From: Iphinoe sp. HA4291-MV1
GTDB taxonomy: Bacteria; Cyanobacteriota; Cyanobacteriia; Cyanobacteriales; Nostocaceae
Direction: 5' to 3'
Length of the DNA stretch: 64,000 nucleotides
Assembly (NCBI GenBank): GCA_019359415.1
Contig: JAHHHH010000009.1
Span: 1 to 64,000, forward strand
This document shows, one piece after another, positions 1 through 64,000 of the stretch. How positions within the stretch are numbered: position 1 is the stretch's first letter; each line of letters begins with the position of its first letter. Both the position numbers and the translations under genes were made by a program. Under the pieces are notes generated by a model. The model had not been told where the DNA came from and did no database searches. It saw nothing but the letters and a program-made list of their open reading frames with translations.

Positions 1-520
1 GAACGACAAACTCCAAAAGAACACATCAAGAGCAGCAAAAATCAAAGCATCAAAATAAATCGAGAAGAAATACTAGAATATCCTCGCTCTGAACTGCCAG
101 CAGATGCGCAGTTTAAGGGATATGAAGAAGTAATGGTTCAAGAACACAAGCTACCAACAGACACTCAGTTCAAGTTAATAACTGATGATTTCGCTTTGTG
201 TTGGGTACATGAAGGAAGACACTACAAAAAGTTGACTCCAGTGGTTGCTTATCATCAACAACTTTTAGATGAGTTCTTAGACCAATTTTGGGATTACTAC
301 CGAGAACTACTAGTTTCTAGAGACTCTCCAAGCGCCGCAAATCGCACGGGAACTAAAGTCTAAATTCTGCAAACTGTTCCAAACAATATGTGGTTACGAA
401 CAGTTGGATGAACGAAAACGATTAACTGTTGCCAAAGCATCGGAGTTGCTTCTAGTTTTAGAGCATCCAGAATTACCCCTGCATAACAATCCTGCTGTAA
501 ATGGCGAAAACTTGATTTAG
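1..520 (+). pseudogene. Transposase C-terminal remnant (IS66-like), frameshifted
   Basis: The frame open from base 1 to 363 includes FALCWVHEGRHYKKL and FLDQFWDYYREL, wording typical of the C-terminal half of IS66-like DDE transposases. It stops at 363, but the next frame continues the same protein from about 320 (ARELKSKFCKLF, then LLLVLEHPELPLHNNPA) to a stop at 520. The gene is therefore frameshifted near 318 and cut off after the NNPA motif. Its start lies outside the window. From about 505 another frame reads LLDNPGRGGKTKYSEEDIVFL, which resembles the N-terminal helix-turn-helix of a different transposase (IS630-like), so two elements seem to be joined. The family names are recognised by eye and are the least certain part; the broken state is directly visible. 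Confidence 0.6.
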
Positions 521-639
521 AAGGGCTTTTGGATAACCCAGGTCGAGGAGGCAAAACCAAGTATAGCGAAGAGGACATAGTATTTTTGGTAACGACAAGG
601 CTTCTAGCCTGTGGGCGTGCATTTTTGTACTTACAAAGA

Positions 640-677
640 AAGGCAGGAGGCAGAGGGTGCCCTCTGCCTCCTGCCTT
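640..677. repeat. Palindromic hairpin repeat with 16-18 bp arms
   Basis: Arms GGCAGGAGGCAGAGGG (642-657) and CCCTCTGCCTCCTGCC (660-675) pair perfectly around a 2-nt centre, and flanking A/T pairs extend the stem to 640-677. It sits just beyond the 3' end of the cyanophycin-synthetase-like gene on the minus strand. It could end that transcript or simply be one of the dispersed palindromes seen through the window; no T-tract follows. Confidence 0.7.
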
Positions 678-695
678 CTGACTTCTGAAATCAAC

Positions 696-2615
696 TTACA
701 AAACCGTGCCAATTTCCTTCAAATAAACCCGCGTAAATGGTTCATCTACACCAAGAGTATACTCTTCAATCAAACCCCTGCGTCTAATCGAAATATTATC
801 TCCATTTCTAATCACAACAGTTGAATCATCAAAAACATCCCGCGATAAAATCATCTCGGTTTCGGTAGGATTGTTTAAAACTACCATGTTACTTCCGTAG
901 TAAAACATTCCTTCTTTCTCCAAAATGTCTTCTTTGTATTCAGCAATGAGCATATCAAGCTTAGGATTACGCAACAAAGAGAGGACGTTGGTGTTGTAAT
1001 CCTGACTCAAGATTTTTTCTGAACGATTTATGAAAATAGCATCACGACAAACAGCGCCTATTGTCCAATCTGGGTGTTGCAAAAGAATATGGTCAATTGT
1101 TTCTTGAATTTCGTGAATTGAGATGTGGTTGAAAGTTATTATTGGTATTCTGGCATCTGTACCCAATTGATAAAAGGTTTCCAGAATGTGTGAGGGTACA
1201 TCAACGCTTTCACCTATGGCAGGGTTAAGATGCATTAAAATTCCTGGTGCAGCGTTGATTTCTAGGATGGAAAAGTCACTGGACTTCCAAGATTCATCAA
1301 GATTTTGAGCAATGACATCAATCCCTAGGCAAACGAGGCGGAAGTGTTGGGCGATGTCTTGCGCCAAGATAATGTTATCAGGATGAACACTGCTGGTTGC
1401 ATCAATGCTCACACCCCCAGCTGAGAGGTTAGCAACTTTGCGAAGAGAAACTTTGTCGTCTTTGTCAAGAACGCTGTCTAATGACAAACCCTGTTGTTCA
1501 AGATACTGTTCCATCGCCTCGTCGCATTGAATTTTGGTCATAGCTGAGGTGGGTGTATCCAGACGTTTAGGTTTTCGGTTTTCGTCTCGGATTAACTCTT
1601 CAATAGTTGAGTAATCGTCACCTACAACCCATGCAGGACGACGTTCAGTCGCAGCAACAAATCTGCCATTAACACACAACAAGCGGAAGTCTGACCCAGC
1701 AATGCTTTTCTCAACAATAACTCGTATCGGCTCATTTTCTGGAATTGCCTGAAATGCTCTTTTAAAAGCAGATTCTAGTTCGTACTCGTCTCGCACTTCT
1801 GCAGTGACTCCAATTCCTTTGTGACCAGCTACAGGTTTGACTGCTACTGGGTAGCCGATGTCTCTTGCGACTGCAAGAGCCTCCCTTTCTGAAACGACGA
1901 TATCACCTTTTGGTACTGGAAAACCTAAAGTTTTTAAAAATGCTTTGCAGTCATCTTTGCGCGTGGTGAAGTCGGAATCTACATGGCTATCGCAGCCAAA
2001 TGTCGTTGCTACGCCGCGAACCTGTTTTGTTCCATATCCATATTGCGTCAGTCCTTCGTCCCATAGGTAGAAGGTGGGAATACCTTTCGTGTAAGCTGTA
2101 CGCAATAAGGAATAAACTGTAGGACCACCGTAGACAGATTGCCGGAATTTACTTTGAAGCGTTGAAAGTTGCTCCTCAAAAACAATGTCTTCGTCTTGAG
2201 TTATGGCTTCAAACCAATCCCAAACGAAGTAAACTACACCTCGAGTCGTACGTTCATGAAGCGATTGTATGCTAATCGTCGCATAATTTTCATGTGGTTC
2301 ATGTAGCTTGACATTCCAACGGTCGAGGTGCAAACCCATATCTAGCTTTCCGACTTCTGACACGGTGCGGGCAAACAGATGAACATAGGAATCATACGTT
2401 TCGTCGCGCAGGTGTGGGTAGCGATCGCGCAATATTGAGACATAATCCTCGATAGGCAGAGGTCTAGTAAACCCAGTTAGAGCAAAATCAAATACTAGCG
2501 CCCCTGTTTCCAAGTAGGGATTTGGTCCTATGTAATGCTTAAACTTGAAGATATCGAATGCATCAGTTTTTCTTGCATTAATGCGAACCGTATCGGCGAT
2601 TTTCTCTTGAACCAT
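696..2615 (-). CDS. Cyanophycin synthetase-like ATP-grasp enzyme (CphA2-like)
   Basis: About 639 aa. An N-terminal domain of roughly 200 residues is followed by an ATP-grasp domain with GYPVAVKPVAGHKGIGV (nucleotide loop), EKSIAGSDFRLL, NLSAGGVSIDAT and EINAAPGILMHLNP, closely matching the ATP-grasp half of cyanophycin synthetase CphA. Canonical CphA is about 875-900 aa with a C-terminal Mur-ligase domain carrying a GTNGKTT loop. Here the region after IPIITF lacks that loop and the tail is only about 150 aa. That layout matches what is known of CphA2, which joins beta-Asp-Arg dipeptides using the ATP-grasp site alone, so a role in re-polymerising or storing cyanophycin nitrogen is inferred. 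The ATG at 2615 is preferred because AGAGG lies 9 nt upstream; a GTG at 2639 is possible. No cyanophycinase or cphA1 is in the window. It could instead be another ATP-grasp ligase of the same fold. Confidence 0.72.
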   Translation of the reverse strand: MVQEKIADTVRINARKTDAFDIFKFKHYIGPNPYLETGALVFDFALTGFTRPLPIEDYVSILRDRYPHLRDETYDSYVHLFARTVSEVGKLDMGLHLDRWNVKLHEPHENYATISIQSLHERTTRGVVYFVWDWFEAITQDEDIVFEEQLSTLQSKFRQSVYGGPTVYSLLRTAYTKGIPTFYLWDEGLTQYGYGTKQVRGVATTFGCDSHVDSDFTTRKDDCKAFLKTLGFPVPKGDIVVSEREALAVARDIGYPVAVKPVAGHKGIGVTAEVRDEYELESAFKRAFQAIPENEPIRVIVEKSIAGSDFRLLCVNGRFVAATERRPAWVVGDDYSTIEELIRDENRKPKRLDTPTSAMTKIQCDEAMEQYLEQQGLSLDSVLDKDDKVSLRKVANLSAGGVSIDATSSVHPDNIILAQDIAQHFRLVCLGIDVIAQNLDESWKSSDFSILEINAAPGILMHLNPAIGESVDVPSHILETFYQLGTDARIPIITFNHISIHEIQETIDHILLQHPDWTIGAVCRDAIFINRSEKILSQDYNTNVLSLLRNPKLDMLIAEYKEDILEKEGMFYYGSNMVVLNNPTETEMILSRDVFDDSTVVIRNGDNISIRRRGLIEEYTLGVDEPFTRVYLKEIGTVL

Positions 2616-2639
2616 TGACCATAACCTCTGGCTAAACAC

Positions 2640-3018
2640 CCTGGAATCTGGACAAATACTAGCGTTTCCCCCAGACGTACTTACTGTCTATGAATTTAGT
2701 ACTGTTTGAAAAGCGATGGCTAACACCTACGCTACACTTGTGCATTACAGTTGACACAAAGCATCAATCGCAACGCCTACATAGCTAGTAATACCCATAT
2801 TGCTAAGATTTGCAGCTATCTAAAGGTATAGTTAGGTCGTTTCACTGAATTAATGTTAAAATAATATTAAAATAATAGAGAAATCAACTTTCAACCTTTA
2901 TTATTTACTAATCGCTAAAGATATAGCCTTTGAAAGATATAACCTTTGAAAGGTGCAATTGGATACTAACTTATTTTACAAATAGTAAGTATTAGGAAAA
3001 ACTAAGGAGACGGCAAGT
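2640..3018. promoter_or_regulatory. Divergent intergenic region with 16-bp tandem repeat
   Basis: This gap separates the CphA2-like gene (leftward) from a small gene (rightward), so it must carry both promoters. A near-perfect 16-bp tandem repeat GATATA(G/A)CCTTTGAAA spans 2920-2951, about 70-100 bp before the rightward start, and could bind a regulator. No clear -35/-10 pair was assigned. Confidence 0.4.
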
Positions 3019-3258
3019 ATGATTAGCGTAGAAGCTCTTCTCAGAAAAGAAGTTCAGCATCTTGCTGAGGAAGCTTTTCATCGCAAGCTTATTTCTGGAT
3101 ATGGAGATGGTCCAGACACTCACGAGTATCAAATTGTATTTCAGGGTAAACCCAGACATTTTCCTCTAGAGCACGCACGTTCTTTTTTGTGCGACTTACT
3201 GTTTGACAGTAAGCTTGATAAGTATTCAGAAGAATATTCAGCAGAATTGAGTGTTTAA
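3019..3258 (+). CDS. Small conserved hypothetical protein (79 aa)
   Basis: A 79-residue soluble, acidic protein with no membrane segment and no motif I recognise. The phrasing (ALLRKEVQHLAEEAFHRKLI, then HEYQIVFQGKPRHFPLEHAR) looks like a compact folded alpha/beta protein. The start is well supported: AAGGAG lies 10 nt before the ATG. A strong intrinsic terminator follows at 3318-3350, so it is probably a single-gene transcript. No function is assigned. Confidence 0.7.
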   Translation: MISVEALLRKEVQHLAEEAFHRKLISGYGDGPDTHEYQIVFQGKPRHFPLEHARSFLCDLLFDSKLDKYSEEYSAELSV

Positions 3259-3317
3259 CGTTAGACACACAAGAGCACAATTACGATAGATATTGAGCGG
3301 CATTCACTCAGAAAAAT

Positions 3318-3350
3318 CTCCCGATACGCTATTTCAATCGGGAGTTTTTT
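3318..3350 (+). terminator. Rho-independent terminator
   Basis: CTCCCGAT (3318-3325) pairs perfectly with ATCGGGAG (3337-3344) and is followed directly by six T. It ends the 79-aa gene transcript. Confidence 0.85.
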
Positions 3351-3836
3351 CGTTTCTACATAAGACATTATTAAGAACCAATTTATGATACGGAAGCTCC
3401 TCTAGTTACCCAAGCAGCTTCAGCTTAGTTGTAATTGCAGTTTGAGAGACGGGGGAAGGTAAGACCATTTCTTTGCTGAGGTCCAAAAGCCAGATAGAAA
3501 GCCCTTCTGACTTCTGTATTGCTGCTGTAAGACTTCCCTCACTTGCTTTTATCAAGTTACTTTCAAAAATTTCCATAAGATATTATTCTAAAGATATTTG
3601 ATTAATTTTTTAGTTCTACTCATATTTTTTCTATAATTAAAGTACTCGGATAAATTCAGAAATTTAGTAGTTTGTTACGTCCGCAACAAAAACGCGATGA
3701 ATACTGCTAAATTTAACACCTAAAACCTAATAATAGGTTCTGAAAAATACTGTTGTGAGATAGTTGTGAGTTCTTGAGTTTCACCAATCTTGTTGCCAGA
3801 ATTCCGAGTATTCTCTTCAAATAGGACGGAGATACA
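3351..3836. other. Non-coding gap before psbA, with repeat debris
   Basis: No convincing gene. Around 3485-3525 lies a stretch (CCAGATAGAAAGCCCTTCTGACTTCTG-like, read in part) that recurs in inverted form near 11130-11170, so it is a dispersed repeat. On the minus strand at about 3410-3480 a short frame reads DLSKEMVLPSPVSQTAI and stops, possibly a gene tail. The last 200 bp are A/T-rich and must hold the psbA promoter and leader; GGACGGAG lies shortly before the ATG. Confidence 0.4.
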
Positions 3837-4907
3837 ATGAGTACCATTGTTCGGCGTCGCAAGGAATTCGATTTCTCGGCGCTGTGGGATACTTTTTGCG
3901 CGTGGATTACCAGCACTGAAAATCGTCTCTACATTGGCTGGTTTGGTGTTCTAATGATTCCTACCCTGCTCGTTGCCATTACCTGCTTCATCCTGGCTTA
4001 TATCGCGGCTCCTGGTGTAGATATGGAGGGCATTAGGGAGCCAGTCATGGGTTCTCTGATGGACGGCAACAATTTAATCACAGCTGCTGTTGTGCCAACT
4101 TCTGCCGCTATTGGTCTGCACTTTTATCCAATTTGGGAAGCTGCTTCTATTGATGAATGGCTCTACAATGGTGGTCCTTATCAATTGATTGTACTGCACT
4201 TTCTGATTGGGATTTGGTGTTATCTGGGACGACTTTGGGAATTGAGCTATCGCCTTGGTTTGCGCCCTTGGATTGCTGTTGCTTTTTCTGCACCTGCTAT
4301 GTCAGCAACAGCAGTTTTGCTGATTTACCCTATTGGTCAAGGTAGTTTTTCCGACGGGCTACCTTTGGGTATTGCAGGCACTTTCCATTTTATGATGGCA
4401 TTCCAAGCAAACCACAATGTTTTAATGCATCCCTTCCATATGTTGGGGGTTGCGGGTGTCTTTGGCGGTGCACTCTTGAGCGCTTTGCACGGATCATTAG
4501 TGACCTCAACACTCTTTCGGCAAACTAACGAAAATGAACCTCCAGAAACAGGATACAAGTTTGGTCAAGCGAAAGCTACCTACAGCTTTTTAGGAGGTCA
4601 TTATGGTTTTCTGGGTCGCTTGCTGATTCCCTCTTTTGGCAGTCAAAATCACCGCACATTCCATCTCCTTTTAGCTGCTTTACCAACAGTGGGTATATGG
4701 TTTGCAGCATTAGGTATATGCGTGATGACGTTTAACTTAAATGGATTTAACTTCAATCATTCTGTCTTAGATAGTCAGGGCGCAGTCATCAGCACGGAAG
4801 CAGATTTACTCAATCGAGCTAGTCTTGGAATACAGGCAATGCATGCTCCTAACACCCATCATTTCCCAATAGTTCTATCTGGTGGTGAACCTGTTCTAGT
4901 GAGTTAA
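3837..4907 (+). CDS. psbA: Photosystem II D1 variant of the sentinel/rogue type
   Basis: A 356-aa D1 with five membrane helices, aligned by eye with canonical D1 at an offset of +3. In canonical numbering it keeps Tyr161 (YZ), Asp170, His190, His198, His215, His272, His332 and His337. It has changed D61 to E, E130 to L, E189 to N, E333 to A, D342 to V and A344 to S. Most carboxylate ligands of the Mn4Ca cluster are thus missing, while the chlorophyll, quinone-iron and YZ residues stay. This is the pattern of rogue/sentinel D1, known in other cyanobacteria to make PSII that does not evolve oxygen, for example in the dark or during N2 fixation. Inserted residues alter the QB loop (SFGSQNHR for SFNNSR). 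It lacks the paired-Gln signature of ChlF. It is monocistronic with its own terminator. The family is certain; the physiological role is inferred. Confidence 0.93.
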
Positions 4908-4923
4908 AGATTTCTCCTCAAAA

Positions 4924-4970
4924 GCACAGGGCATTGATTCCATGCCATATGCCCTATGCTCTGTTTTTTG
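4924..4970 (+). terminator. psbA terminator
   Basis: AGCACAGGGCAT (4924-4935) pairs with ATGCCCTATGCT (4950-4961) with one mismatch, and a T6 run follows at 4965-4970. Confidence 0.8.
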
Positions 4971-5180
4971 TCATGATTGTGAGAAGCTGAAGACAGAGAA
5001 GTCAGTGCAGGCGACTGGTGAGTCAGTCTGTAAAGGCGGTCTTCATGAAAAATTTCACGAATCATTTAGGATTGCTATATTGACGTTATACCATTTTGTG
5101 TCAAGGTAATAATTCAGTACAAGTTATCTATTGTCAATTTATCAAAAAAGACTTGCAGAATTTGAAATCCAGAGGTATCA

Positions 5181-5867
5181 ATGAATATTACTGCTTTTAA
5201 CAAAGAAAAAAATCGATATAAATTACTCAAGGAGCAATCACATTGGCAAGATGAACGCCACATAGAGACTGCTAACCAAGATGAAGACGCAAAAATGTCA
5301 GTTTCTGCAACTGATAAATGCATTTTCAGTAATTCAACCCGTGGTCGAGTCGCTATTTTCATTGATGGAGCGAATTTATTTCATGCAGGTTTACAACTTG
5401 GTCTTGAAATTGATTACGCTAAACTTCTTTGTTGTTTAACTGAGAATGCAAAGCTTTTACGTGCGTTCTTCTACACTGGAGTTGATCGCACAAATGAAAA
5501 ACAACAGGGTTTTCTGCTCTGGATGCGTCGGAATGGCTATCGTGTCGTCACCAAAGATTTAATACAGTTTCCAGATGGTTCCAAAAAAGCTAATCTAGAT
5601 GTAGAAATTGCTGTAGATATGATGAATTTAGCTCCTTACTACGATACTGCAGTGTTAGTCAGTGGTGATGGAGATTTAGCATATGCGGTTAATGCTCTTT
5701 CCTATCAAGGAGTTCGAGTTGAAGTTGTCAGCGTACGCTCAATGACGAGTGACAGCTTGATTGATGTTACTGATTATTTTGTTGACATAGAAACAGTCAA
5801 ACAATACATCCAAAAAGATTCCCGTTCCTGTTATAATTATCAACCTCTGTCAAATTCTAGTCTGTAA
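5181..5867 (+). CDS. NYN-domain (LabA/DUF88-type) protein
   Basis: 228 aa. After a poorly conserved 55-residue N-terminus comes a NYN/PIN-like fold: VAIFIDGANLFHAG (first catalytic Asp region), FYTGVD, KANLDVEIAVDMM, then VLVSGDGDLAYAVNAL (second acidic cluster) and GVRVEVVSV. NYN proteins of this group include LabA, which affects clock output in Synechococcus, and several are predicted or shown ribonucleases. A later start at 5295 (MSVSATDK) would remove most of the variable N-terminus. It lies 270 bp after the sentinel psbA terminator, so it is probably transcribed separately. RNA turnover or a regulatory role is an inference from the family. Confidence 0.85.
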   Translation: MNITAFNKEKNRYKLLKEQSHWQDERHIETANQDEDAKMSVSATDKCIFSNSTRGRVAIFIDGANLFHAGLQLGLEIDYAKLLCCLTENAKLLRAFFYTGVDRTNEKQQGFLLWMRRNGYRVVTKDLIQFPDGSKKANLDVEIAVDMMNLAPYYDTAVLVSGDGDLAYAVNALSYQGVRVEVVSVRSMTSDSLIDVTDYFVDIETVKQYIQKDSRSCYNYQPLSNSSL

Positions 5868-6509
5868 AAGACGAATTTCATAAAGACGGCTTACTGTGAA
5901 CTTGGCTAGAAAGAAAAGAAACTTGAAGAAGAATTCAGAAGTCAGAATGCAATCAGTGGGGGATTCAGACCCGCCACTGTCTTGTTGACCACCCTTACGG
6001 GTTCACCAGTTCCCTACGGTTCGCGTAGCGTCTCCCTTAGGAGAGGGAAACCCTCCTGCAGGACTGGTTCACCAAATTTTCAATCTTGCGTGGGGGTGCA
6101 AAAACGCCGTTTATTCATCCGCCCTTCGGGTGTGTCTTCTCCTGACGGAGACACTGCGTGAACGACACGCCTTTGGCGAACGCAGTCGCCTACGGTTCGC
6201 GTAGCGTCTCCCTTAGGAGCTACGGTGTACACACAAGTCCAGGTAAACTACTAAGGGAAGGGATTGTAGAGGATAGGCGGTAGTGGAAAATCCTATAAGA
6301 ATACACGCTCAAGTCGTTGAGGGAAAAGCATTATTGACCCACGACTGATAAAAAGGGGGCAGCATTGTATGAAGCAATGGGAAAACATCAATCAGTTAGG
6401 GGAGATCCAAAAAATAAAATAGAGCGCCGTCTAATTTATCGATTCTTCCAAATCCTTGCGTTGAGGCTGTCAAGCGCCCGGAGGGCGCTTGACACGGCTG
6501 GATATTTTA
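5868..6509. repeat. Repeat-packed non-coding stretch
   Basis: No gene. An exact 31-bp repeat beginning CCTACGGTTCGCGTAGCG occurs at 6013-6043 and 6189-6219. The block CCGCCACTGTCTTGTTGACC near 5970 recurs near 7712. GAGGGAAACCCTCCTGCAG (6043-6061) recurs at 43229-43247. A 12-bp-arm hairpin, TGTCAAGCGCCC / GGGCGCTTGACA, lies at 6468-6494. The sequence from 6240 to 6460 was not identified. Confidence 0.7.
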
Positions 6510-6734
6510 TTACTTGTAAGTGCCTAGCATTCGCCAAATAAGTAAAAACAGAGCCGAGCAAGTAGGCGGAGCCAACGGCTCCGCTCGGGGCTTGCCGCTC
6601 GACGTTAAATTTTCTAATTCTTTATGGCGTGCGATCGCGGAAACTAAAAGTGATTGATATTGCTCATAACTAATCCCTAATATCTGTTTTGTCCGTAGAG
6701 GATATTTTTGGATATAATCAAGCACAATACACAT
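6510..6734 (-). pseudogene. N-terminal fragment of an IS5-like transposase
   Basis: The frame starts LDYIQKYPLRTKQILGISYE and continues QYQSLLVSAIARHKELEN, the usual N-terminal helix-turn-helix opening of a family of cyanobacterial IS5-type transposases. After about 45 residues the reading becomes repeat-derived (a GGCGGAGCC palindrome at about 6568-6590) and it stops after 74 aa. No DDE catalytic domain follows, so this is a dead fragment. Confidence 0.6.
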
Positions 6735-6928
6735 TTTTTACCTGAAGTGGTAGATTTACATTTTATTCTTCTACTTCTCTTTGTGCTTTATTTATATTTA
6801 GGACGGGTCTATTAATCATATTATGTATGAGAGTCACCTCTTGTGAGGAGCGCATTTCTCAATAATTGATGCACCTGATGTGATGCACCTGATGATTTTT
6901 TGTTTCTTAAAGTCGTTTAATTATCAAC

Positions 6929-7606
6929 TCATGCAGCAAAAGCTCTTGGCGGAATTGGCACGGGTTGAGGGGTTGCTAAGCTCTTTCCCTGTCTGTACCA
7001 GATACCCTCAATCTCAAAAGTCTCAAATTCGGTTGTCAGGATTGCCCATGTTTGCTCGTTTAGTCCACCGGAGTAAGTCCAAGTAAATCGGCTTTCGTTG
7101 CGTAGTCGTTGTTCCAGTTCTGCTAAATCTTCAGGTAACCAAAATCGAGTCATAACCCTTTGTGTGGCAATTTCAGGAGATGTCTCTAACATCTCAGACA
7201 TTGGTTTGTTGATAAGAATTTGCTTTTGGTTGTCAAGTCTTACGATACTAACTGGACGTTCACTTTCAGCAGCAGCCACCATCCGGCGCAAGAATTCTGT
7301 TGGGAAACGTAGCTGACTGCAAAAAACTGCATTCTCTACAGGTAAGAAGCGATCAGCAGTTTCGACGGGTATAGATGGTTTCTGAGATGCCATCCACTCG
7401 TAAAATTCAATGGGTTGCTTGCAGCCTTTCCATCCTATCCGTACTTTACCCTTGATTTTTGCTGCGGTTTCGCTCAAAGTGTATCCGTAGTCTTGAGCAA
7501 GGTGGATAGCATCTTGCTTTGTAGGGGCAAAGATAGAAACTCCTTCGCGAGACAGTTTACAATTCCAACCTGGTTGGTTCAAAAGTCTTAAAACACTTGC
7601 ACTCAT
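6929..7606 (-). CDS. PAS-like protein, copy B of a duplicated pair
   Basis: 225 aa, about 75% identical by eye to the neighbouring gene at 8128-8808. The N-terminal third (LNQPGWNCKLSREGVSIFAPT, then KVRIGWKGCKQPIEFYEW) is unfamiliar. The central part reads like a PAS fold: VSIVRLDNQKQILINKPMSE, then FWLPEDLAELEQRLR and FTWTYSG. The tail is PQPVPIPPRAFAA. No catalytic motif or membrane segment is seen. Its upstream sequence (7607-7645) still reads as the C-terminus of the ribbon-helix-helix protein that precedes copy A (NESDGVKNEC), so this copy arose by duplication and lost its partner gene. Both copies remain open, which suggests selection. I do not recognise a named family; a sensory or adaptor role is only inferred. 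Confidence 0.7.
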   Translation of the reverse strand: MSASVLRLLNQPGWNCKLSREGVSIFAPTKQDAIHLAQDYGYTLSETAAKIKGKVRIGWKGCKQPIEFYEWMASQKPSIPVETADRFLPVENAVFCSQLRFPTEFLRRMVAAAESERPVSIVRLDNQKQILINKPMSEMLETSPEIATQRVMTRFWLPEDLAELEQRLRNESRFTWTYSGGLNEQTWAILTTEFETFEIEGIWYRQGKSLATPQPVPIPPRAFAA

Positions 7607-8127
7607 TTTTTACACCATCGGACTCGTTATGTAAATCAATTAAAAGTGTAAATCAATTGAAGAAGAATTCAGCAAGTCCTGATTCAGGAGTCAGCAATCT
7701 TTCAGTTGACGGTAGGACCCGCCACTGTCTTGTTGACCACCAAATTTTCAATTTGGTGGGGGACTTAAACCCGTTTATTCAACCGAGCGTCGCACAGAAT
7801 TCAATTGGTGAATTCTGGCGACTGACGCCTCTATTCTTTCTTGTTAAAAGTTAGTTACTAAATCATTGGCAAGCTATTGCGCATATAATTTGCAAATTTT
7901 TAGTTGAGACTGTCACTGGTACAACTCTCATGGCAAAGCGACACGCTGCGCGTACCCTTAGCAGAGGCACTTTGCGCTTATGCGGAATTCACGCATTCGC
8001 TTATTTACTTGTAAGTAAGAAGGAATAACCTCGTGCAAGTAAGTATTTTGAGGAGTGCACCCTTAAATAACTGATATGCCTCAATGATTTTTCGTCGCTT
8101 GAAATTTTTGAAAGTGGTATGTGTGGT
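7607..8127. repeat. Gap between the duplicated genes, repeat-rich
   Basis: The first 40 bp are the remnant of the RHH gene end carried along by the duplication. CACCAAATTTTCAATTTGGTG at about 7738-7758 is a hairpin, and CCGCCACTGTCTTGTTGACC beside it is shared with about 5970. The 3' flanks of the two paralogues also match (GAGGAGCGCA near 6845 and GAGGAGTGCA near 8051). No gene found. Confidence 0.6.
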
Positions 8128-8808
8128 CTATGCTGGAGCAAAAGCTCCTGGTGGAATTGGCACAGGCTGAGGGTTTGCCAAGCAAGTTCCCTGTCTGTAC
8201 CAGATACCCTCAACCTCAAAAGCCTCAAATTCGGTTGTCAGAATTGCCCATGTTTGCTCATTTAGTCCACCAAAGTAGGTCCAAGTGAATCGAATCTCAT
8301 TGCGTAGTCGTCGTTCCAGTTCTGCCAAATCTCCAGGTAGCCAAAATCGAGTCATGACTCTTTGTGTGACAATCTCAGGAGATGTCTGTAACATATCAGA
8401 CATTGGCTTATTTACAATGATTTGCTTGTGGTTATCTTGTCTTACGATACTAACCGGACGTTTGTTTTCAGCAGCTGCTACCATCCGGCACAGTAATTCT
8501 ATTGGTAAATGCACCTGACTGGAAAAAACTGCATTTCCTACAGGCAAGAGGCGATGGGTAGTTCCACCTGCTGTAGACGATTTTTGGGATGTCATCCACC
8601 CGTAAAACTCAATTGGTTGCTTGCAGCCTCTCCATCCTACCCGTACCTTACCCTTGATTTTTACTGCGGTTTCGGTTAAGGCAGATCCGTAGCTTTGGGC
8701 AAAGTAGGTTGCATCTTGTTTTGTAGGGGCAAGTATAAAAACCCCCTCACGGGACAGTTTGTAGTTCCAGCCTGGTTGGTTCAGGATTCTAAGAACACTC
8801 GCACTCAT
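8128..8808 (-). CDS. PAS-like protein, copy A, coupled to RHH gene
   Basis: 226 aa paralogue of 6929-7606, with the same architecture: an unknown N-terminal module (LNQPGWNYKLSREGVFILAP), a PAS-like core (VSIVRQDNHKQIIVNKPMSD, FWLPGDLAELERRLR, FTWTYFGG) and a proline-rich tail. Its ATG lies inside the end of the upstream ribbon-helix-helix gene (20-bp overlap), which implies translational coupling and a shared operon. The pairing of a DNA-binding RHH protein with a PAS-like protein suggests a two-part regulator, in which one binds DNA and the other senses a signal. That is inference from layout; the family was not recognised. Confidence 0.72.
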   Translation of the reverse strand: MSASVLRILNQPGWNYKLSREGVFILAPTKQDATYFAQSYGSALTETAVKIKGKVRVGWRGCKQPIEFYGWMTSQKSSTAGGTTHRLLPVGNAVFSSQVHLPIELLCRMVAAAENKRPVSIVRQDNHKQIIVNKPMSDMLQTSPEIVTQRVMTRFWLPGDLAELERRLRNEIRFTWTYFGGLNEQTWAILTTEFEAFEVEGIWYRQGTCLANPQPVPIPPGAFAPA

Positions 8809-9214
8809 CTCTTACACCATTGGACTCGTTATGTAAGCAAAGAAAAGTTTGTTGCCAAATCTTTTTTTGTTCTTCCTCTGGGATGCCCAAAGTAGAAGTG
8901 ATGATGGCAAAGTCTCCAGGTGTGGGAAGCACTTCCCCTTTGGCAAGCGCTGGCAAGTTTTTGACACCAGAGTGCTTAAGTTTTGTCATGTTGGCTTGAA
9001 CCAATTCGGCAATTGTTGCCGGAGGACTTAGTTGTTCTGGTTGTGATGAGTGACAAGCTGTTCTTTTGGCTAGCCACTCAAGGAGCATCTCTTCTAGTGC
9101 GTCGCTTTGGGACATCCCCTCACGAGCGCAGATGCTTTTGAACTCCCGCGCCAATTCTACTGGAACATAGCCGCTAATCTGCTTATAATCAACAGAACGC
9201 CTTTTGTCAGTCAT
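8789..9214 (-). CDS. Ribbon-helix-helix DNA-binding protein
   Basis: 141 aa. Residues about 8-52 (YKQISGYVPVELAREFKSIC, EGMSQSDALEEMLLEWL) fit a ribbon-helix-helix fold like CopG/Arc-type repressors: a beta-strand, then two helices separated by a short turn. The C-terminal part (TIAELVQANMTKLKHSGVKN, then a glycine/proline-containing helix pair) is unknown. It overlaps the downstream PAS-like gene by 20 bp. RHH repressors normally dimerise and bind palindromes in their own promoters. A perfect 40-bp palindrome and a pair of 15-bp inverted repeats lie just upstream (9233-9446), which makes autoregulation a good hypothesis. Confidence 0.75.
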   Translation of the reverse strand: MTDKRRSVDYKQISGYVPVELAREFKSICAREGMSQSDALEEMLLEWLAKRTACHSSQPEQLSPPATIAELVQANMTKLKHSGVKNLPALAKGEVLPTPGDFAIITSTLGIPEEEQKKIWQQTFLCLHNESNGVRDECECS

Positions 9215-9232
9215 TTTGTGGACTGTCTATAT

Positions 9233-9446
9233 TCAGTAGACCGAAAAGATTTCTAGAAGGCTTACCATTGGGGCATTCTGGCGGATTGTATACAATCCGC
9301 CAGAATGCCCGTATCATCTGCGTTTTGAGCAATAGGGTTGTAGATGAGTTCTCCTGCTAAGGTAAGCGATCGCTCGACCCTGTGCCCAAAACATCGCCCC
9401 AAACCCTCATTCTTGCGTTGACTGACAAAAGTTTTCGGTCTACTGA
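9233..9446. repeat. 214-bp segment with 15-bp inverted ends and perfect 40-bp palindrome
   Basis: TCAGTAGACCGAAAA at 9233-9247 is matched by its exact reverse complement at 9432-9446. Inside, 9271-9310 is a perfect palindrome of two 20-bp halves (first half GGGCATTCTGGCGGATTGTA) with no spacer. The block lies directly upstream of the RHH gene start at 9214. It could be the operator region of the RHH/PAS-like operon, or a small non-autonomous mobile element. A 72-aa minus-strand frame through it is probably not a gene. Confidence 0.75.
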
Positions 9447-10070
9447 TATTATGTTTGTCTTCATTTTCTCTCAATGACACTCAAATAATCAGCTATTATG
9501 TTGTGTCAATTTTAAATGAATAGTTGACATAAAAAAACGACAAGCGCTAGTATAGGTGTAACAACTTGAAAAGTAACTTGGTATAAAACAGCAAGCCAAA
9601 TAAAAAAGGCAGATAACCCTAACTAAAATATGTTGGTGAAAATAAAGTAGATCACCCTGATCGCTAGCTCGCTACGTTAATAGCTAGTGCATTTATTGAG
9701 TTATTGGAAATGGAAAGGCGAGTGACGCCCATCTAAAGTTTAGTATAAGCTTTAAATAGCTTGATGAATCTACCAATAATTGAGACAAGAAGAAAAATCA
9801 GCCTTTAGGTAGAAGAGTACTTTTTAGACAGTATTTTGCTGATTCACGTTTTGGGGTTTTTGGTGGTTCGTAAAATTGGTACAGTTTAAGCGTGACGGAA
9901 TTTACTTGGTGAAAAGGAAGAATAGGAAAGGCGATCGCTACCATATTAGCAAACAATTGCCCAGCCTTATCTGAAGAATTCAGAACCCAGAGCTCAAGTG
10001 TGAGAATTCTAAGTCCTGTATTCTGCGTTCTTTTAAGCGGATAGACTACGTGGAGTTATTCTGAGTATAG
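9447..10070. other. Non-coding gap, no identified gene
   Basis: A/T-rich sequence with only short frames. Near 9975-10045 a repeat-like stretch carries two GAATTC sites around GAACCCAGAG and AGTCCTGTATTCTGCGTTCT, which looks like dispersed repeat material next to the methyltransferase gene end. Nothing else was identified. Confidence 0.5.
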
Positions 10071-10730
10071 TTAACTGCTAGGAGTTGACTGTTGTAAATT
10101 CGCCGGAATTTGTTTTGGAATAGTCCAGAAATAAACTGTTCTTCCATCTACTTGCTCGACTTTCTCAGGTTTCCACTCGCCCATGTCAAAAGCGTGCGAC
10201 ACGATACGGGTACCAGGTTTGAGTTGCTTAAATAGCTGTGAACGCAACCTGACATTGAGTTCTGGCAGCAAGTAGAGAGTTACCACAGTTGCTTCGCTAA
10301 AATTGCTCTTAAATAGGTCTTGCCGGAGAAACTTCACCTTATCAGTGACTCCCGCTTTTTTGGCATTTTCGTTAGCCTCTTTGATGCGTTTTGGGTCAAT
10401 ATCTATACCAATAGCCTTCTTGACACCATACTTCTGTACTGCGGTAATAGGAATTCGTCCATCTCCACTACCAAGGTCATACAGAATATCACTTTTGCCA
10501 ACCTTGGCAACTTTCAACATTCTATCGACGACTTCCGGAGGTGTTGGTACGTATACGACATCAGGTGTTTGTTCCGCAGGTTGGGTGGCTGGTGTAGACT
10601 TTTGTTGGACTTCTAAGGCTTCACCCTGTGCTTGGGAGCTCACTTGCTCTTGCTGAGTGCAACCAGCTAACATGAGGCTACCTACACTCACTGTTGCAAA
10701 CAAAACCTTTAACATTGCCTGTAATTTCAT
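10071..10730 (-). CDS. Lipoprotein-type class I SAM methyltransferase
   Basis: 219 aa. The N-terminus is a lipoprotein signal peptide (positively charged start, hydrophobic core, LAGC lipobox at about residues 21-24), followed by a Gln/Thr/Pro-rich linker to about residue 55. The rest is a class I methyltransferase core: PTPPEVVDRML, LYDLGSGDGRIPI (motif I, SAM-binding glycines), KKAIGIDIDPKRI (acidic residue after strand 2), KVKFLRQDLF and VTLYLLPE. A SAM-dependent enzyme predicted to be anchored outside the plasma membrane is odd because SAM is cytoplasmic. It may instead be a SAM-fold protein with another ligand or remain on the inner face. Substrate unknown. It stands alone between two long gaps. 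Confidence 0.8.
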   Translation of the reverse strand: MKLQAMLKVLFATVSVGSLMLAGCTQQEQVSSQAQGEALEVQQKSTPATQPAEQTPDVVYVPTPPEVVDRMLKVAKVGKSDILYDLGSGDGRIPITAVQKYGVKKAIGIDIDPKRIKEANENAKKAGVTDKVKFLRQDLFKSNFSEATVVTLYLLPELNVRLRSQLFKQLKPGTRIVSHAFDMGEWKPEKVEQVDGRTVYFWTIPKQIPANLQQSTPSS

Positions 10731-11275
10731 GACATCTCTCTGAATGAATTAAGGGTTTACGGTGGAAGTAGTTCATTGACGGTTGAGGAGTAGTAGAGGA
10801 ATACCTGTCAAAAAAACAATGAATCCAGTGATATCTCCAATACCTGCATAAAAAAGCTTAAGCTGGTGTGGAAACACTTTGAATCTGCTCTAGGTATACT
10901 TCTGTCTTTGTTTTCCAGATGTCTTTGAGCGATGAATTTAGCTTTGGCACTTACCAGTAAATAAATATCCAGCCGTGTGTGTGAATATTGCGACTACGAC
11001 GAGAGATCTAGTTTGACGGCTGGATATTTATTTTTATGGATCTCCCTTTCACAGATTTTGTCTGTTGTCAATGCCGTAAATTTATCCTTGTTCGGACAAG
11101 TTCATCGCTTGAAACTTCATTACAGCAGAAGTCAGAAGTCAGAAGGTCTTTCTGTCTGGCTTTTAGACCTTACTCTTTGTACTTCACGCACGAACAATGT
11201 GCTGTAAGTGTGATTAAGTGAAAGTTTTGTGAAATTTTTTATGTTTTATTTATACTTTGGAGTAGAAATCAGTAT
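10731..11275. repeat. Gap with long inverted repeat and dispersed repeats
   Basis: An 18-bp perfect inverted repeat pairs AAATAAATATCCAGCCGT (10959-10976) with 11016-11033 around a 39-nt centre. The same word with its flank (ACGGCTGGATATTT plus GTAAGTGCC) occurs in the other orientation at about 6494-6525, so the arm belongs to a dispersed element. Near 11130-11170 is another repeat, shared with about 3485-3525. No gene was found. Confidence 0.65.
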
Positions 11276-12397
11276 CTATTGATTAATTGGCTGATCCTCA
11301 TCATTCGACACATTCTCCGCAGATTTCTCTGGTGGCTCATCAGAAACAAGCACAAATTCAGTCTCTCTATGAGATTTATTACCCCATTGATCCAAAACAT
11401 CTTTAATCAACACCTCTTGCACCCAAATTTTAGCGACAACAGTCAGGGGTAGTGCAAGAAACAAGCCTAGAAAACCAAAGAATGTGACAAAAAACAATTG
11501 GGAGATTAAGGTGACAGCTGGTAGCAGTGACACTTGATGCGCCATAACAATTGGCGTAATGAAGTTACTCTCAGTCTGTTGAATGATAAAGTAGAGAATC
11601 AACACAGCGACAGATTTCCAGGAAGCATCTAAAAGAGCGATCGCCATTGCTGGAATCACGCTTATCGTTGGACCAAGATTAGGAATCAAGTTCAAAAATC
11701 CTGCTAAAACTCCTAAAGCCAGTGATGAACGCACACGCAAAATCGACAAACCAATCACGCTCATCAGTCCTACAACACTCATCGCAATAAAAGCGCCTGT
11801 AACCCATCCTTCCAATGACACCTCGCATTGATCTAAAATCCCATCCACTCGCCGTCGATAAAACGAGGGAAACAGCCGCACAAATACCTTTCGGTAAGCT
11901 GCGGGATCGGCGAGGAACATTCCTGTCAACACCAGCACCAGTAAAGTCTTGAGGACAACTTCCAAAGAACCAGAGACAAAGGCGAAGGAACTTCCCACCG
12001 CACGATTGATAAAAGGCTGTGCTTGTTGAATCAAGCTATTCAGATCAGGTACATAGGGCGTCAGCTGAGCAGGAATGCGATCTCTTAAGTGATCCAGCCA
12101 ACTATTGAATCGCGCCAATCCTTGAGGAACCTGTTTTGTCAGTGCTTGAAACTCAACTGCAAAAGGCGGTACAACCAGGAAGAAGAAAACGACAATCAAG
12201 GCTATAAAGATAGTCACTGACAAGAAAATTGCAATTCCACGCTTGATTCCTGAGCGTTGGAACCTCCGAGCCAGCCGATTTAGGGTAGTCGCTAAGACAA
12301 CTGCGGCAAATATCAGCAACATGACTTCCCGAATCTGCCACAGAATGTACAAAGAAAGAACTATGGCAATTAAACCAATCCATTGACCTAAATTCAC
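11276..12397 (-). CDS. AI-2E family transporter (PerM-like permease)
   Basis: 373 aa with seven or eight hydrophobic helices: an N-terminal pair, a third near residue 60-80, a long soluble loop rich in IPAQLTPYVPDL, then helices including FLNLIPNLGPTISVIPA, the conserved Asn/Pro/Gly-rich signature of the AI-2E/PerM family. It starts with GTG preceded by AGG. The charged C-terminal tail (about 35 residues, Glu/Asp-rich) is soluble. Members include autoinducer-2 exporters and Na+/H+ antiporters, and the substrate cannot be told from sequence. A small membrane protein gene lies 90 bp upstream on the same strand and may share its transcript. Confidence 0.88.
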   Translation of the reverse strand: MNLGQWIGLIAIVLSLYILWQIREVMLLIFAAVVLATTLNRLARRFQRSGIKRGIAIFLSVTIFIALIVVFFFLVVPPFAVEFQALTKQVPQGLARFNSWLDHLRDRIPAQLTPYVPDLNSLIQQAQPFINRAVGSSFAFVSGSLEVVLKTLLVLVLTGMFLADPAAYRKVFVRLFPSFYRRRVDGILDQCEVSLEGWVTGAFIAMSVVGLMSVIGLSILRVRSSLALGVLAGFLNLIPNLGPTISVIPAMAIALLDASWKSVAVLILYFIIQQTESNFITPIVMAHQVSLLPAVTLISQLFFVTFFGFLGLFLALPLTVVAKIWVQEVLIKDVLDQWGNKSHRETEFVLVSDEPPEKSAENVSNDEDQPINQ

Positions 12398-12487
12398 TAC
12401 CTGACTCCTGGCTTTTGACGAACTGCTACTTCCTCTTGCTGCAGCTAGGTTAGCTGATTTTAGCAGTTCTCGCCTAGATATTTTTTG

Positions 12488-12676
12488 TTAATTTTGCTGT
12501 CGTTGGAATCGCCATAACAAAACACTTGTCATAATGACGATTGGCAAAAAAACGATAATGAGGGCGTTGGTTGCTGTCGCTGGAATAGATAGATTCGGAA
12601 GAATGTACTTAATCAAAACTGATAATCCAGCCGAGAGAAGAAACACTTTTAAAACAAATCCAAGCTGATTTTGCAT
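12488..12676 (-). CDS. Small two-helix membrane protein
   Basis: 62 aa with two predicted transmembrane helices (FVLKVFLLSAGLSVLIKYIL and ALIIVFLPIVIMTSVLLWRF) and a short basic tail. The wording is typical of a conserved small cyanobacterial membrane protein without assigned function. It lies just upstream of the AI-2E gene on the same strand. Confidence 0.65.
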   Translation of the reverse strand: MQNQLGFVLKVFLLSAGLSVLIKYILPNLSIPATATNALIIVFLPIVIMTSVLLWRFQRQQN

Positions 12677-12793
12677 AACAAGTACGGCAATTCACATTGT
12701 TCTGGGGGGTTGATACGAACGAGAAACATATGTCTCAGTCTTTAAAATAAATTCAAGCAGAGCAACAGACAACACTTCTTTTGGTAAACCGCC

Positions 12794-13462
12794 ATGATTT
12801 ACTTGCCAGTGTCGCTGCTACTATTTCTGGTGTTATTACTGCTACTACCTTTTCTTTGGTTTGTTGTAGCAGTAGACGTGGTGGAAATTGCAGTTACAAA
12901 ATTAGGGTTTTCTCCCTCGATCGCGATTTTCTTATTTACGCTGGTGATATTAACCAGTACAATCAATATTCCTCTGTATCGTACTGAATCCTCTGTGACG
13001 GTAGCAAACGACTTTGCAGATTTGTGGCTGAGGGAATTTTGGGGCATACCTCTAAGAAAAGTACCGCGTTCTACTGTGATAGCTCTGAATGTGGGGGGAG
13101 GCTTGATTCCTGTCTTATTAGCACTTTATCAATTTACTCAAGGAAGTGCTCTAGCTATTTTGCTAGTGACAGCGATTGTCACAGTGGTTAGCTACTACGC
13201 AGCACGTGTTGTCCCTGGAATTGGCATACAGATGAATCCGTTGCTGGCTCCTTTGACTGCGGCTTTATCTGCTTTTGTTTTTGCTGCAAACCATGCGGCT
13301 CCTGTTGCTTTTGCTGGTGGCGTTCTTGGAACTTTGATTGGTGCTGACTTGCTGCATCTTAAGGATATTCAAGCTATGAGTTCCGGGGTTCTCAGTATTG
13401 GTGGTGCAGGCGTATTTGATGGCATCGCCTTGTGTGGTTTATTTGCTCTTTTATTAACGTGA
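12794..13462 (+). CDS. DUF1614 integral membrane protein
   Basis: 222 aa, six or seven transmembrane helices. Signature segments are TINIPLYRTES after the second helix, VIALNVGGGLIPVLLALYQ, and a C-terminal GGAGVFDGIALCGLFA, which match the DUF1614 family found in cyanobacteria and archaea. Function is unknown; the ligand-sized polar residues in helices (Asn, His, Asp) hint at transport. The start is an ATG after a GGTAAACCGCC leader, and the gene is transcribed away from the AI-2E pair. Confidence 0.8.
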   Translation: MIYLPVSLLLFLVLLLLLPFLWFVVAVDVVEIAVTKLGFSPSIAIFLFTLVILTSTINIPLYRTESSVTVANDFADLWLREFWGIPLRKVPRSTVIALNVGGGLIPVLLALYQFTQGSALAILLVTAIVTVVSYYAARVVPGIGIQMNPLLAPLTAALSAFVFAANHAAPVAFAGGVLGTLIGADLLHLKDIQAMSSGVLSIGGAGVFDGIALCGLFALLLT

Positions 13463-13479
13463 GATAATCATTTATCCTT

Positions 13480-13580
13480 AGGACTTACGCACCATCTGCC
13501 AGAAACCCGGTTTCTTCGTTCGTATTTGGTTACTAAACAGACGATTTTTGGTAGAAACCGGGTTTCTTTGCGTAAGTCCT
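13480..13580. repeat. Nested inverted-repeat element
   Basis: Outer arms AGGACTTACGCA (13480-13491) and TGCGTAAGTCCT (13569-13580) enclose inner arms AGAAACCCGGTTTCT (13501-13515) and AGAAACCGGGTTTCT (13553-13567), each itself nearly palindromic. Related outer arms occur at 38505-38622 and a related inner motif near 47435. It is a dispersed cyanobacterial repeat between DUF1614 and ftsH. Confidence 0.75.
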
Positions 13581-13649
13581 GATCCTTTGTCGTTTGTAAG
13601 AACAAAGGACAAATAACAAAGAACAAATTATTGGAGGGTACATCAAAAA

Positions 13650-15587
13650 ATGCCAGTTGAAACTAATAATAAGAAACGTCAAAAACCGCCAAGAATACGT
13701 CAGTTTGGTGGTAGCTTGCTCATTCTGTTGACTCTTCTTTTTCTCCTGAATGCGATTGTTCCAAGCTTTTTTGGTCCTAGACTACCGCAAGTACCTTATA
13801 GCGATTTTATTGCTCAGGTACAAGCAGGCAAAGTAGAGCGGGCAATTGTGGGAGGCGATCGCATTGAGTATGTCCTGAAAACTCAAACCCCAGATGGCAA
13901 GCCTACAGAACAAGTGTTCACTAGTACACCAGTGGCGATCGACCTGGATTTACCTAAAATTCTTCGTGACAATAACGTAGAGTTTGCCGCACCACCACCA
14001 AACCAAAATGGTTGGATTGGCACTCTCCTAAGCTGGGTTGTACCACCATTAATTTTCTTTGGTATTTGGGGCTTTTTGCTGAATCGCGGTGCGGGTGGTC
14101 CCGCAGCACTCACAGTGGGCAAAAGTAAAGCTCGCATCTACTCTGAAGGTAGCACTGGTGTAAAATTTACCGATGTTGCTGGCGTAGATGAAGCAAAAGC
14201 CGAACTAGAAGAGATTGTTGATTTCCTCAAAAGTGCTGATAAATACACCCGCTTAGGAGCAAAAATTCCCAAAGGAGTTTTGGTGGTAGGACCTCCAGGA
14301 ACTGGTAAAACACTCTTGGCAAAGGCAATTGCTGGTGAAGCTAGTGTCCCCTTCTTCAGCATCTCTGGTTCTGAATTTATCGAACTCTTTGTTGGTATCG
14401 GTGCTGCACGAGTCCGTGACTTGTTTGAGCAAGCAAAACAACAAGCTCCCTGTATCGTCTTTATTGATGAATTGGATGCATTGGGTAAATCTCGTGGTGG
14501 TGCTGGTCCTATCATGGGTGGTAACGATGAACGGGAACAAACCCTCAACCAGTTACTGACCGAAATGGACGGCTTTGATGCTAACACTGGAGTTATCATC
14601 ATCGCCGCTACCAACCGTCCCGAAGTTCTTGACCCCGCATTGCGCCGTCCCGGTCGCTTTGACCGTCAAGTCGTCGTGGATCGCCCTGACAAAATTGGTC
14701 GTGATGCTATTCTCAAAGTTCATGCCAGAAATGTCAAATTGGCTGATGACGTGAACTTAGCAACCATCGCCATTAGGACACCTGGGTTTGCTGGAGCAGA
14801 TTTAGCCAACCTTGTCAACGAAGCTGCACTTCTTGCTGCACGGCAAAATCGACAAGCAGTGATCATGGCAGATTTCAACGAAGCCATTGAGCGCGTTGTT
14901 GCTGGTTTGGAAAAACGTTCTCGCGTTCTCAATGAAATTGAGAAAAAGACAGTCGCTTATCACGAAGTTGGTCACGCCATCATCGGCGCTTTGATGCCAG
15001 GAGCTGGTAAAGTTGAGAAAATCTCCGTTGTCCCTCGTGGTGTTGGTGCCTTGGGTTACACAATTCAGATGCCAGAAGAAGACCGCTTCTTGATGATAGA
15101 AGACGAAATTCGTGGTCGTATTGCAACCTTGTTAGGTGGACGTTCTGCAGAAGAAATCGTTTTTGGCAAGGTGTCCACAGGTGCGAGTGACGATATTCAA
15201 AAAGCAACTGACCTTGCAGAACGCGTTGTTACCATCTACGGTATGAGCGATAAACTTGGTCCTGTAGCATTTGAAAAAGTTCAACAGCAGTTTATCGAAG
15301 GATACGGTAACCCACGTCGTTCAATTAGTCCCGAAGTGACAGAAGAAATTGACCGCGAGGTGAAGCAGATTGTAGATAATGCTCATCATATTGCTTTGAG
15401 TATTTTACAAGAAAACCGCGACTTACTGGAGGAAACTGCACAGGATCTGTTGCAGAAGGAAATTCTCGAAGGCGCACAACTGCGGGAACGCCTTAACCAA
15501 GCCAAAGCACCAGCTGAACTATCTGAATGGTTGCGGACAGGTAAGTTATCGGAAGATAAGCCCTTGATGCAAAGTTTGTTAGTTTAA
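13650..15587 (+). CDS. ftsH: ATP-dependent zinc metalloprotease FtsH
   Basis: 645 aa, the usual length. Two N-terminal membrane helices (about residues 20-40 and 125-145) flank the lumenal/periplasmic domain. The AAA+ module has GPPGTGKT (Walker A), [10 protein letters not shown] (Walker B) and the second region of homology ending [15 protein letters not shown] is the zinc-protease motif. FtsH proteases pull damaged membrane proteins, such as photodamaged D1, out of thylakoid or plasma membranes and degrade them. The [18 protein letters not shown] stretch resembles cyanobacterial FtsH1/FtsH4-type rather than the FtsH2/FtsH3 thylakoid pair, but the subtype is uncertain. GGAGG lies upstream of the ATG. 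A palindrome follows the stop. Confidence 0.95.
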
Positions 15588-15606
15588 AACCTCACGCCAA
15601 GGCGCA

Positions 15607-15638
15607 ATGTAGAGACGCGAAATTTCGCGTCTCTACAT
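15607..15638. repeat. Perfect 32-bp palindrome after ftsH
   Basis: ATGTAGAGACGCGAAA joins its exact reverse complement without spacer. A variant with the same 10-bp arms (TGTAGAGACG / CGTCTCTACA) occurs at 23120-23158. It may fold as a terminator-like hairpin, but no T-run follows, so it is listed as a dispersed REP-like palindrome. Confidence 0.75.
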
Positions 15639-15732
15639 GCTTATTTGGGATGCTCCCTACGATACAAGGTGAAAATACTGATACAATGAATACTTGATAA
15701 ATTAATAAATCAGAATATATCAGTAGCAAAAT

Positions 15733-16578
15733 ATGATTGGTGTTATGGAAGTAACAGCGGTTTTGGTAGGCGTGCTTATAGCAGTAGGAGGATATATTAA
15801 GGCAAAATTGGATAATTTAAAAGAACAAGAAAAAATAAAAATAAAAACAGAACAAGAAACTCTAAATAGCTTATATAAGCCTGAAAAAACTAATGAAGGT
15901 GAAAAACGAAACGCGATAATAATTGTAGGTATAGGTGGTTGTGGAAAAACAACACTGATAAACAAACTATTTGATGAACGTGCCAATTCAAGGATTCCAA
16001 CACACACATTTCAACGATACTCTTCTTATTCTGAAGAATATAATTCAATTAAGTACAACTATCATATAGCTGATTATAAAGGGCAAAATATAGGCAGTCT
16101 TATCACTAATCTCCTAGATGAACAAAAGCAGCCTAATTCTCCATTGACACTGGTAGCAATTAATTCAATAATATTTATGGTAGATGTAGCGAAACCTAGC
16201 GACCCAGAGGCTGTGGCAGGTGTAGCTAATCCTACCAATTTTAGCAATGAGTGGCATGAGCGAGTTAGGAAGCACATAAGAGAATGGAGTCCAACGGCAT
16301 TAGATGCTATTTTTGGACTCGTTACCAAAGATAGTCTTAAATGTGTTTGTCTTTTTATTAACAAGCAAGATTTATTGCCGAATATAAATATTGACGATAT
16401 CCGTCAAGAATATAAAGAACTTATTAAAAATATAAGAGAGAGATCTGAGAGTGTTGGGATAGAACTTAAGATTTTATACGGCAGTGCACTGGAAGACTGG
16501 AAACTATTAGAATTAAAAAACTATCTTAGAAAAAATAGCGTTCTGGGATATTATAATCAAAATAATGCGAGCAAATAA
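15733..16578 (+). CDS. Membrane-anchored P-loop GTPase
   Basis: 281 aa. One N-terminal membrane helix (VTAVLVGVLIAVGGYI), then a Lys/Glu-rich coiled linker, then a G domain: GIGGCGKTTL (G1), DYKGQ (G3-like DxxG), NKQD (G4, giving guanine specificity) and YGSALED (G5-like). The first ATG (15733) or the one four codons later could be used. The base composition is more A/T-rich than its neighbours, which hints at transfer. The next gene, a membrane coiled-coil protein, starts 5 bp after the stop, so they form a two-gene operon. The family resembles small Ras-like or SRPRB-like GTPases. I do not recognise a characterised bacterial homologue; signalling or membrane tethering is speculative. Confidence 0.75.
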   Translation: MIGVMEVTAVLVGVLIAVGGYIKAKLDNLKEQEKIKIKTEQETLNSLYKPEKTNEGEKRNAIIIVGIGGCGKTTLINKLFDERANSRIPTHTFQRYSSYSEEYNSIKYNYHIADYKGQNIGSLITNLLDEQKQPNSPLTLVAINSIIFMVDVAKPSDPEAVAGVANPTNFSNEWHERVRKHIREWSPTALDAIFGLVTKDSLKCVCLFINKQDLLPNINIDDIRQEYKELIKNIRERSESVGIELKILYGSALEDWKLLELKNYLRKNSVLGYYNQNNASK

Positions 16579-16583
16579 GAAGC

Positions 16584-16916
16584 ATGAGCAACTGGCGAGA
16601 ACCATCGGAAAGAGACTTAGGACCTCAATACTCGTCTAGTGATTTGAGGTCTTCAAAATACTCCTATGAAGAAAAACTGTCAGAGCAAGACTTAAAAACT
16701 ACAAGGAAAGTTCCAAATTCTAAACAGGACTCCAAATCAGAAGAGCTATTTAAATACATTTTAGTCATTTTTTTGCTGTTAAATATCTTTTTTGAGATTT
16801 ACATAGTAAGTAAACTAACTGCGACAAATACACAAATTAATCAAGTTCAGCAACAGATTAGTCAAGTTCAGCAACAGATTAGTCAAGTTCAGCAACAGTT
16901 AGTTAAGATTCGGTAA
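16584..16916 (+). CDS. Single-pass membrane protein with coiled-coil repeat tail
   Basis: 110 aa. A hydrophilic N-terminal half (charged, Ser-rich) is followed by one membrane helix (YILVIFLLLNIFFEIYIV) and a C-terminal coiled coil built from the heptad QVQQQIS repeated three times. At DNA level this is a 21-bp tandem repeat (CAAGTTCAGCAACAGATTAGT) at 16842-16862 and 16863-16883, with a third, diverged copy to 16904. The start is 5 bp after the GTPase stop. The topology (soluble N-terminus, helix, coiled coil) suggests an oligomerising partner or anchor for the GTPase. Function unknown. Confidence 0.68.
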   Translation: MSNWREPSERDLGPQYSSSDLRSSKYSYEEKLSEQDLKTTRKVPNSKQDSKSEELFKYILVIFLLLNIFFEIYIVSKLTATNTQINQVQQQISQVQQQISQVQQQLVKIR

Positions 16917-17002
16917 GATTCAATTTGTATCTCAAATTTCCCCAATCTGCACATCAACTCAAAGTTAACTAGCCAAAAATCTGTTCAACCGTTAGTTCCA
17001 AC

Positions 17003-17224
17003 CTATCTCGCACCAATCCAAATTTTGTCATTGATAATTTCGACATCAACTACACAACCATGAATCCGCAGATTACCATCCCAACCTGAAATCATCAGCA
17101 AATAGTGATTTCTATCTTGGCTAACAACAACTTCAGATTTTATTTCACCATAAGAGTAGGGAATCTTAGCATGAGATGTCAGAATTTGATAAATATTCTC
17201 TCGATATTCTTCTAATGTATCCAT
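17003..17224 (-). pseudogene. Truncated XisI-like protein
   Basis: 73 aa. It matches the first two thirds of XisI (fdxN element excision controlling factor): LEEYRENIYQILTSHAKIPY, SYGEIKSEVVVSQDRNHYLL, GWDGNLRIHGCVVDVEI, IINDKIWI. The usual family length is about 110 aa; here the C-terminal third (starting with the conserved DGTE stretch after IWI) is missing and replaced by GAR-stop. The usual xisH partner is absent. A weak AAAAAAGGAGC ribosome site precedes the ATG, so a short protein may still be made. Confidence 0.7.
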
Positions 17225-17443
17225 TGAGAAAGCTCCTTTTTTTAAGAGTCAAATACTATTAATATAATGGTATTGCAGGTTGTTCTGGTTTAACTTTTCA
17301 GTATCAATTGCAAACTGGTTACATCACGACTGGACTAACTACCCTTGATAATCAAGTGTCCCTTCAAAAAATTACTGTTTCCTACTAAACTTTTAACTAA
17401 AGGTAACTGAAATATTAGCAAAAAAGACGTGAGGAAAAGTTTA
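17225..17443. other. Short gap with a possible gene tail
   Basis: On the plus strand a start-less frame from about 17269 to the stop at 17388 reads GCSGLTFQYQLQTGYITTGL and ends ITVSY. It looks like the C-terminus of a lost gene, which I could not identify. The remainder is A/T-rich leader of the Uma2 gene. Confidence 0.3.
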
Positions 17444-18007
17444 ATGAATACTGTTGTCCTCAATCTAGAACCGATCGCTCATTTAAGTGATGAGCAATTC
17501 TATCAATTGTGTCTTGCCAATCGTGATTTAAGCCTGGAAATGAATGCAGCAGGAGAATTAATAATTGTGCCACCAGTTGGAGGAGAAAGCGGAAATCAAG
17601 AGGCAGACCTAATTACAGACTTGAATAATTGGAATCGTCAAGCTAAATTAGGCAAAGTTTTTAGTTCTTCAACTATCTTTATACTTCCAAATGGTGCAAA
17701 ACGTTCGCCTGATGTGGCTTGGGTTAAGTTGGAGAGGTGGGAAGCTTTAACGCCAGAACAACGCCAAAAATTTCCGCCACTTGTACCCGATTTTGCTATT
17801 GAACTGCGTTCAAAGACAGATCGGCTCAAACCTATCCAAGAGAAAATGCAGGAATACATCGAAAATGGTTTACGTTTGGGATGGCTGATCAATCCTCAAG
17901 ATGCAAGAGTGGAAATTTACCGACTCAATAAAGCTGTAGAAGTTATTCAAATGCCAGCGATTCTTTCTGGAGAAGATATCTTACCTGGATTTGAGTTACA
18001 AGTGTAG
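17444..18007 (+). CDS. Uma2 family (DUF820) putative endonuclease
   Basis: 187 aa from the ATG at 17444, supported by GAGGAAA about 9 nt upstream (GTG at 17429 is the alternative). Family features: an N-terminal LSDEQFYQLCLANRDLSLEM, then GGESGNQEADLITDLNNW, the acidic SPDVAWVKLERW, FAIELRSKTDRLKPIQEKM (the Glu-x-x-Ser/Lys of the PD-(D/E)XK-like fold) and GLRLGWLINP. Uma2 genes are highly expanded in cyanobacteria and are often called restriction-like nucleases, but biological roles are mostly unproven. It stands alone. Confidence 0.85.
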   Translation: MNTVVLNLEPIAHLSDEQFYQLCLANRDLSLEMNAAGELIIVPPVGGESGNQEADLITDLNNWNRQAKLGKVFSSSTIFILPNGAKRSPDVAWVKLERWEALTPEQRQKFPPLVPDFAIELRSKTDRLKPIQEKMQEYIENGLRLGWLINPQDARVEIYRLNKAVEVIQMPAILSGEDILPGFELQV

Positions 18008-18183
18008 CACATTTTCTCTGTTTGCGTCTTCTCGGTCATAGGTAGTACAATCCATAAGCGTATTGACTCTTCGGCTACGCTCAAGGTTAATTTTTTGCAC
18101 AACAAAAACAAATACGTGTAAATCAAGATATCTCACCCGTTTTACAAGAAAATTTAGTGGGCGCAAGATATTGTTGACTTGTA

Positions 18184-18426
18184 AATGAGCCTTTAATATT
18201 CGTGAACGAGCCTTAAAAGTTGATTAATGAGTCTTTGATACTCGGCGACGAGCCTTTAATACTTGTGAACAAGTCTTTGAGCTTGATTAATGAGTCTTTG
18301 ACACTCGACGACGAGCCTTTAATACTCGTAAACAAGTCTTTGAGCTTGATTAATGAGTTTTTGATACTCGGCGACGAGCCTTTAATACTCGTGAACAAGT
18401 CTTTGAGCTTGATGAATGAGTCTTTA
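18184..18426. repeat. Nested 21-bp / 63-bp tandem repeat
   Basis: From 18184 the sequence divides into eleven consecutive 21-bp units plus a partial one, for example GACGAGCCTTTAATACTCGTG, each with the core AG(C/T)CTTTGAT. Three unit types alternate in fixed order, giving a 63-bp higher-order repeat visible at 18220, 18283, 18346 and 18409. Because 21 is divisible by 3, both strands stay open and give spurious repetitive proteins. Units have no unique spacers, so this is not a CRISPR array. It lies between the convergent Uma2 and catalase-like genes. Confidence 0.9.
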
Positions 18427-18494
18427 CAAGAGCGATCGCACTTTCAGATAGGCGATCGCTTTGTTCAGAAGCTATTCTTTCTAAAAATGAAAAT

Positions 18495-19676
18495 TTAAGC
18501 AGTTGGTTCCTGGTATTTGACTCCTCGTTTTTCGTGACGATTATTAGCAACGATAGGATAAACAATGCTGCGTAACCTATTGATTGCACCCACAGGACGA
18601 TGCACTGCTAAACCATTCCCAGGAGAAAAACTGAGATTTTCCCCAAAGTCACTTTCTTCGGGAGAATAAACCTTCTGATGCTTAACTGTCAGACGACCAA
18701 TTGTAAAAAAGGGTGATTCCTTTTCATTCCAAGGAATGGTAGTATCATCAATAGACATCTCTGGGCTAGTTTGAAATTGGATTTGAAAGTCCCAACAGTA
18801 TTCAGCATCAGGTTTTGCTAAAGCTTGAATGATATCCTCTCGGTAGTAGTTGTCCTCTGAACCTGAGGCTTTGGCACGCTGAAGCTCACTTTCTGGTCTG
18901 GACTCGAGAGGAAGCTGTTGATGAGGTGGTTCACAGGAAACTGGAGTAAATCCATATTTAATCACAACCGGATATTCCACAGGAACTCGACCTGGCTGGG
19001 ATGGATCAAAATCAGATTTGAGTCCCACAGAATACGCTGAAGCACTCCAATAGCGTTCTATGAGCAAAGTTTTGGGAAACCGTTTGAAACTGTCTTTGAG
19101 AAGTGAGAATTCGTAGGGATGCAAGTTTAGCCATAAAAGCACAAGCAACCTAAAAAGTGGAAACAGCCCTGCTCGATAAATCGCCGAAAAAAAGCCGTGG
19201 AAATCTTTGATGGTTCTAATAAAAAAGAGTTCGGTATTGTGGACAATAATATCTTGGGTTTTTAACTCGTGACTTTGCGGTAGTCGTTCTCCTTCTACCC
19301 CGATGACTTTTACAGCCATGGAGCGCGTATCTCCTTCATAATCATTCTTTACTGAAAACGCACCACTAGCAAATCGTAGCCACACCGGATATTGTTTCGG
19401 TTGTGCAAATAAACCTTGTTTTAGGGAAATGGCGCTAAGTTGAGCTTCAGTTAATGAGGTGCGTTTGCCCAATTCCTGCTTAAGTGCTGCTTCATCAAAG
19501 TCAAAAATTTCTAGAGTTCCTTGAACAGCAGCATGGGTTTTAGAGTGAGTATCTCTTTTTGCAGTTGGTTTCTTATCACCTCCGTAAAGATTGTCCATGT
19601 TTTTTTTGACGAGTTCACTCATGAGAGCGCAATATTTGGCTTCGTCTTTTTCTGGATATTCGGTAAATAGTTTCAT
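18495..19676 (-). CDS. Catalase-like haem protein (allene-oxide-synthase-like)
   Basis: 393 aa, shorter than true catalases (about 480 or more). It keeps the catalase-fold haem signatures: distal His48 in THAAVQGTLEIFD, VWLRFASGAFS (RFS region), DTRSMAVKVIG (DxRGFAVK equivalent), VHNTELFFIRT (distal Asn region), and near the C-terminus R369-SIV-Y373, the R-x-x-x-Y axial tyrosine motif. Small catalase-related proteins of this type, such as coral allene oxide synthase and cyanobacterial relatives, rearrange fatty-acid hydroperoxides rather than dismutate H2O2. Its position after a cyclooxygenase-like dioxygenase and a lipase strongly supports that role here, converting the dioxygenase product to an epoxide or related oxylipin. 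The exact product cannot be read from sequence. Confidence 0.82.
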   Translation of the reverse strand: MKLFTEYPEKDEAKYCALMSELVKKNMDNLYGGDKKPTAKRDTHSKTHAAVQGTLEIFDFDEAALKQELGKRTSLTEAQLSAISLKQGLFAQPKQYPVWLRFASGAFSVKNDYEGDTRSMAVKVIGVEGERLPQSHELKTQDIIVHNTELFFIRTIKDFHGFFSAIYRAGLFPLFRLLVLLWLNLHPYEFSLLKDSFKRFPKTLLIERYWSASAYSVGLKSDFDPSQPGRVPVEYPVVIKYGFTPVSCEPPHQQLPLESRPESELQRAKASGSEDNYYREDIIQALAKPDAEYCWDFQIQFQTSPEMSIDDTTIPWNEKESPFFTIGRLTVKHQKVYSPEESDFGENLSFSPGNGLAVHRPVGAINRLRSIVYPIVANNRHEKRGVKYQEPTA

Positions 19677-19698
19677 TTTTTTAAGTAGGATTAATTCA

Positions 19699-19864
19699 TC
19701 AATTGAGTTTCTTCCAATGTGCGATCGCTTGTTTGCGAGTGCGTTCCGCCCCGAAAGGCGGGGCGAAAGCCCATCGCTTGTTTGCGATTATTGCCTACCC
19801 AGCTTCGAGGATTTTTTTGAAATTGCTTCCAGGCTGCTTGGGCAAATTGGCGAACTTTTTCCGT
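19699..19864 (-). pseudogene. Gene-tail remnant split by a small palindromic insertion
   Basis: On the minus strand 19864 reads TEKVRQFAQAAWKQFQKNPR, then SWVGNNRKQ, and after an interruption IAHWKKLN-stop, which looks like the end of an unidentified gene. The break is a 49-bp unit containing a GC-rich palindrome around CCGCCCCGAAAGGCGGGGCG, flanked by a 15-bp direct repeat ATCGCTTGTTTGCGA at 19724-19738 and 19773-19787. The direct repeat looks like a duplication created by insertion. Confidence 0.45.
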
Positions 19865-19868
19865 ATTC

Positions 19869-19900
19869 GTAGGGTGCGTTACTTCGTTAACGCACCCTAC
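19869..19900. repeat. 13-bp-arm hairpin between oxylipin genes
   Basis: GTAGGGTGCGTTA (19869-19881) pairs perfectly with TAACGCACCCTAC (19888-19900) around a 6-nt loop. It lies 21 bp after the dioxygenase stop (minus strand) and could weaken read-through into the catalase-like gene or protect the upstream mRNA end. Confidence 0.75.
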
Positions 19901-19921
19901 AAAGTGAAATATTACAATCTC

Positions 19922-21556
19922 TTAAAGGTTAAAAGTCACTTTGTACTTCTTGTCTGATGGAGGAACATTGCGATTCACTAAATCTGAGACAGTTTTGGTA
20001 TTTTGAATAATTTCCCAACCCACAGGAGAAAAAGTGTCTTTATTGAAGATAGTGGGTGATAGTAAAGGATTATTCAACGCCTCAGAAAAGGCATCAATTC
20101 CAATTAAGCGTGCTACTAGAGGAGGGATAGTTGAATTTTTCCGCACCTCCTCGGCGTAAATTCCCACATAAAACTCAATATTATCAACATGACCATATAA
20201 TTCTTTGAGTTTCTCTTGAGCAAATTCATCGCCAGTAATTTGCTCAAACTTGGTCACTCTGGGGAAACCACACATTTGCCGATAATCGTTATAGCTTGCC
20301 AATTGCAGCTGTCGTCCCAGTCTAATAGAGGGTAACTCAGTTAACTCAACCAATATATCAGGGGTGTTGAATAAACCAATTCTTGTACCTGGTTGAGAAC
20401 AAGTTTCCTCCATCAATGCTCCTAAACCTTGATCAATAAACATCTTATTATTCCACAAAGATGCAGCGATATGGGTTGGTTTGCCATCATAGATAAATGT
20501 TTCCGGGATTGCACTATGCCAACGATAAACAAAATCAAATTCAATTGTCATCCAATTGGGACGATACCAACTTTCCTTTATAAAAGCTGGAGGATCGGCA
20601 AACAACTTAAAGTGATAGGGAGTTATATGGTTAATGTACTCTTCCATAATGATGTTTAAAATAATCACCATGAGAATATTTCTCGCGGTTTGGAAGAGGT
20701 GTTCATCATCCCAATCTGGATAACTGCGTGCTAACTCATCACAAAGACGATTATGTTCTCGGATACATAGAGTATTGAGCATGACGTAGCCAATTTGCAC
20801 ATTTGCTCGTTCTACTCCCATCGCAAACAGATATTGTTTTTTATCTGCAGGCAGTCTTTTTTCATCATTGATGGGTTCATAAAGACCGTTAAATTGAGGA
20901 TCAATTTCACCCTGTGCTGGATCAGTATAGTAAAACAAAGGATATTCTTCTTCTACGCCATCTTGACGTTTGAGTCTTTGAGTTTTGAATTTACCTCCTT
21001 GAAAGGTTCTTAAAAGATGTGTTTGTTTTCTGGTTAAACCATAAACATTACACAAATCAATTTCATGGTTGGAAGTATTTTTTAATTTCTTGTCCTTCTT
21101 GTGATCGATACGGAGAAAACTATCGGTAAACCACTGCACCCAATAGGGAAACAGCATAGTTGATTTGGGAGAATAAATTGTTTTACCATCTCTTTTATGG
21201 AATAAAACAGCCAAGTCTTCAACTTGTGGGAGATTCTTCTCGGAGTTGAACTTTGGGTCAGGCGGTAAATGTCGTCCGGTATAAGTGCGGTCATTGAGTG
21301 ATTCCCAAGAAGTATATGTATCAGTTTTCTTAGGAATGTTAGTATCAGGAATATGCTCATCTAGAGTCATCATACTGTAGGGATTAGGACGAGTAGGAAT
21401 TTTATAGATGAGACTATTGATCAGAGTTTTGTTAACTTTGTGTTTCAGAAATTCATTACTTTGGACAATGTCCCAAATACCTTTAAAATTTGTTAAAAGG
21501 AATGTCTGAAGTTTGTTATCAAACCCGTCTTTAGATGTGTCTCTTTTTCCAGACAT
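19922..21556 (-). CDS. Cyclooxygenase-like fatty-acid dioxygenase (haem peroxidase family)
   Basis: 544 aa animal-type haem peroxidase. The distal haem His164 lies in NHEIDLCNVYG (compare GHGVDLxxIYG in COX). The radical tyrosine and proximal histidine are in FVYRWHSAIPETF: Tyr344 and His347 correspond to COX Tyr385 and His388. It also has VERANVQIGYVMLNTLCIRE, IREHNRLCDEL and RLGRQLQLASYNDYRQMCGF, all COX/alpha-DOX landmarks. No EGF domain or signal peptide is seen. Proteins of this family in cyanobacteria add O2 to C18 fatty acids to give hydroperoxides. An AAGG site precedes the ATG. It lies between a class 3 lipase and a catalase-like haem protein on the same strand, which suggests one pathway. 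Regiospecificity is not predictable. Confidence 0.88.
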   Translation of the reverse strand: MSGKRDTSKDGFDNKLQTFLLTNFKGIWDIVQSNEFLKHKVNKTLINSLIYKIPTRPNPYSMMTLDEHIPDTNIPKKTDTYTSWESLNDRTYTGRHLPPDPKFNSEKNLPQVEDLAVLFHKRDGKTIYSPKSTMLFPYWVQWFTDSFLRIDHKKDKKLKNTSNHEIDLCNVYGLTRKQTHLLRTFQGGKFKTQRLKRQDGVEEEYPLFYYTDPAQGEIDPQFNGLYEPINDEKRLPADKKQYLFAMGVERANVQIGYVMLNTLCIREHNRLCDELARSYPDWDDEHLFQTARNILMVIILNIIMEEYINHITPYHFKLFADPPAFIKESWYRPNWMTIEFDFVYRWHSAIPETFIYDGKPTHIAASLWNNKMFIDQGLGALMEETCSQPGTRIGLFNTPDILVELTELPSIRLGRQLQLASYNDYRQMCGFPRVTKFEQITGDEFAQEKLKELYGHVDNIEFYVGIYAEEVRKNSTIPPLVARLIGIDAFSEALNNPLLSPTIFNKDTFSPVGWEIIQNTKTVSDLVNRNVPPSDKKYKVTFNL

Positions 21557-21598
21557 AATTGTTTTTACCTTTTTTTTAGTTTTGTATTTAATGCGCTC

Positions 21599-21743
21599 TT
21601 AGAGGATGTTTTAAAAGGGTCTTTTGCTCTCATAGTGAGCACAGCGAAGCATCTGGTGTACATGTCCCTTAATTTTTCATTGAATTTGACCCAAGTCAGA
21701 ACGGTAAAATTATACCTTCCGGGACTTTTAAAACATCCTCTAA
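21599..21743. mobile_element. MITE-like element with 19-bp terminal inverted repeats
   Basis: TTAGAGGATGTTTTAAAAG (21599-21617) is the exact reverse complement of 21725-21743. The 145-bp element has no coding capacity and lies between the lipase and dioxygenase genes. Length, perfect termini and lack of a gene fit a miniature inverted-repeat element mobilised in trans. A target duplication is not clear. Confidence 0.6.
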
Positions 21744-21909
21744 ATTTATCTGCTTCAGTTGCCCAATTCATTCAAAAAATTGAAGACTTCTTGTACTAAA
21801 GCTACTGATTTATCTACAATCAGCATACTGAGTATATCAGAATCAAGAGCAACTTTATCTGGTTACTTGTAGGGAAAAGACGAGGAAGCGATGCTCCCTT
21901 TGGGAGCCG

Positions 21910-22848
21910 CTACGCGATCGCATCTGCCTCTGAAATTACTCTGAGTAACGGCGGAATGTAACCTGTTGACATGTCATGATCAGTGATGCTGTTTATCCCT
22001 TCTTCGCGCAAGTCTTTTACTATATCAATAAAGATTTCTTGCCACTTTTGCCATATATTTAACTTTTCAAAATCTAAAATTTCGCCATCTTGTGTTAAGT
22101 ACTTAATTTGTCCGACATGACGAAAAAGGAAAAGGGGTGCCCAAGTCGGAATTTTGGTCACGACATCATTGTTATTAACAAATCGAAATGTCTTAGATCT
22201 GAGTCGAGAATTATATAACTTTGCAAAGCTCCAGTCTCCAACTCGGGGTTGTCCATAAGTATAAACCCCACTAACTTCAAAAGGTAAATTGTCAAAGAAA
22301 ATACAGTTAGCTGCGGCTAATACTGCTACAGCACCGCCTAAACTGTGTCCTGTAAACCACAGTGATTTAGAAGAATTTTTCATTTCTTCTTGGATGATGG
22401 CTTTAATGCCTTTAGCTTCTATTCTTTCTTGGGGATCTTTATAAGGTTTCCAAATATTATTTAAATAGTTACAAAAACCCGTATGCAGGCAGAGATTGTA
22501 ATTATTGCTAAAATCTCGACTCTTCAGTCGATTGAAGTTCACCTCCCAGTCAGATAGTTCTTCGCTTCCTCGAAAAGCAACAATAACTTTCTCTGCATCC
22601 GCCAACAGAATTGCCTGCGCACCTTGGTTATTGAAGCAATAAACGCGATCGCTAACAAATCCCCAAGCAGACGCTTCTTGCTTCACTCGCTTTCGCCAGT
22701 CATCGTTGTTTTCATTCTTACCTCCTAATTTTTCTACTTTTTCTCTTCTATAAGTTTCTACGCAGAGTTGAGCTAGTAGGTAAGCGTTGTTAGCATCATA
22801 TGTTGAAGCTTGGGAATTAAACGATGCAAAGGAAAGAGGAGCATTCAT
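21910..22848 (-). CDS. Class 3 lipase (alpha/beta hydrolase)
   Basis: 312 aa. Lipase_3 features: VIVAFRGSEELSDWEVNFN (oxyanion and lid region), LCLHTGFCNYLNNIW, the nucleophile elbow WFTGHSLGGAVAVLAAA (catalytic Ser), VYTYGQPRVGD, VNNNDVVTKIP (catalytic Asp) and SITDHDMSTGY (catalytic His). There is no signal peptide, so a cytoplasmic or membrane-associated role is likely. It would hydrolyse glycerolipids to free fatty acids. It is the first of three same-strand genes, followed by a fatty-acid dioxygenase and a catalase-like protein, matching the order of an oxylipin pathway. The intervening gaps (353 and 245 bp) carry repeats, so one common transcript is not certain. Confidence 0.85.
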   Translation of the reverse strand: MNAPLSFASFNSQASTYDANNAYLLAQLCVETYRREKVEKLGGKNENNDDWRKRVKQEASAWGFVSDRVYCFNNQGAQAILLADAEKVIVAFRGSEELSDWEVNFNRLKSRDFSNNYNLCLHTGFCNYLNNIWKPYKDPQERIEAKGIKAIIQEEMKNSSKSLWFTGHSLGGAVAVLAAANCIFFDNLPFEVSGVYTYGQPRVGDWSFAKLYNSRLRSKTFRFVNNNDVVTKIPTWAPLFLFRHVGQIKYLTQDGEILDFEKLNIWQKWQEIFIDIVKDLREEGINSITDHDMSTGYIPPLLRVISEADAIA

Positions 22849-23178
22849 GGTAAAACACCTAAAACACTAACTGACAGCATATAACCCACATTCCTTGGAG
22901 TGCGATGCAAAAGGGCGCAGTGTCCTTTGGGCAATCGTAAATGCTGCATTTTGGAAGCATGACAGCATCATCACGCTAATATCAGAGTACAGGATATTGA
23001 CCACTGTAGTATAGTCGTAGGCATATGTGATGAGATGAACCTAGTAGAACAACTTGCTCTAAGTTATATTCTGCAAGAACTGCCTTTAAAATATCACTTG
23101 TCATATGAGAATTACCTGCTGTAGAGACGTGAGAAACTTTGCGCTTCGCGTCTCTACAATTTAGCATCGAAAATTCTG
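22849..23178. other. Gap between lipase and WD40 gene
   Basis: No supported gene. A hairpin with arms TGTAGAGACG (23120-23129) and CGTCTCTACA (23149-23158) belongs to the family of the ftsH-distal palindrome. A minus-strand frame (22982-23194) reads through it and is probably not real. The 80 bp before the lipase ATG hold its promoter and AGGTG ribosome site. Confidence 0.45.
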
Positions 23179-24939
23179 TTAACTCCGCTGCCAAATTTTA
23201 ATCGTCTTATCCAAACTCCCACTCACCAAAAGTTCCCCCGAAGCAGTAAAAGCCAATGCTGTTACCGTGTGCGTATGACCTGTAAATGTACTAAGCAATT
23301 CTCCGGTTTGTAGGTGCCACAATTTAATAGTTTGATCAGCGCTACCACTGGCAATAATTTGTCCATCAGGACTCAGGGCTACAGCATATACTCCATCTCT
23401 GTGTGCGTCGAGGGTGTGAAGTAGTTCCCCATTTTCTAACTGCCAAATTTTAATCGTTTTATCCCGACTCCCACTGACTAAAATCTTGCTATCTGCACTA
23501 ACACTCAAGGAACGAACAATATGGGAATGACCTGTAAACGAGTGCAGTAATTCGGGAACGAAAGGTATACTAGTTTCCTGTTGGGAGATACGCCAGACTT
23601 TAATTTTGCGGTAACTCCCTGTGACTAGAGTTTGCCCATCGCTACTCAAAGCAAGTGAATGAGCAGCGGTATCTTCTAAAGATAGGGCGCTAGTAACCTG
23701 ACGCTGCATCAAGTCCCAAAACATAATTGTTCTATCATCTCCCCCAGTTGCCAACATTCGTCCATCTGGAGTAAAAGCAACACACCGCACCATCCCATTA
23801 TGCTTGTGCAGAATATCGATCAAGTCTTGTGCTCCGACATGCCAAAGCTTAATTGTAGAGTCTGCACCAGCACTGACTAATGTTTGCCCATCTGGACTGA
23901 AAGCAAGCGAATTCACTTCATCTACCAGTCCGGATAAAATCCAAGGATGCTCTGATAATGTCCCTATTAACTCACCCTTGGTCAAATCCCATAGTTTTGT
24001 CTCCCCACGACTACCACTTGCTACAAGAGGAGAGGTGTTACCGTTGTTACCTCTGTGACTGAAGGCTAGGCAATTTATTCCTCTAGTATGTCCTTTTAAG
24101 GTCTGCCAGCATTCCCAGTCACCTACTATTGTTTTAAGCGGATGATCTGGTGCCAGAGTCTGAGTTGTCTCTGTCATCACAATCTCATTCAAGACTCGCA
24201 ATTTGTCTTTTTTTGTACTCAATAATTGTAAGTACCAACTCAATCCCCCCGCATATAATAACTGACTTGGGGTTATGTATAGTTTTGGCTCACTAAATTC
24301 AATTTGATTTGTAGGTAAAAAACCTGCAACAATCGCTTGTTTTTCGTAACCTTTTTGACTATTAAATGGATAAAACAAACATAGGAAAATTAAGACTTGA
24401 TGATTTTTTAAATCCTCTTGTGTGACAGACCATCTCACTTTATCTTTCTTGATACTGTTAAAACTTTCTCCATCAGCAGCGTAAACTTGAAGACTGAGTC
24501 TGGGGTGACTTGCAAGCTGGTAGGAAAATTTACTTTCGTTACGTAAGTTTCCCTCATCATCTAAAACCATGTTGTTCAAGGCATCTTGTGCCACTTTTTT
24601 CACCTGCTTTCCCAGGCGATCGCTCATCACCCGATCAACGATTTGCTCTCGCAAAAGATAATCTTCCGCTTGCTGCTGGAAGTATCTTGTAAAGGGGATC
24701 GTCCAGTCAGGAGGATCAGGATACTCAGGCGGTGTAGGAGGGGGATTTTTGGCGATAATTTCTGCTTGTTGACAAGCAATCTCCAGCAGTTTTGCCAATG
24801 GTTCGCCCCAAAATGCAATAATTTCACTATGGCAACCTTTGACTTGACTTTCCAGTAAAGATAGATCGTAAGTCTTAGGTTTTTTGACTCGTTGAAGGAA
24901 ATCAGCTTGTTGAGCTTTTAGTAAGCTAATCCAATCCAT
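23179..24939 (-). CDS. WD40 repeat protein with uncharacterised N-terminal domain
   Basis: About 586 aa. The N-terminal 270 residues (LLKAQQADFLQRVKKPKTYD, FTRYFQQQAEDYLLREQIVD, LSLQVYAADG) form an unrecognised soluble domain also met in front of other cyanobacterial WD40 proteins. The rest is seven WD40 repeats ending TKLWDL, TIKLWHV, TIMFWDL, KIKVWRI, TIKIWQL, TIKLWHL and TIKIWQ, giving one seven-bladed propeller for protein binding. The start at 24939 is preferred because AGGA lies 6 nt upstream; in-frame ATGs at 24945 and 24966 are alternatives. A scaffold role is likely; the partner is unknown. Confidence 0.85.
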   Translation of the reverse strand: MDWISLLKAQQADFLQRVKKPKTYDLSLLESQVKGCHSEIIAFWGEPLAKLLEIACQQAEIIAKNPPPTPPEYPDPPDWTIPFTRYFQQQAEDYLLREQIVDRVMSDRLGKQVKKVAQDALNNMVLDDEGNLRNESKFSYQLASHPRLSLQVYAADGESFNSIKKDKVRWSVTQEDLKNHQVLIFLCLFYPFNSQKGYEKQAIVAGFLPTNQIEFSEPKLYITPSQLLYAGGLSWYLQLLSTKKDKLRVLNEIVMTETTQTLAPDHPLKTIVGDWECWQTLKGHTRGINCLAFSHRGNNGNTSPLVASGSRGETKLWDLTKGELIGTLSEHPWILSGLVDEVNSLAFSPDGQTLVSAGADSTIKLWHVGAQDLIDILHKHNGMVRCVAFTPDGRMLATGGDDRTIMFWDLMQRQVTSALSLEDTAAHSLALSSDGQTLVTGSYRKIKVWRISQQETSIPFVPELLHSFTGHSHIVRSLSVSADSKILVSGSRDKTIKIWQLENGELLHTLDAHRDGVYAVALSPDGQIIASGSADQTIKLWHLQTGELLSTFTGHTHTVTALAFTASGELLVSGSLDKTIKIWQRS

Positions 24940-25249
24940 TTGCATTCCTGCTGCGCAGCATTGCATACCTAAGTTAAGTTATACCAAGGCAATTGCTCAA
25001 GTTAGTGTATCAACTTTAGTTATTGAAGAAGGAAGTCATTCCAGTAGTTAATGTAACACAACCTTTTTTGTAGATAGACACCAAGTAACCAGTCCAAAGG
25101 ATATAGTCAAGTGATGACGTAGCCAGTTTGCCTTGGGAAAATTGAGATGATAGATGATTCTACCTAACCTGGAGCATAAGATACTGTTTCACCAGACGCA
25201 GTTTTGTCTAAAACTGTGATCAAATTTGAAAAAATCTGAGGGCGAAGGG
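24940..25249. other. Divergent intergenic gap
   Basis: This holds the promoters of the WD40 gene (leftward) and the DUF2087 gene (rightward). No repeat, RNA or small gene was recognised. Confidence 0.4.
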
Positions 25250-25570
25250 ATGAGCAATGTCAAATTAGAAGCATGGGAAGAAAAAGTACTCAAAAATTAT
25301 CTTGATGGTATCCGCCTCATAAAGATTCCTGCTTCTCGCAAAAAACGCTTAGTCGTACTCAGGTGGTTAGTCAGAAAATTTGAGCAAGAGGTGACTTACA
25401 CGGAACGTCAAGTGAATGAAATTATTGCGCGTCATCACTCTGACTTTGCGACATTACGAAGGGAACTCATCGGTTATCAACTTATGGAGCGGGAAAATGG
25501 TTTTTACTGGCGATTACCAGCAGCTCTTTGGAAGACAGAAACTGAAATTATGAGGCAGATTGAGTTATAG
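25250..25570 (+). CDS. DUF2087 domain protein
   Basis: 106 aa from the ATG at 25250, which follows GAAGGG. The family signature is present: [64 protein letters not shown]2087 is a small winged-helix-like domain often attached to ArsR or transcription factors, so a DNA-binding role is plausible but unproven. An in-frame TTG at 25226 is less likely. Confidence 0.8.
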
Positions 25571-25650
25571 AAAACAAAATGCCATGTTCCACTAAATACA
25601 ATGCACACTTACAGTTTCAAGTTATCGCAACGCACAGGAGAAAAGGGCAT

Positions 25651-25971
25651 ATGGCATGGATCTATCTTCTTATTGCCGGTTTACTTGAAGTTGGATGGGC
25701 AATTAGTCTGAAGTATGCACAAGGGTTTACTAGGCTTGGTCCCAGTGTCGCTACTATCGCTCTTATGATACTCAGTTTCGCCTTTTTGTCTACAGCTCTG
25801 CGCACATTGCCAATCGGAACTGCTTACACTATCTGGACAGGCATAGGAGCTGTCGGTACAGTTGTGTTGGGTATAGTTTTATTTCAAGAACCTATTGAAG
25901 TGCGCCGCCTCATTTGCATTGGCTTGATTATCGTAGGTGTGATAGGACTTAGGCTCGTCTCTCCACATTAA
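25651..25971 (+). CDS. sugE: SMR family exporter (SugE/Gdx-type)
   Basis: 106 aa with four membrane helices. It has the essential Glu13 ([14 protein letters not shown]) and the [15 protein letters not shown] motif of SugE/Gdx proteins, which in studied cases export guanidinium or quaternary ammonium ions in exchange for protons as antiparallel dimers. AGGAG lies 10 nt before the ATG; the longer frame upstream is unlikely. It closely follows the DUF2087 gene (80 bp) and may be co-transcribed. I saw no guanidine riboswitch in the short leader. Confidence 0.88.
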
Positions 25972-26265
25972 AAGATTAGAGGCTTGATATCAGCAACAGT
26001 AAAAACTGAATTCTTTCCTCTACGGGTAGTTGAATTTCTATATACCTTAAAATACTACCTTTGATAGATGTATTAATTTATTAATTTTAATATGACTCCC
26101 ATTAATCGCTTGTTGGGAGAGCGGTATTGTTTCATGCAATAAAAGGTTTGTTGTTCGATATATTACAGCTAAATCTTGCAATGATAAAGTCTAACAACAA
26201 GCAGCTACGCGATTTTCTAAAGGCGTAGAAATCTGTTCACTTAAGTAAAACAAAGTAGGTGTGAG

Positions 26266-27342
26266 ATGAGAAAGTTTAGATTACCCATATGGTTTCCTTA
26301 CCCTAGTTCTTGGTTAAACGCCTTGATACTATCAATTTTTATGACTGGGTTGGTAGCCTTGATAAGGCGTAGCAACGGTTTGGACTCCAATTTCGCTAAA
26401 TGGTCAGACAACCCAGAACTATGTACCATGCTAGTAATATTAGTAACAATTTTACCAATACCTGCGATCGCCTTTTTTCATCACTTTTTTATTAGTCGCT
26501 TCATCCCCGCGATTCCAGGAGAACGGACAAATAACATCAAAGGATTTGTTCCTGGACTCATAAGTTGGTGGGAAAGTTTATATAGCTGGCTTGTCTTTGT
26601 CCTCTCTACTCTGATTGCAACATTGTTTTCTACTCCTTTTTTACCTCTATTTAAACTCAACTACGAAAGAATTATTGACAGCTATACTCAACCTCACAGA
26701 AATATCCAAGCAATATTTGCTATTTTTTGGATAATCAGTGCTGCTATTTTTTACCAAATCGAGTATTCATTTAAGTACCATTTGATTTTTGCTGATGTTG
26801 TAAGTGCTGAATATGAAAGTGCAAAGACAAGGATTGATGTACCAGTAGATGTTAAGACTGAAATTCAACCAAACAAAGTTGGTGTCACGGAAATACAAAA
26901 AACTGACAAATCACCAACGAAAAAGCCAAATGTTGTTGACTTAGTTGTTAAACATAGAAAGTTATCTAAGAAAATTTTCACACTTATTTTGATTTCCTTA
27001 GGTGCATTATGGGTATACCTATTTACTAACTTACCAAAAGTTAAACAAACTATATCATCTGCAAATATATCTCTGGCAAATTCCTTAAGGACCACTCCTG
27101 CAACGACTGCTAAAAATGACACTTTTGAACGGGCAATTGACAAAGGTAAAATTGCAGCACAGCTAACAAAGACAGCACAAACTAAAGATGAGTGGAAAAT
27201 AGTTGTCAATAGATGGGAACAAGCGATTAGACTTTTGGAAAACGTGCCAACTTCTAGCCGAAATTATCCCATGGCACAGCAAAAAATTATTCAGTATCAA
27301 ATTCATCGGGAATTTGCTAGGCAAAATGCTACGTTGAATTAG
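26266..27342 (+). CDS. Multi-pass membrane protein of unknown function
   Basis: 358 aa. Four or five N-terminal membrane helices (within residues 15-170) are followed by a charged loop, another helix (KIFTLILISLGALWVYLF, about residue 240) and a helical C-terminal domain ending in AQLTKTAQTKDEWKIVVNRW, EQAIRLLENVP and YPMAQQKIIQYQ. That C-terminal motif (Trp, Ala-rich helix, LL-x-VP, AQ-K-Y) recurs in many cyanobacterial proteins and looks like a TPR-like helical pair. The Tat-type reductase gene lies 200 bp downstream. No function assigned. Confidence 0.65.
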   Translation: MRKFRLPIWFPYPSSWLNALILSIFMTGLVALIRRSNGLDSNFAKWSDNPELCTMLVILVTILPIPAIAFFHHFFISRFIPAIPGERTNNIKGFVPGLISWWESLYSWLVFVLSTLIATLFSTPFLPLFKLNYERIIDSYTQPHRNIQAIFAIFWIISAAIFYQIEYSFKYHLIFADVVSAEYESAKTRIDVPVDVKTEIQPNKVGVTEIQKTDKSPTKKPNVVDLVVKHRKLSKKIFTLILISLGALWVYLFTNLPKVKQTISSANISLANSLRTTPATTAKNDTFERAIDKGKIAAQLTKTAQTKDEWKIVVNRWEQAIRLLENVPTSSRNYPMAQQKIIQYQIHREFARQNATLN

Positions 27343-27544
27343 TCAATTGAAATGCCTGAAATTTATTTCAGAGGAAGCATACAAAAATACCAGGCGATTA
27401 AAAATCGCACGCACTCGCGTGCGCTGTCTTCGCAGGGGCAATTTACACATTTGGGATGCTCCCATTTCAGAGAGATGCGAAATTGCCTCACTATGCGTTA
27501 GCCTTACGAGAAAAAGAAAAGCAGATTTTCCCAGCAAGTAAACT

Positions 27545-28510
27545 ATGTCAGGAAACACGACGCGGCGTAACTTCCTCATCACTAGTGTTGCTGTCACAAG
27601 CGGTATAGTAGGAGCATCAGCTTTGCAACAAAAAGCAGCGGACACTGCTACACCACCAGCGACTATGCTAGAACGAGTGTTGGGACGCACAGGAGTCCAA
27701 GTCCCCATTTTTGGTCTAGGAGGAGCAGGTCAAACACCTCTCTCTTGGCAAGGAAGAGAACGTGATGCTGGAGCAATTATCAAAAAAGCGCTTGAACTTG
27801 GCATCCGTTACTTTGATACTGCTGCTGATTATGGACCAAGTGAAGATTATTTCGGCAAAGTACTACCACTAGCACGGTCAAAAATTTTTCTGGCAAGCAA
27901 GACAGATAAAAGGGACCGTGATGGTGCGTGGCGAGAATTAGAAAGAAGTCTTAAACGTCTAAACACAGATTATCTTGATTTGTGGCAATTGCATCACGTC
28001 TCCTTCCGTGAAGAACTCAACACCATCTTTAGTTCATCAGGTGCAGTGAAAGCTTTAGAAGAGGCGATACAGCAAAAACTCGTTCGATTTGTTGGTATAA
28101 CTGGACATCATGACCCAGAGGTGATTGCTGAAGGATTGCGTCGCTACCCTTTCCACACAACGCTTATTCCTGTCAATTCTGCTGACAAATACCACCCACG
28201 TCCATTCCTTCCTGTTGTTCTTCCATTAGCACAACAAAAAAATATCGGCGTGATTGCGATGAAAGTACCAGCTTATGGTCGGTTGTTCAAACCAGGCGGA
28301 TTAAATGGTATGCAGCAAGCTATGGGATACAGTTTATCCCAGCCTGGAGTTCATTGTTGCGTCATTGCGGCTGAAACGGTTAAGCAATTAGAAGATAATG
28401 TGAATGTGGCTCGAGCTTTCCAATCTCTTAGCAATAAGGAATTAGCTGCGATTGAGCAGCGTACTGCTGCAGTTTGGGAGGATAGCACCTTTTTCCGGGC
28501 TTGGACATGA
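27545..28510 (+). CDS. Aldo/keto reductase with Tat signal
   Basis: 321 aa. The N-terminus TTRRNFLITSVAVTSG is a twin-arginine signal, so export of a folded protein to periplasm or thylakoid lumen is predicted. The catalytic barrel follows: LGRTGVQVPIFGLGG, YFDTAADYG (catalytic Asp and Tyr), FLASKTDKRD (Lys), DLWQLHHVS (His), then VRFVGITGHH and GVIAMKVPAYGRL. All four AKR catalytic residues are present. NADPH-dependent reduction of an aldehyde or ketone is expected; many exported AKRs have unknown substrates. Confidence 0.87.
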   Translation: MSGNTTRRNFLITSVAVTSGIVGASALQQKAADTATPPATMLERVLGRTGVQVPIFGLGGAGQTPLSWQGRERDAGAIIKKALELGIRYFDTAADYGPSEDYFGKVLPLARSKIFLASKTDKRDRDGAWRELERSLKRLNTDYLDLWQLHHVSFREELNTIFSSSGAVKALEEAIQQKLVRFVGITGHHDPEVIAEGLRRYPFHTTLIPVNSADKYHPRPFLPVVLPLAQQKNIGVIAMKVPAYGRLFKPGGLNGMQQAMGYSLSQPGVHCCVIAAETVKQLEDNVNVARAFQSLSNKELAAIEQRTAAVWEDSTFFRAWT

Positions 28511-28524
28511 AATCTTGCTATTTC

Positions 28525-28860
28525 TCAAGGAAACCCAGTACGGTTTGCTGGCTTGCGACCAAATGTAAAAAAGATAGTGATATCGTTCCAAATTCCTTGC
28601 TCTGTGTTTAATGCCTCTAGTTCTGCCTCAAATTCAGCCTTGGCTTGTGCTAACTACTCAGATGAAAGTTGCGATAAGGGATTTGGAAATTGTCCTGGTG
28701 CTGGATGGGAACTTCCTATCCACATTCGGTTTGCTTGCTCTAAACTGATATAGCTGCCATACTGTTCAGGCTTGATTTCAATCGCCTCAAACCCTACTTG
28801 TTGGAGTAGGTCATGGCACTTTTGCCAAACACAGCCCATTTTTTGATAATCTGCCAACAT
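28525..28860 (-). pseudogene. Methyltransferase C-terminal fragment with in-frame stop
   Basis: The frame MLADYQKMGCVWQKCHDLLQ through NRMWIGSSHPAPGQFPNPL stops at TAG (28654-28656), but the same frame continues LAQAKAEFEAELEALNTEQG and WNDITIFFTFGRKPANRT to a stop at 28525. This is the tail of a SAM methyltransferase-like protein with one premature stop and no SAM-binding N-terminal half. It is a decayed gene. Confidence 0.65.
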
Positions 28861-28988
28861 TTGCTCTGATAGATTTATGTTATCCTTAGTTTTAAGGATT
28901 ATATTCGGTTGTGCAGTTTGTTTTTCTCTATTTACAAGCCTACTCTCCGAATCTAACTCTCTACACCATCTGATTCTGGAGATGTTTT

Positions 28989-29297
28989 ATGTCAATTTAT
29001 GTCGGCAATCTATCCTATGAAGTTCAAGAACAGAACCTCAGACAAGTCTTTTCAGAATATGGAACTGTTAAGAGTGTTCAATTGCCTACAGACCGAGAAA
29101 CGGGACGCGTGCGAGGTTTTGCCTTTGTAGAAATGGGAACAGAAGCAGAAGAAGCTGCGGCGATTGAGGCTCTTGATAATGCCGAATGGATGGGTCGTAA
29201 CCTGAAGGTTAATAAGGCTAAGCCGCGCGAAGACAGAGGTTCATCTGGTGGTGGTAGACGGGGAAACACTAGTGGAGGATACTCTCGGCGCTACTAA
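28989..29297 (+). CDS. RRM-type RNA-binding protein (Rbp)
   Basis: 102 aa. One RNA recognition motif with RNP2 (IYVGNL) and RNP1 (RGFAFVEM), then a short Gly/Arg/Ser-rich tail (SSGGGRRGNTSGGYSRRY). This is the cyanobacterial Rbp family, often cold-induced and involved in mRNA localisation or stability. The next gene is rpsU, the usual neighbour of rbp in cyanobacteria. A hairpin with a T-tract between them likely acts as an attenuator or terminator. The long leader fits cold regulation, though this was not demonstrated. Confidence 0.93.
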   Translation: MSIYVGNLSYEVQEQNLRQVFSEYGTVKSVQLPTDRETGRVRGFAFVEMGTEAEEAAAIEALDNAEWMGRNLKVNKAKPREDRGSSGGGRRGNTSGGYSRRY

Positions 29298-29332
29298 GGT
29301 TTGAGACAAGGAATTTAACTCTAAGGTCTATT

Positions 29333-29359
29333 GGGCAGACAAGGAGTCTGCCCTTTTTT
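29333..29359 (+). terminator. Terminator/attenuator between rbp and rpsU
   Basis: GGGCAGAC (29333-29340) pairs perfectly with GTCTGCCC (29346-29353), followed by six T. It would end the rbp transcript or lower read-through into rpsU. Confidence 0.87.
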
Positions 29360-29417
29360 GTGTTCTGGTCTACTAGATGGCTGAAAACTGCCTAGTACCA
29401 ATTAAATAGGAGATAGA

Positions 29418-29606
29418 ATGACCCAAATAGTTGTCGGCGAAAATGAAGGAATCGAGTCAGCCTTGCGTCGATTTAAGCGACAAGTTTCCAAGGCGGGGAT
29501 TTTTTCAGATATGAAGAAAAATCGTCATTTTGAAACGCCAGGGCAAAAACTTAAGCGCAAAGAAGTTGCTAAGCACAAGCAGCGTAAGAGACGTTTCCGC
29601 AATTGA
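29418..29606 (+). CDS. rpsU: 30S ribosomal protein S21
   Basis: 62 aa. It has the S21 signature: [35 protein letters not shown], then a strongly basic tail ([19 protein letters not shown]) that contacts 16S rRNA. AGGAG lies just upstream of the ATG. Its place behind an rbp gene is the common cyanobacterial arrangement. Confidence 0.95.
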
Positions 29607-29642
29607 AGCCATGCGATTATTTTCTTAACATCTGTAGCAACC

Positions 29643-30149
29643 GTGACCCCAGAAGCCAAACACATTGTTAGCGAACTAAGGTGTAAGTTCTACTCTCTCT
29701 TTGCTGCTGCGATGAATGTGCCAATGAGAGTAACTGGTCCATCCTATAGTAGTAACTTCCCTACTATATTTTGGGTGGATGATAGGCAACGACTGAACTA
29801 TATGAATGTTTACGCTTACACAGCACCTGATGAATTTATCCCATTACGCCCGTTCATTCTTCGTCTGGCTATTAACAAGAGTGCTTTTCGAGACAAGATG
29901 GTAAAAAAGGGGCTAGAATATCGAGGTCTTAATCGGGCATGGAACTTTGAGTTAACCGTATTGCCAAGGGAAATCTTAGACTTTCTCCCCTGGATAGTTA
30001 GCTTAGTTGAAGCTTATGACAAAGGTTCACCCTCGTTGCTGGTGTCACCACCCCATCCATTTGAATTTCAAATGCCAGCAATCGGGTTATTTAATGAAGT
30101 ATGGACTGAAAAAGCTTGGGAACTTGCGAACTTAGCAATATTTTGTTAG
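29643..30149 (+). CDS. Hypothetical protein (168 aa)
   Basis: Starts with GTG at 29643. It has no signal peptide, no membrane helix and no motif I recognise; it contains FPTIFWVDDRQRLNYMNVYA, YRGLNRAWNFELTVLPREI and LVSPPHPFEFQ. The composition is normal for the region. No partner is obvious, and it follows rpsU by 36 bp. Function not assigned. Confidence 0.55.
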   Translation: MTPEAKHIVSELRCKFYSLFAAAMNVPMRVTGPSYSSNFPTIFWVDDRQRLNYMNVYAYTAPDEFIPLRPFILRLAINKSAFRDKMVKKGLEYRGLNRAWNFELTVLPREILDFLPWIVSLVEAYDKGSPSLLVSPPHPFEFQMPAIGLFNEVWTEKAWELANLAIFC

Positions 30150-30393
30150 GCGTAAAGCTAGAGAAACTGTCAAAACAGCACAGCTTGCAGACTCATTTAC
30201 GTCAGGTGAACGAGTGCTTTCAGTAAACAGCCATGTGTTCACCTATCTTTCCAGCAAAGGGCTAACCCGAAATGCATAACTTTCACATCACGCATTTCGA
30301 CTCAATCGTTTATTATTTTTAATATTTTTAAAAAATTAGTTACAATTTAATTAGATAGCAATCTAATTACGATTGCAAGGAAGGCAACAGCAT

Positions 30394-30582
30394 ATGCAGA
30401 TGCAAGGTGTTTCATTGGCAGAGGCAGCAAGACGTTTGGGCATGACTCAGAGCGATTTGTATGTGGCTGTGCAAAAAGGACAAATCCCTGCTTTTAGAAT
30501 AAATAGGAGAACTGTAATTTCTCAAGCAGGATTAAGAGCATATCAAGTCAGGGAACGTCCGACCTCTGATTACAGACTCTAA
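30394..30582 (+). CDS. Small helix-turn-helix (excisionase-like) DNA-binding protein
   Basis: 62 aa from the ATG at 30394, preceded by AAGGAAGG. The sequence VSLAEAARRLGMTQSDLYVA, VQKGQIPAFRINRRTVISQ follows the MerR/Xis-like pattern of helix-turn-helix, strand, and wing. Such proteins are phage or element excisionases or small regulators. There is no integrase nearby. Its 3' end overlaps the end of lpxB by 4 bp, tail to tail. Confidence 0.7.
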   Translation: MQMQGVSLAEAARRLGMTQSDLYVAVQKGQIPAFRINRRTVISQAGLRAYQVRERPTSDYRL

Positions 30583-31739
30583 AGATTTAGCATTTGTAAA
30601 ATTTCTTTGGCAGCGCGATCGCACACTCCCACTTCTCCTAAACACTGCCGCATTTCTTGATAATCTACCAACATTTGCTCTTTACGTTTTGGATTAAGCA
30701 GTAATTCCAGCGCTGCTTGGGTAATATTCTCTGGTGTCGCTTGCTCTTGTAGAAACTCTGGCACAATTGGCTTCATCACAACTAAATTGGGTGGCGATGC
30801 AAAAGGTATAGAACCTTTGAGCACAGTACGGGCAATCCAAGCCGTGATAGGGTGAAGTCGGTAGAGGACAACTTGAGGCACTTTTAACAATGCCAGTTCC
30901 AAATTAACGGTGCCAGATTTGGTGATTGCTAAATCAGCAGCGGCGAGGACTTCTTGAGTTTTTCCGGATACTACAGAACCTCGTAAACCGTACCACTGTA
31001 TTGCCTTTTCAATAGGTTCTCGATAGATTTCCAGAGATAGAGGTATCCAAAAATGTACCTGGGGCAATTTGGTTTGAATCACCTGAGCAGCCTGGAACAT
31101 CACAGGTAGAAGATGTTTCAGTTCTTGACGGCGAGAAGCGGGCAGAAGGGCAACACTTATCACATCCTCTGCAATTCCTAACTTGGCACGAGTTACTTCC
31201 CGAGTAGGAAAGTTTTGGACTCTATCTACTAAAGGATGCCCCACCCATGTCACTTTTGCTCCCTTTTCTTGGAAGTAACGTGCCTCTCCAGGAAAGACAG
31301 CAAGCAGCTTGTCTGTTATTCCAACAATGAGATTGGTATTACGTGAATTAACTGACCAAACCCACTCTTGTGGTGCAATATAATACACAACTGGTACTTG
31401 TGGCAAATTCCGACGAATATAATTTCCAATTGCCAAATTTGGTCCCATGTAGTCGATTAGCACCACCAAGTCAGGTGGATTTTGCTTGAGATAAGCTATA
31501 GTCCGTCGCTGGATTTGGAGTGTTGGTAACACATAAGGTAGTGATTCCAGAATACCTACTGAGCCAATCCTACTAGTATTTTCTAAAAGGGTAGCTCCAG
31601 CATTTACCATTTTTTCGCCACCTAGTGCCACAATATCTAATTCCAACCCAGTAACCGCCGCTTGGCGCTTGAGAGCAGTAATAAGTAGCGACCCCTGCAG
31701 GTCGCCAGACACTTCACCAGTACTGATAAATATACGCAT
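30579..31739 (-). CDS. lpxB: Lipid-A-disaccharide synthase
   Basis: 386 aa. LpxB signatures: RIFISTGEVSGDLQGSLLI at the start, LVVLIDYMGPNL, VVYYIAPQEWVWS, KLLAVFPGEARYF, VGHPLVDRV and LLPASRRQELKHLLPVM. It joins UDP-2,3-diacylglucosamine to lipid X on the cytoplasmic face of the plasma membrane, forming the disaccharide core of lipid A. It is the last gene of the minus-strand bamA-lpxC-fabZ-lpxA-lpxB cluster. Confidence 0.95.
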   Translation of the reverse strand: MRIFISTGEVSGDLQGSLLITALKRQAAVTGLELDIVALGGEKMVNAGATLLENTSRIGSVGILESLPYVLPTLQIQRRTIAYLKQNPPDLVVLIDYMGPNLAIGNYIRRNLPQVPVVYYIAPQEWVWSVNSRNTNLIVGITDKLLAVFPGEARYFQEKGAKVTWVGHPLVDRVQNFPTREVTRAKLGIAEDVISVALLPASRRQELKHLLPVMFQAAQVIQTKLPQVHFWIPLSLEIYREPIEKAIQWYGLRGSVVSGKTQEVLAAADLAITKSGTVNLELALLKVPQVVLYRLHPITAWIARTVLKGSIPFASPPNLVVMKPIVPEFLQEQATPENITQAALELLLNPKRKEQMLVDYQEMRQCLGEVGVCDRAAKEILQMLNL

Positions 31740-31897
31740 TTATAAATTTAGGAATAGAGAATTGGAGATGGGAATTGGGCAATGGGCAATGGGCAATGGA
31801 AATTGGGAATTAGTCAAAAATTATTCTTCTCCCCTTGTCCCCCCTGCCCCTTATCCCCAGAGGGGACCCCACCCTGCCCCTTGTCCCCTCATCTTCT
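31740..31897. repeat. Heptamer-rich dispersed repeat
   Basis: It contains GGGCAATGGGCAATGGGCAA (7-bp repeats) and on the right CCCTTGTCCCCCCTGCCCCT, with GTCAAAAATTATTCTTCTCC in the middle. The same three parts recur at about 41600-41780 and 58380-58445, and the CCCTTGTCCCCCC part also in the ketoacyl-synthase insertion at 57828-57917. Confidence 0.7.
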
Positions 31898-32716
31898 TTA
31901 CGGTTCCTCATTCACGGTTACTTTCCCCTTTCCGGGAATTAAGCCACGTCTTCCTGGCATTTGAGAAAGTAGCAAAAAGCGACGCAGATGCTGTAACTGT
32001 TGGGTATCCCCCAGTAGTTCTAACTGTTCTAAGGATTCCTTAAAAAGCAACCCAGAACGATAAAGAATACGGAAGGCTTTTTTAAGGATTTGAAACTCCT
32101 CAGTACTAAGACCAGCGCGTTTGAGTCCTATGAGGTTCAGTGAACGTACTCGCGATGGATTTCCTTCTACAAGCATATACGGAGGAACATCTCGCTCAAT
32201 GCGGCTCATACCCCCCACCATTGCCAAGGTACCAATATGTACAAATTGGTGAATTCCCAGAACCCCGCTAATAACCGCTCGTGATTCTATGTGGACATGA
32301 CCTGCGATCGCTACAGAATTAGAAATAGTGACACTGTCTTCTATTACACAATTATGACCCACATGGACGTAAGCCATGAGCAGGTTACCATTGCCAATGC
32401 GAGTTTCTTTACCTGTACCAGTGGCGCGGTTAATCGTGACATACTCGCGAATGCGATTATCATCTCCGATTTTGACCCAGCTAAATTCGCCATCATATTT
32501 CCGGTCTTGGGGTTCCATACCAATAACGGCTCCCGGAAAAATTTGATTTCGTGTTCCAATCTCCAAAGGTCCCTCTAGTACAGCATGAGCGCCGATGACG
32601 GTTTCAGGACCCACTTTGACATGCCCTCCAATCACAGCATAAGCACCGACTTGCACTGTAGGGTGCAATTCCGCATTAGGATGAATAACAGCAGTAGGAT
32701 GAATTAGCGTTTTCAA
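31898..32716 (-). CDS. lpxA: UDP-N-acetylglucosamine acyltransferase
   Basis: 272 aa. A left-handed beta-helix built of hexapeptide repeats starts at IHPTAVIHPNAELHPTVQVG, with the catalytic His in MAYVHVGHNCVIEDSV and the family stretch GATGTGKE-like (NRATGTGKETRIG). The C-terminal helical part follows VRSLNLIGLKRAGLS. It adds the first acyl chain to UDP-GlcNAc in lipid A synthesis. It lies between fabZ and lpxB in the conserved order. Confidence 0.95.
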   Translation of the reverse strand: MKTLIHPTAVIHPNAELHPTVQVGAYAVIGGHVKVGPETVIGAHAVLEGPLEIGTRNQIFPGAVIGMEPQDRKYDGEFSWVKIGDDNRIREYVTINRATGTGKETRIGNGNLLMAYVHVGHNCVIEDSVTISNSVAIAGHVHIESRAVISGVLGIHQFVHIGTLAMVGGMSRIERDVPPYMLVEGNPSRVRSLNLIGLKRAGLSTEEFQILKKAFRILYRSGLLFKESLEQLELLGDTQQLQHLRRFLLLSQMPGRRGLIPGKGKVTVNEEP

Positions 32717-32921
32717 GGGTGCATCTCCAGAACAGTCTTGAGTGCTGAGAGTTTAGTTATTTAGTAGCCAAAAGGTGTTATGTGAGCTACTGAAGTGTGA
32801 GGGCAGCGAAAATATAGAACTTAAATAATAACGCTATTGTGGTTTGTATCTTTTACTGATATCCCCATTCAGGATTCAGTAAAAGCACAGCTAGCTGTGC
32901 TTTTACCACAAAAGCAAATCT

Positions 32922-33455
32922 TCAGGTTATGAGGGAAAACATCAGTTCGCCTTCAGTAGCAAGCTGACCGTCAACTTCAGCACGCGCTTGCATTTTACCG
33001 AAACGACGTTGTTTTACCCACAACAGTTCCACGGTCATCACCAGTTGATCTCCTGGTACAACTTGACGACGGAAGCGAGTTTTGTCAATACCAGCAAAGA
33101 CAAAAAGTCCGCCTTCCAACTCTGGAAGTTGAGTCAAAACAATACCACCAACTTGTGCCATTGCTTCTACAATCAACACTCCTGGCATAATTGGACGTCC
33201 TGGAAAATGTCCTTGAAAATGGGGTTCATTGATAGTGACGTTTTTAATGCCAACAGCTCGTTTTCCCGGCACATATTCTATAATCCGGTCTACGAGTGCA
33301 AAGGGGTAGCGGTGAGGTAGCAGTTTTTGAATTTCTTCTATTGAGTAGACGATTTTACTGTCAGACTTGTTTGTGGTCGCATCATCTGGCTGGTCGTTGG
33401 TGGATGTTGATGTGGGAACATCAATGGTATTGGCTTGTTCGGTGACAGTTGACAT
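32922..33455 (-). CDS. fabZ: 3-hydroxyacyl-ACP dehydratase FabZ
   Basis: 177 aa. After a 30-residue polar, Thr/Asp-rich N-terminal extension comes the hot-dog fold: [37 protein letters not shown] (catalytic His and Glu) and [17 protein letters not shown]. It dehydrates beta-hydroxyacyl-ACP in fatty-acid elongation and balances acyl supply for lipid A. The extension is longer than in many FabZ, and MST at 33455 is the likely start. Confidence 0.94.
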
Positions 33456-33556
33456 TGACAGTGTTATTTGTTTTCTATTTTTGTTTTTTCCGTAGGTGCT
33501 TGTTTGAACCTCCCCCTTTTGATCTGGGATTTGGGATTTGGGATTTGAGAACTAAT

Positions 33557-34408
33557 CTAAAATCTAAAATCCAAAATTTTCTGTACCAGTTGAATGTGTA
33601 AATTATGGCTGGCTTTGTACGCCAAGAAATGAGCGCAGGGGAAAGTTCCAAGTAAGCTTAAATCTCCTACTAAATCCAAGATTTTATGACGTACTGGCTC
33701 ATTTGCAAATCTTAATGGTGGATTTAGCCAACCTTCTGGTCCACAAACCAGTGCATTGTCTAAGCTTCCGCCTTTAATTAATCCTGTCTGCTGTAGGTGT
33801 TCAATTTGATGCAGTAAACCAAAGGTACGGGCAGGAGCAATTTCTGCAGCGAAACTAGCAGAAGGATTTTCTTTATTGATATTAGGTGACCAACTGTGCC
33901 ATTGATTACCGATCGCGGGTAAATCGAAATCAATACCGTAGGTAAAGCGAGTTTCTGAAGCTGGAAGGGCACAGACAAAAGCATCATCTTGACGTACCCA
34001 AATTGGCTGGTCAATCACTAAGGGAACCTTGTCCTCAGTTAAAGTTTGTGACACTAAGCCAACAGATGCGATCGCATCTGTCCACACCTTTGCCGAACCA
34101 TCTAAAAGTGGCACTTCTGGACCGTCAATTTCAATCCAGGCGTTATCGACTCCCATCGCCGCAAGGGACGCCAGCAAATGCTCCACTGTGCGGACGTATG
34201 CCTCCCCTTTACCCAACTGAGTCGAAAGTACAGTTTGATTTACTGCTGCGACTTGCGCTGGAATGATCGGAGTATCAGGCAAATCCACACGTACAAAGTA
34301 GCGTCCACTTCCTGCTGTTTCTGGTTGTATCCGAACTTGGGTAGTGACTCCGCTATGCAGTCCTACCCCTGTTTGGATAATTTCATCTGCTAATGTGTGT
34401 TGTTGCAT
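33557..34408 (-). CDS. lpxC: UDP-3-O-acyl-N-acetylglucosamine deacetylase
   Basis: 283 aa. Zinc ligands are visible: TVEHLLASL (first His) and [11 protein letters not shown] (second His and Asp), with [14 protein letters not shown] and the N-terminal GVGLHSGV. It catalyses the committed step of lipid A synthesis. It sits downstream of bamA and upstream of fabZ on the same strand, separated from bamA by 76 bp. Confidence 0.95.
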
Positions 34409-34484
34409 ATTGTTCTTTGTCCTTCGTCCTTAGTCATTTATCTGAAGAACGACTAGTGACTAATAACTAATGACTAATGACTAC

Positions 34485-37208
34485 TTAGAACCTTTCACCA
34501 ATACCAAAATTGATACGGCTATCTCCATCATCGTTGATACCGTAGTCAATGCGAATCGGTCCTAAAGGAGACTGCACCCGTACTCCAATACCGTAGCCGT
34601 AGCCAGTTCCGTCTTTGTTCAGCAACTCAGCTGCCCTAGTTCCGCTTCCCAAATCGGTACCAGCATCAAAAAATAGTGCGCCGCTGACGACTGAAAAAAC
34701 TGGGAACCGATACTCAAGCGATGCTTGTACAAAACTGCGTCCACTACCTAAACCTCCTTCGTCATATCCTCGGACGGAGTTGCTACCACCAAGAGAGAAG
34801 GCTTCGTAAGGAGGTAAGTCACCGAGGATTGTTCCCGCTTGAAGATTAAAAGCAAGGGTTTGCGGTCCTTTGCTGAAGTTAAGAAAGCTGACAGGGAAGT
34901 ATCGACTGTAGCTACCCCGCAACCTGGTGAGCAAAATATTGCCTAATCCTATCGGTACGGACTGGTCAAGACCAACGCGGAAGTATGAACCCTTGGTAGG
35001 TTGCAAGGGATTATTTCGTAGGTCACGTGCAACTCCCAGTTGTAATAGCAGCAAATCGTCTTCACCTTGTCCAGATTGGCTCAAATCAACGCATTTATCC
35101 GTCGTGTCACATTTATCCGTCGTGCCTTCAAGACGTCCCTGCTTTCTAATATTGCCATCAGCATCTTTGGTAGTCACTCGTTGATATTGCAAACCAGCTG
35201 AAGCTGTCCATTGCGACCTCTCGAAGGGATTTTTGGACAATGGACGGGTAAAGTTAACACCACCTCCCAAACGCGTAATACGGGGGCGATCGCCATCATC
35301 ATTAGGTTTATTGGGGTTATAAGTCTCAATATTTTTATCCTCACCTTCAAAAATCAAGGAAATCGACCGACGACGGAAGATATTTGCCGTATAGGAAGTC
35401 CGGTATGGATCACCTGCTATCCAAGGATCTGTAAAGCGAAGGTCAAACAGAAACTCATCTCGCGTTCCAATTTGTACCTCTGCTCCTAATTTTTGATTTC
35501 TGCCATTGAGGTTTTGCTCTTGATAGCTGACGGAACCAAACAAACCACTAGCAGAACTAATACCAGCACCTGCTCCAATAGAACCGCTGTTGCGCTCAAC
35601 TACGTTAACAACCACATCCACCCTACTGGGATCTGTACCTGGGTCAAGGGAAACATTCACATCTTCAAATAGTCCCAGTCCAAAAACCCTTTGTAAATCT
35701 TTTTGTATTGTGTTGCGGTTAAAGACTTTCCCAGGTTTCAACTCCAGTTCTCTTGTGACGATATAGGGTTGTGTCCGTCCCCGGATTGGTTGTCCCTTAT
35801 CGTTTGTCACCTGACCTTCTTTATTGCGAAACTGAACTCGGATGTTTTCTACCACACCTTCTGCCAGTTGTAAGGTGACAACGCCGTTTTCCGAGACTTG
35901 CGGCGCTCCAATCACGTTTGCCAGAACATAACCTTGGTCTTGATAGCGCTTAGTTAATTGCTTGATGCCTTCTTGTAAGTCACGCAGATTGAGTATTTTA
36001 CCATACTGGTTTTTGAATATTTCATCCGCAGTATTAGCAGGTAGTACGGATGAAACGTTTGTGCCAGGATTTGCCTGTACTTGCACCTTAGTCAGGACAG
36101 GGTTGGGTCGTACAACAAAGCTCACCCGCACTCCCAAGGGGGTATCTTCTGGTACTGCTTGGACGTTGGAGAAGAAGCCCGTGGCAAAGATAGAGTTGAT
36201 ATCTTCTTGTAGTTGGGAACGGGTTGTTGTTCGTCCTGGTTGAGTGCGAATTGCTCTATAAATTTGGTCTTCCAGTTCTGGTGCTAGTTGTCCAGTTTCA
36301 GATCTAATGAAGACTTCAGAAACCAGCACGCGGGGTTCAGCGGCTTCTGGGGATTGCTCTGGTTGGGGACTTCCTGGAGTTTGTGGGGATGTGGGTTGAG
36401 TCCCAGGTTGATTGGTTCCATCTGGCGTGGCGGGAGTACCCGGGGCTTGGGGAGGTGTTTGCTGCTGTTGAGTGTTGGGAGCAGGTGTTTGTTGTTGAAT
36501 GCTTGGAGAAGGTGTTTGCGGAGGATTTTGTCCAGGTTCAGCCCCAGGTTGATTAGTTCCATCCGGCGTGGTGAGAGTACCAGGAGTTGGGGGAGGTGTC
36601 TGCTGCTGTTGATTGCCAGGAGCAGGTGTTTGTTGTTGAGTGTCAGGAGACTGATTACCTGGAGGCGTTTGCAGGGGATTTTGTGTTGGTTCAGCTGCAG
36701 GCTGATTGGTATTTCCCGGTGCGGGAGTGTTATTAGGAGCTTGAGGGGATGTTTGCTGCTGTTGGGTGTTGGGAGTAGGCGTTTGCAGAGGATTTTGTGC
36801 AATTATTGATGATGCGGAACTTCTTCGCACTGTGACTTTTTTTGTTCCTGTTAGTGCTGAAGCTGAAAATCTCCCAGCAATTTTATACTGTTGACTGGTT
36901 AAAGGTTTTAAAGCCTCTGCTGTCTGCTTAAAACTGTTGAGGGATTGTGTTGTTGTTGATTTTTCCGTGGAACTTGGCACTACTACAACTTCTGGCTTCG
37001 CCATAGATGCTGAAACTGGAAAAACCCCGACAACTTCATGCTCTTGATGAACTACAGGTTTTAAAACTTCTGCTGTCTGGTTTGAATTTGCACTATTGGG
37101 GGTTTGTGCATTTGCACTCAGCAAACTACCAACAGGGGATGAAATCGCTACAACTGTGACTAAAACGGGAGATAAGCGCATTTTCTTTAAATTCCTCTTC
37201 ACGTCCAC
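34485..37208 (-). CDS. bamA: Outer-membrane protein assembly factor BamA (Omp85)
   Basis: 907 aa if GTG (37208) is used; an ATG at 37181 starts just before a signal peptide (LVTVVAISSPVGSLLSANA). Residues about 130-290 are a low-complexity Pro/Gln/Thr/Asn linker with near repeats such as QTPAPNTQQQQTPPQAPG. Three POTRA domains follow (VLVSEVFIRSETGQ, VRVSFVVRPNPVLTKVQVQ, GVVENIRVQF), then a C-terminal 16-strand barrel with VRGYDEGGLGSGR (VRGF-type motif in loop 6) and a terminal aromatic (NFGIGERF). It inserts beta-barrel proteins in the outer membrane. The long Pro/Gln linker probably crosses the thick peptidoglycan typical of cyanobacteria. Confidence 0.94.
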   Translation of the reverse strand: MDVKRNLKKMRLSPVLVTVVAISSPVGSLLSANAQTPNSANSNQTAEVLKPVVHQEHEVVGVFPVSASMAKPEVVVVPSSTEKSTTTQSLNSFKQTAEALKPLTSQQYKIAGRFSASALTGTKKVTVRRSSASSIIAQNPLQTPTPNTQQQQTSPQAPNNTPAPGNTNQPAAEPTQNPLQTPPGNQSPDTQQQTPAPGNQQQQTPPPTPGTLTTPDGTNQPGAEPGQNPPQTPSPSIQQQTPAPNTQQQQTPPQAPGTPATPDGTNQPGTQPTSPQTPGSPQPEQSPEAAEPRVLVSEVFIRSETGQLAPELEDQIYRAIRTQPGRTTTRSQLQEDINSIFATGFFSNVQAVPEDTPLGVRVSFVVRPNPVLTKVQVQANPGTNVSSVLPANTADEIFKNQYGKILNLRDLQEGIKQLTKRYQDQGYVLANVIGAPQVSENGVVTLQLAEGVVENIRVQFRNKEGQVTNDKGQPIRGRTQPYIVTRELELKPGKVFNRNTIQKDLQRVFGLGLFEDVNVSLDPGTDPSRVDVVVNVVERNSGSIGAGAGISSASGLFGSVSYQEQNLNGRNQKLGAEVQIGTRDEFLFDLRFTDPWIAGDPYRTSYTANIFRRRSISLIFEGEDKNIETYNPNKPNDDGDRPRITRLGGGVNFTRPLSKNPFERSQWTASAGLQYQRVTTKDADGNIRKQGRLEGTTDKCDTTDKCVDLSQSGQGEDDLLLLQLGVARDLRNNPLQPTKGSYFRVGLDQSVPIGLGNILLTRLRGSYSRYFPVSFLNFSKGPQTLAFNLQAGTILGDLPPYEAFSLGGSNSVRGYDEGGLGSGRSFVQASLEYRFPVFSVVSGALFFDAGTDLGSGTRAAELLNKDGTGYGYGIGVRVQSPLGPIRIDYGINDDGDSRINFGIGERF

Positions 37209-37425
37209 ACACCATCACAAAGCAATCATGCTTTCGAGCAAAGATTCATGTAAAAATGACATTCTTAAGTTTTGCCTTTTATCTTTATAAGGCAAATCGC
37301 AAAAGGCAAAAGTGGATAAGACTCATTTGCTTTTCCTTTTTACCAAAGTATGAGGGATTGGGGATCAGGGATAAAAGATTAGGAACCTATTTCCCAGTAA
37401 AGAGTCTTCAATACCCTCTGTAACT

Positions 37426-38163
37426 TTAATTGCTTTTTACAGCTTTGAGTACTCGTTGTAAAACCTCCTGGTAAGCATTTTCTACATTGCCCAAATCCCG
37501 ACGGAAACGGTCTTTGTCCAGTATCCGGAGATTCGGGTCACTTCCTTTGGAGTTGTCCCACAAACGACAAGTATCGGGACTAATTTCATCTGCCAATAGC
37601 AATTGCTGTTGTGAGTCCAAGCCAAACTCCAGTTTGAAGTCTACTAAGGTAATGTCGCACCGCCCGAAAAAGTCACAGAGACACTTGTTGATTTGTAATG
37701 CTAGATGGGTCATAGTATCTACTTGTTCCGGAGTTGCAAGTTCCAACAGGAAAAGGCGATCGCGTGTCAACAATGGATCTTGGAGTTGGTCGTTTTTGTA
37801 ATAAAACTCAACCAATGGCTGTTTTAACACAGTTCCCAATTCTAATCCTGTTTGCTGGCAAAGACTTCCTGCAGCAATATTCCTAACAACGATTTCTAAG
37901 GGCAAAATCTTCAATGCCTTTACTCGCATTTGATGCGGGGCAGGACTGTCTATATAGTGAGTCTTGATACCACACGCTTCCAGTTGTTGAAATAGTTTAC
38001 TGGAAATGGTACAATTCATAGACCCTTTACCTTGTATGCTACCCCGCTTTTGGGCATTAAAGGCAGTTGCATCGTCTTTATAATCAGCTAATAAAATTTT
38101 AGAATCATTCGTCGTATAGAGGATTTTAGCTTTGCCTTCGTATATTTTTGTTTGAGTAGACAT
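37426..38163 (-). CDS. purC: SAICAR synthetase
   Basis: 245 aa from the ATG at 38163 (family start STQTKIYEGKAKILY); an upstream in-frame start at 38187 is unlikely. Signatures are LLADYKDDATAFN, PLEIVVRNIAAGSLCQQTG, LVDFKLEFGLD and LADEISPDTCRLWD. It joins aspartate to CAIR in purine synthesis, using ATP. It lies upstream of bamA on the same strand but with a 217-bp gap, so it is probably independent. Confidence 0.95.
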   Translation of the reverse strand: MSTQTKIYEGKAKILYTTNDSKILLADYKDDATAFNAQKRGSIQGKGSMNCTISSKLFQQLEACGIKTHYIDSPAPHQMRVKALKILPLEIVVRNIAAGSLCQQTGLELGTVLKQPLVEFYYKNDQLQDPLLTRDRLFLLELATPEQVDTMTHLALQINKCLCDFFGRCDITLVDFKLEFGLDSQQQLLLADEISPDTCRLWDNSKGSDPNLRILDKDRFRRDLGNVENAYQEVLQRVLKAVKSN

Positions 38164-38687
38164 GGCGAAAGGTAAAGTTATGAGCAATGGGCAGCTTTTA
38201 TGCTTTGCGGCTTAACCATTTTATCTTTAGTCATTAGTTATTATTCACAAGTAACAGACAAATGATGTATCCACCCGGATTTTTACCTGTTTTGGGGTCA
38301 GATGATAGTCTTTACCTCACCAAAAAATTTGCAAATACAAAAGTATAACTTTTGACGCAATGTTCCCATGATTTGTACTTGAATAATATTGTTCAAATGA
38401 CTTTTGCAAAGTGTGTAATTATACATTCTTGCTCTGGCAGATTTCAGTTAAGTTAAATACAGTCATTGTTTGAAGGCAGAAGAAGTTAGTGAGCAACTAA
38501 AACAGGACTTACGCACGAACAACGTAACTATAGTCATTGCGACCGTTCGCGGTAGCGTCCCGTAGGGAAGGGAAGGGAAGTAATCGCAGCCCGCTCTTTT
38601 CCGTAGCGCGTGCGTAAGCCCTATAAAAAAACTCAACCAAAATCCCGCTACTCAACTTCAAAGCCGAAAACAGGGGGGATTGAGTCA
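38164..38687. repeat. Intergenic region with a 118-bp inverted-repeat element
   Basis: AGGACTTACGCAC (38505-38517) and GTGCGTAAGCCCT (38610-38622) pair 12 of 13 bases, enclosing GTTCGCGGTAGCGTCCCGTA-type repeat text. The arms match the outer arms at 13480-13580. Promoters of purC (leftward) and the small gene at 38688 (rightward) must also be here. No other gene was seen. Confidence 0.6.
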
Positions 38688-38960
38688 ATGGAGAGAACAA
38701 TGGTAGATAAAGATGATTTTCTCTATCCTCGTGGTCGCTACTATGGTCAGGTGAAACCAGAAAACCTGGTTTTTAATGCTAACTTACAGGAATTTGCGCA
38801 ACGAGTAAGTTACATATGTAACTTAGAAACAGCGGGGAAAATACCACCAGGGCAAGCCTATGAGCAAATTAAGGAGCTTTGGAAAAACTTAAAACACTCG
38901 AAAAAACAATTGAAAATTGGTGAAGACCCTTTTCAGAATGAGGAGGGAAACAGTGAATAA
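38688..38960 (+). CDS. Small conserved cyanobacterial protein (possibly DUF7219)
   Basis: 90 aa from the ATG at 38688, which follows a GGGGGGA run. The sequence DKDDFLYPRGRYYGQVKPEN, LVFNANLQEFAQRVSYICNL, IPPGQAYEQIKELWKNLKH is strongly conserved in style and I associate it, with moderate certainty, with the DUF7219 family. It is soluble and helical. The frame continues upstream (to 38610) only through repeat sequence, so the shorter start is chosen. Function unknown. Confidence 0.7.
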   Translation: MERTMVDKDDFLYPRGRYYGQVKPENLVFNANLQEFAQRVSYICNLETAGKIPPGQAYEQIKELWKNLKHSKKQLKIGEDPFQNEEGNSE

Positions 38961-38993
38961 ATTAGAAATGACAATTCACATCCAATCTTTGAA

Positions 38994-41567
38994 TTACTTT
39001 GTCAGCATACAATACACACCATCCCAAGAATGACCAGGAGACTGGTTAAGATAATTACGAGAGCGTTCTAAGTGAATATCAACGGCTTGGTCTGTGGGTC
39101 GGATTTTTTTGGCGGCTTCAAAGCAGGAAATAGCGTACTGGAAATTGCGTGACAAATAAGCAGTACGTCCATTTTGATAATGACACAGAAACTCCTGAGT
39201 GTTGGCATCTAAGGGAGTATGGCGATCGCCTATCAACTCGTAAATATTGACTGCTTGATGTTTTCCTTTCACCCTTATTTTGTCTAACTCACGCACCCAA
39301 ATGAAGTCGCTACACAACTGATACGTAAATTCACTTAAAATAATATCGCAGCCGTATTCTTTAGTGACTCCTTCCAGACGCGAACTCAAATTCACGGCAT
39401 CTCCTATCACGGTGTAGTCCATCCGTTTTCGAGAACCAATATTGCCGGAAACCACTTCTCCCGAACTAATCCCAATGCCAACATGGATTTGTGGCTGTTC
39501 TTGGACAATACGCCGCCGATTAAGTTCTGCCAGTTGTAGCCGCATTTCCAACGCCGACTGTACTGCTCTCCAAGCGTGATTATCGGTTAACTGTAGCGGC
39601 GCACCAAACACTGCCATCAAAGCATCACCAATAAACTTATCTAAGGTGCCTTCGTGGTTAAAAACAGCTTCGACCATTGTTTCAAAATACTGATTCAGCA
39701 AGGAAACCACTTCGGCAGCACCGAGGTTTTCTGTCAGCGTTGTGTAACCTCTGATATCAGAAAATAAGATAGTCACGTCTTTGCGTTCGCCCACCATTAA
39801 AGCATCTTCCCCTAGTGCCATGACTTGTTCTGCGACTCGGGGAGTCAGGTAGCGGTACATGGCGGTTTTCATACGTTTTTCCTGACTGATATCTTCCAAT
39901 ACCACCAAACCACCCTTTACCCCGCCTTCTGGGTTTGTCAAGGGGTTAACGGTGAGATTGATGCTCCGTTCAATTTTCTGAACCTTCCTCGCATCAAGCA
40001 ACGCCAACCTGGGTGTGAGAGGTTGATTCCAAGGAATGAAAACGTCTGGGTTGGTGCGATCGCGTATTGCCAAAGTGTAAACAGGTGTGTCCTGTAAAGA
40101 CTTTACATACAACGTCTCTACATACAGTCCTACCGTCAAACTTTGCTCTGGTACATACTGTCTTGCCCCAGTTTTTAAACTATCTTGTAGCCGCAGTCGC
40201 AGATTATCAACAGGTACAACCTCCCACACTAGGCGATTAATCAAGTTTTGTTCCCAAAGGTACTTGTTGTTTTTTGCATTTGCTTCCTCCAAAGGACAAC
40301 CTAACAGCTGCAATGCCGCATCATTAATTGTCACAATTCTACCTTCCATATCCGTAGAAATAACAGCATCTGAAAGACTTTGTAGAATATCTTTTTGATA
40401 CTGTTTTTCTAATAAAACATTTTCAAATAAGCGGGCATTTTCTAGAGCAATTCCTGCCTGAATATTAAAAGCCCGCATAAATTCTTCATCTGATGCGGTA
40501 AAAAAACTACCTTGATGCTTATTAATTAACTGCGTCACGCCAATCAATTCATTCGCTGAATTAAACACTGGCAAACACAGGATATTGCGCGTGACATACC
40601 CTGTCTTTTGGTCTGTTGTCGGGTCAAAACGTGGATCTTTATAAGCATCGGGAATATTTAGCGCTTCACCAGTGGACGCTACATAGCCTGCAATGCCTTT
40701 GTTTGAAGGCATACGGATTTCCATCATGGTTTTACCATCTGCAGATGCTACCTTAGTCCACAGTTCCCCCATTTCTTTACGATATAAAAATAGAGCGCTG
40801 CGGTCTGCTTGCATGAGAATCCGGGCTTGCTCCATGACTATTTGCAAAGTTGCTTCGAGATCCAAACTTTGCCCCAAAGTCTGAGTCGCCCGTAAAAGAG
40901 CAGTTGCACCTCGTTGATTGCGAGCTGCAACATAAAAAGATTGACAACTTTCCAAGATGATGCCGATAGAAGAAGCAAAGTCCCGAAAGTGTTCTTCATC
41001 TTCATGATTAAACGGAATACCCCCAGCTTTATTTGCCAGTTGCACGACCGCCACAACCTGGTTTTTGCTGCTTAACACTGGCATACATAATATATTGCGA
41101 AACTTGTAGCCCATTTGTTTTTCTAGTTCCGGGCTAAAGAGGGGGTGAGTTGAGGTATCAGATATGTTCAAACATTGACCTGTATGAGCAACATGACCAG
41201 GAATACCAATGGTGATAGGAGTGCGAATTTCTATAGCCTTTTGGGTATTATTTTGAGGAATTTTTGACCATAACTGACCTTTGTCGTAGTCAACTAAAAA
41301 AATCGTGGTATGCTCTGCTTGGAGAATTTGACCAATTTTGAGTGTAATCGCCTCCAGTACCTTCGCCAGCATGGTTTCTAGAGCTTCATTATTAATTAAT
41401 TCGATCGCTCTAAGAAACTGCTGAAACTCGGCTGTAATAAAGTCGAGCAAGCAAACAAATTCGTTAACAGAAAGGTCTTTGACACGACGTAATAAGGCGT
41501 GAGTGCGATTAACTTGAGTCAGTTCAGTTAATGTAGCCAGGACGCTACCAGTATTTAGGAGTGTCAT
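38994..41567 (-). CDS. cyaB: GAF-GAF-PAS adenylate cyclase (CyaB type)
   Basis: 857 aa, matching Anabaena CyaB1 length. Two GAF domains (about residues 65-205 and 225-375) each carry the cyclic-nucleotide NKFDE signature (NK..F...DEE in NKAGGIPFNHEDEEHF and NKHQGSFFTASDEEF). A PAS domain follows (SDAVISTDMEGRIVTINDAA), then the class III catalytic domain: VTILFSDIRGYTTLTE (metal-binding Asp), KFIGDALMAVFGAP (second Asp), RMDYTVIGDAVNLSSRLE. A short TPR-like C-terminus ends it. cAMP binding to the GAF pair is expected to activate cAMP production, giving positive feedback. It runs tail to tail with the small gene at 38688. Confidence 0.93.
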   Translation of the reverse strand: MTLLNTGSVLATLTELTQVNRTHALLRRVKDLSVNEFVCLLDFITAEFQQFLRAIELINNEALETMLAKVLEAITLKIGQILQAEHTTIFLVDYDKGQLWSKIPQNNTQKAIEIRTPITIGIPGHVAHTGQCLNISDTSTHPLFSPELEKQMGYKFRNILCMPVLSSKNQVVAVVQLANKAGGIPFNHEDEEHFRDFASSIGIILESCQSFYVAARNQRGATALLRATQTLGQSLDLEATLQIVMEQARILMQADRSALFLYRKEMGELWTKVASADGKTMMEIRMPSNKGIAGYVASTGEALNIPDAYKDPRFDPTTDQKTGYVTRNILCLPVFNSANELIGVTQLINKHQGSFFTASDEEFMRAFNIQAGIALENARLFENVLLEKQYQKDILQSLSDAVISTDMEGRIVTINDAALQLLGCPLEEANAKNNKYLWEQNLINRLVWEVVPVDNLRLRLQDSLKTGARQYVPEQSLTVGLYVETLYVKSLQDTPVYTLAIRDRTNPDVFIPWNQPLTPRLALLDARKVQKIERSINLTVNPLTNPEGGVKGGLVVLEDISQEKRMKTAMYRYLTPRVAEQVMALGEDALMVGERKDVTILFSDIRGYTTLTENLGAAEVVSLLNQYFETMVEAVFNHEGTLDKFIGDALMAVFGAPLQLTDNHAWRAVQSALEMRLQLAELNRRRIVQEQPQIHVGIGISSGEVVSGNIGSRKRMDYTVIGDAVNLSSRLEGVTKEYGCDIILSEFTYQLCSDFIWVRELDKIRVKGKHQAVNIYELIGDRHTPLDANTQEFLCHYQNGRTAYLSRNFQYAISCFEAAKKIRPTDQAVDIHLERSRNYLNQSPGHSWDGVYCMLTK

Positions 41568-41589
41568 GGTGATTTTTATAGTAAGTCAT

Positions 41590-41779
41590 AGAGGGAATTA
41601 GGCATTGGGCAATGGACAAGGGGCATGGAGTATGGGGCATGAGTCAAAAATGATTCTTCTTCCCTTGCGGTGCTCAAGAACTGTAACCCAAGCACTTCCC
41701 CAAACTCAACGCTTATCTGATCTGAACTCCATCGGTTGCAGAGGATAAAGCATTGCCCATTGCCCCTTGCCCATTGCCC
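41590..41779. repeat. Heptamer-rich repeat between cyaB and sqdX
   Basis: ATTGGGCAATGGACAAGGGG on the left is opposed by CATTGCCCATTGCCCCTTGC on the right, so the gap is a loose inverted repeat of 7-bp words, with GAGTCAAAAATGATTCTTCT inside. It belongs to the family at 31740-31897 and 58380-58445. Confidence 0.65.
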
Positions 41780-42913
41780 CTATGCCACTTTCGGTAATTC
41801 AGAATAAATCACCTTTTGATAGTAGGTTTGTAGCTGGCGTGTAGCAGCGTCCCATCCCCAACGTTCTGCTTCCCGACGGGCATTTTGACGGATAGTTTCT
41901 CGTTCTTGTTGCTGTTGCAGGAGACGAACGGTTGCATCAATGGCACTTTGAACATCTGCTTCTGGCTCGAAAAGATATCCATTGACTCCATCTGTCACAA
42001 TATCAGGAATGCCTCCAGAACGAGCTGCAACGACTGGACATCCAGCTGCCATAGCTTCTAGGAGAACTAATCCTAGTGTCTCCGTCCGAGAAGGAAAAAT
42101 AAACGCATCAGCACTTGCAAAGGCAGAGGCTAATTCTCTACCGATAAGATACCCAACAAAATAGGTATTTGTTCCAGCAAAGTGTTTTTCCAGTGCTTGG
42201 CGGTGGGGACCATCTCCTACCAATGCCAGCCGTGCCTCAGGAATAGTTTGTAAGATTGGTTTGATACGCTCAATTTCTTTTTCAGGGGAAAGACGCCCTA
42301 CGTACAGTAATAAGTGACTCTTGGGGTGATTTTGCGACAGACGCGATCGCATTTGTGGATTGGCAAAGTCAGGATGAAATGATTCCGTATCTACTCCTCT
42401 TTGCCACAGATCTACTCTTTCAATACCGTGTGCTATCAATTCTTGCATCATTGCTGTGGAGGTACACAGATTTAAAGCTGCTTGATTGTGAGCTGCCTTT
42501 AGTAGTTCCCACAAGAATCCTTCCAGCATTCCCAAACCGTAATGCTGAAGATACTGAGGTAGGTGGGTATGGTAAGATGCAACCAAAGGAACATTTAGGT
42601 ATTTACTGTAGAATATACCAGCCAATCCCAAAACTGCTGGGTTCACTACATGAATAATATCTGGCTTAAACTCCTCTAGAGCTTGACCGATAGCTGGACG
42701 AGGTAGTGCCATTTTTAACTCTGGATACAGTGGCAGGGGAAAACCCGACACACCATATACTTTAGCTCCTTTGTATTCAGTTATGCCACCATCTGGGGCA
42801 ATGACCAGGACTTGGTTACCATCACGCTGAAGGTGGTCAACGGTATGACGCAGGCGTGTCACAATGCCATCAACCTTGGGCAAAAAGGTTTCAGTAAATA
42901 GAGCGATTCGCAT
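41780..42913 (-). CDS. sqdX: Sulfoquinovosyltransferase
   Basis: 377 aa GT-B glycosyltransferase (GT4). N-terminus RIALFTETFLPKVDGIVTRL and HTVDHLQRDGNQVLVIAPDG; donor-site LLYVGRLSPEKEIERIKPI and the E-x7-E motif in SRTETLGLVLLEAMAAG. This is the pattern of SqdX/SQD2, which transfers sulfoquinovose from UDP-SQ to diacylglycerol to make the thylakoid sulfolipid SQDG. Its partner sqdB lies upstream on the same strand, separated by a 449-bp repeat-filled gap, so the usual sqdB-sqdX pair is kept though interrupted. Confidence 0.92.
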   Translation of the reverse strand: MRIALFTETFLPKVDGIVTRLRHTVDHLQRDGNQVLVIAPDGGITEYKGAKVYGVSGFPLPLYPELKMALPRPAIGQALEEFKPDIIHVVNPAVLGLAGIFYSKYLNVPLVASYHTHLPQYLQHYGLGMLEGFLWELLKAAHNQAALNLCTSTAMMQELIAHGIERVDLWQRGVDTESFHPDFANPQMRSRLSQNHPKSHLLLYVGRLSPEKEIERIKPILQTIPEARLALVGDGPHRQALEKHFAGTNTYFVGYLIGRELASAFASADAFIFPSRTETLGLVLLEAMAAGCPVVAARSGGIPDIVTDGVNGYLFEPEADVQSAIDATVRLLQQQQERETIRQNARREAERWGWDAATRQLQTYYQKVIYSELPKVA

Positions 42914-43362
42914 AAAAAACTAGTCAGTACAAGCGAAGCTGAAGTATGAAATGAAGCAAAAATGGGACGTATAAAGTTATAAAGTGAAGAATAGCGTATT
43001 TCGTCCTTTATCCTTCTAAAAAGACTGGTCATCATAGTGCGCGACAATATGACGACCAGATTTAGACAAGCAGTGAACCAGCGCTCACTAGTACAACGCT
43101 TACGGGTATCTCCTCCAACAAAGGCTGCTTCAGTTGCCAGTTGCTGTAGCCTGTGGAACCCTTTGTGCAGTCGCCTGCGGTAAGTCCTAAAGGAGGCTTG
43201 AGCCAACGCGTAGCGTCTGGGCTACTAAGAGGGAAACCCTCCTGCAGCGCTGCTGACGCTCCTACGTCGCTAACGCCCTTGCTAACACCCCCGCACTGGC
43301 TCACTTTTGACTTTTGACTTTTGACGAACACAAGAGCGGTACTAGCCGTATGCAAGACTCAC
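42914..43362. repeat. Repeat-filled gap between sqdB and sqdX
   Basis: No gene. From about 43095 to 43308 it carries a dispersed repeat (CTTACGGGTATCTCCTCCA, GCTTCAGTTGCCAGT, then GCACTGGCTCAC at its end) with a shorter copy at 62848-62956. GAGGGAAACCCTCCTGCAG (43229-43247) is shared with 6043-6061. Heptamers TTTTGAC x3 lie at about 43304-43325. Confidence 0.75.
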
Positions 43363-44529
<1,167 letters not shown>

Positions 44530-44798
44530 TTACTCGCTGATAGCTAAATCTATCAGGTTTGTGTCCCCTCTAATCATGAAAGATGAGGGAGCAGGGGAGC
44601 AGGGGTAATAGAGTGAGATCCCAAATTTTGAATTGTCTTTCCCCTGCCATATAGTACTTCAGTTGAACTCATAATCAATGACGATATTTTATTAAAAAAT
44701 GTAACAAAAATGCCGTCAAAACGTTAAAACGTCTTGACAAGTAATTGGAGTTCGAATATCGTAAGATACATACCCGGGTAAGACCGTTAAAGAGTAAT

Positions 44799-45149
44799 AT
44801 GCAAGCTAAGCAAAAGGTTACATTGTATCTGTCGCCAGAACTGCACAGGAAGTTGAAGATTCGTTCAGCAATTGACTCCGAACCGATGTCAGAACTAGCT
44901 GAACGTGCCCTAGACTTCTATCTGGCAAACTCAGAATTAGTAGAAGAAGCGGAAGCGTCATATGGAAGGACGCACAGAGTTTATTCCTGCCCAACTTGCG
45001 AAAGTTCACTTGTCCTAAGAGATGGGGAATTAGTCACACTAGGTAATCAGCCTGGAGTGATTAGTCGGCAGGAGGAGCGTTTTTCCATTGATGAAATGAA
45101 TCGGGATGAAACAAATCAAAAGGGTAAGGAAGAGTTAGTTCCTTGCTAA
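44799..45149 (+). CDS. RHH-type protein with C-terminal CPxC motif, upstream of ycf46
   Basis: 116 aa from ATG 44799 (a longer frame from 44745 is not supported). Residues 1-50 look like a ribbon-helix-helix domain: KQKVTLYLSPELHRKLKIRS, SEPMSELAERALDFYLAN. The second half contains VYSCPTCESSLVLRDGELVT, with a single CPxC pair that might form part of a dimeric metal site. The gene is 99 bp upstream of ycf46 and 1.75 kb upstream of ycf35 on the same strand. A local regulator of that operon is a reasonable guess. Confidence 0.75.
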   Translation: MQAKQKVTLYLSPELHRKLKIRSAIDSEPMSELAERALDFYLANSELVEEAEASYGRTHRVYSCPTCESSLVLRDGELVTLGNQPGVISRQEERFSIDEMNRDETNQKGKEELVPC

Positions 45150-45248
45150 GTAGAAATTTGTGAATCTCAAATTCATCATATTTTCCTCGTCTGTGTCAAA
45201 TCAAAGCGATGTCTGTACTTTCTGTAAAGGTCTCAAGTAGGTCGATGT

Positions 45249-46760
45249 ATGAAAGAAGAGCTCAACATCCTCATTCAAGCTCAATACCCTCTAATCTACC
45301 TTGTGACCTCCGAGGAAGAGCGGGCTGAGCAAGCAATTTCTACAATCGCTCTATCGTCAAAGCCACAGCGAAGAGTGTATGTGTGGACAGTAACTCACGG
45401 CATCGTGGAGTTTGGTCAACCCCGGAACGTCACCCAACATAACACTGTTTCTCCAGAAGCGGCGATTGAATGGATCATCCGGCAGAAAGAACCAGGTATA
45501 TTTATTCTTAAAGATTTACATCCATTTATAGATGCGCCAGCGACAACAAGATCATTGCGTGATGCGATCGCTAGCTTTAAAGGATCGCAGAAGAATATTA
45601 TCCTGATGTCACCGATGCAGCAAGTTCCAATTGAATTGGAGAAGGAAGTTGTCGTTCTCGATTTTCCGCTTCCAGACATGGGAGATTTAAATAAAGTTCT
45701 ATCTAGCCATCTAGAGCAAAACCGTGGGCGACGGCTAGCAACAGAGGCACGTGAAAAGCTTTTGAGAGCTGCTTTAGGATTAACTAAAGATGAAGCTGAA
45801 AAAGTCTACCGTAAGGCACAGGTCACTACAGGGCGTCTGACGGAAGATGAAGTAGATATCGTTTTATCTGAGAAAAAGCAGCTTATTCGGCGCAATGGTA
45901 TATTAGAATACATAGAAGAAGACGCAACTATTGACGCTGTCGGTGGCTTGGAAGAGTTGAAGAAATGGTTAAAGCAACGCTCTAACGCTTTTACAGAAAG
46001 AGCGCGTGAGTATGGATTGCCTCAACCAAAAGGGATGCTTATCTTGGGAGTTCCAGGCTGTGGTAAGTCATTAATTGCCAAAACGACTTCTCGTCTGTGG
46101 GCTTTACCGCTGCTGCGACTAGATATGGGGCGAGTCTACGATGGCTCAATGGTAGGACGTTCAGAAGCAAATTTACGCAACGCCTTAAAAACAGCAGAAT
46201 CTATTTCACCAGCAATTCTATTTATCGATGAGTTAGATAAATCATTTGCTGGGAGTGCAGGCTCTGGAGATTCTGATGGTGGTACTTCCAGTCGGATATT
46301 CGGCTCTTTCCTCACCTGGATGCAAGAAAAGAAATCACCAGTGTTCGTCATGGCAACAGCTAACCGAGTTGAGCGCCTCCCGGGTGAGTTCTTGAGGAAG
46401 GGTCGCTTTGATGAGATTTTCTTTGTGGATCTACCCACTCCGGAAGAGCGCCAAGACATTTTCAAGATACACCTATCTAAACGCCGGGAAGACATCTTGC
46501 GATTTGACCTAGAACAGCTATCTAAGGTGTCTGACGGCTTTTCTGGGGCAGAAATTGAACAAGCGATTGTTGCGGCAATGTACGAAGCTTTTGCCCAAGA
46601 GCGTGAGTTCACCCAATTAGATATTATTGCTGCACTGAGGGCAACTCTGCCGCTGTCTCGTACGATGCAAGAACAGGTCACAGCTCTGAGAGACTGGGCT
46701 AGACAGCGAGCACGACCAGCCGCAGCCTCCGTTGCTGAATATCAGCGAATGGAGTTTTAA
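45249..46760 (+). CDS. ycf46: AAA+ ATPase Ycf46
   Basis: 503 aa, matching Ycf46. An N-terminal non-catalytic domain (LIQAQYPLIYLVTSEEERAE, IFILKDLHPFI) precedes the AAA+ core: GVPGCGKSLIAKTTS (Walker A), AILFIDELDKSFAG (Walker B), VMATANRVERLPGEFLRKGR (sensor and arginine finger), then FSGAEIEQAIVAAMYEAF. Ycf46 is conserved in cyanobacteria and red-lineage plastids; the Synechocystis homologue has been linked to CO2 or light acclimation, but its substrate is not established. The next gene is ycf35. Confidence 0.92.
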   Translation: MKEELNILIQAQYPLIYLVTSEEERAEQAISTIALSSKPQRRVYVWTVTHGIVEFGQPRNVTQHNTVSPEAAIEWIIRQKEPGIFILKDLHPFIDAPATTRSLRDAIASFKGSQKNIILMSPMQQVPIELEKEVVVLDFPLPDMGDLNKVLSSHLEQNRGRRLATEAREKLLRAALGLTKDEAEKVYRKAQVTTGRLTEDEVDIVLSEKKQLIRRNGILEYIEEDATIDAVGGLEELKKWLKQRSNAFTERAREYGLPQPKGMLILGVPGCGKSLIAKTTSRLWALPLLRLDMGRVYDGSMVGRSEANLRNALKTAESISPAILFIDELDKSFAGSAGSGDSDGGTSSRIFGSFLTWMQEKKSPVFVMATANRVERLPGEFLRKGRFDEIFFVDLPTPEERQDIFKIHLSKRREDILRFDLEQLSKVSDGFSGAEIEQAIVAAMYEAFAQEREFTQLDIIAALRATLPLSRTMQEQVTALRDWARQRARPAAASVAEYQRMEF

Positions 46761-46899
46761 AAGCTTTCTCCTGCAATCACAGGGGGAAAGGCTAGCGCAA
46801 AAGCTAGCAGTGATGAAAAAAACCGCGTCTAAGTAAACGCGGCTTCGCTTAAAACAAACCGTTGTCTTTTTCTCTACTTTCTCATTGGAGGAAACCCAA

Positions 46900-47250
46900 A
46901 TGTCTCACTTTAGCACTCTGCGTACCAAAATCACCGATGCAGAAATCCTCAAGTCTTCCCTGCGCGATCTAGGCATCTCTGTGAAGACCGAAGCTGATGT
47001 TCGTGGCTATAACGGTCAACGTGTTCGTTCCGACATCGTTGCAGTTTTGGAAGGCGAGTATGACCTCGGTTGGTCTCGCAACAGCGACGGTTCCTTTGAC
47101 CTAATCGCAGACCTGTGGGGTGTTGCTAAGAAGCACAACCAAACTGAGCTGATCAACTCCATTAACCAGAAGTATGCCGTTAACAAGACCCTAGCAGAAG
47201 TGAAGCAACGCGGTCTGCAAAATGCCAACGTTAAGTTGGTATTGCAATAG
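46900..47250 (+). CDS. ycf35: Ycf35 (DUF1257) protein
   Basis: 116 aa from ATG 46900, preceded by TTGGAGGAAACC. It has the family wording: SHFSTLRTKITDAEILKSSL, LGISVKTEADVRGYNGQRVR, YDLGWSRNSDGSFDLIADLW. Ycf35 is conserved in cyanobacteria and red algal plastids, with unknown function. Hairpins between ycf46 and ycf35 (GCTAGCGCAAAAGCTAGC near 46790 and CCGCGT/ACGCGG near 46825-46845) may modulate its expression. Confidence 0.9.
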   Translation: MSHFSTLRTKITDAEILKSSLRDLGISVKTEADVRGYNGQRVRSDIVAVLEGEYDLGWSRNSDGSFDLIADLWGVAKKHNQTELINSINQKYAVNKTLAEVKQRGLQNANVKLVLQ

Positions 47251-47311
47251 AAATTTCTTTGCGCGTTCCCAAAGCTGCACGGGTTAGCCAGGTTCATAGC
47301 GGTTAGCCCGC

Positions 47312-47359
47312 TTTTTTTTCCGGACTGGAATTATTCCAGTCCGTTAATCTTTTTAATCT
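47312..47359 (+). terminator. Terminator after ycf35
   Basis: A T8 run (47312-47319) is followed by the palindrome CGGACTGGAAT / ATTCCAGTCCG (47321-47343, one-base centre) and a second T-rich stretch. It could terminate from both directions, serving ycf35 and the convergent MerR gene. Confidence 0.65.
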
Positions 47360-47446
47360 TTTATGAATCTACCATAACAGGAATTCATTTTTTTCAACAA
47401 ACCTTAGAAACCCAATTTTTTTCAGGAACCGGGTTTCTCTGTGAGA

Positions 47447-48259
47447 TTAAGCTTGAGCTATGGGAAACTGCACCTCTGTTACGTATGACTCGTTGTCCTG
47501 TTCGTGTCCCCCAACGATATAAACCTCGCGGTTGGAACCAATAATTTTGTAGCCATTTGTTTCAATCCAAGCAGGTAAGGCAGCATACGCTTGGTTAATG
47601 CTACTGTAACTGCCATTATGAACGACAGTTGCCATCTTTTCTACAACTGGTAATTCGTAAACCTTCAGGCGTTCAGTACTAGGTATTTCACCCTCAAATG
47701 AGATGACAGCTTCTCCATCTACATCAGATTCTTTGTACACAGGGTCATGCCATATCGCGCCCCAGTAATCACCCTCTTTAACTTTGTGTTGCTTGAAATA
47801 CTCCAACAACTCAGAGTATAACCGTCCTATACTAGCGTAATTTGGCAATATTTCTCGTATTGATGCAACTTTGATTGGCTCTACTGTTTTGAGTACAACT
47901 TCATAATTAGGCATAGTATCCTCCTGTTCAATCTGTTTGAGTCTTGCTTCCACACGTAATAGCCGCGTCTGTTCTTCCTCAACTAACCGCTGAAGTTCCG
48001 CTTGCTTGAGTCGCAGCATTCCGCGAATTTCTGCTGATGACAAATTCTCGTTTAACAACTTGGCAATCTGCTCTAGAGAAAAACCCAAGTCTTTGAACGC
48101 CAAAATACGATTGAGTCGAGGTAACTGGTCAGCCAAATAGTACCGATATCCAGTAAAGTGGTCTACATGAGATGGTTTAAGCAGTCCCAGTTGGTCGTAA
48201 AGGCGCAGTGCTTTGACTGTCACATGACTGAGTTTGGAAAAGTCACCGATTTTCAGCAT
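47447..48259 (-). CDS. MerR-family regulator with GyrI-like effector domain
   Basis: 270 aa from ATG 48259 (GAGGTGAAAAG upstream). The N-terminal winged helix reads LKIGDFSKLSHVTVKALRLY DQLGLLKPSHVDHFTGYRYY in two parts, the MerR signature. A dimerisation helix follows (LRLKQAELQRLVEEEQTRLL), and a C-terminal effector-binding domain of the BmrR/GyrI type (EVVLKTVEPIKVASIREILP, GAIWHDPVYKESDVDGEAVI, YVTEVQFPI). It probably activates a drug or stress response on ligand binding. The neighbouring VOC gene fragment, 20 bp upstream on the same strand, may have been its former partner. Confidence 0.88.
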   Translation of the reverse strand: MLKIGDFSKLSHVTVKALRLYDQLGLLKPSHVDHFTGYRYYLADQLPRLNRILAFKDLGFSLEQIAKLLNENLSSAEIRGMLRLKQAELQRLVEEEQTRLLRVEARLKQIEQEDTMPNYEVVLKTVEPIKVASIREILPNYASIGRLYSELLEYFKQHKVKEGDYWGAIWHDPVYKESDVDGEAVISFEGEIPSTERLKVYELPVVEKMATVVHNGSYSSINQAYAALPAWIETNGYKIIGSNREVYIVGGHEQDNESYVTEVQFPIAQA

Positions 48260-48278
48260 CTTTTCACCTCTTGTCTCA

Positions 48279-48506
48279 CTACAACTGGGGAGGCCAATTG
48301 GCAATATGTGTTAGTTCCAGCTTGATGCCATCTGGATCTAAAAAGTACAAAGCATAGTAACCAGGCAAATAATCGTATTCAGCGGGAGGATCGAGAATTT
48401 CTACCCTTTGTTCCAACAGATGGCGAATTAATAGGGGGTCATACCCATCAGTCATATGAGTCTTGATAAGAGTGCGTTTTAACGTACTTAGGCTATTAGC
48501 CCGCAA
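48279..48506 (-). pseudogene. Glyoxalase/VOC protein fragment lacking its N-terminus
   Basis: The frame reads VEILDPPAEYDYLPGYYALY FLDPDGIKLELTHIANWP in two parts, the C-terminal strand-helix of a VOC-superfamily protein with the metal-binding Glu in KLELTH. The usual 120-140 aa domain is missing its first 80 residues or so. The sequence upstream of about 48440 does not look like VOC. It ends 20 bp before the MerR gene start. Confidence 0.7.
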
Positions 48507-48612
48507 TTTATTGCAGGGTGGGAAAGCAACGCAAAACCTATGCTTTGAGGGTGAGGGGTTTAACCCTTCGTGAATTGACCAACAACATCATATATTCGCC
48601 CATTCAAAAGAA

Positions 48613-49083
48613 GTGGCTTATCTGCACCTACCTTTATTTACTGACGAACTGGGGATGGAGCAAATGAAAGAGAAAACACTCCTGCAACTCTATTCGCTGG
48701 CGCTGGAATTATATCAGCAGCAAATTAAAGCAGTGATGAGCGCTATAGCGGCGGCGAAGAGTTCTATTTTGCTGCATTGTACAGGTGGCAAAGATAGAAC
48801 TGGTTTGATGACAGCTTTGTTACTGGCTCTAGCTAATGTCCCAGCAGCTACAATCGCTCTTGACTATGCCATGAGCGCAGATTACCTCACTCCCTTATAT
48901 GCACTACAGCTAGAAACAGCCAGACAGTTAGGTTACGCTCACATTTTTGAGTCTCCGGCTGAGACAATGCTCGAGACACTCAAGTATTTGGAACAACAGT
49001 ATGGTGAGGTTGTTGGTTATTTACAAGCAATTGGGATGACTACTGAGCAAATCAATCGTTTACGTGAGATGCTGGTTGATTAA
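48613..49083 (+). pseudogene. Tyrosine phosphatase, N-terminally truncated
   Basis: 156 aa. The P-loop LLHCTGGKDRTGLMTALLLA (HCx2GKDRTG) identifies a bacterial tyrosine/serine phosphatase of the Y_phosphatase3 type, normally about 250 aa. The N-terminal third (the RDLGG and DLR regions) is absent; the frame begins in unrelated-looking sequence with a GTG at 48613. The C-terminal helices (EQQYGEVVGYLQAIGMTTEQ) are intact. It faces the truncated VOC gene, so one deletion may have removed both 5' ends. Activity is doubtful, since only the active-site half remains. It lies 17 bp before thrB. Confidence 0.72.
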
Positions 49084-49100
49084 TTAGTTTTTATTTACAA

Positions 49101-50081
49101 ATGTCTGTTATTTCTTCTGTATCTATTACTGTTCCTGCCACTACTGCTAATTTAGGATCAGGTTTTGATTGTATTGGTGCGGCTCTAACGCTTTACAACG
49201 AGTTTAAGTTCACTCGCCTAGAACAGGGTGAGGTGAAAATTACTGTCACGGGTGCGGAGGCTGAACGAGTTGTCACTGATGAAAGTAATTTGCTCTATCA
49301 AGCGTTTGTAAAGTTTTATCAACACATAGAACAGACATCACCACCTGTACAAATCGATATTCATCTTGGTGTTCCACTAGCGCGGGGTTTGGGGAGTTCA
49401 GCAACAGCAATAGTTGGCGGGTTGTTTGGTGCTAATTTGTTAGAGGGGGAGGCATTGAGCCAGTTGCAAGTGATGGAGTTGGCGATCGCTCTGGAAGGAC
49501 ACCCAGATAATGTGGTACCAGCTCTTTTGGGAGGATGTCGGTTGGCGGCGACGGGGGTGGAAAATGAACCACCAAAGCTCCAAGAGTTGAGAAAGTGGGA
49601 AATTTGTGATATTCCTTGGTGTCAGCAGATTGTGCCGGTAGTAGCAATTCCAGATTTTGAGCTTTCAACGAAGGAGGCGCGGCAAGTTTTGCCTACTGAG
49701 GTGAGCCGTGCAGATGCGATTTTTAATGCGGCGCATCTGGGGTTATTGTTGCGTGGTTTGGAAACTGGGAGAGGTGATTGGTTGAAGGCTGCTTTGCAAG
49801 ATAGGTTGCATCAGCCTTATCGAAAAGCATTGATTCGAGGTTATGATGTGGTGCATTCTGCTGCTGTTGAGGCTGGTGCTTATGGGATGGTGATTAGTGG
49901 TGCTGGTCCAACGCTGTTGGCTTTAACGGATAATGATCATTCTGAAGCTGTGGCGAGAGCGATGACAGCAGCTTGGATGGAGGAGGGCATAAAAGCAGAA
50001 GTGCGATCGCTCTGTGTTGATACTCAAGGAGCAAAATCAATTGGGTGTGGCTCTTTTAGAAAGACGAAGAATGAGATTTAG
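49101..50081 (+). CDS. thrB: Homoserine kinase
   Basis: 326 aa GHMP kinase. Signatures: VPATTANLGSGFDCIGAAL, the ATP-binding VPLARGLGSSATAIVGGL, and VISGAGPTLLALTDNDH. It phosphorylates homoserine on the way to threonine. The C-terminus is slightly longer than usual (VDTQGAKSIGCGSFRKTK). It closely follows the phosphatase remnant, so its promoter may be in that sequence. Confidence 0.95.
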   Translation: MSVISSVSITVPATTANLGSGFDCIGAALTLYNEFKFTRLEQGEVKITVTGAEAERVVTDESNLLYQAFVKFYQHIEQTSPPVQIDIHLGVPLARGLGSSATAIVGGLFGANLLEGEALSQLQVMELAIALEGHPDNVVPALLGGCRLAATGVENEPPKLQELRKWEICDIPWCQQIVPVVAIPDFELSTKEARQVLPTEVSRADAIFNAAHLGLLLRGLETGRGDWLKAALQDRLHQPYRKALIRGYDVVHSAAVEAGAYGMVISGAGPTLLALTDNDHSEAVARAMTAAWMEEGIKAEVRSLCVDTQGAKSIGCGSFRKTKNEI

Positions 50082-50429
50082 ACAGGTATTGCAAGCGCCG
50101 GACTATTAGTAGAACAACGAGCTTGCACACGTTTCATCAAAGGAATACCATCTTTATACAAGCAAGCGTGATTGCGTTTATGCTCTTGCTTTAAATAAAA
50201 GCGCCAATACTGCTCCCAATCACCACGCTCCGTAAAGGGAGCGAAGAGGTAAAACAGCCTCAGCACCTTTGAGACTCCATCTAGCCCCGATAATGTCCAT
50301 TGGGAAGTTCTCAATGCAATCTTCTATGTCCTGGTAGAAGGAGTTCAATGGCGAGCTAACCCTTGTGACTTTCCCCTCTGAACGGTTACCATAATTTATA
50401 CTCTTCAAGTTAGATAATCGGACTTTCAA
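50078..50429 (-). pseudogene. ISKra4-like transposase C-terminal remnant
   Basis: Two overlapping minus-strand frames together give the end of an ISKra4-type transposase: CIENFPMDIIGARWSLKGAE, AVLPLRSL, then after a frameshift near 50230 ERGDWEQYWRFYLKQEHKRN HA in two parts. The catalytic body is missing. The rest of the gap to 50600 is A/T-rich and shows nothing else. Confidence 0.65.
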
Positions 50430-50600
50430 TACAAGTATTAATAATAACTTTTATCTGAAAATTATCAATATCAAACACTAACTTAAGAAGGAAACAAGCA
50501 TTCAATAATTTTTAATCTCTAATTTAGAATTATTCTCTTGGTAGATGTATATTTTGGGTAAAATGTGCTAAATAGTTAGCCATGATTAAATCCAAGTATT

Positions 50601-51416
50601 ATGACACGGCAACTAATACATAACCCTTCTTTGTGGATTGAAAGACTAGCTAGATTTGGTTACATATCTAAAGGAGTCGTTTACAGTATTGTTGGACTAT
50701 TGGCAGCGCAGGCGGCGTTTGGCAGTGGTGGTAGAACGACTGATACTGAAGGCGCTCTCCAGGAAATTGTCAATCAGCCATTTGGAGAGTTTCTGTTAGC
50801 TTTAGTGGCAATTGGGTTAATTGGATATGTTATTTTTCGTTTTACACAGGCAATAAAAGACCCAGAAAATAAAGGCACAGATGCTAAAGGATTAGCACAG
50901 CGAGTTGGTTATGCAATCAATGGTTTGATATATGCTGGTTTAGCTTTGAGTGCTGTGCAGATTATTCTTGGTTCAGATAGTGGTGGTAACAGTAACTCCA
51001 AACAAGATTGGACAGCTAGATTACTTTCTCAGCCCTTTGGTCAATGGTTAGTTGGGGCTGCGGGAGCGTTTGTTATTGGTTTGGGTTTCTATGAGTTTTA
51101 TCAAGCTTTTAGTAGTAAGTTTCAAAGAAAATTAAATTTGAATGCATTGGACGATTCAGAACGCAAATTGGTAATGGGTATTTCCAGATTTGGTTTGGTA
51201 GCGCGAGGGATAGTCTTCTGTATTACTGGCTGGTTTTTGATTCAAGCAGCAACTCAGTCTGATGCCAGTCAAGTGGGAGGTTTAGGTGAAGTGTTACAGA
51301 CGCTAGCACAACAACCTTATGGTCCTTGGCTTTTGGGTATTGTGGCGCTAGGTTTAGTTGCGTATGGTGTTTACATGGTGATCCAAGCGCGGTATCGTCA
51401 AGTAGTTACACGTTGA
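50601..51416 (+). CDS. DUF1206 membrane protein
   Basis: 271 aa with six membrane helices arranged as three tandem two-helix repeats: IERLARFGYISKGVVYSIVG, AQRVGYAINGLIYAGLALSA, GISRFGLVARGIVFCITGWF each begin a unit, and QPFGEFLLALVAIGL, QPFGQWLVGAAGAF, QPYGPWLLGIVALGL each open the second helix. This is the DUF1206 pattern. Function unknown. The GHL10 gene starts 7 bp after the stop, so they form an operon. Confidence 0.87.
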   Translation: MTRQLIHNPSLWIERLARFGYISKGVVYSIVGLLAAQAAFGSGGRTTDTEGALQEIVNQPFGEFLLALVAIGLIGYVIFRFTQAIKDPENKGTDAKGLAQRVGYAINGLIYAGLALSAVQIILGSDSGGNSNSKQDWTARLLSQPFGQWLVGAAGAFVIGLGFYEFYQAFSSKFQRKLNLNALDDSERKLVMGISRFGLVARGIVFCITGWFLIQAATQSDASQVGGLGEVLQTLAQQPYGPWLLGIVALGLVAYGVYMVIQARYRQVVTR

Positions 51417-51423
51417 AAGGTGC

Positions 51424-52521
51424 ATGGCAAGAGTAGAAACACGCGGCGTCTGGCTAACTACAACAGATAGCAAGGTTTTCCACTCCCGGCAAAACATTGC
51501 AGAAGCGATGAACTTTCTTGCCGAGACAGGATTTAATGTGGTCTTCCCTGTTGTCTGGAACAAGGGGGCGACAATGTATCCTAGTCAATTAATGCGGCAA
51601 ACCTTTGATATACAAATCAACCCACAGTTTGTAGGACGCGATCCCTTGGCGGAAGTCGTTACAGAAGCGCGGCGGGTTGGGTTAAAAGTCATTCCTTGGT
51701 TTGAATACGGATTCGCCAGTTCCTACAATTTGAATGGTGGACAGCTGCTGGCAAAAAAACCTGAATGGGCTGCCCGTGACAGTGAGGGCAACTTGCTGAA
51801 AAAAAACGGCTTTGAGTGGCTGAATGCTCTTGATCCAGAAGTTCAAAGTTTCATGTTAAATCTAATATTGGAAGTTGTAAAAAATTATGATGTAGATGGC
51901 ATTCAAGGTGATGACCGACTGCCTGCATTGCCTAGCGAAGGTGGGTATGACAGAGGAACTGTGGAACGCTATCGTCAACAATTTGGTGAAAACCCGTCCA
52001 AAAACTTCAAGGATGGGAGATGGTTGCAGTGGCGTGCTGATATTCTCACTGAATTTCTTGCTCGCCTTTATCAAGCAGTCAAAGCAATTAATTCCAACCT
52101 GCTAATATCAATAACTCCGAATATCCACGACTGGGCATATAAAGAATACCTGCAAGACTCGCCCACTTGGCTGAAACGAGGGCTTGTAGATATTATCCAT
52201 CCCCAAATCTATCGTCGTGATTTATTCACTTACAAAGGTATTATTGATAGGCTGGTAAATGAGCAATTTACTGCTACGCTATCGAAGTTAGCACCAGGAA
52301 TTCTGATAAAGGTTGGTTCTTACCAAATAAGTTCAGAATACCTGTTGCAAGCTATTGAGTATAACCGCGCTTATGGCATTTCTGGGGAAGTTTTCTTTTT
52401 CTACGAAGGTTTACGAGAAGAAAATAACGCCTTAGCTAAGGTGTTGCGAAAAGGTCCCTATGTCCAGGTGGGTGCATTTCCTACTTTATCAGATTTAAAT
52501 CAAGGTAGAGTGAGTAAGTAA
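51424..52521 (+). CDS. Glycoside hydrolase-like (GHL10/DUF187) protein
   Basis: 365 aa TIM-barrel. Family stretches: ETRGVWLTTTDSKVFHSR, FNVVFPVVWNKGATMYPSQL, RRVGLKVIPWFEYGFASSYN, VKNYDVDGIQGDDRLPALPS (conserved acidic residues) and ISITPNIHDWAYKEYLQDSP. There is no signal peptide, unlike many GHL10 proteins. It is likely to act on a glycan or the cell envelope, but substrate is unknown. AAAGG before the ATG and 7-bp spacing from DUF1206 indicate co-transcription. Confidence 0.87.
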   Translation: MARVETRGVWLTTTDSKVFHSRQNIAEAMNFLAETGFNVVFPVVWNKGATMYPSQLMRQTFDIQINPQFVGRDPLAEVVTEARRVGLKVIPWFEYGFASSYNLNGGQLLAKKPEWAARDSEGNLLKKNGFEWLNALDPEVQSFMLNLILEVVKNYDVDGIQGDDRLPALPSEGGYDRGTVERYRQQFGENPSKNFKDGRWLQWRADILTEFLARLYQAVKAINSNLLISITPNIHDWAYKEYLQDSPTWLKRGLVDIIHPQIYRRDLFTYKGIIDRLVNEQFTATLSKLAPGILIKVGSYQISSEYLLQAIEYNRAYGISGEVFFFYEGLREENNALAKVLRKGPYVQVGAFPTLSDLNQGRVSK

Positions 52522-52589
52522 GAAAGCATCATCTTCTACTTGGCAGCAATTCCTGAGGTTTTTGAAAAATCTTGTTTAGGGAGGAATGC

Positions 52590-53045
52590 GTGGAATATCA
52601 ATTGCAGGTGGAAAAGGTCATTGAGACTCTCAAAAAAGATTTGCCAACACTTTTTGAAAAGGATATTTCCTACGACATTTACACACACGACATCTATTTT
52701 CAAGATCCAGTCAATAAATTTAAAGGAAAATTGAACTATCGCATTATCTTTTGGACTTTGCGATTTCACGCTCAACTATTTTTTACGAAAATCTACTTTG
52801 ACTTACATGACGTCTATCAGTCAGCCGAAGACACGATTTTGGCTAAGTGGACAGTTCGTGGTGTTTTGCGTGTTCCTTGGAAAGCTGGAGTGTTTTTCAA
52901 CGGCTACTCAACTTACAAACTCAATAAAGAAGGTTTAATTTACGAGCATATCGACACTTGGGATCGCAAACCTGGGGAGATTTTGCAGCAGTTCTTCCGT
53001 AAGGGAGAAGACATGAGCAATTCAAAATTCACGCATTCAAAATAA
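52590..53045 (+). CDS. DUF2358 protein
   Basis: 151 aa. GTG at 52590 is chosen because GGAGG lies 5 nt upstream. It has the SnoaL/NTF2-like pattern of DUF2358: DLPTLFEKDISYDIYTHDIY, FQDPVNKFKGKLNYRIIFWT, LAKWTVRGVLRVPWKAGVFF and LIYEHIDTWDRKP. These are conserved in cyanobacteria and chloroplasts, with no established function. The C-terminus beyond RKGED is not conserved-looking. Confidence 0.85.
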   Translation: MEYQLQVEKVIETLKKDLPTLFEKDISYDIYTHDIYFQDPVNKFKGKLNYRIIFWTLRFHAQLFFTKIYFDLHDVYQSAEDTILAKWTVRGVLRVPWKAGVFFNGYSTYKLNKEGLIYEHIDTWDRKPGEILQQFFRKGEDMSNSKFTHSK

Positions 53046-53293
53046 TTAGACGAAGTATAGCAATCCTAAATCGTTCGTACACAACAAGATTCCCGACAAC
53101 TCTTACGAAGTCGGGAAGGGTGAACATGCGCAATTTATACGCTTTGCGCAGGCTACGCCTACACAAATCAAATAGAATTGCTATAGCTGAAGTTACTCTC
53201 GTTAAAGTTATTGACATTGAGAGAGTTTTGCCGAGTGAATTCTGCCTCGTGAAAAACTTTTTTGAGAGGTGGGTGCATTTCCGCCATCGTGTA

Positions 53294-54730
53294 CTAGTCA
53301 ACTGGTTCAGACTCCGGTTGTCGCACCACCAACTCAGACATAAATTCAGGTAAAAATGGTTGTTCTCCACTCTTTGTTACAGCTGGTTGTAACGGTGGTG
53401 TCTCGGTTTGGGAGTCAGATGGAGGAAGCCAGTTGATGAATGGCAATGGTAGCAGTGTGCTGAGGTTAGTGATAATGACCAACAACCACAAAGCATTAAA
53501 GTTATTTTCGGTAATGCCTAACAAATACGTCAATCCTGCGCCCAATTCGTGGGACAAAAGTCCAGCTAAGTTGGTGGCTGACATTAACAGAGCAAATAAT
53601 GTTGCTTCTACCCCTTTTGGGCAAAGTCTTGCGGATAATACCAAAACCGGCATATAGGCAATCTGCCCCATCACGGTCAGAATGAGACTATCACTGAGAC
53701 TGAACCAGCGGTCATCTATACCCAAAGTACGATTAGTATGAGTGACCAACAGCAGCATAGTCATTCCTAGTACTGCTGAAAGGACAGCACTCCAAGCAAA
53801 AATGACGCGAAAGGGAACGGTTTTAAGAAAGCGTTGAAAAATCCAAACACCGACTACGGAAGCAGTGCTTGTCACCAAGCGTACCCGTCCCAAAAATTCT
53901 GGTTCAAAGTGCAGTTCGTTGGTTGTGAAGAAGAAAAAAGCTGATTCAGCCGTTGGCGTGGCTTGCCAAAAGCAGAGAAACGCTGCTGGTAACCAAATGG
54001 CTTTTTGAGTAACGGCTACCCGTAGTTGTTGCAGTTGATGCCTAATTGACAGGAGATTTGAATGATCATCCTCCCTGGCGTCTTTGCTCACAGGTGACTC
54101 AGCAATCAACCAAGCCACAGCAGACACCAGAAGTGGGAATGAAGCGGTAATCCAAAAGATAGTGCGGGTAGTGAAATGCTCTAAGAGCATACCGCTGAAG
54201 TAAGCTGTTATCAACCCTCCTACAGCGGAAGTACCCCAACAGAGGGATTGGAGAGAACCTGCTTGTGCTTGTGACTCGGCTCTTACCCTTTCGACAACCA
54301 GTGAGTCAACAATGACATCACTAACGGCGACAGAGAGAGAAGTAAATGCGATCGCTATTGTAGCTGCTATGGGTGTGTGAACTATTGTTGCGAGACTCAC
54401 CCAAGAAATCGCTCCCAGTATCCCAGACAAAACTAGATATGGACGCCGTCGGTAGCCGAATATGGGCAAGCCATCAGAGAGAAAACCAAACAGGGGCTTG
54501 ATTGTCCAAGGTAGAACAACTATGCCAAATAAAGCTGAAACTTGAGCCGGAGAGAGCAATAGTTCATCTTTCAAGAAAAAGCTGACAGCAAGACGCGCCA
54601 ATCCCAAGATGCCTTGAACAAAGTAAACGCTCAGAATTGCCAGTAACTCAGCAGTGGGTTCATTACCAAAAAAAATCTTTTCCCTTACCGAGTCTTTGAT
54701 CTTGGACAAGCCAGAGGAGGAAACCAGCAT
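53294..54730 (-). CDS. Folate-biopterin transporter (BT1/FBT) family MFS protein
   Basis: 478 aa, 12 membrane helices. Signatures: YFVQGILGLARLAVSFFLKD, LFGIVVLPWTIKPLFGFLSD (conserved early motif), FGYRRRPYLVLSGILGAISW and VSDVIVDSLVVERVRAES. The BT1/FBT group includes the Synechocystis and plant plastid folate transporters, so transport of folates or pterins is likely. The C-terminal 45 residues are Pro/Gln/Glu-rich and soluble. Its 3' end runs into repeat-derived sequence. Confidence 0.9.
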   Translation of the reverse strand: MLVSSSGLSKIKDSVREKIFFGNEPTAELLAILSVYFVQGILGLARLAVSFFLKDELLLSPAQVSALFGIVVLPWTIKPLFGFLSDGLPIFGYRRRPYLVLSGILGAISWVSLATIVHTPIAATIAIAFTSLSVAVSDVIVDSLVVERVRAESQAQAGSLQSLCWGTSAVGGLITAYFSGMLLEHFTTRTIFWITASFPLLVSAVAWLIAESPVSKDAREDDHSNLLSIRHQLQQLRVAVTQKAIWLPAAFLCFWQATPTAESAFFFFTTNELHFEPEFLGRVRLVTSTASVVGVWIFQRFLKTVPFRVIFAWSAVLSAVLGMTMLLLVTHTNRTLGIDDRWFSLSDSLILTVMGQIAYMPVLVLSARLCPKGVEATLFALLMSATNLAGLLSHELGAGLTYLLGITENNFNALWLLVIITNLSTLLPLPFINWLPPSDSQTETPPLQPAVTKSGEQPFLPEFMSELVVRQPESEPVD

Positions 54731-54814
54731 TAATAAATAATCTTTAAGATTTCTCTACTTTTATATATCATATCGATTTTTTCGTAGTGGGAGTGTAGGG
54801 AGCATCTCACTCGC

Positions 54815-55921
54815 TCACAATCGCTGTTTCAACAGCGCTCTGAGTTCATTCTGCTTTTGGACACCTCCAGCAATCAAGATACCGATTTTTCCAACCAGAA
54901 TAGTACCCCAGTTGACTATCACAACACCCGTCTTGCTTTGAGAATTGAACTCAATATCACTGAAATCAAGGTTTTCGAGCGAGTCATATTGCGTCTTAAA
55001 GGTTTCGCAGTACCAACTAGGGATATTGAGCTTCTTGGCAATACCTGTGGGATATGATGCGCCATTAAAGCGTGGATTGCATTCGATTGCCAAATAACGC
55101 GTCTCGTGTGTTGCATCTTCCACAACAGCAACATCAAAAGCAAATACCTCTTTCATTCCACGTTGCGCCATCCACTCAGCTATTGGTTCAACGGTTTCCC
55201 AAGGTTGATGTGTACTGGGATAGCAATTGCCGATATGAGCGTAACCATCAAGTATTTGAGAAGTTATGGCGAGACGTTGAAGCTTTGAAGCCTCAACACA
55301 GTATTGCAAATTTAAAAAGGAGGAAGTTGCAACCTCCTCTTGAATTTGCACAGGTATTTCATCAGAAAACGTTTTCTGAATTTCGGAAAGCTGTTGTTGA
55401 TTTTCACATCGACAAATTCCGGCACCATCAACAGAAATGGTAGGTTTGAAATAACACGGATAAGGAAACTCAGATAAGTCTTTGATAGCAGCCTTGTTTT
55501 TAAAACAAAATGTTAGAGGAATACTAACTCCAAGCTCTTGTGCAAGCTGTATAAAGTTGTTCTTGCAGTTCATAAACTTAACCACGTTCCACCAGTCGGA
55601 GTCTAACTGGAGAAACCAATCTTCATCACAATCGACTTTGCTTGTAGTATTGCCGAAGAAGAAAAGGGAAATGTTATGGTTAGGATGGTCTTCCAAAACT
55701 CTCAGCGAAACATCCCAGATGACATTTTTGCTATGGCTTAAACCTATCCGTCTATAGTGTTCGGTAATAATATTCCATTGCGATTTTAAATCTGGGTGCA
55801 ACTGAATAATATCCTCTGGTTCCGTCGAACCTAGCACCCTACCAGAATAAAGGTGGTTACCTATCACAGACTCATGGGTGCAAACCATAATGTCATGGTT
55901 GAAAATTCTATGGCGAGTCAC
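54815..55921 (-). CDS. Orphan ATP-grasp ligase
   Basis: 368 aa. The central ATP-grasp fold shows FPYPCYFKPTISVDGAGICR (nucleotide-binding lysine and glycine loop), IQIQEEV-like VQIQEEVATSSFLNLQYCV, and the metal-binding ECNPRFNGASYPTGIAK. The N-terminal domain (DIMVCTHESVIGNHLYSGRV) and C-terminal tail (VVIVNWGTILVGKIGILIAG) are unfamiliar. ATP-grasp enzymes of this shape join a carboxylate to an amine, for example in peptide natural products. No NRPS, precursor peptide or mycosporine gene is nearby, so the substrate is unknown. It is divergent from a 44-aa frame and a VapBC pair. Confidence 0.8.
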   Translation of the reverse strand: MTRHRIFNHDIMVCTHESVIGNHLYSGRVLGSTEPEDIIQLHPDLKSQWNIITEHYRRIGLSHSKNVIWDVSLRVLEDHPNHNISLFFFGNTTSKVDCDEDWFLQLDSDWWNVVKFMNCKNNFIQLAQELGVSIPLTFCFKNKAAIKDLSEFPYPCYFKPTISVDGAGICRCENQQQLSEIQKTFSDEIPVQIQEEVATSSFLNLQYCVEASKLQRLAITSQILDGYAHIGNCYPSTHQPWETVEPIAEWMAQRGMKEVFAFDVAVVEDATHETRYLAIECNPRFNGASYPTGIAKKLNIPSWYCETFKTQYDSLENLDFSDIEFNSQSKTGVVIVNWGTILVGKIGILIAGGVQKQNELRALLKQRL

Positions 55922-56093
55922 TGTTTAATTAATCTTATGAAGTTGACTAAAAATTGATAAGAAATAACAAATTCTTAATTTATGCTCTCATTAGAGCAAA
56001 ATATAAAAAATCTATCTTTAGATAGATACTATAGGAAACATTAATTAACCATCAATAGATGCACAAAAGTAATTGACACATAATTTACGTAGT

Positions 56094-56228
56094 ATGCATC
56101 ATGAAGGTAAGTTCTGGGATAATCAACGCAATGGTCGAAGGGTATATACTTATGCCAATGGAACACGCAGTGTAAAGATTTGGGTAAATAATAAGTTTGT
56201 TATACCTGAGAGAAGTTCAACTCCATAA
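56094..56228 (+). CDS. Possible 44-aa MORN-like small protein or fragment
   Basis: ATG at 56094 to TAA at 56228 reads HHEGKFWDNQRNGRRVYTYA, NGTRSVKIWVNNKFV. The spacing of Gly, Tyr and Trp resembles MORN repeats (Y-x-NG-x-R, IW-x-N-x-K). No ribosome site is evident, so it may be a leftover of a longer MORN protein. It fills part of the 392-bp gap between the ATP-grasp and antitoxin genes; the rest shows only A/T-rich promoter-like sequence. Confidence 0.35.
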   Translation: MHHEGKFWDNQRNGRRVYTYANGTRSVKIWVNNKFVIPERSSTP

Positions 56229-56313
56229 TTAAAAGCCTCTGTTTTGTAAATTTAGATTTTAAGCTTTTTTTCTTATACTCTGTGGTTCAAATCAAAATTC
56301 TTAAATTAAAAAT

Positions 56314-56577
56314 ATGAACGAATCTAAAACAATTACTATTAAACTTTCTGCCGAGGACTTTGAGCGTCTAGAAACCGAAGCTAAAAGGCTCAATGTGCCT
56401 CCTGATGCCTTAGCATCAATTATGTTGCAATTCAGTTTGGCTAAGATTAATCCATCTATCGATGCGCTTGCAGCTTTATGGTCTCTCCAAGAACTCACTA
56501 AAGATCTACCTCCCATTGATGCTGTAGAATTAGTACGGGCAGGCAGAGAAGAGCTAGAACAGCGGGGCATTTTTTAA
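56314..56577 (+). CDS. Antitoxin of a PIN toxin pair (VapB-like)
   Basis: 87 aa. An N-terminal ribbon-helix-helix-like segment (TITIKLSAEDFERLETEAKR, LNVPPDALASIMLQFSL) is followed by a helical C-terminus (LPPIDAVELVRAGREELEQR) suited to wrap the toxin. It ends 3 bp before a PIN-domain gene, the standard antitoxin-toxin layout. It is expected to neutralise the toxin and repress the shared promoter. Confidence 0.85.
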   Translation: MNESKTITIKLSAEDFERLETEAKRLNVPPDALASIMLQFSLAKINPSIDALAALWSLQELTKDLPPIDAVELVRAGREELEQRGIF

Positions 56578-56580
56578 TCA

Positions 56581-57003
56581 ATGGCTGTTGTTTTAGATGC
56601 CAATTTTTTAGTAGCTCTGATTACGCCTCACCCTTTGAGAGAAAATGCGACCAGATTATTTCGGGACTGGCTAGCTCAGGATATTGACAGACACACTCCT
56701 GAATTAGCTCGTTACGAAATTGCTAACGCTTTAACTAGACTTGTTGTAGCGAATTTATTCCCATCAGAGGGATTGACACAAGCTTGTGCAGAACTTGCCA
56801 TATTGCCTATCACTTATCATCAATTCATAGTTGAGCCGCGAGTTATTGAAATTGCCTTGACATTGAGGCGAAATAGTGCATACGATGCAGCATATTTAGC
56901 TCTTGCAGAAACCTTGAACGCTGAACTGTGGACTCTGGACGGACCACTTTATCGTAATGCATCAGGACAAGGTTTTCCTGTCCGGTTACTGGGTGAATTT
57001 TAA
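56581..57003 (+). CDS. PIN-domain toxin ribonuclease (VapC-like)
   Basis: 140 aa PIN domain with the four acidic residues: Asp in VVLDANFLVAL, Glu in ELARYEIANALTRLV, Asp in NSAYDAAYLALAE and Asp in LWTLDGPLY. It is predicted to be a Mg2+-dependent ribonuclease that cuts tRNA or other RNA when free of its antitoxin. Its stop overlaps the end of the convergent ketoacyl synthase gene by 4 bp. Confidence 0.9.
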   Translation: MAVVLDANFLVALITPHPLRENATRLFRDWLAQDIDRHTPELARYEIANALTRLVVANLFPSEGLTQACAELAILPITYHQFIVEPRVIEIALTLRRNSAYDAAYLALAETLNAELWTLDGPLYRNASGQGFPVRLLGEF

Positions 57004-58226
57004 CGTTCCTTCCCCAAAGCGATCGCAGCATTCTGTCCTCCAAATCCAAAGCTAAAACACAATACGCACTGAATTTTACTTTGACGCGCTTCTCTCACCA
57101 AATCCAAATCAAATTCAGGATGTCTCAAACCAACGCAAGGTGGTAAAATCTGTTGCTCCAACGCCATCAGTGAAAAAGCAACACCCAAAGCTCCTGATGC
57201 TCCTAATGTATGACCTGTGGCTCCTTTTGTAGAACTGATTACTACGCTTTTGGGAAATAACTGCTGTATTAATAAGCTCTCAATGTGGTCATTGAGTTGC
57301 GTAGCTGTACCATGAGCATGAATGTAATCAATATCATTTGCACTCAGGTGACTGCGGTCTAGACATTGTTTCACTGCAGCGATCGCACTTCTCCCCTTTG
57401 GTTCCGGAACAATAGCATGATATGCATCTGCTGTCAAGCCAAAACCAAGAATTTGCCCATACACTCTTGAGCGACGCTGCTGTGCTAATTGGGCTGATTC
57501 TAGAACAAAGACTGCTGCACCTTCGCCCAAAACCAAGCCTTCTCGACGAACATCAAAGGGATAAGCTCCTGTTTTTGCTAAGGCTCCCATTTGTTGAAAC
57601 CCAGTTATGGTGAGAGGTGTAATAGGTGCTTCCACTGCACCAGCAATTACCCTTTGACATTGCCCAGTTTGGATCAGATCAGCGGCTTGTGCGATCGCCC
57701 AAATTCCAGTCGCACAAGCCGCCATTGGTGCCAAAACAACTCCACAAGCACCAATTTGCCGTGCTGCTGCGATCGCATTCATATGAGGCAAAGTATCTAA
57801 CCAACCCTCTAAAGAGAGAGGGAGATGGGGGAATGGGGGGATGAGGGAGAGATTCTTAATTTTGAATTTTGAATTTTGAATTTTGAATTGTTTTGTCCCC
57901 TTGTCCCCCCATTCCCCATGCATCTGTCGCGCCATCTGCTCCCACAATCCTTGATAGCTGCGACTTGAACCAATCACAACCCCACAATCTGGTAAAGGTG
58001 GACATAATCCTGCATCTTTTAAAGCAGATGTCACAACCAACTGAGTCAGCACTCCCATCTGTGCTGGTTGTTCCTCAATCATTCCTAAAGGGCGTGATTC
58101 CAATTCTGGAAATGGTTGATACCGTCTAATTCCAGATTCACCTGCTATTAACTTTTGCCAATTATCTTCTAGATTTTTGCCTAAAGCGGAAACTAAACCA
58201 ATACCAGTGACAACAACTGCAACCAT
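57000..58226 (-). CDS. fabF: Beta-ketoacyl-ACP synthase (FabF-like) with in-frame repeat insertion
   Basis: 408 aa from ATG 58226 (VAVVVTGIGLVSALG; the frame upstream to 58265 is repeat-derived). Thiolase fold with catalytic Cys in MAACATGIWAIAQ, His in YIHAHGTATQLND and Lys/His in TKGATGHTLGASGALG. It extends acyl-ACP by malonyl-ACP condensation. About 35 residues (GTKQFKIQNSKFKIKNLSLI and flanks), between RQMHG and EGWLDTLPHM, are not family sequence: they are translated from a palindromic heptamer repeat (about 57820-57917) inserted in frame. The loop is on the surface before the catalytic Cys, so activity may survive. It probably represents a second, non-essential KAS. Confidence 0.87.
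   Translation of the reverse strand: MVAVVVTGIGLVSALGKNLEDNWQKLIAGESGIRRYQPFPELESRPLGMIEEQPAQMGVLTQLVVTSALKDAGLCPPLPDCGVVIGSSRSYQGLWEQMARQMHGEWGDKGTKQFKIQNSKFKIKNLSLIPPFPHLPLSLEGWLDTLPHMNAIAAARQIGACGVVLAPMAACATGIWAIAQAADLIQTGQCQRVIAGAVEAPITPLTITGFQQMGALAKTGAYPFDVRREGLVLGEGAAVFVLESAQLAQQRRSRVYGQILGFGLTADAYHAIVPEPKGRSAIAAVKQCLDRSHLSANDIDYIHAHGTATQLNDHIESLLIQQLFPKSVVISSTKGATGHTLGASGALGVAFSLMALEQQILPPCVGLRHPEFDLDLVREARQSKIQCVLCFSFGFGGQNAAIALGKER
57820..57917. repeat. Heptamer repeat with 14-bp inverted ends inserted in fabF
   Basis: GGGGAATGGGGGGA (57828-57841) is the exact reverse complement of 57904-57917. Between them are four TTTTGAA heptamers (about 57861-57887) and TTGTCCCCTTGTCCCC. Flanking family text resumes cleanly on both sides. 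It is the kind of short tandem heptamer repeat known from heterocystous cyanobacteria, here inside a gene and in frame. Confidence 0.8.
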
Positions 58227-58456
58227 TTTCTGGAAGTGGGCAAAATGGGCAAGGGAGCTAAACAATTCGCTCGTTCACGCATTCGCGAGCGTGAGAAAAA
58301 AAGAATTCTTATGCCGTACCTTATGAATTGATAATGCACGAATTTGAGCGCAGCGAGTGGGGACAAGGAGGACAAGGGAGCACCGGGAAGTAGAAGAGAA
58401 AAATAATTTTTGCCCAATGCCCAATGCCCATTGCCCAAGTCCCTTATTTCTACTTG
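58227..58456. repeat. Repeat-bearing gap between ppi and fabF genes
   Basis: TTTTGCCCAATGCCCAATGC at about 58405-58430 and GGACAAGGAGGACAAGGGAG at 58362-58381 are members of the 7-bp-word repeat family. A short inverted pair CGTTCACGCATTCGCGAGCG lies near 58270. No gene found. Confidence 0.6.
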
Positions 58457-59293
58457 CTACTGTCCAGCGTTTTTCAGATTTTCTGCACCTTGAGTGACTT
58501 TGGCAGAGTCAATGCGATCGCCTTGCTGAATCTTGTTGACAACATCCATACCATTGGTAACGTAGCCAAAAACAGCATAGTCACCATCTAGGAAACCTAA
58601 ATCTGCTAAAGCGAAGTAAAACTGTGAGGAAGCAGAGTCTGGCGTTTGCGATCGCGCCATTGCGACTGCACCCAACTTGTGCTGTAATACAGGTGGCTTA
58701 TCTATACCAGCCGTCTTAAATGTTTTGCTGTAAATCGGCTGGTTTGAGCCTTTTGGCTTAATCTCTAAGGGCACGTAGCGAATTTTTCCAGTTTTTGGAT
58801 CGGTAAAACTTCCTGCTCCCAGTTGATCGACTGGAACATTTGGGTTTTTACTTTGAGGGTCCCCTCCTTGAACCACAAACGGTTGAGGTTGGCGTACGAC
58901 TCTATGGAAAACCAAGCCATCGTACACACCTCTTTGGACTAAATCGACAAAGTTACCCGCAGTTATTGGGGCATCAGCACCATCTACTTCGATGGTAATG
59001 GGTGAACCTTTGACGGTCATAACCACCGTTGCTTTTCCTTCGAGTCGTGGTAAATCTTTCATTCCAGGAATACTTTCGTTTGTAGTTTCAGATACAGAAG
59101 TCGCCTCTGTGGTTGCCGTGTTAGCCGTATTAGTTGTATTAGCGGTTGTCTCGGCGGTTGGGTTGTTGCTTGCTTCGGTAGCTGCGGATGTTGGAGAAGA
59201 ATTAGAAACAACTTGCTGTGTGGAACAGCCCCCCAACATCAACGCACCAACAATGATGAGAGCTACTAAAAATTGGGGAATTTTTAACCACAT
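58457..59293 (-). CDS. Lipoprotein cyclophilin (peptidyl-prolyl isomerase)
   Basis: 278 aa. A lipoprotein signal peptide ([16 protein letters not shown], lipobox LGGC) is followed by a Thr/Asn/Ala-rich linker to about residue 75, then a cyclophilin domain: [40 protein letters not shown] (active-site Arg region), [13 protein letters not shown] and [24 protein letters not shown] in two parts. It catalyses proline isomerisation of exported proteins, probably anchored in the plasma or thylakoid membrane facing the periplasm or lumen. It lies between fabF and ycf4 on the same strand. Confidence 0.92.
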
Positions 59294-59328
59294 TGCTAGT
59301 TACAGACACAACCACTGTATCTTAGCCT

Positions 59329-59925
59329 CTAAAGTCCTTCTAAGGGCACACCCAAAAAGCGGGCTAACTTAGCACCTTGAACTTCCAGCTCTTGTAAAGA
59401 CAAAGGTTGACCTACTCGTGTTAAAAGAATGTCTCGCCGACCCTTAACGCGCAAGTAAAGCGCGCGACGAGGGTTAAGACCTTCTCTCACCTCAACTTGC
59501 ACAGACTGCACATCTTCTGTACTACAGTCAATTTCAATACGGCGGTTTTTCCCTGGATATCCCCAGCGGAAAATTGTAACGGTGCCATTTTCCCGGTTAA
59601 ACTCGTTGTATCCGCCTCCCAGATCCCATAAAATCGTAAGCCATAGGTATAAGGCTAGGAGTAAGCCAGCAGCACCATACAACCCCATAACCAACCCTTG
59701 TGGGACGAATACCAGTTGAGTGGGGTCAGAAACTATGAGTAAATTGATTTTGAGATAGCTGGAAATACCAGCGAGCAAGAAGCCCGTAGCCCCCAAAAAA
59801 ACGACAGTTGCCCACCAGTAGTTACTGAACCGACGAGAACCGAGAACCTTCTGATGTAAGACGCTGGAAGTTGATTTATCGCCGTTAGGCGACTCACCTG
59901 TGTTAATGGTTGTTGATGCCGTCAT
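59329..59925 (-). CDS. ycf4: Photosystem I assembly protein Ycf4
   Basis: 198 aa from ATG 59925 (MTASTT), the length expected; the open frame continues upstream to 59991 but is not conserved-looking. Two adjacent membrane helices (SNYWWATVVFLGATGFLLAG and LVMGLYGAAGLLLALYLWLT) precede the soluble domain: NGTVTIFRWGYPGKNRRIEI, VQVEVREGLNPRRALYLRVK. Ycf4 helps assemble photosystem I in thylakoids. It is divergent from psbD. Confidence 0.94.
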   Translation of the reverse strand: MTASTTINTGESPNGDKSTSSVLHQKVLGSRRFSNYWWATVVFLGATGFLLAGISSYLKINLLIVSDPTQLVFVPQGLVMGLYGAAGLLLALYLWLTILWDLGGGYNEFNRENGTVTIFRWGYPGKNRRIEIDCSTEDVQSVQVEVREGLNPRRALYLRVKGRRDILLTRVGQPLSLQELEVQGAKLARFLGVPLEGL

Positions 59926-60399
59926 TAGAACTACCTTGGTGCGTGAGATCTTCCCTTTACAAAGTCTGCCATTGCAGCAGATGTATTGCAAGTTTAGCGA
60001 ATTTCAACAGTCGGTGAGTACCGAGTACCGATCAATGAGTGGAAAAGGATTAGTCAGTTCACTCAGGACTTAAAATTTTTTAAGTTTTCTGAGAAAACTT
60101 GTGTCAGATTGTAAAAATTCTGATATTGGTATTAATAATAGGTTCGTGCCTTATACCTGATTTCTTCATGTAAATCAGGCACAAAGCAGAACTAATGTGA
60201 TAAGTTAAAAATCATTAAGTTTCCGCAAGCTGGATTACCAACTGGTGGGAGCTGTTGTGGCATCGATGTGAGAAATGCTGTCTAGTCAGTCAGTATTTCT
60301 CAATAATACCAGTAGCTTTATGGCCGCTGTAAGTGTCACAAAAAAGTTAATTCCTCAAAAAAAGTTGCAATTTTAGTAAAAAAGAGGATTTTTAGTCCG
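59926..60399. promoter_or_regulatory. Divergent ycf4-psbD control region
   Basis: This 474-bp gap must contain the leftward ycf4 and rightward psbD promoters and the psbD leader. AAAAAGAGGATTTTTAG before the psbD ATG offers an AGAGGA ribosome site. Imperfect palindromic stretches such as TGATTTCTTCATGTAAATCA (about 60159-60178) might be regulator sites; none matches a known operator with confidence. Confidence 0.4.
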
Positions 60400-61458
60400 A
60401 TGAGCATCGCAGTTGGACGCGCCCCCAGTAGCCGAGGGTGGTTTGACGTTCTGGATGACTGGTTAAAGCGAGACCGATTCGTGTTCGTAGGTTGGTCAGG
60501 GATACTACTGTTTCCCTGCGCCTTCCTCGCACTAGGCGGTTGGCTAACCGGCACCACCTTCGTCACCTCTTGGTACACCCATGGGATAGCCTCATCCTAC
60601 CTGGAAGGGTGCAACTTCTTGACAGTAGCAGTATCGACCCCAGCAGACGCAATGGGACACTCGCTATTGCTGTTGTGGGGACCAGAAGCACAAGGAGACT
60701 TCACCCGTTGGTTCCAATTAGGAGGCTTGTGGCCATTTGTGGCGCTGCACGGAGCATTTTCACTCATAGGCTTCATGCTGCGGCAATTTGAAATCGCCAG
60801 AGTAGTAGGAATTCGTCCCTACAACGCCATTGCCTTTTCTGCTCCCATAGCAGTCTTCGTGAGTGTGTTCTTGATGTACCCGTTGGGACAATCAAGTTGG
60901 TTCTTTGCTCCCAGCTTTGGGGTAGCGGCGATTTTCCGCTTCCTGCTGTTTGTACAAGGCTTCCACAACTGGACACTCAACCCCTTCCACATGATGGGAG
61001 TAGCAGGAGTGTTGGGTGGAGCGCTGCTGTGCGCCATCCATGGAGCAACAGTAGAAAATACCCTGTTTGAAGACAGCGAAGGTTCCAATACCTTCCGTGG
61101 CTTCAATCCCACGCAAGCAGAAGAAACCTACTCAATGGTGACGGCAAACCGATTCTGGTCACAAATATTTGGAATCGCCTTCTCCAACAAGCGCTGGTTA
61201 CACTTCTTCATGTTGTTTGTGCCAGTGACAGGGTTGTGGATGAGTGCGGTAGGGATTGTGGGTTTAGCACTCAACCTGCGGGCTTACGACTTCGTGTCGC
61301 AAGAATTGCGGGCGGCAGAAGACCCAGAGTTTGAAACATTCTATACCAAGAACATTTTACTCAACGAGGGGCTGCGCGCTTGGATGGCTCCTGCTGATCA
61401 GCCTCACGAACAATTTGTATTCCCTGAAGAGGTACTACCCCGTGGTAACGCTCTCTAA
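60400..61458 (+). CDS. psbD: Photosystem II D2 protein
   Basis: 352 aa, exactly the canonical length. Standard D2 sequence: [60 protein letters not shown] and the C-terminus [14 protein letters not shown]. Pheophytin, chlorophyll, QA and non-haem iron ligand regions are intact ([40 protein letters not shown]). It forms the PSII core with D1. The last 17 bp overlap the start of psbC, the classic arrangement. Confidence 0.97.
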
Positions 61459-62827
61459 TAGATCAATAACTTTAGGTGGTCGTGACCAAGATTCCACTGG
61501 CTTTGCCTGGTGGGCTGGTAACGCCCGTCTTATTAGCCTCTCCGGTAAACTGTTGGGCGCTCACGTTGCCCATGCTGGTTTGATTGTATTTTGGGCTGGA
61601 GCGATGACCTTGTTTGAAGTCGCTCACTTCATTCCCGAAAAGCCCTTATACGAGCAGGGCTTCATCCTGCTACCTCACCTCGCTACCTTAGGATGGGGTG
61701 TTGGTCCTGGTGGTGAAATTATTAGCACCTACCCTTACTTTGTTGTCGGTGTAGTGCACCTCATTTCCTCCGCTGTACTCGGTTTTGGCGGTATCTATCA
61801 CGCCATCCGTGGTCCAGAAACCTTAGAAGAGTACTCCTCTTTCTTTGGTTATGACTGGAAAGACAAGAACAAGATGACCACCATCATCGGGTTCCATCTC
61901 ATTATTTTGGGAGTCGGTGCCCTACTGTTGGTGCTGAAGGCAATCTTTTTCGGTGGTGTCTACGATACTTGGGCACCTGGCGGTGGTGATGTTCGTGTCA
62001 TTACCAACCCAACACTGAACCCAGCAGTCATCTTCGGTTATCTGCTGAAGTCTCCATTCGGTGGAAGTGGCTGGATCGTCGGTGTCGATAACATGGAAGA
62101 TGTCATCGGTGGTCACATTTGGGTTGGTCTCACCTGCATTGCTGGGGGCGTTTTCCACATCCTCACTAAGCCTTTTGGCTGGGCACGTCGCGCTTTGATC
62201 TGGTCAGGTGAAGCTTACCTCTCCTACAGCTTGGCTGCTGTAGCCCTAATGGCCTTCACTGCTTCTTGCTTCGTCTGGTTCAACAACACCGTCTATCCCA
62301 GCGAATTTTACGGACCAACAAACGCTGAAGCCTCCCAGGCTCAGTCTTTCATCTTCTTGGTGCGTGACCAGAAGCTGGGGGCTAACGTCGCTTCTGCCCA
62401 AGGTCCTACTGGTCTAGGTAAATACCTAATGCGCTCCCCCACTGGTGAAATCATCTTCGGTGGTGAGACCATGCGCTTCTGGGATTTCCGTGGTCCTTGG
62501 CTGGAACCTCTGCGCGGTCCCAACGGTCTTGACTTGGATAAGATAAAGTATGACGTTCAGCCTTGGCAAGTTCGTCGTGCAGCTGAGTACATGACCCACG
62601 CTCCCAACGGTTCACTCAACTCTGTGGGTGGAGTCATCACGGAGCCTAACTCCTTCAACTATGTTAATCCCCGTGCTTGGTTAGCGACTTCCCACTTCGT
62701 GTTAGCCTTCTTCTTCCTTATTGGTCACTGGTGGCACGCTGGTCGTGCTCGTGCAGCCGCTGGTGGTTTTGAGAAGGGAATTAACCGTCAGACTGAACCA
62801 GTATTGTTCATGAAGGAACTCGACTAA
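61442..62827 (+). CDS. psbC: Photosystem II CP43 antenna protein
   Basis: 461 aa from a GTG at 61442, inside psbD (17-bp overlap). GAGG at 61429-61432, 9 nt upstream, supports this start, and [19 protein letters not shown] is the usual CP43 N-terminus. The larger open frame upstream (from 61331) is psbD antiphase. Six helices bind chlorophylls through conserved His; the lumenal Mn-cluster residues are in [12 protein letters not shown] (Glu354, Arg357 in usual numbering). Some positions differ from typical Nostoc CP43 (for example HWWHAG for HLWHAG, and [13 protein letters not shown]), which may be lineage drift. Confidence 0.96.
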
Positions 62828-62847
62828 CAGATTTCTTTCATCAGGTG

Positions 62848-62956
62848 ATCCTTACGGGTATCTCCTCCACTCTTTGGTTGCTTCAGTTGCCAGTCGTTGC
62901 TACAACGGAACGGCAGGTTGCACGATCGGGGGATTCCCCAAGGGCGCACTGGCTCA
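62848..62956. repeat. Dispersed repeat after psbC
   Basis: CTTACGGGTATCTCCTCCA, GCTTCAGTTGCCAGTCGTTG and GCACTGGCTCACAATCAC in this order match the longer copy at about 43098-43308 (between sqdB and sqdX), which has additional sequence in the middle. It separates psbC from its terminator. Confidence 0.75.
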
Positions 62957-62971
62957 CAATCACAAAATTGT

Positions 62972-63003
62972 AAAGCTCCTGTTCTAAAGCGGGAGCTTTT
63001 TCT
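62972..63003 (+). terminator. psbDC terminator
   Basis: AAAGCTCC (62972-62979) pairs with GGAGCTTT (62992-62999), followed by TTTC. It is likely to end the psbD-psbC transcript. The remaining gap to 63254 shows no gene and should hold the promoter of the small downstream gene. Confidence 0.75.
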
Positions 63004-63254
63004 TAAGTAAAAAATCTTTTATCAAGCGAAAAAGCGTCAGATATTGGCAAATGACTACTACAGACTCTGTAGAACTTCTGTGAAAATACAACCTGGTTTA
63101 TAATGAGCGAGTTACCAGAGGATATACAAAAGTCTGTCGGTAACACCTATGGTTTGAATTGAATACAGCTTCAAGCAAATTAAAGGTAACAGCAGAGATA
63201 ACATAAAATAAGGCGAAGTCCTAACTTGAAATTACTTAACAAAGGCAGTTAACA

Positions 63255-63515
63255 ATGGGCAGACTCAATCCCTACACTCTACAGATGCAAATTACCAGGA
63301 TGTTTGAGCAAGGACAATCATTTTTCGCTACAACAAAAGTGCAGGAGTGGTTGAAAGAACGCAATCATCATCCCGCAGATTACGATATTCTTTTCCATCA
63401 AAAACCCGCACCTCCCGGTTCAAAACAAGTCATGGTTGTTGAAATTGAATTGCGTCGTAAAGATGGACAACCTGTTGATCCGTGGTTGCAAGAACAAGCC
63501 AATCTTCATGCCTGA
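63255..63515 (+). CDS. Small conserved hypothetical protein (86 aa)
   Basis: 86 residues: GRLNPYTLQMQITRMFEQGQ, FFATTKVQEWLKERNHHPAD YDILF in two parts, and VMVVEIELRRKDGQPVDPWL. It is soluble, with an N-terminal helix and C-terminal strands; no motif recognised. The start has AAAGGCAG upstream. It is 117 bp before a methyltransferase gene on the same strand and may share its transcript. Function not assigned. Confidence 0.65.
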   Translation: MGRLNPYTLQMQITRMFEQGQSFFATTKVQEWLKERNHHPADYDILFHQKPAPPGSKQVMVVEIELRRKDGQPVDPWLQEQANLHA

Positions 63516-63632
63516 TCTGAAATAATCTTAAAAAAACAGTTTTAAAAAATGATAATTTCGCGCCAAGACGCTAAGACAATAAGATAGTTTTTGCGCCTTG
63601 GCGAAAAATTTCAAAAATTATCACAAAATATT

Positions 63633-64000
63633 ATGGTTAACCTCTGGACTTCCGCAAACCATGCATTACGCTATCTTGCAGAAGCAGATAGGATTCCCCA
63701 TCGTACTGAAGGTGAAGCAGTATTGCTAGAACACGTCCCCAAAACAGTAAAACGCATTCTCGATTTGGGAACTGGAGACGGTCGTTTGCTAGCATTACTT
63801 AAGATAGAACGTCCCAATGTCCAAAGCGTTGCCATTGACTTTTCACCAACCATGCTGGAGGTGGTAAAAACCCGCTTTGCTGGAGATTCTACAGTGCAAG
63901 TCATTACACATAACATGGATGAACCACTACTTGAGTTGGGTTTGTTTGATGCAGTTGTCTCCAGTTTTGCTATCCATCACCTCATCCATGAACGCAAACT
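63633..64000 (+). CDS. Class I SAM methyltransferase, cut by window end
   Basis: ATG at 63633; the frame is open to the end of the window (122 residues seen). RILDLGTGDGRLLALL is SAM-binding motif I, VAIDFSPTMLEVVKTRF carries the acidic residue after strand 2, and FDAVVSSFAIHHLIHE is motif post II/III of the UbiE/class I type. The substrate cannot be inferred. Upstream at 63557-63607 is an inverted pair (TTTCGCGCCAAGACG and GCGCCTTGGCGAAA). Confidence 0.85.
   Translation, partial: MVNLWTSANHALRYLAEADRIPHRTEGEAVLLEHVPKTVKRILDLGTGDGRLLALLKIERPNVQSVAIDFSPTMLEVVKTRFAGDSTVQVITHNMDEPLLELGLFDAVVSSFAIHHLIHERK

Follow-up and report, generated by a model that had tools for sequence, protein, structure and literature searches.

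The window, the 64,000-nucleotide stretch of Iphinoe sp. HA4291-MV1 DNA analyzed here, carries what its gene families and gene order indicate is likely a cassette of three genes that makes a C8 volatile oxylipin, 1-octen-3-ol. A class 3 lipase gene, a gene for a cyclooxygenase (COX)-related haem dioxygenase (DOX), and a gene for a catalase-related haem protein (CAT) follow one another in transcription order on the minus strand. All three are real, and the original prediction of a same-strand cluster was correct as to genes, strand, and order. The succession proposed there, i.e., fatty acid release, dioxygenation, and hydroperoxide conversion, remains the best reading of the locus, with a conserved DOX-CAT neighborhood. 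The product, which had been left unnamed, is probably known in kind by analogy with the closest characterized pair, which yields the 10S-hydroperoxide of linoleate and then 1-octen-3-ol. This sets the finding within a characterized pathway whose volatile product is definite and testable, and it offers candidates for the missing first step, the release of the substrate. The DOX-CAT part resembles the known pair, and the adjoining class 3 lipase, at a place where many relatives have another kind of lipase, appears to be the variant part.

Organization of the locus

The features of the locus, in window coordinates, are as follows.

13650..15587, plus strand: ftsH-like gene, putatively named from its sequence; other side of the site common to congeners
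18187..18425, no strand: tandem repeat with a 63-bp unit in 3.8 copies, close to the 3' end of CAT
18495..19676, minus strand: CAT, catalase-related haem protein of 393 aa, predicted hydroperoxide lyase (R41, T43, H44, R101, N147, Y373, R380)
19869..19900, no strand: palindrome with 13-bp arms, between DOX and CAT
19922..21556, minus strand: DOX, COX-related haem fatty acid dioxygenase of 544 aa, predicted to be 10S-dioxygenase-like (Tyr344, proximal His347, distal Asp145)
21601..21741, no strand: 141-bp MITE-like element between lipase and DOX, bounded by perfect 17-bp terminal inverted repeats
21910..22848, minus strand: class 3 lipase of 312 aa (PF01764, 3.7e-28; Ser169 in GHSLGG)
23179..24966, minus strand: WD40 repeat protein, flanking the cassette on its 5' side as it does in the same-genus genome G004

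Pfam confirmed all three protein families, the catalase by a narrow margin. Counting against a three-gene cassette are the wide intergenic gaps (353 bp between lipase and DOX, 245 bp between DOX and CAT) and the repeat elements inside them; a second copy of the MITE-like element, 85% identical, was found at another place in the genome. Promoter- and terminator-like sites near the cluster were not in excess, with counts inside the range of shuffled sequences, and Rfam gave no match near the cluster at gathering scores.

Proposed pathway and its known relatives

In the proposed route, the class 3 lipase would free an 18-carbon unsaturated fatty acid, most likely linoleate, from a cell lipid. The DOX haem, with His347 as its ligand, would then drive a Tyr344 radical, and O2 would be added onto C10 of linoleate or oleate to give the 10S-hydroperoxide, a product suggested by the relationship of DOX to the characterized Nostoc punctiforme enzyme and by the residues that the two share. 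On the same grounds, CAT, whose haem would be ligated by Tyr373 in a pocket formed with Thr43, His44, and Asn147, is predicted to convert the 10S-hydroperoxide into 1-octen-3-ol and a 10-carbon oxo-acid. The genome holds nine matches to the desaturase family PF00487, some of them pieces of one gene; NCBIfam matches for desaturase type fell far below the cutoffs, and the linoleate-forming step was not identified among them.

The N. punctiforme 10S-DOX and lyase genes are reportedly neighbors, as Brash is said to have described in 2014; strain PCC 73102 reportedly has the pair side by side. The window proteins belong to the same two families as this pair, and DOX shares with it the Tyr/His residues and an Asp-type distal site. 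The N. punctiforme dioxygenase makes 10S-HPODE, which the catalase-like protein cleaves to 1-octen-3-ol (PMC9579011 and PMC9410191, citing Brash et al. 2014, J Biol Chem 289:13101); this linoleate 10S-dioxygenase and catalase-related 10S-hydroperoxide lyase are also cited in PMC13049297. The locus of N. punctiforme NIES-2108 (L015), which stands in for the characterized 10S-DOX sequence, itself absent from our loci, is 85% identical to the window in DOX and 89% in CAT but has a Tle1-like hydrolase 5' of DOX in place of the class 3 lipase. The fungal 10S-DOX route of Coprinopsis (CcDOX1) is reported to pass through the same 10S-hydroperoxide intermediate to the same final alcohol (PMC9579011); unlike the window protein, its dioxygenase carries a fused P450-related domain, and that paper gives the cleaving enzyme as unknown. 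A cyanobacterial catalase-haem dioxygenase fusion of 2012 is mentioned in PMC11719350, whereas other papers give two proteins; in the window, DOX and CAT are two separate genes.

DOX is a COX-related dioxygenase predicted to be 10S-dioxygenase-like

The best solved-structure matches of DOX are COX-2 and COX-1, and its residues 19-531 are homologous to the mammalian cyclooxygenases (PGHS-1/2), with which it shares the catalytic Tyr and the proximal His. The assignment of Tyr344 and His347 to these roles was sound: the YRWH motif that holds both is present in all 39 rows of an alignment of chosen DOX relatives, as are Asp145, Arg250, and Gln141. His164, in contrast, had been mistaken for the distal residue. 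The distal haem His of the mammalian enzymes (COX His207) is absent, and Asp145 occupies its position in every row.

A review describes cyanobacterial 10S-DOX by a non-His distal residue and an Arg at the COX Val291 position, and gives the known bacterial 10S-DOX as about 50 residues shorter than COX. DOX has both residues, the former within FTDSF and the latter as Arg250, which we place at the Val291 position by our own reading of the alignment. A by-eye comparison showed that its central and Tyr motifs agree with those printed for N. punctiforme 10S-DOX B2J5P4. The terminal substrate motif, GRxxSxIPAxxARxIGxDAFxQA, is descriptive and was printed for one characterized 10S-DOX; the window sequence, VRKNSTIPPLVARLIGIDAFSEA, departs from it at three printed positions (Val471 for Gly, Pro478 for Ala, and Glu492 for Gln), compared with two mismatches in L004, one in L015, and none in L008. 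Tyr463 occupies a further position, at which the review gives Phe for 10S-DOX. Since the terminal motif is not exact, we call DOX 10S-DOX-like, as a prediction and not as a proven member of the group.

These four pocket differences from the published N. punctiforme 10S-DOX mean that regiospecificity could differ. The same pathway might lead to another end product, with the altered DOX pocket or the CAT pocket giving another hydroperoxide isomer, an allene oxide, or an epoxy alcohol; substitutions of the F150L type are reported to turn a coral catalase-related lyase partly toward allene oxide synthase (PMC5617202). Such an outcome seems improbable for proteins whose tested catalytic residues are unchanged and that are 83-86% (DOX) and 83-90% (CAT) identical to those of the Nostoc loci. 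Over a wider set of loci (L001-L022, L040, and L043), DOX identity is 83-93%. We retain 1-octen-3-ol as the predicted product.

CAT is a predicted hydroperoxide lyase

CAT has a catalase-type fold and scores 25.5 bits against the Pfam Catalase cutoff of 25; it has no NCBIfam match at 0.001, a result whose weight depends on which catalase models NCBIfam holds. Its identity to 1u5u is 16% over the Foldseek alignment. The haem pocket of coral catalase-related allene oxide synthase (cAOS) is described as R64/T66/H67/R102/N137/Y353/R360 (PMC5617202), and CAT has counterparts of all seven residues in R41, T43, H44, R101, N147, Y373, and R380, with R101 placed by the printed alignment and the other six by motif and spacing. 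R41, H44, R101, Y373, and R380 occur in all 29 rows of an alignment of chosen CAT relatives, and Thr43 and Asn147 in the 24 close rows. Like this catalase-fold protein, the coral allene oxide synthase and hydroperoxide lyase of Plexaura and Capnella have the same pocket residues, and they act on a fatty acid hydroperoxide, as CAT is predicted to do by analogy; unlike CAT, which is encoded by a separate gene and partnered by a haem dioxygenase, they are fused to lipoxygenase.

Catalase-related allene oxide synthases had been named as a parallel for the catalase-like protein. Predicted hydroperoxide lyase is the better name for CAT, because the closest characterized pair proceeds from the 10S-hydroperoxide of linoleate to 1-octen-3-ol. 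CAT could instead be a detoxifying catalase or peroxidase that guards the cell from DOX peroxides and forms no dedicated product. The fold and the pocket residues would suit such a role, and one coral cAOS is reported to break down H2O2 itself (PMC5617202). We consider this highly improbable, given a Pfam score just above the cutoff, the lack of an NCBIfam match, and the reported cleavage of the 10S-hydroperoxide by the partner in the characterized pair.

Conservation of the DOX-CAT pair

A contig scan gave 48 loci with a DOX relative. In the window, CAT is the next gene 3' of DOX and has the same orientation. This arrangement recurs in 35 of the 43 loci whose 3' flank extends 1.5 kb or more, with more than 50% CAT identity in 32; L002, whose CAT is 5' of DOX at a contig end, was scored as lacking it. 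The original prediction had staked its reading on a conserved neighborhood. For DOX and CAT this stands (35/43), and for the lipase gene it does not (1/44). Among the 40 loci with both flanks, close CAT accompanies DOX in 25/25 with either hydrolase versus 6/15 without (Fisher p 1.8e-5, for loci that are not independent); the 15 loci without a hydrolase divide into six with close CAT, three with divergent CAT, and six with none.

The pathway is patchy in its distribution. DOX matches were found in 14 of 60 relatives (10 at 49% identity or higher, 4 weakly), and CAT matches reached an E value of 0.001 or lower in 121 of the 218 genomes of the family, near full length at 63% identity or higher in 46. 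A search of the window's own genome gave no match for a second DOX or CAT, a weak null since it missed the window's own proteins too. Pairing of a haem dioxygenase with a haem partner recurs outside cyanobacteria: a Paracoccus yeei plasmid carries a DOX relative (40%) that overlaps a gene with a catalase family annotation and 29% identity to CAT, and a Sinorhizobium medicae plasmid carries one (38%) that overlaps a gene for a P450. The gene found 3' of a DOX relative on an Acaryochloris plasmid was considered as a CAT and rejected, as it matches a transposase family.

Two hydrolase families at one gene position

The class 3 lipase with GHSLGG had been identified correctly, as shown by the motif and by a Lipase_3 score of 98.6 bits against a Pfam cutoff of 22. 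Its catalytic triad is presumably completed by Asp228 (in NNND) and His244 (in RHVG), a likely assignment based on the family. Of the 44 loci whose 5' flank extends 1.5 kb or more, this lipase is 5' of DOX only in L004 (Nostocales cyanobacterium HT-58-2), where the ortholog is 87% identical. A Tle1-like hydrolase is 5' of DOX in 25 loci, on the same strand and 63-310 bp away by match ends, and 18 loci have neither hydrolase. A Pfam search of 28 Tle1-like proteins, some of them from G-handle loci, matched every one to PF09994; L001 and L019, with short Tle1-like frames of 185 and 288 aa, are carriers by tblastn and stand outside this set. The two hydrolases have no significant BLASTP similarity to each other. 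No Tle1-like gene was detected in the window by tblastn, and PF09994 gave no match in the window's genome or in that of L004, and matches in 3/3 Tle1-bearing genomes tested. A structure model of the Tle1-like protein was set aside from the fold search as too poor (pLDDT 49.4).

The lipase might be a chance, unrelated neighbor of a 10S-DOX/hydroperoxide lyase pair. Its occurrence at this place in just 1/44 loci is in line with such a reading, as is the mobile-type element between it and DOX; of 60 relatives, 25 gave a lipase match, yet identity over most of the length did not exceed 39%, and thus there is no close counterpart there and the lipase is not a gene shared by the group. Against chance association, another hydrolase family occupies the same place in 25/44 loci, no PF09994 gene was found in the genomes of the window and L004, and the lipase-DOX-CAT order is also found in L004, where the ftsH and WD40 genes that flank it in the window are missing from the site. 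On balance, we think a chance neighbor unlikely. A lipase acting with DOX and CAT remains our preferred reading, and the occupation of one gene position by two dissimilar lipid-hydrolase families lends support, short of proof, to a first step of lipid hydrolysis. This is the best support for the lipase step that we infer, with both hydrolases named by family only. The question of which enzyme frees the substrate could be answered by gene deletion. In the literature searched, outside which the original 2014 study lies, no description was found of a lipase gene next to the 10S-DOX pair of cyanobacteria.

History of the cassette in the genus

We tentatively suggest, as a possibility short of an even chance, that the cassette is a modular, horizontally moving unit whose hydrolase position has been swapped between unrelated families, in the window's genus in place. 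Each host would then tap a different lipid pool, perhaps phospholipids with the Tle1-like hydrolase and galactolipids or acylglycerols with the class 3 lipase, for one DOX-CAT core.

DOX was present in one of the seven congeners searched. In that genome, G004, ftsH and WD40 flank the cassette just as they do in the window, and a Tle1-like gene replaces the lipase. Of the six congeners without DOX, four (G002, G003, G005, and G007) have the two flanking genes separated by about 0.9-1.7 kb that holds no cassette, and no ftsH was seen in the stretch taken from G001 and G006. The DNA tree of DOX plus CAT (21 chosen rows) pairs the window with G004 (87/97), which favors a swap in place. In the corresponding protein tree, built without L027, L033, L035, L036, L055, and loci lacking close CAT, the window falls inside a seven-row set of Tle1-like carriers (96), and G004 joins L002, not the window. 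AU tests that joined the window and L004 did not reject one origin for the two lipase-bearing cassettes (p 0.10 for protein, p 0.16 for DNA). The DOX tree was computed without L046 and L048, whose DOX is partial. Sliding-window identity revealed no shift of the nearest relative toward L004 at the DOX 5' end. In the Tle1-like gene tree (17 chosen rows), G004 groups weakly with L003 and L005 (56/84).

Synonymous divergence between the window and G004 is 0.22-0.24 for CAT and DOX versus 0.35 for ftsH and 0.48 for WD40, a pattern that is consistent with exchange of the cassette later than the species split but is no proof of it. For the window and L004, the values are 0.30 for CAT, 0.34 for DOX, and 0.46 for the lipase.

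Divergent catalase-related partners and possible cassette decay

In five loci from other genomes (L029, L039, L042, L058, and L064), the relative of the COX-related fatty acid dioxygenase (DOX) adjoins a divergent catalase-related protein that aligns with 29 to 36% identity to the predicted hydroperoxide lyase of the window (CAT). The position of the haem-pocket residue Thr43 is occupied by Gln, Glu, or Ala in these proteins, and that of Asn147 by Asp in two of them; their product is possibly other than that of CAT. Two short contigs assigned to Eremiobacterota and Rhodospirillales bins (L030 and L034) also carry DOX relatives with 63% identity, which may reflect either transfer or mis-binning. 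Frames look broken or short for CAT in L027 and L033, for DOX in L037, and for the Tle1-like hydrolase in L001, possibly through decay or assembly error.

The cassette site in congeners and window features

Between ftsH and the WD40 gene, two congeners carry partial 3' copies of ftsH: a 335-bp copy located beyond the cassette (L134, 11972-12302) and a 298-bp copy at a site where the cassette is absent (L136, 6311-6608). These copies hint at how the site was rearranged. The cassette-free site of L136 also carries a duplicated 74-aa ORF. Features of the window itself are as follows.

17429-18007, Uma2-family gene
18187-18425, tandem repeat of a 63-bp unit (3.8 copies), separating the Uma2-family gene from CAT
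61856-62042, minus strand, IsrR antisense RNA (168 bits)

Other enzyme genes beside DOX relatives

Outside cyanobacteria, a Paracoccus yeei plasmid (L143, 1141-5617) carries consecutive genes for a RoxA-like cytochrome c, a catalase-family protein, and a DOX relative. On a Sinorhizobium medicae plasmid (L144, 2724-5641), the DOX relative is overlapped by a cytochrome P450 gene, an arrangement resembling fungal DOX-P450 fusions. In Cyanobacteria bacterium UBA11370 (L024, 7515-9521), DOX has on its 5' side a gene of the lipoxygenase family (37 bits), and in L030 an alpha/beta hydrolase gene (DUF900) lies directly 3' of the DOX relative.
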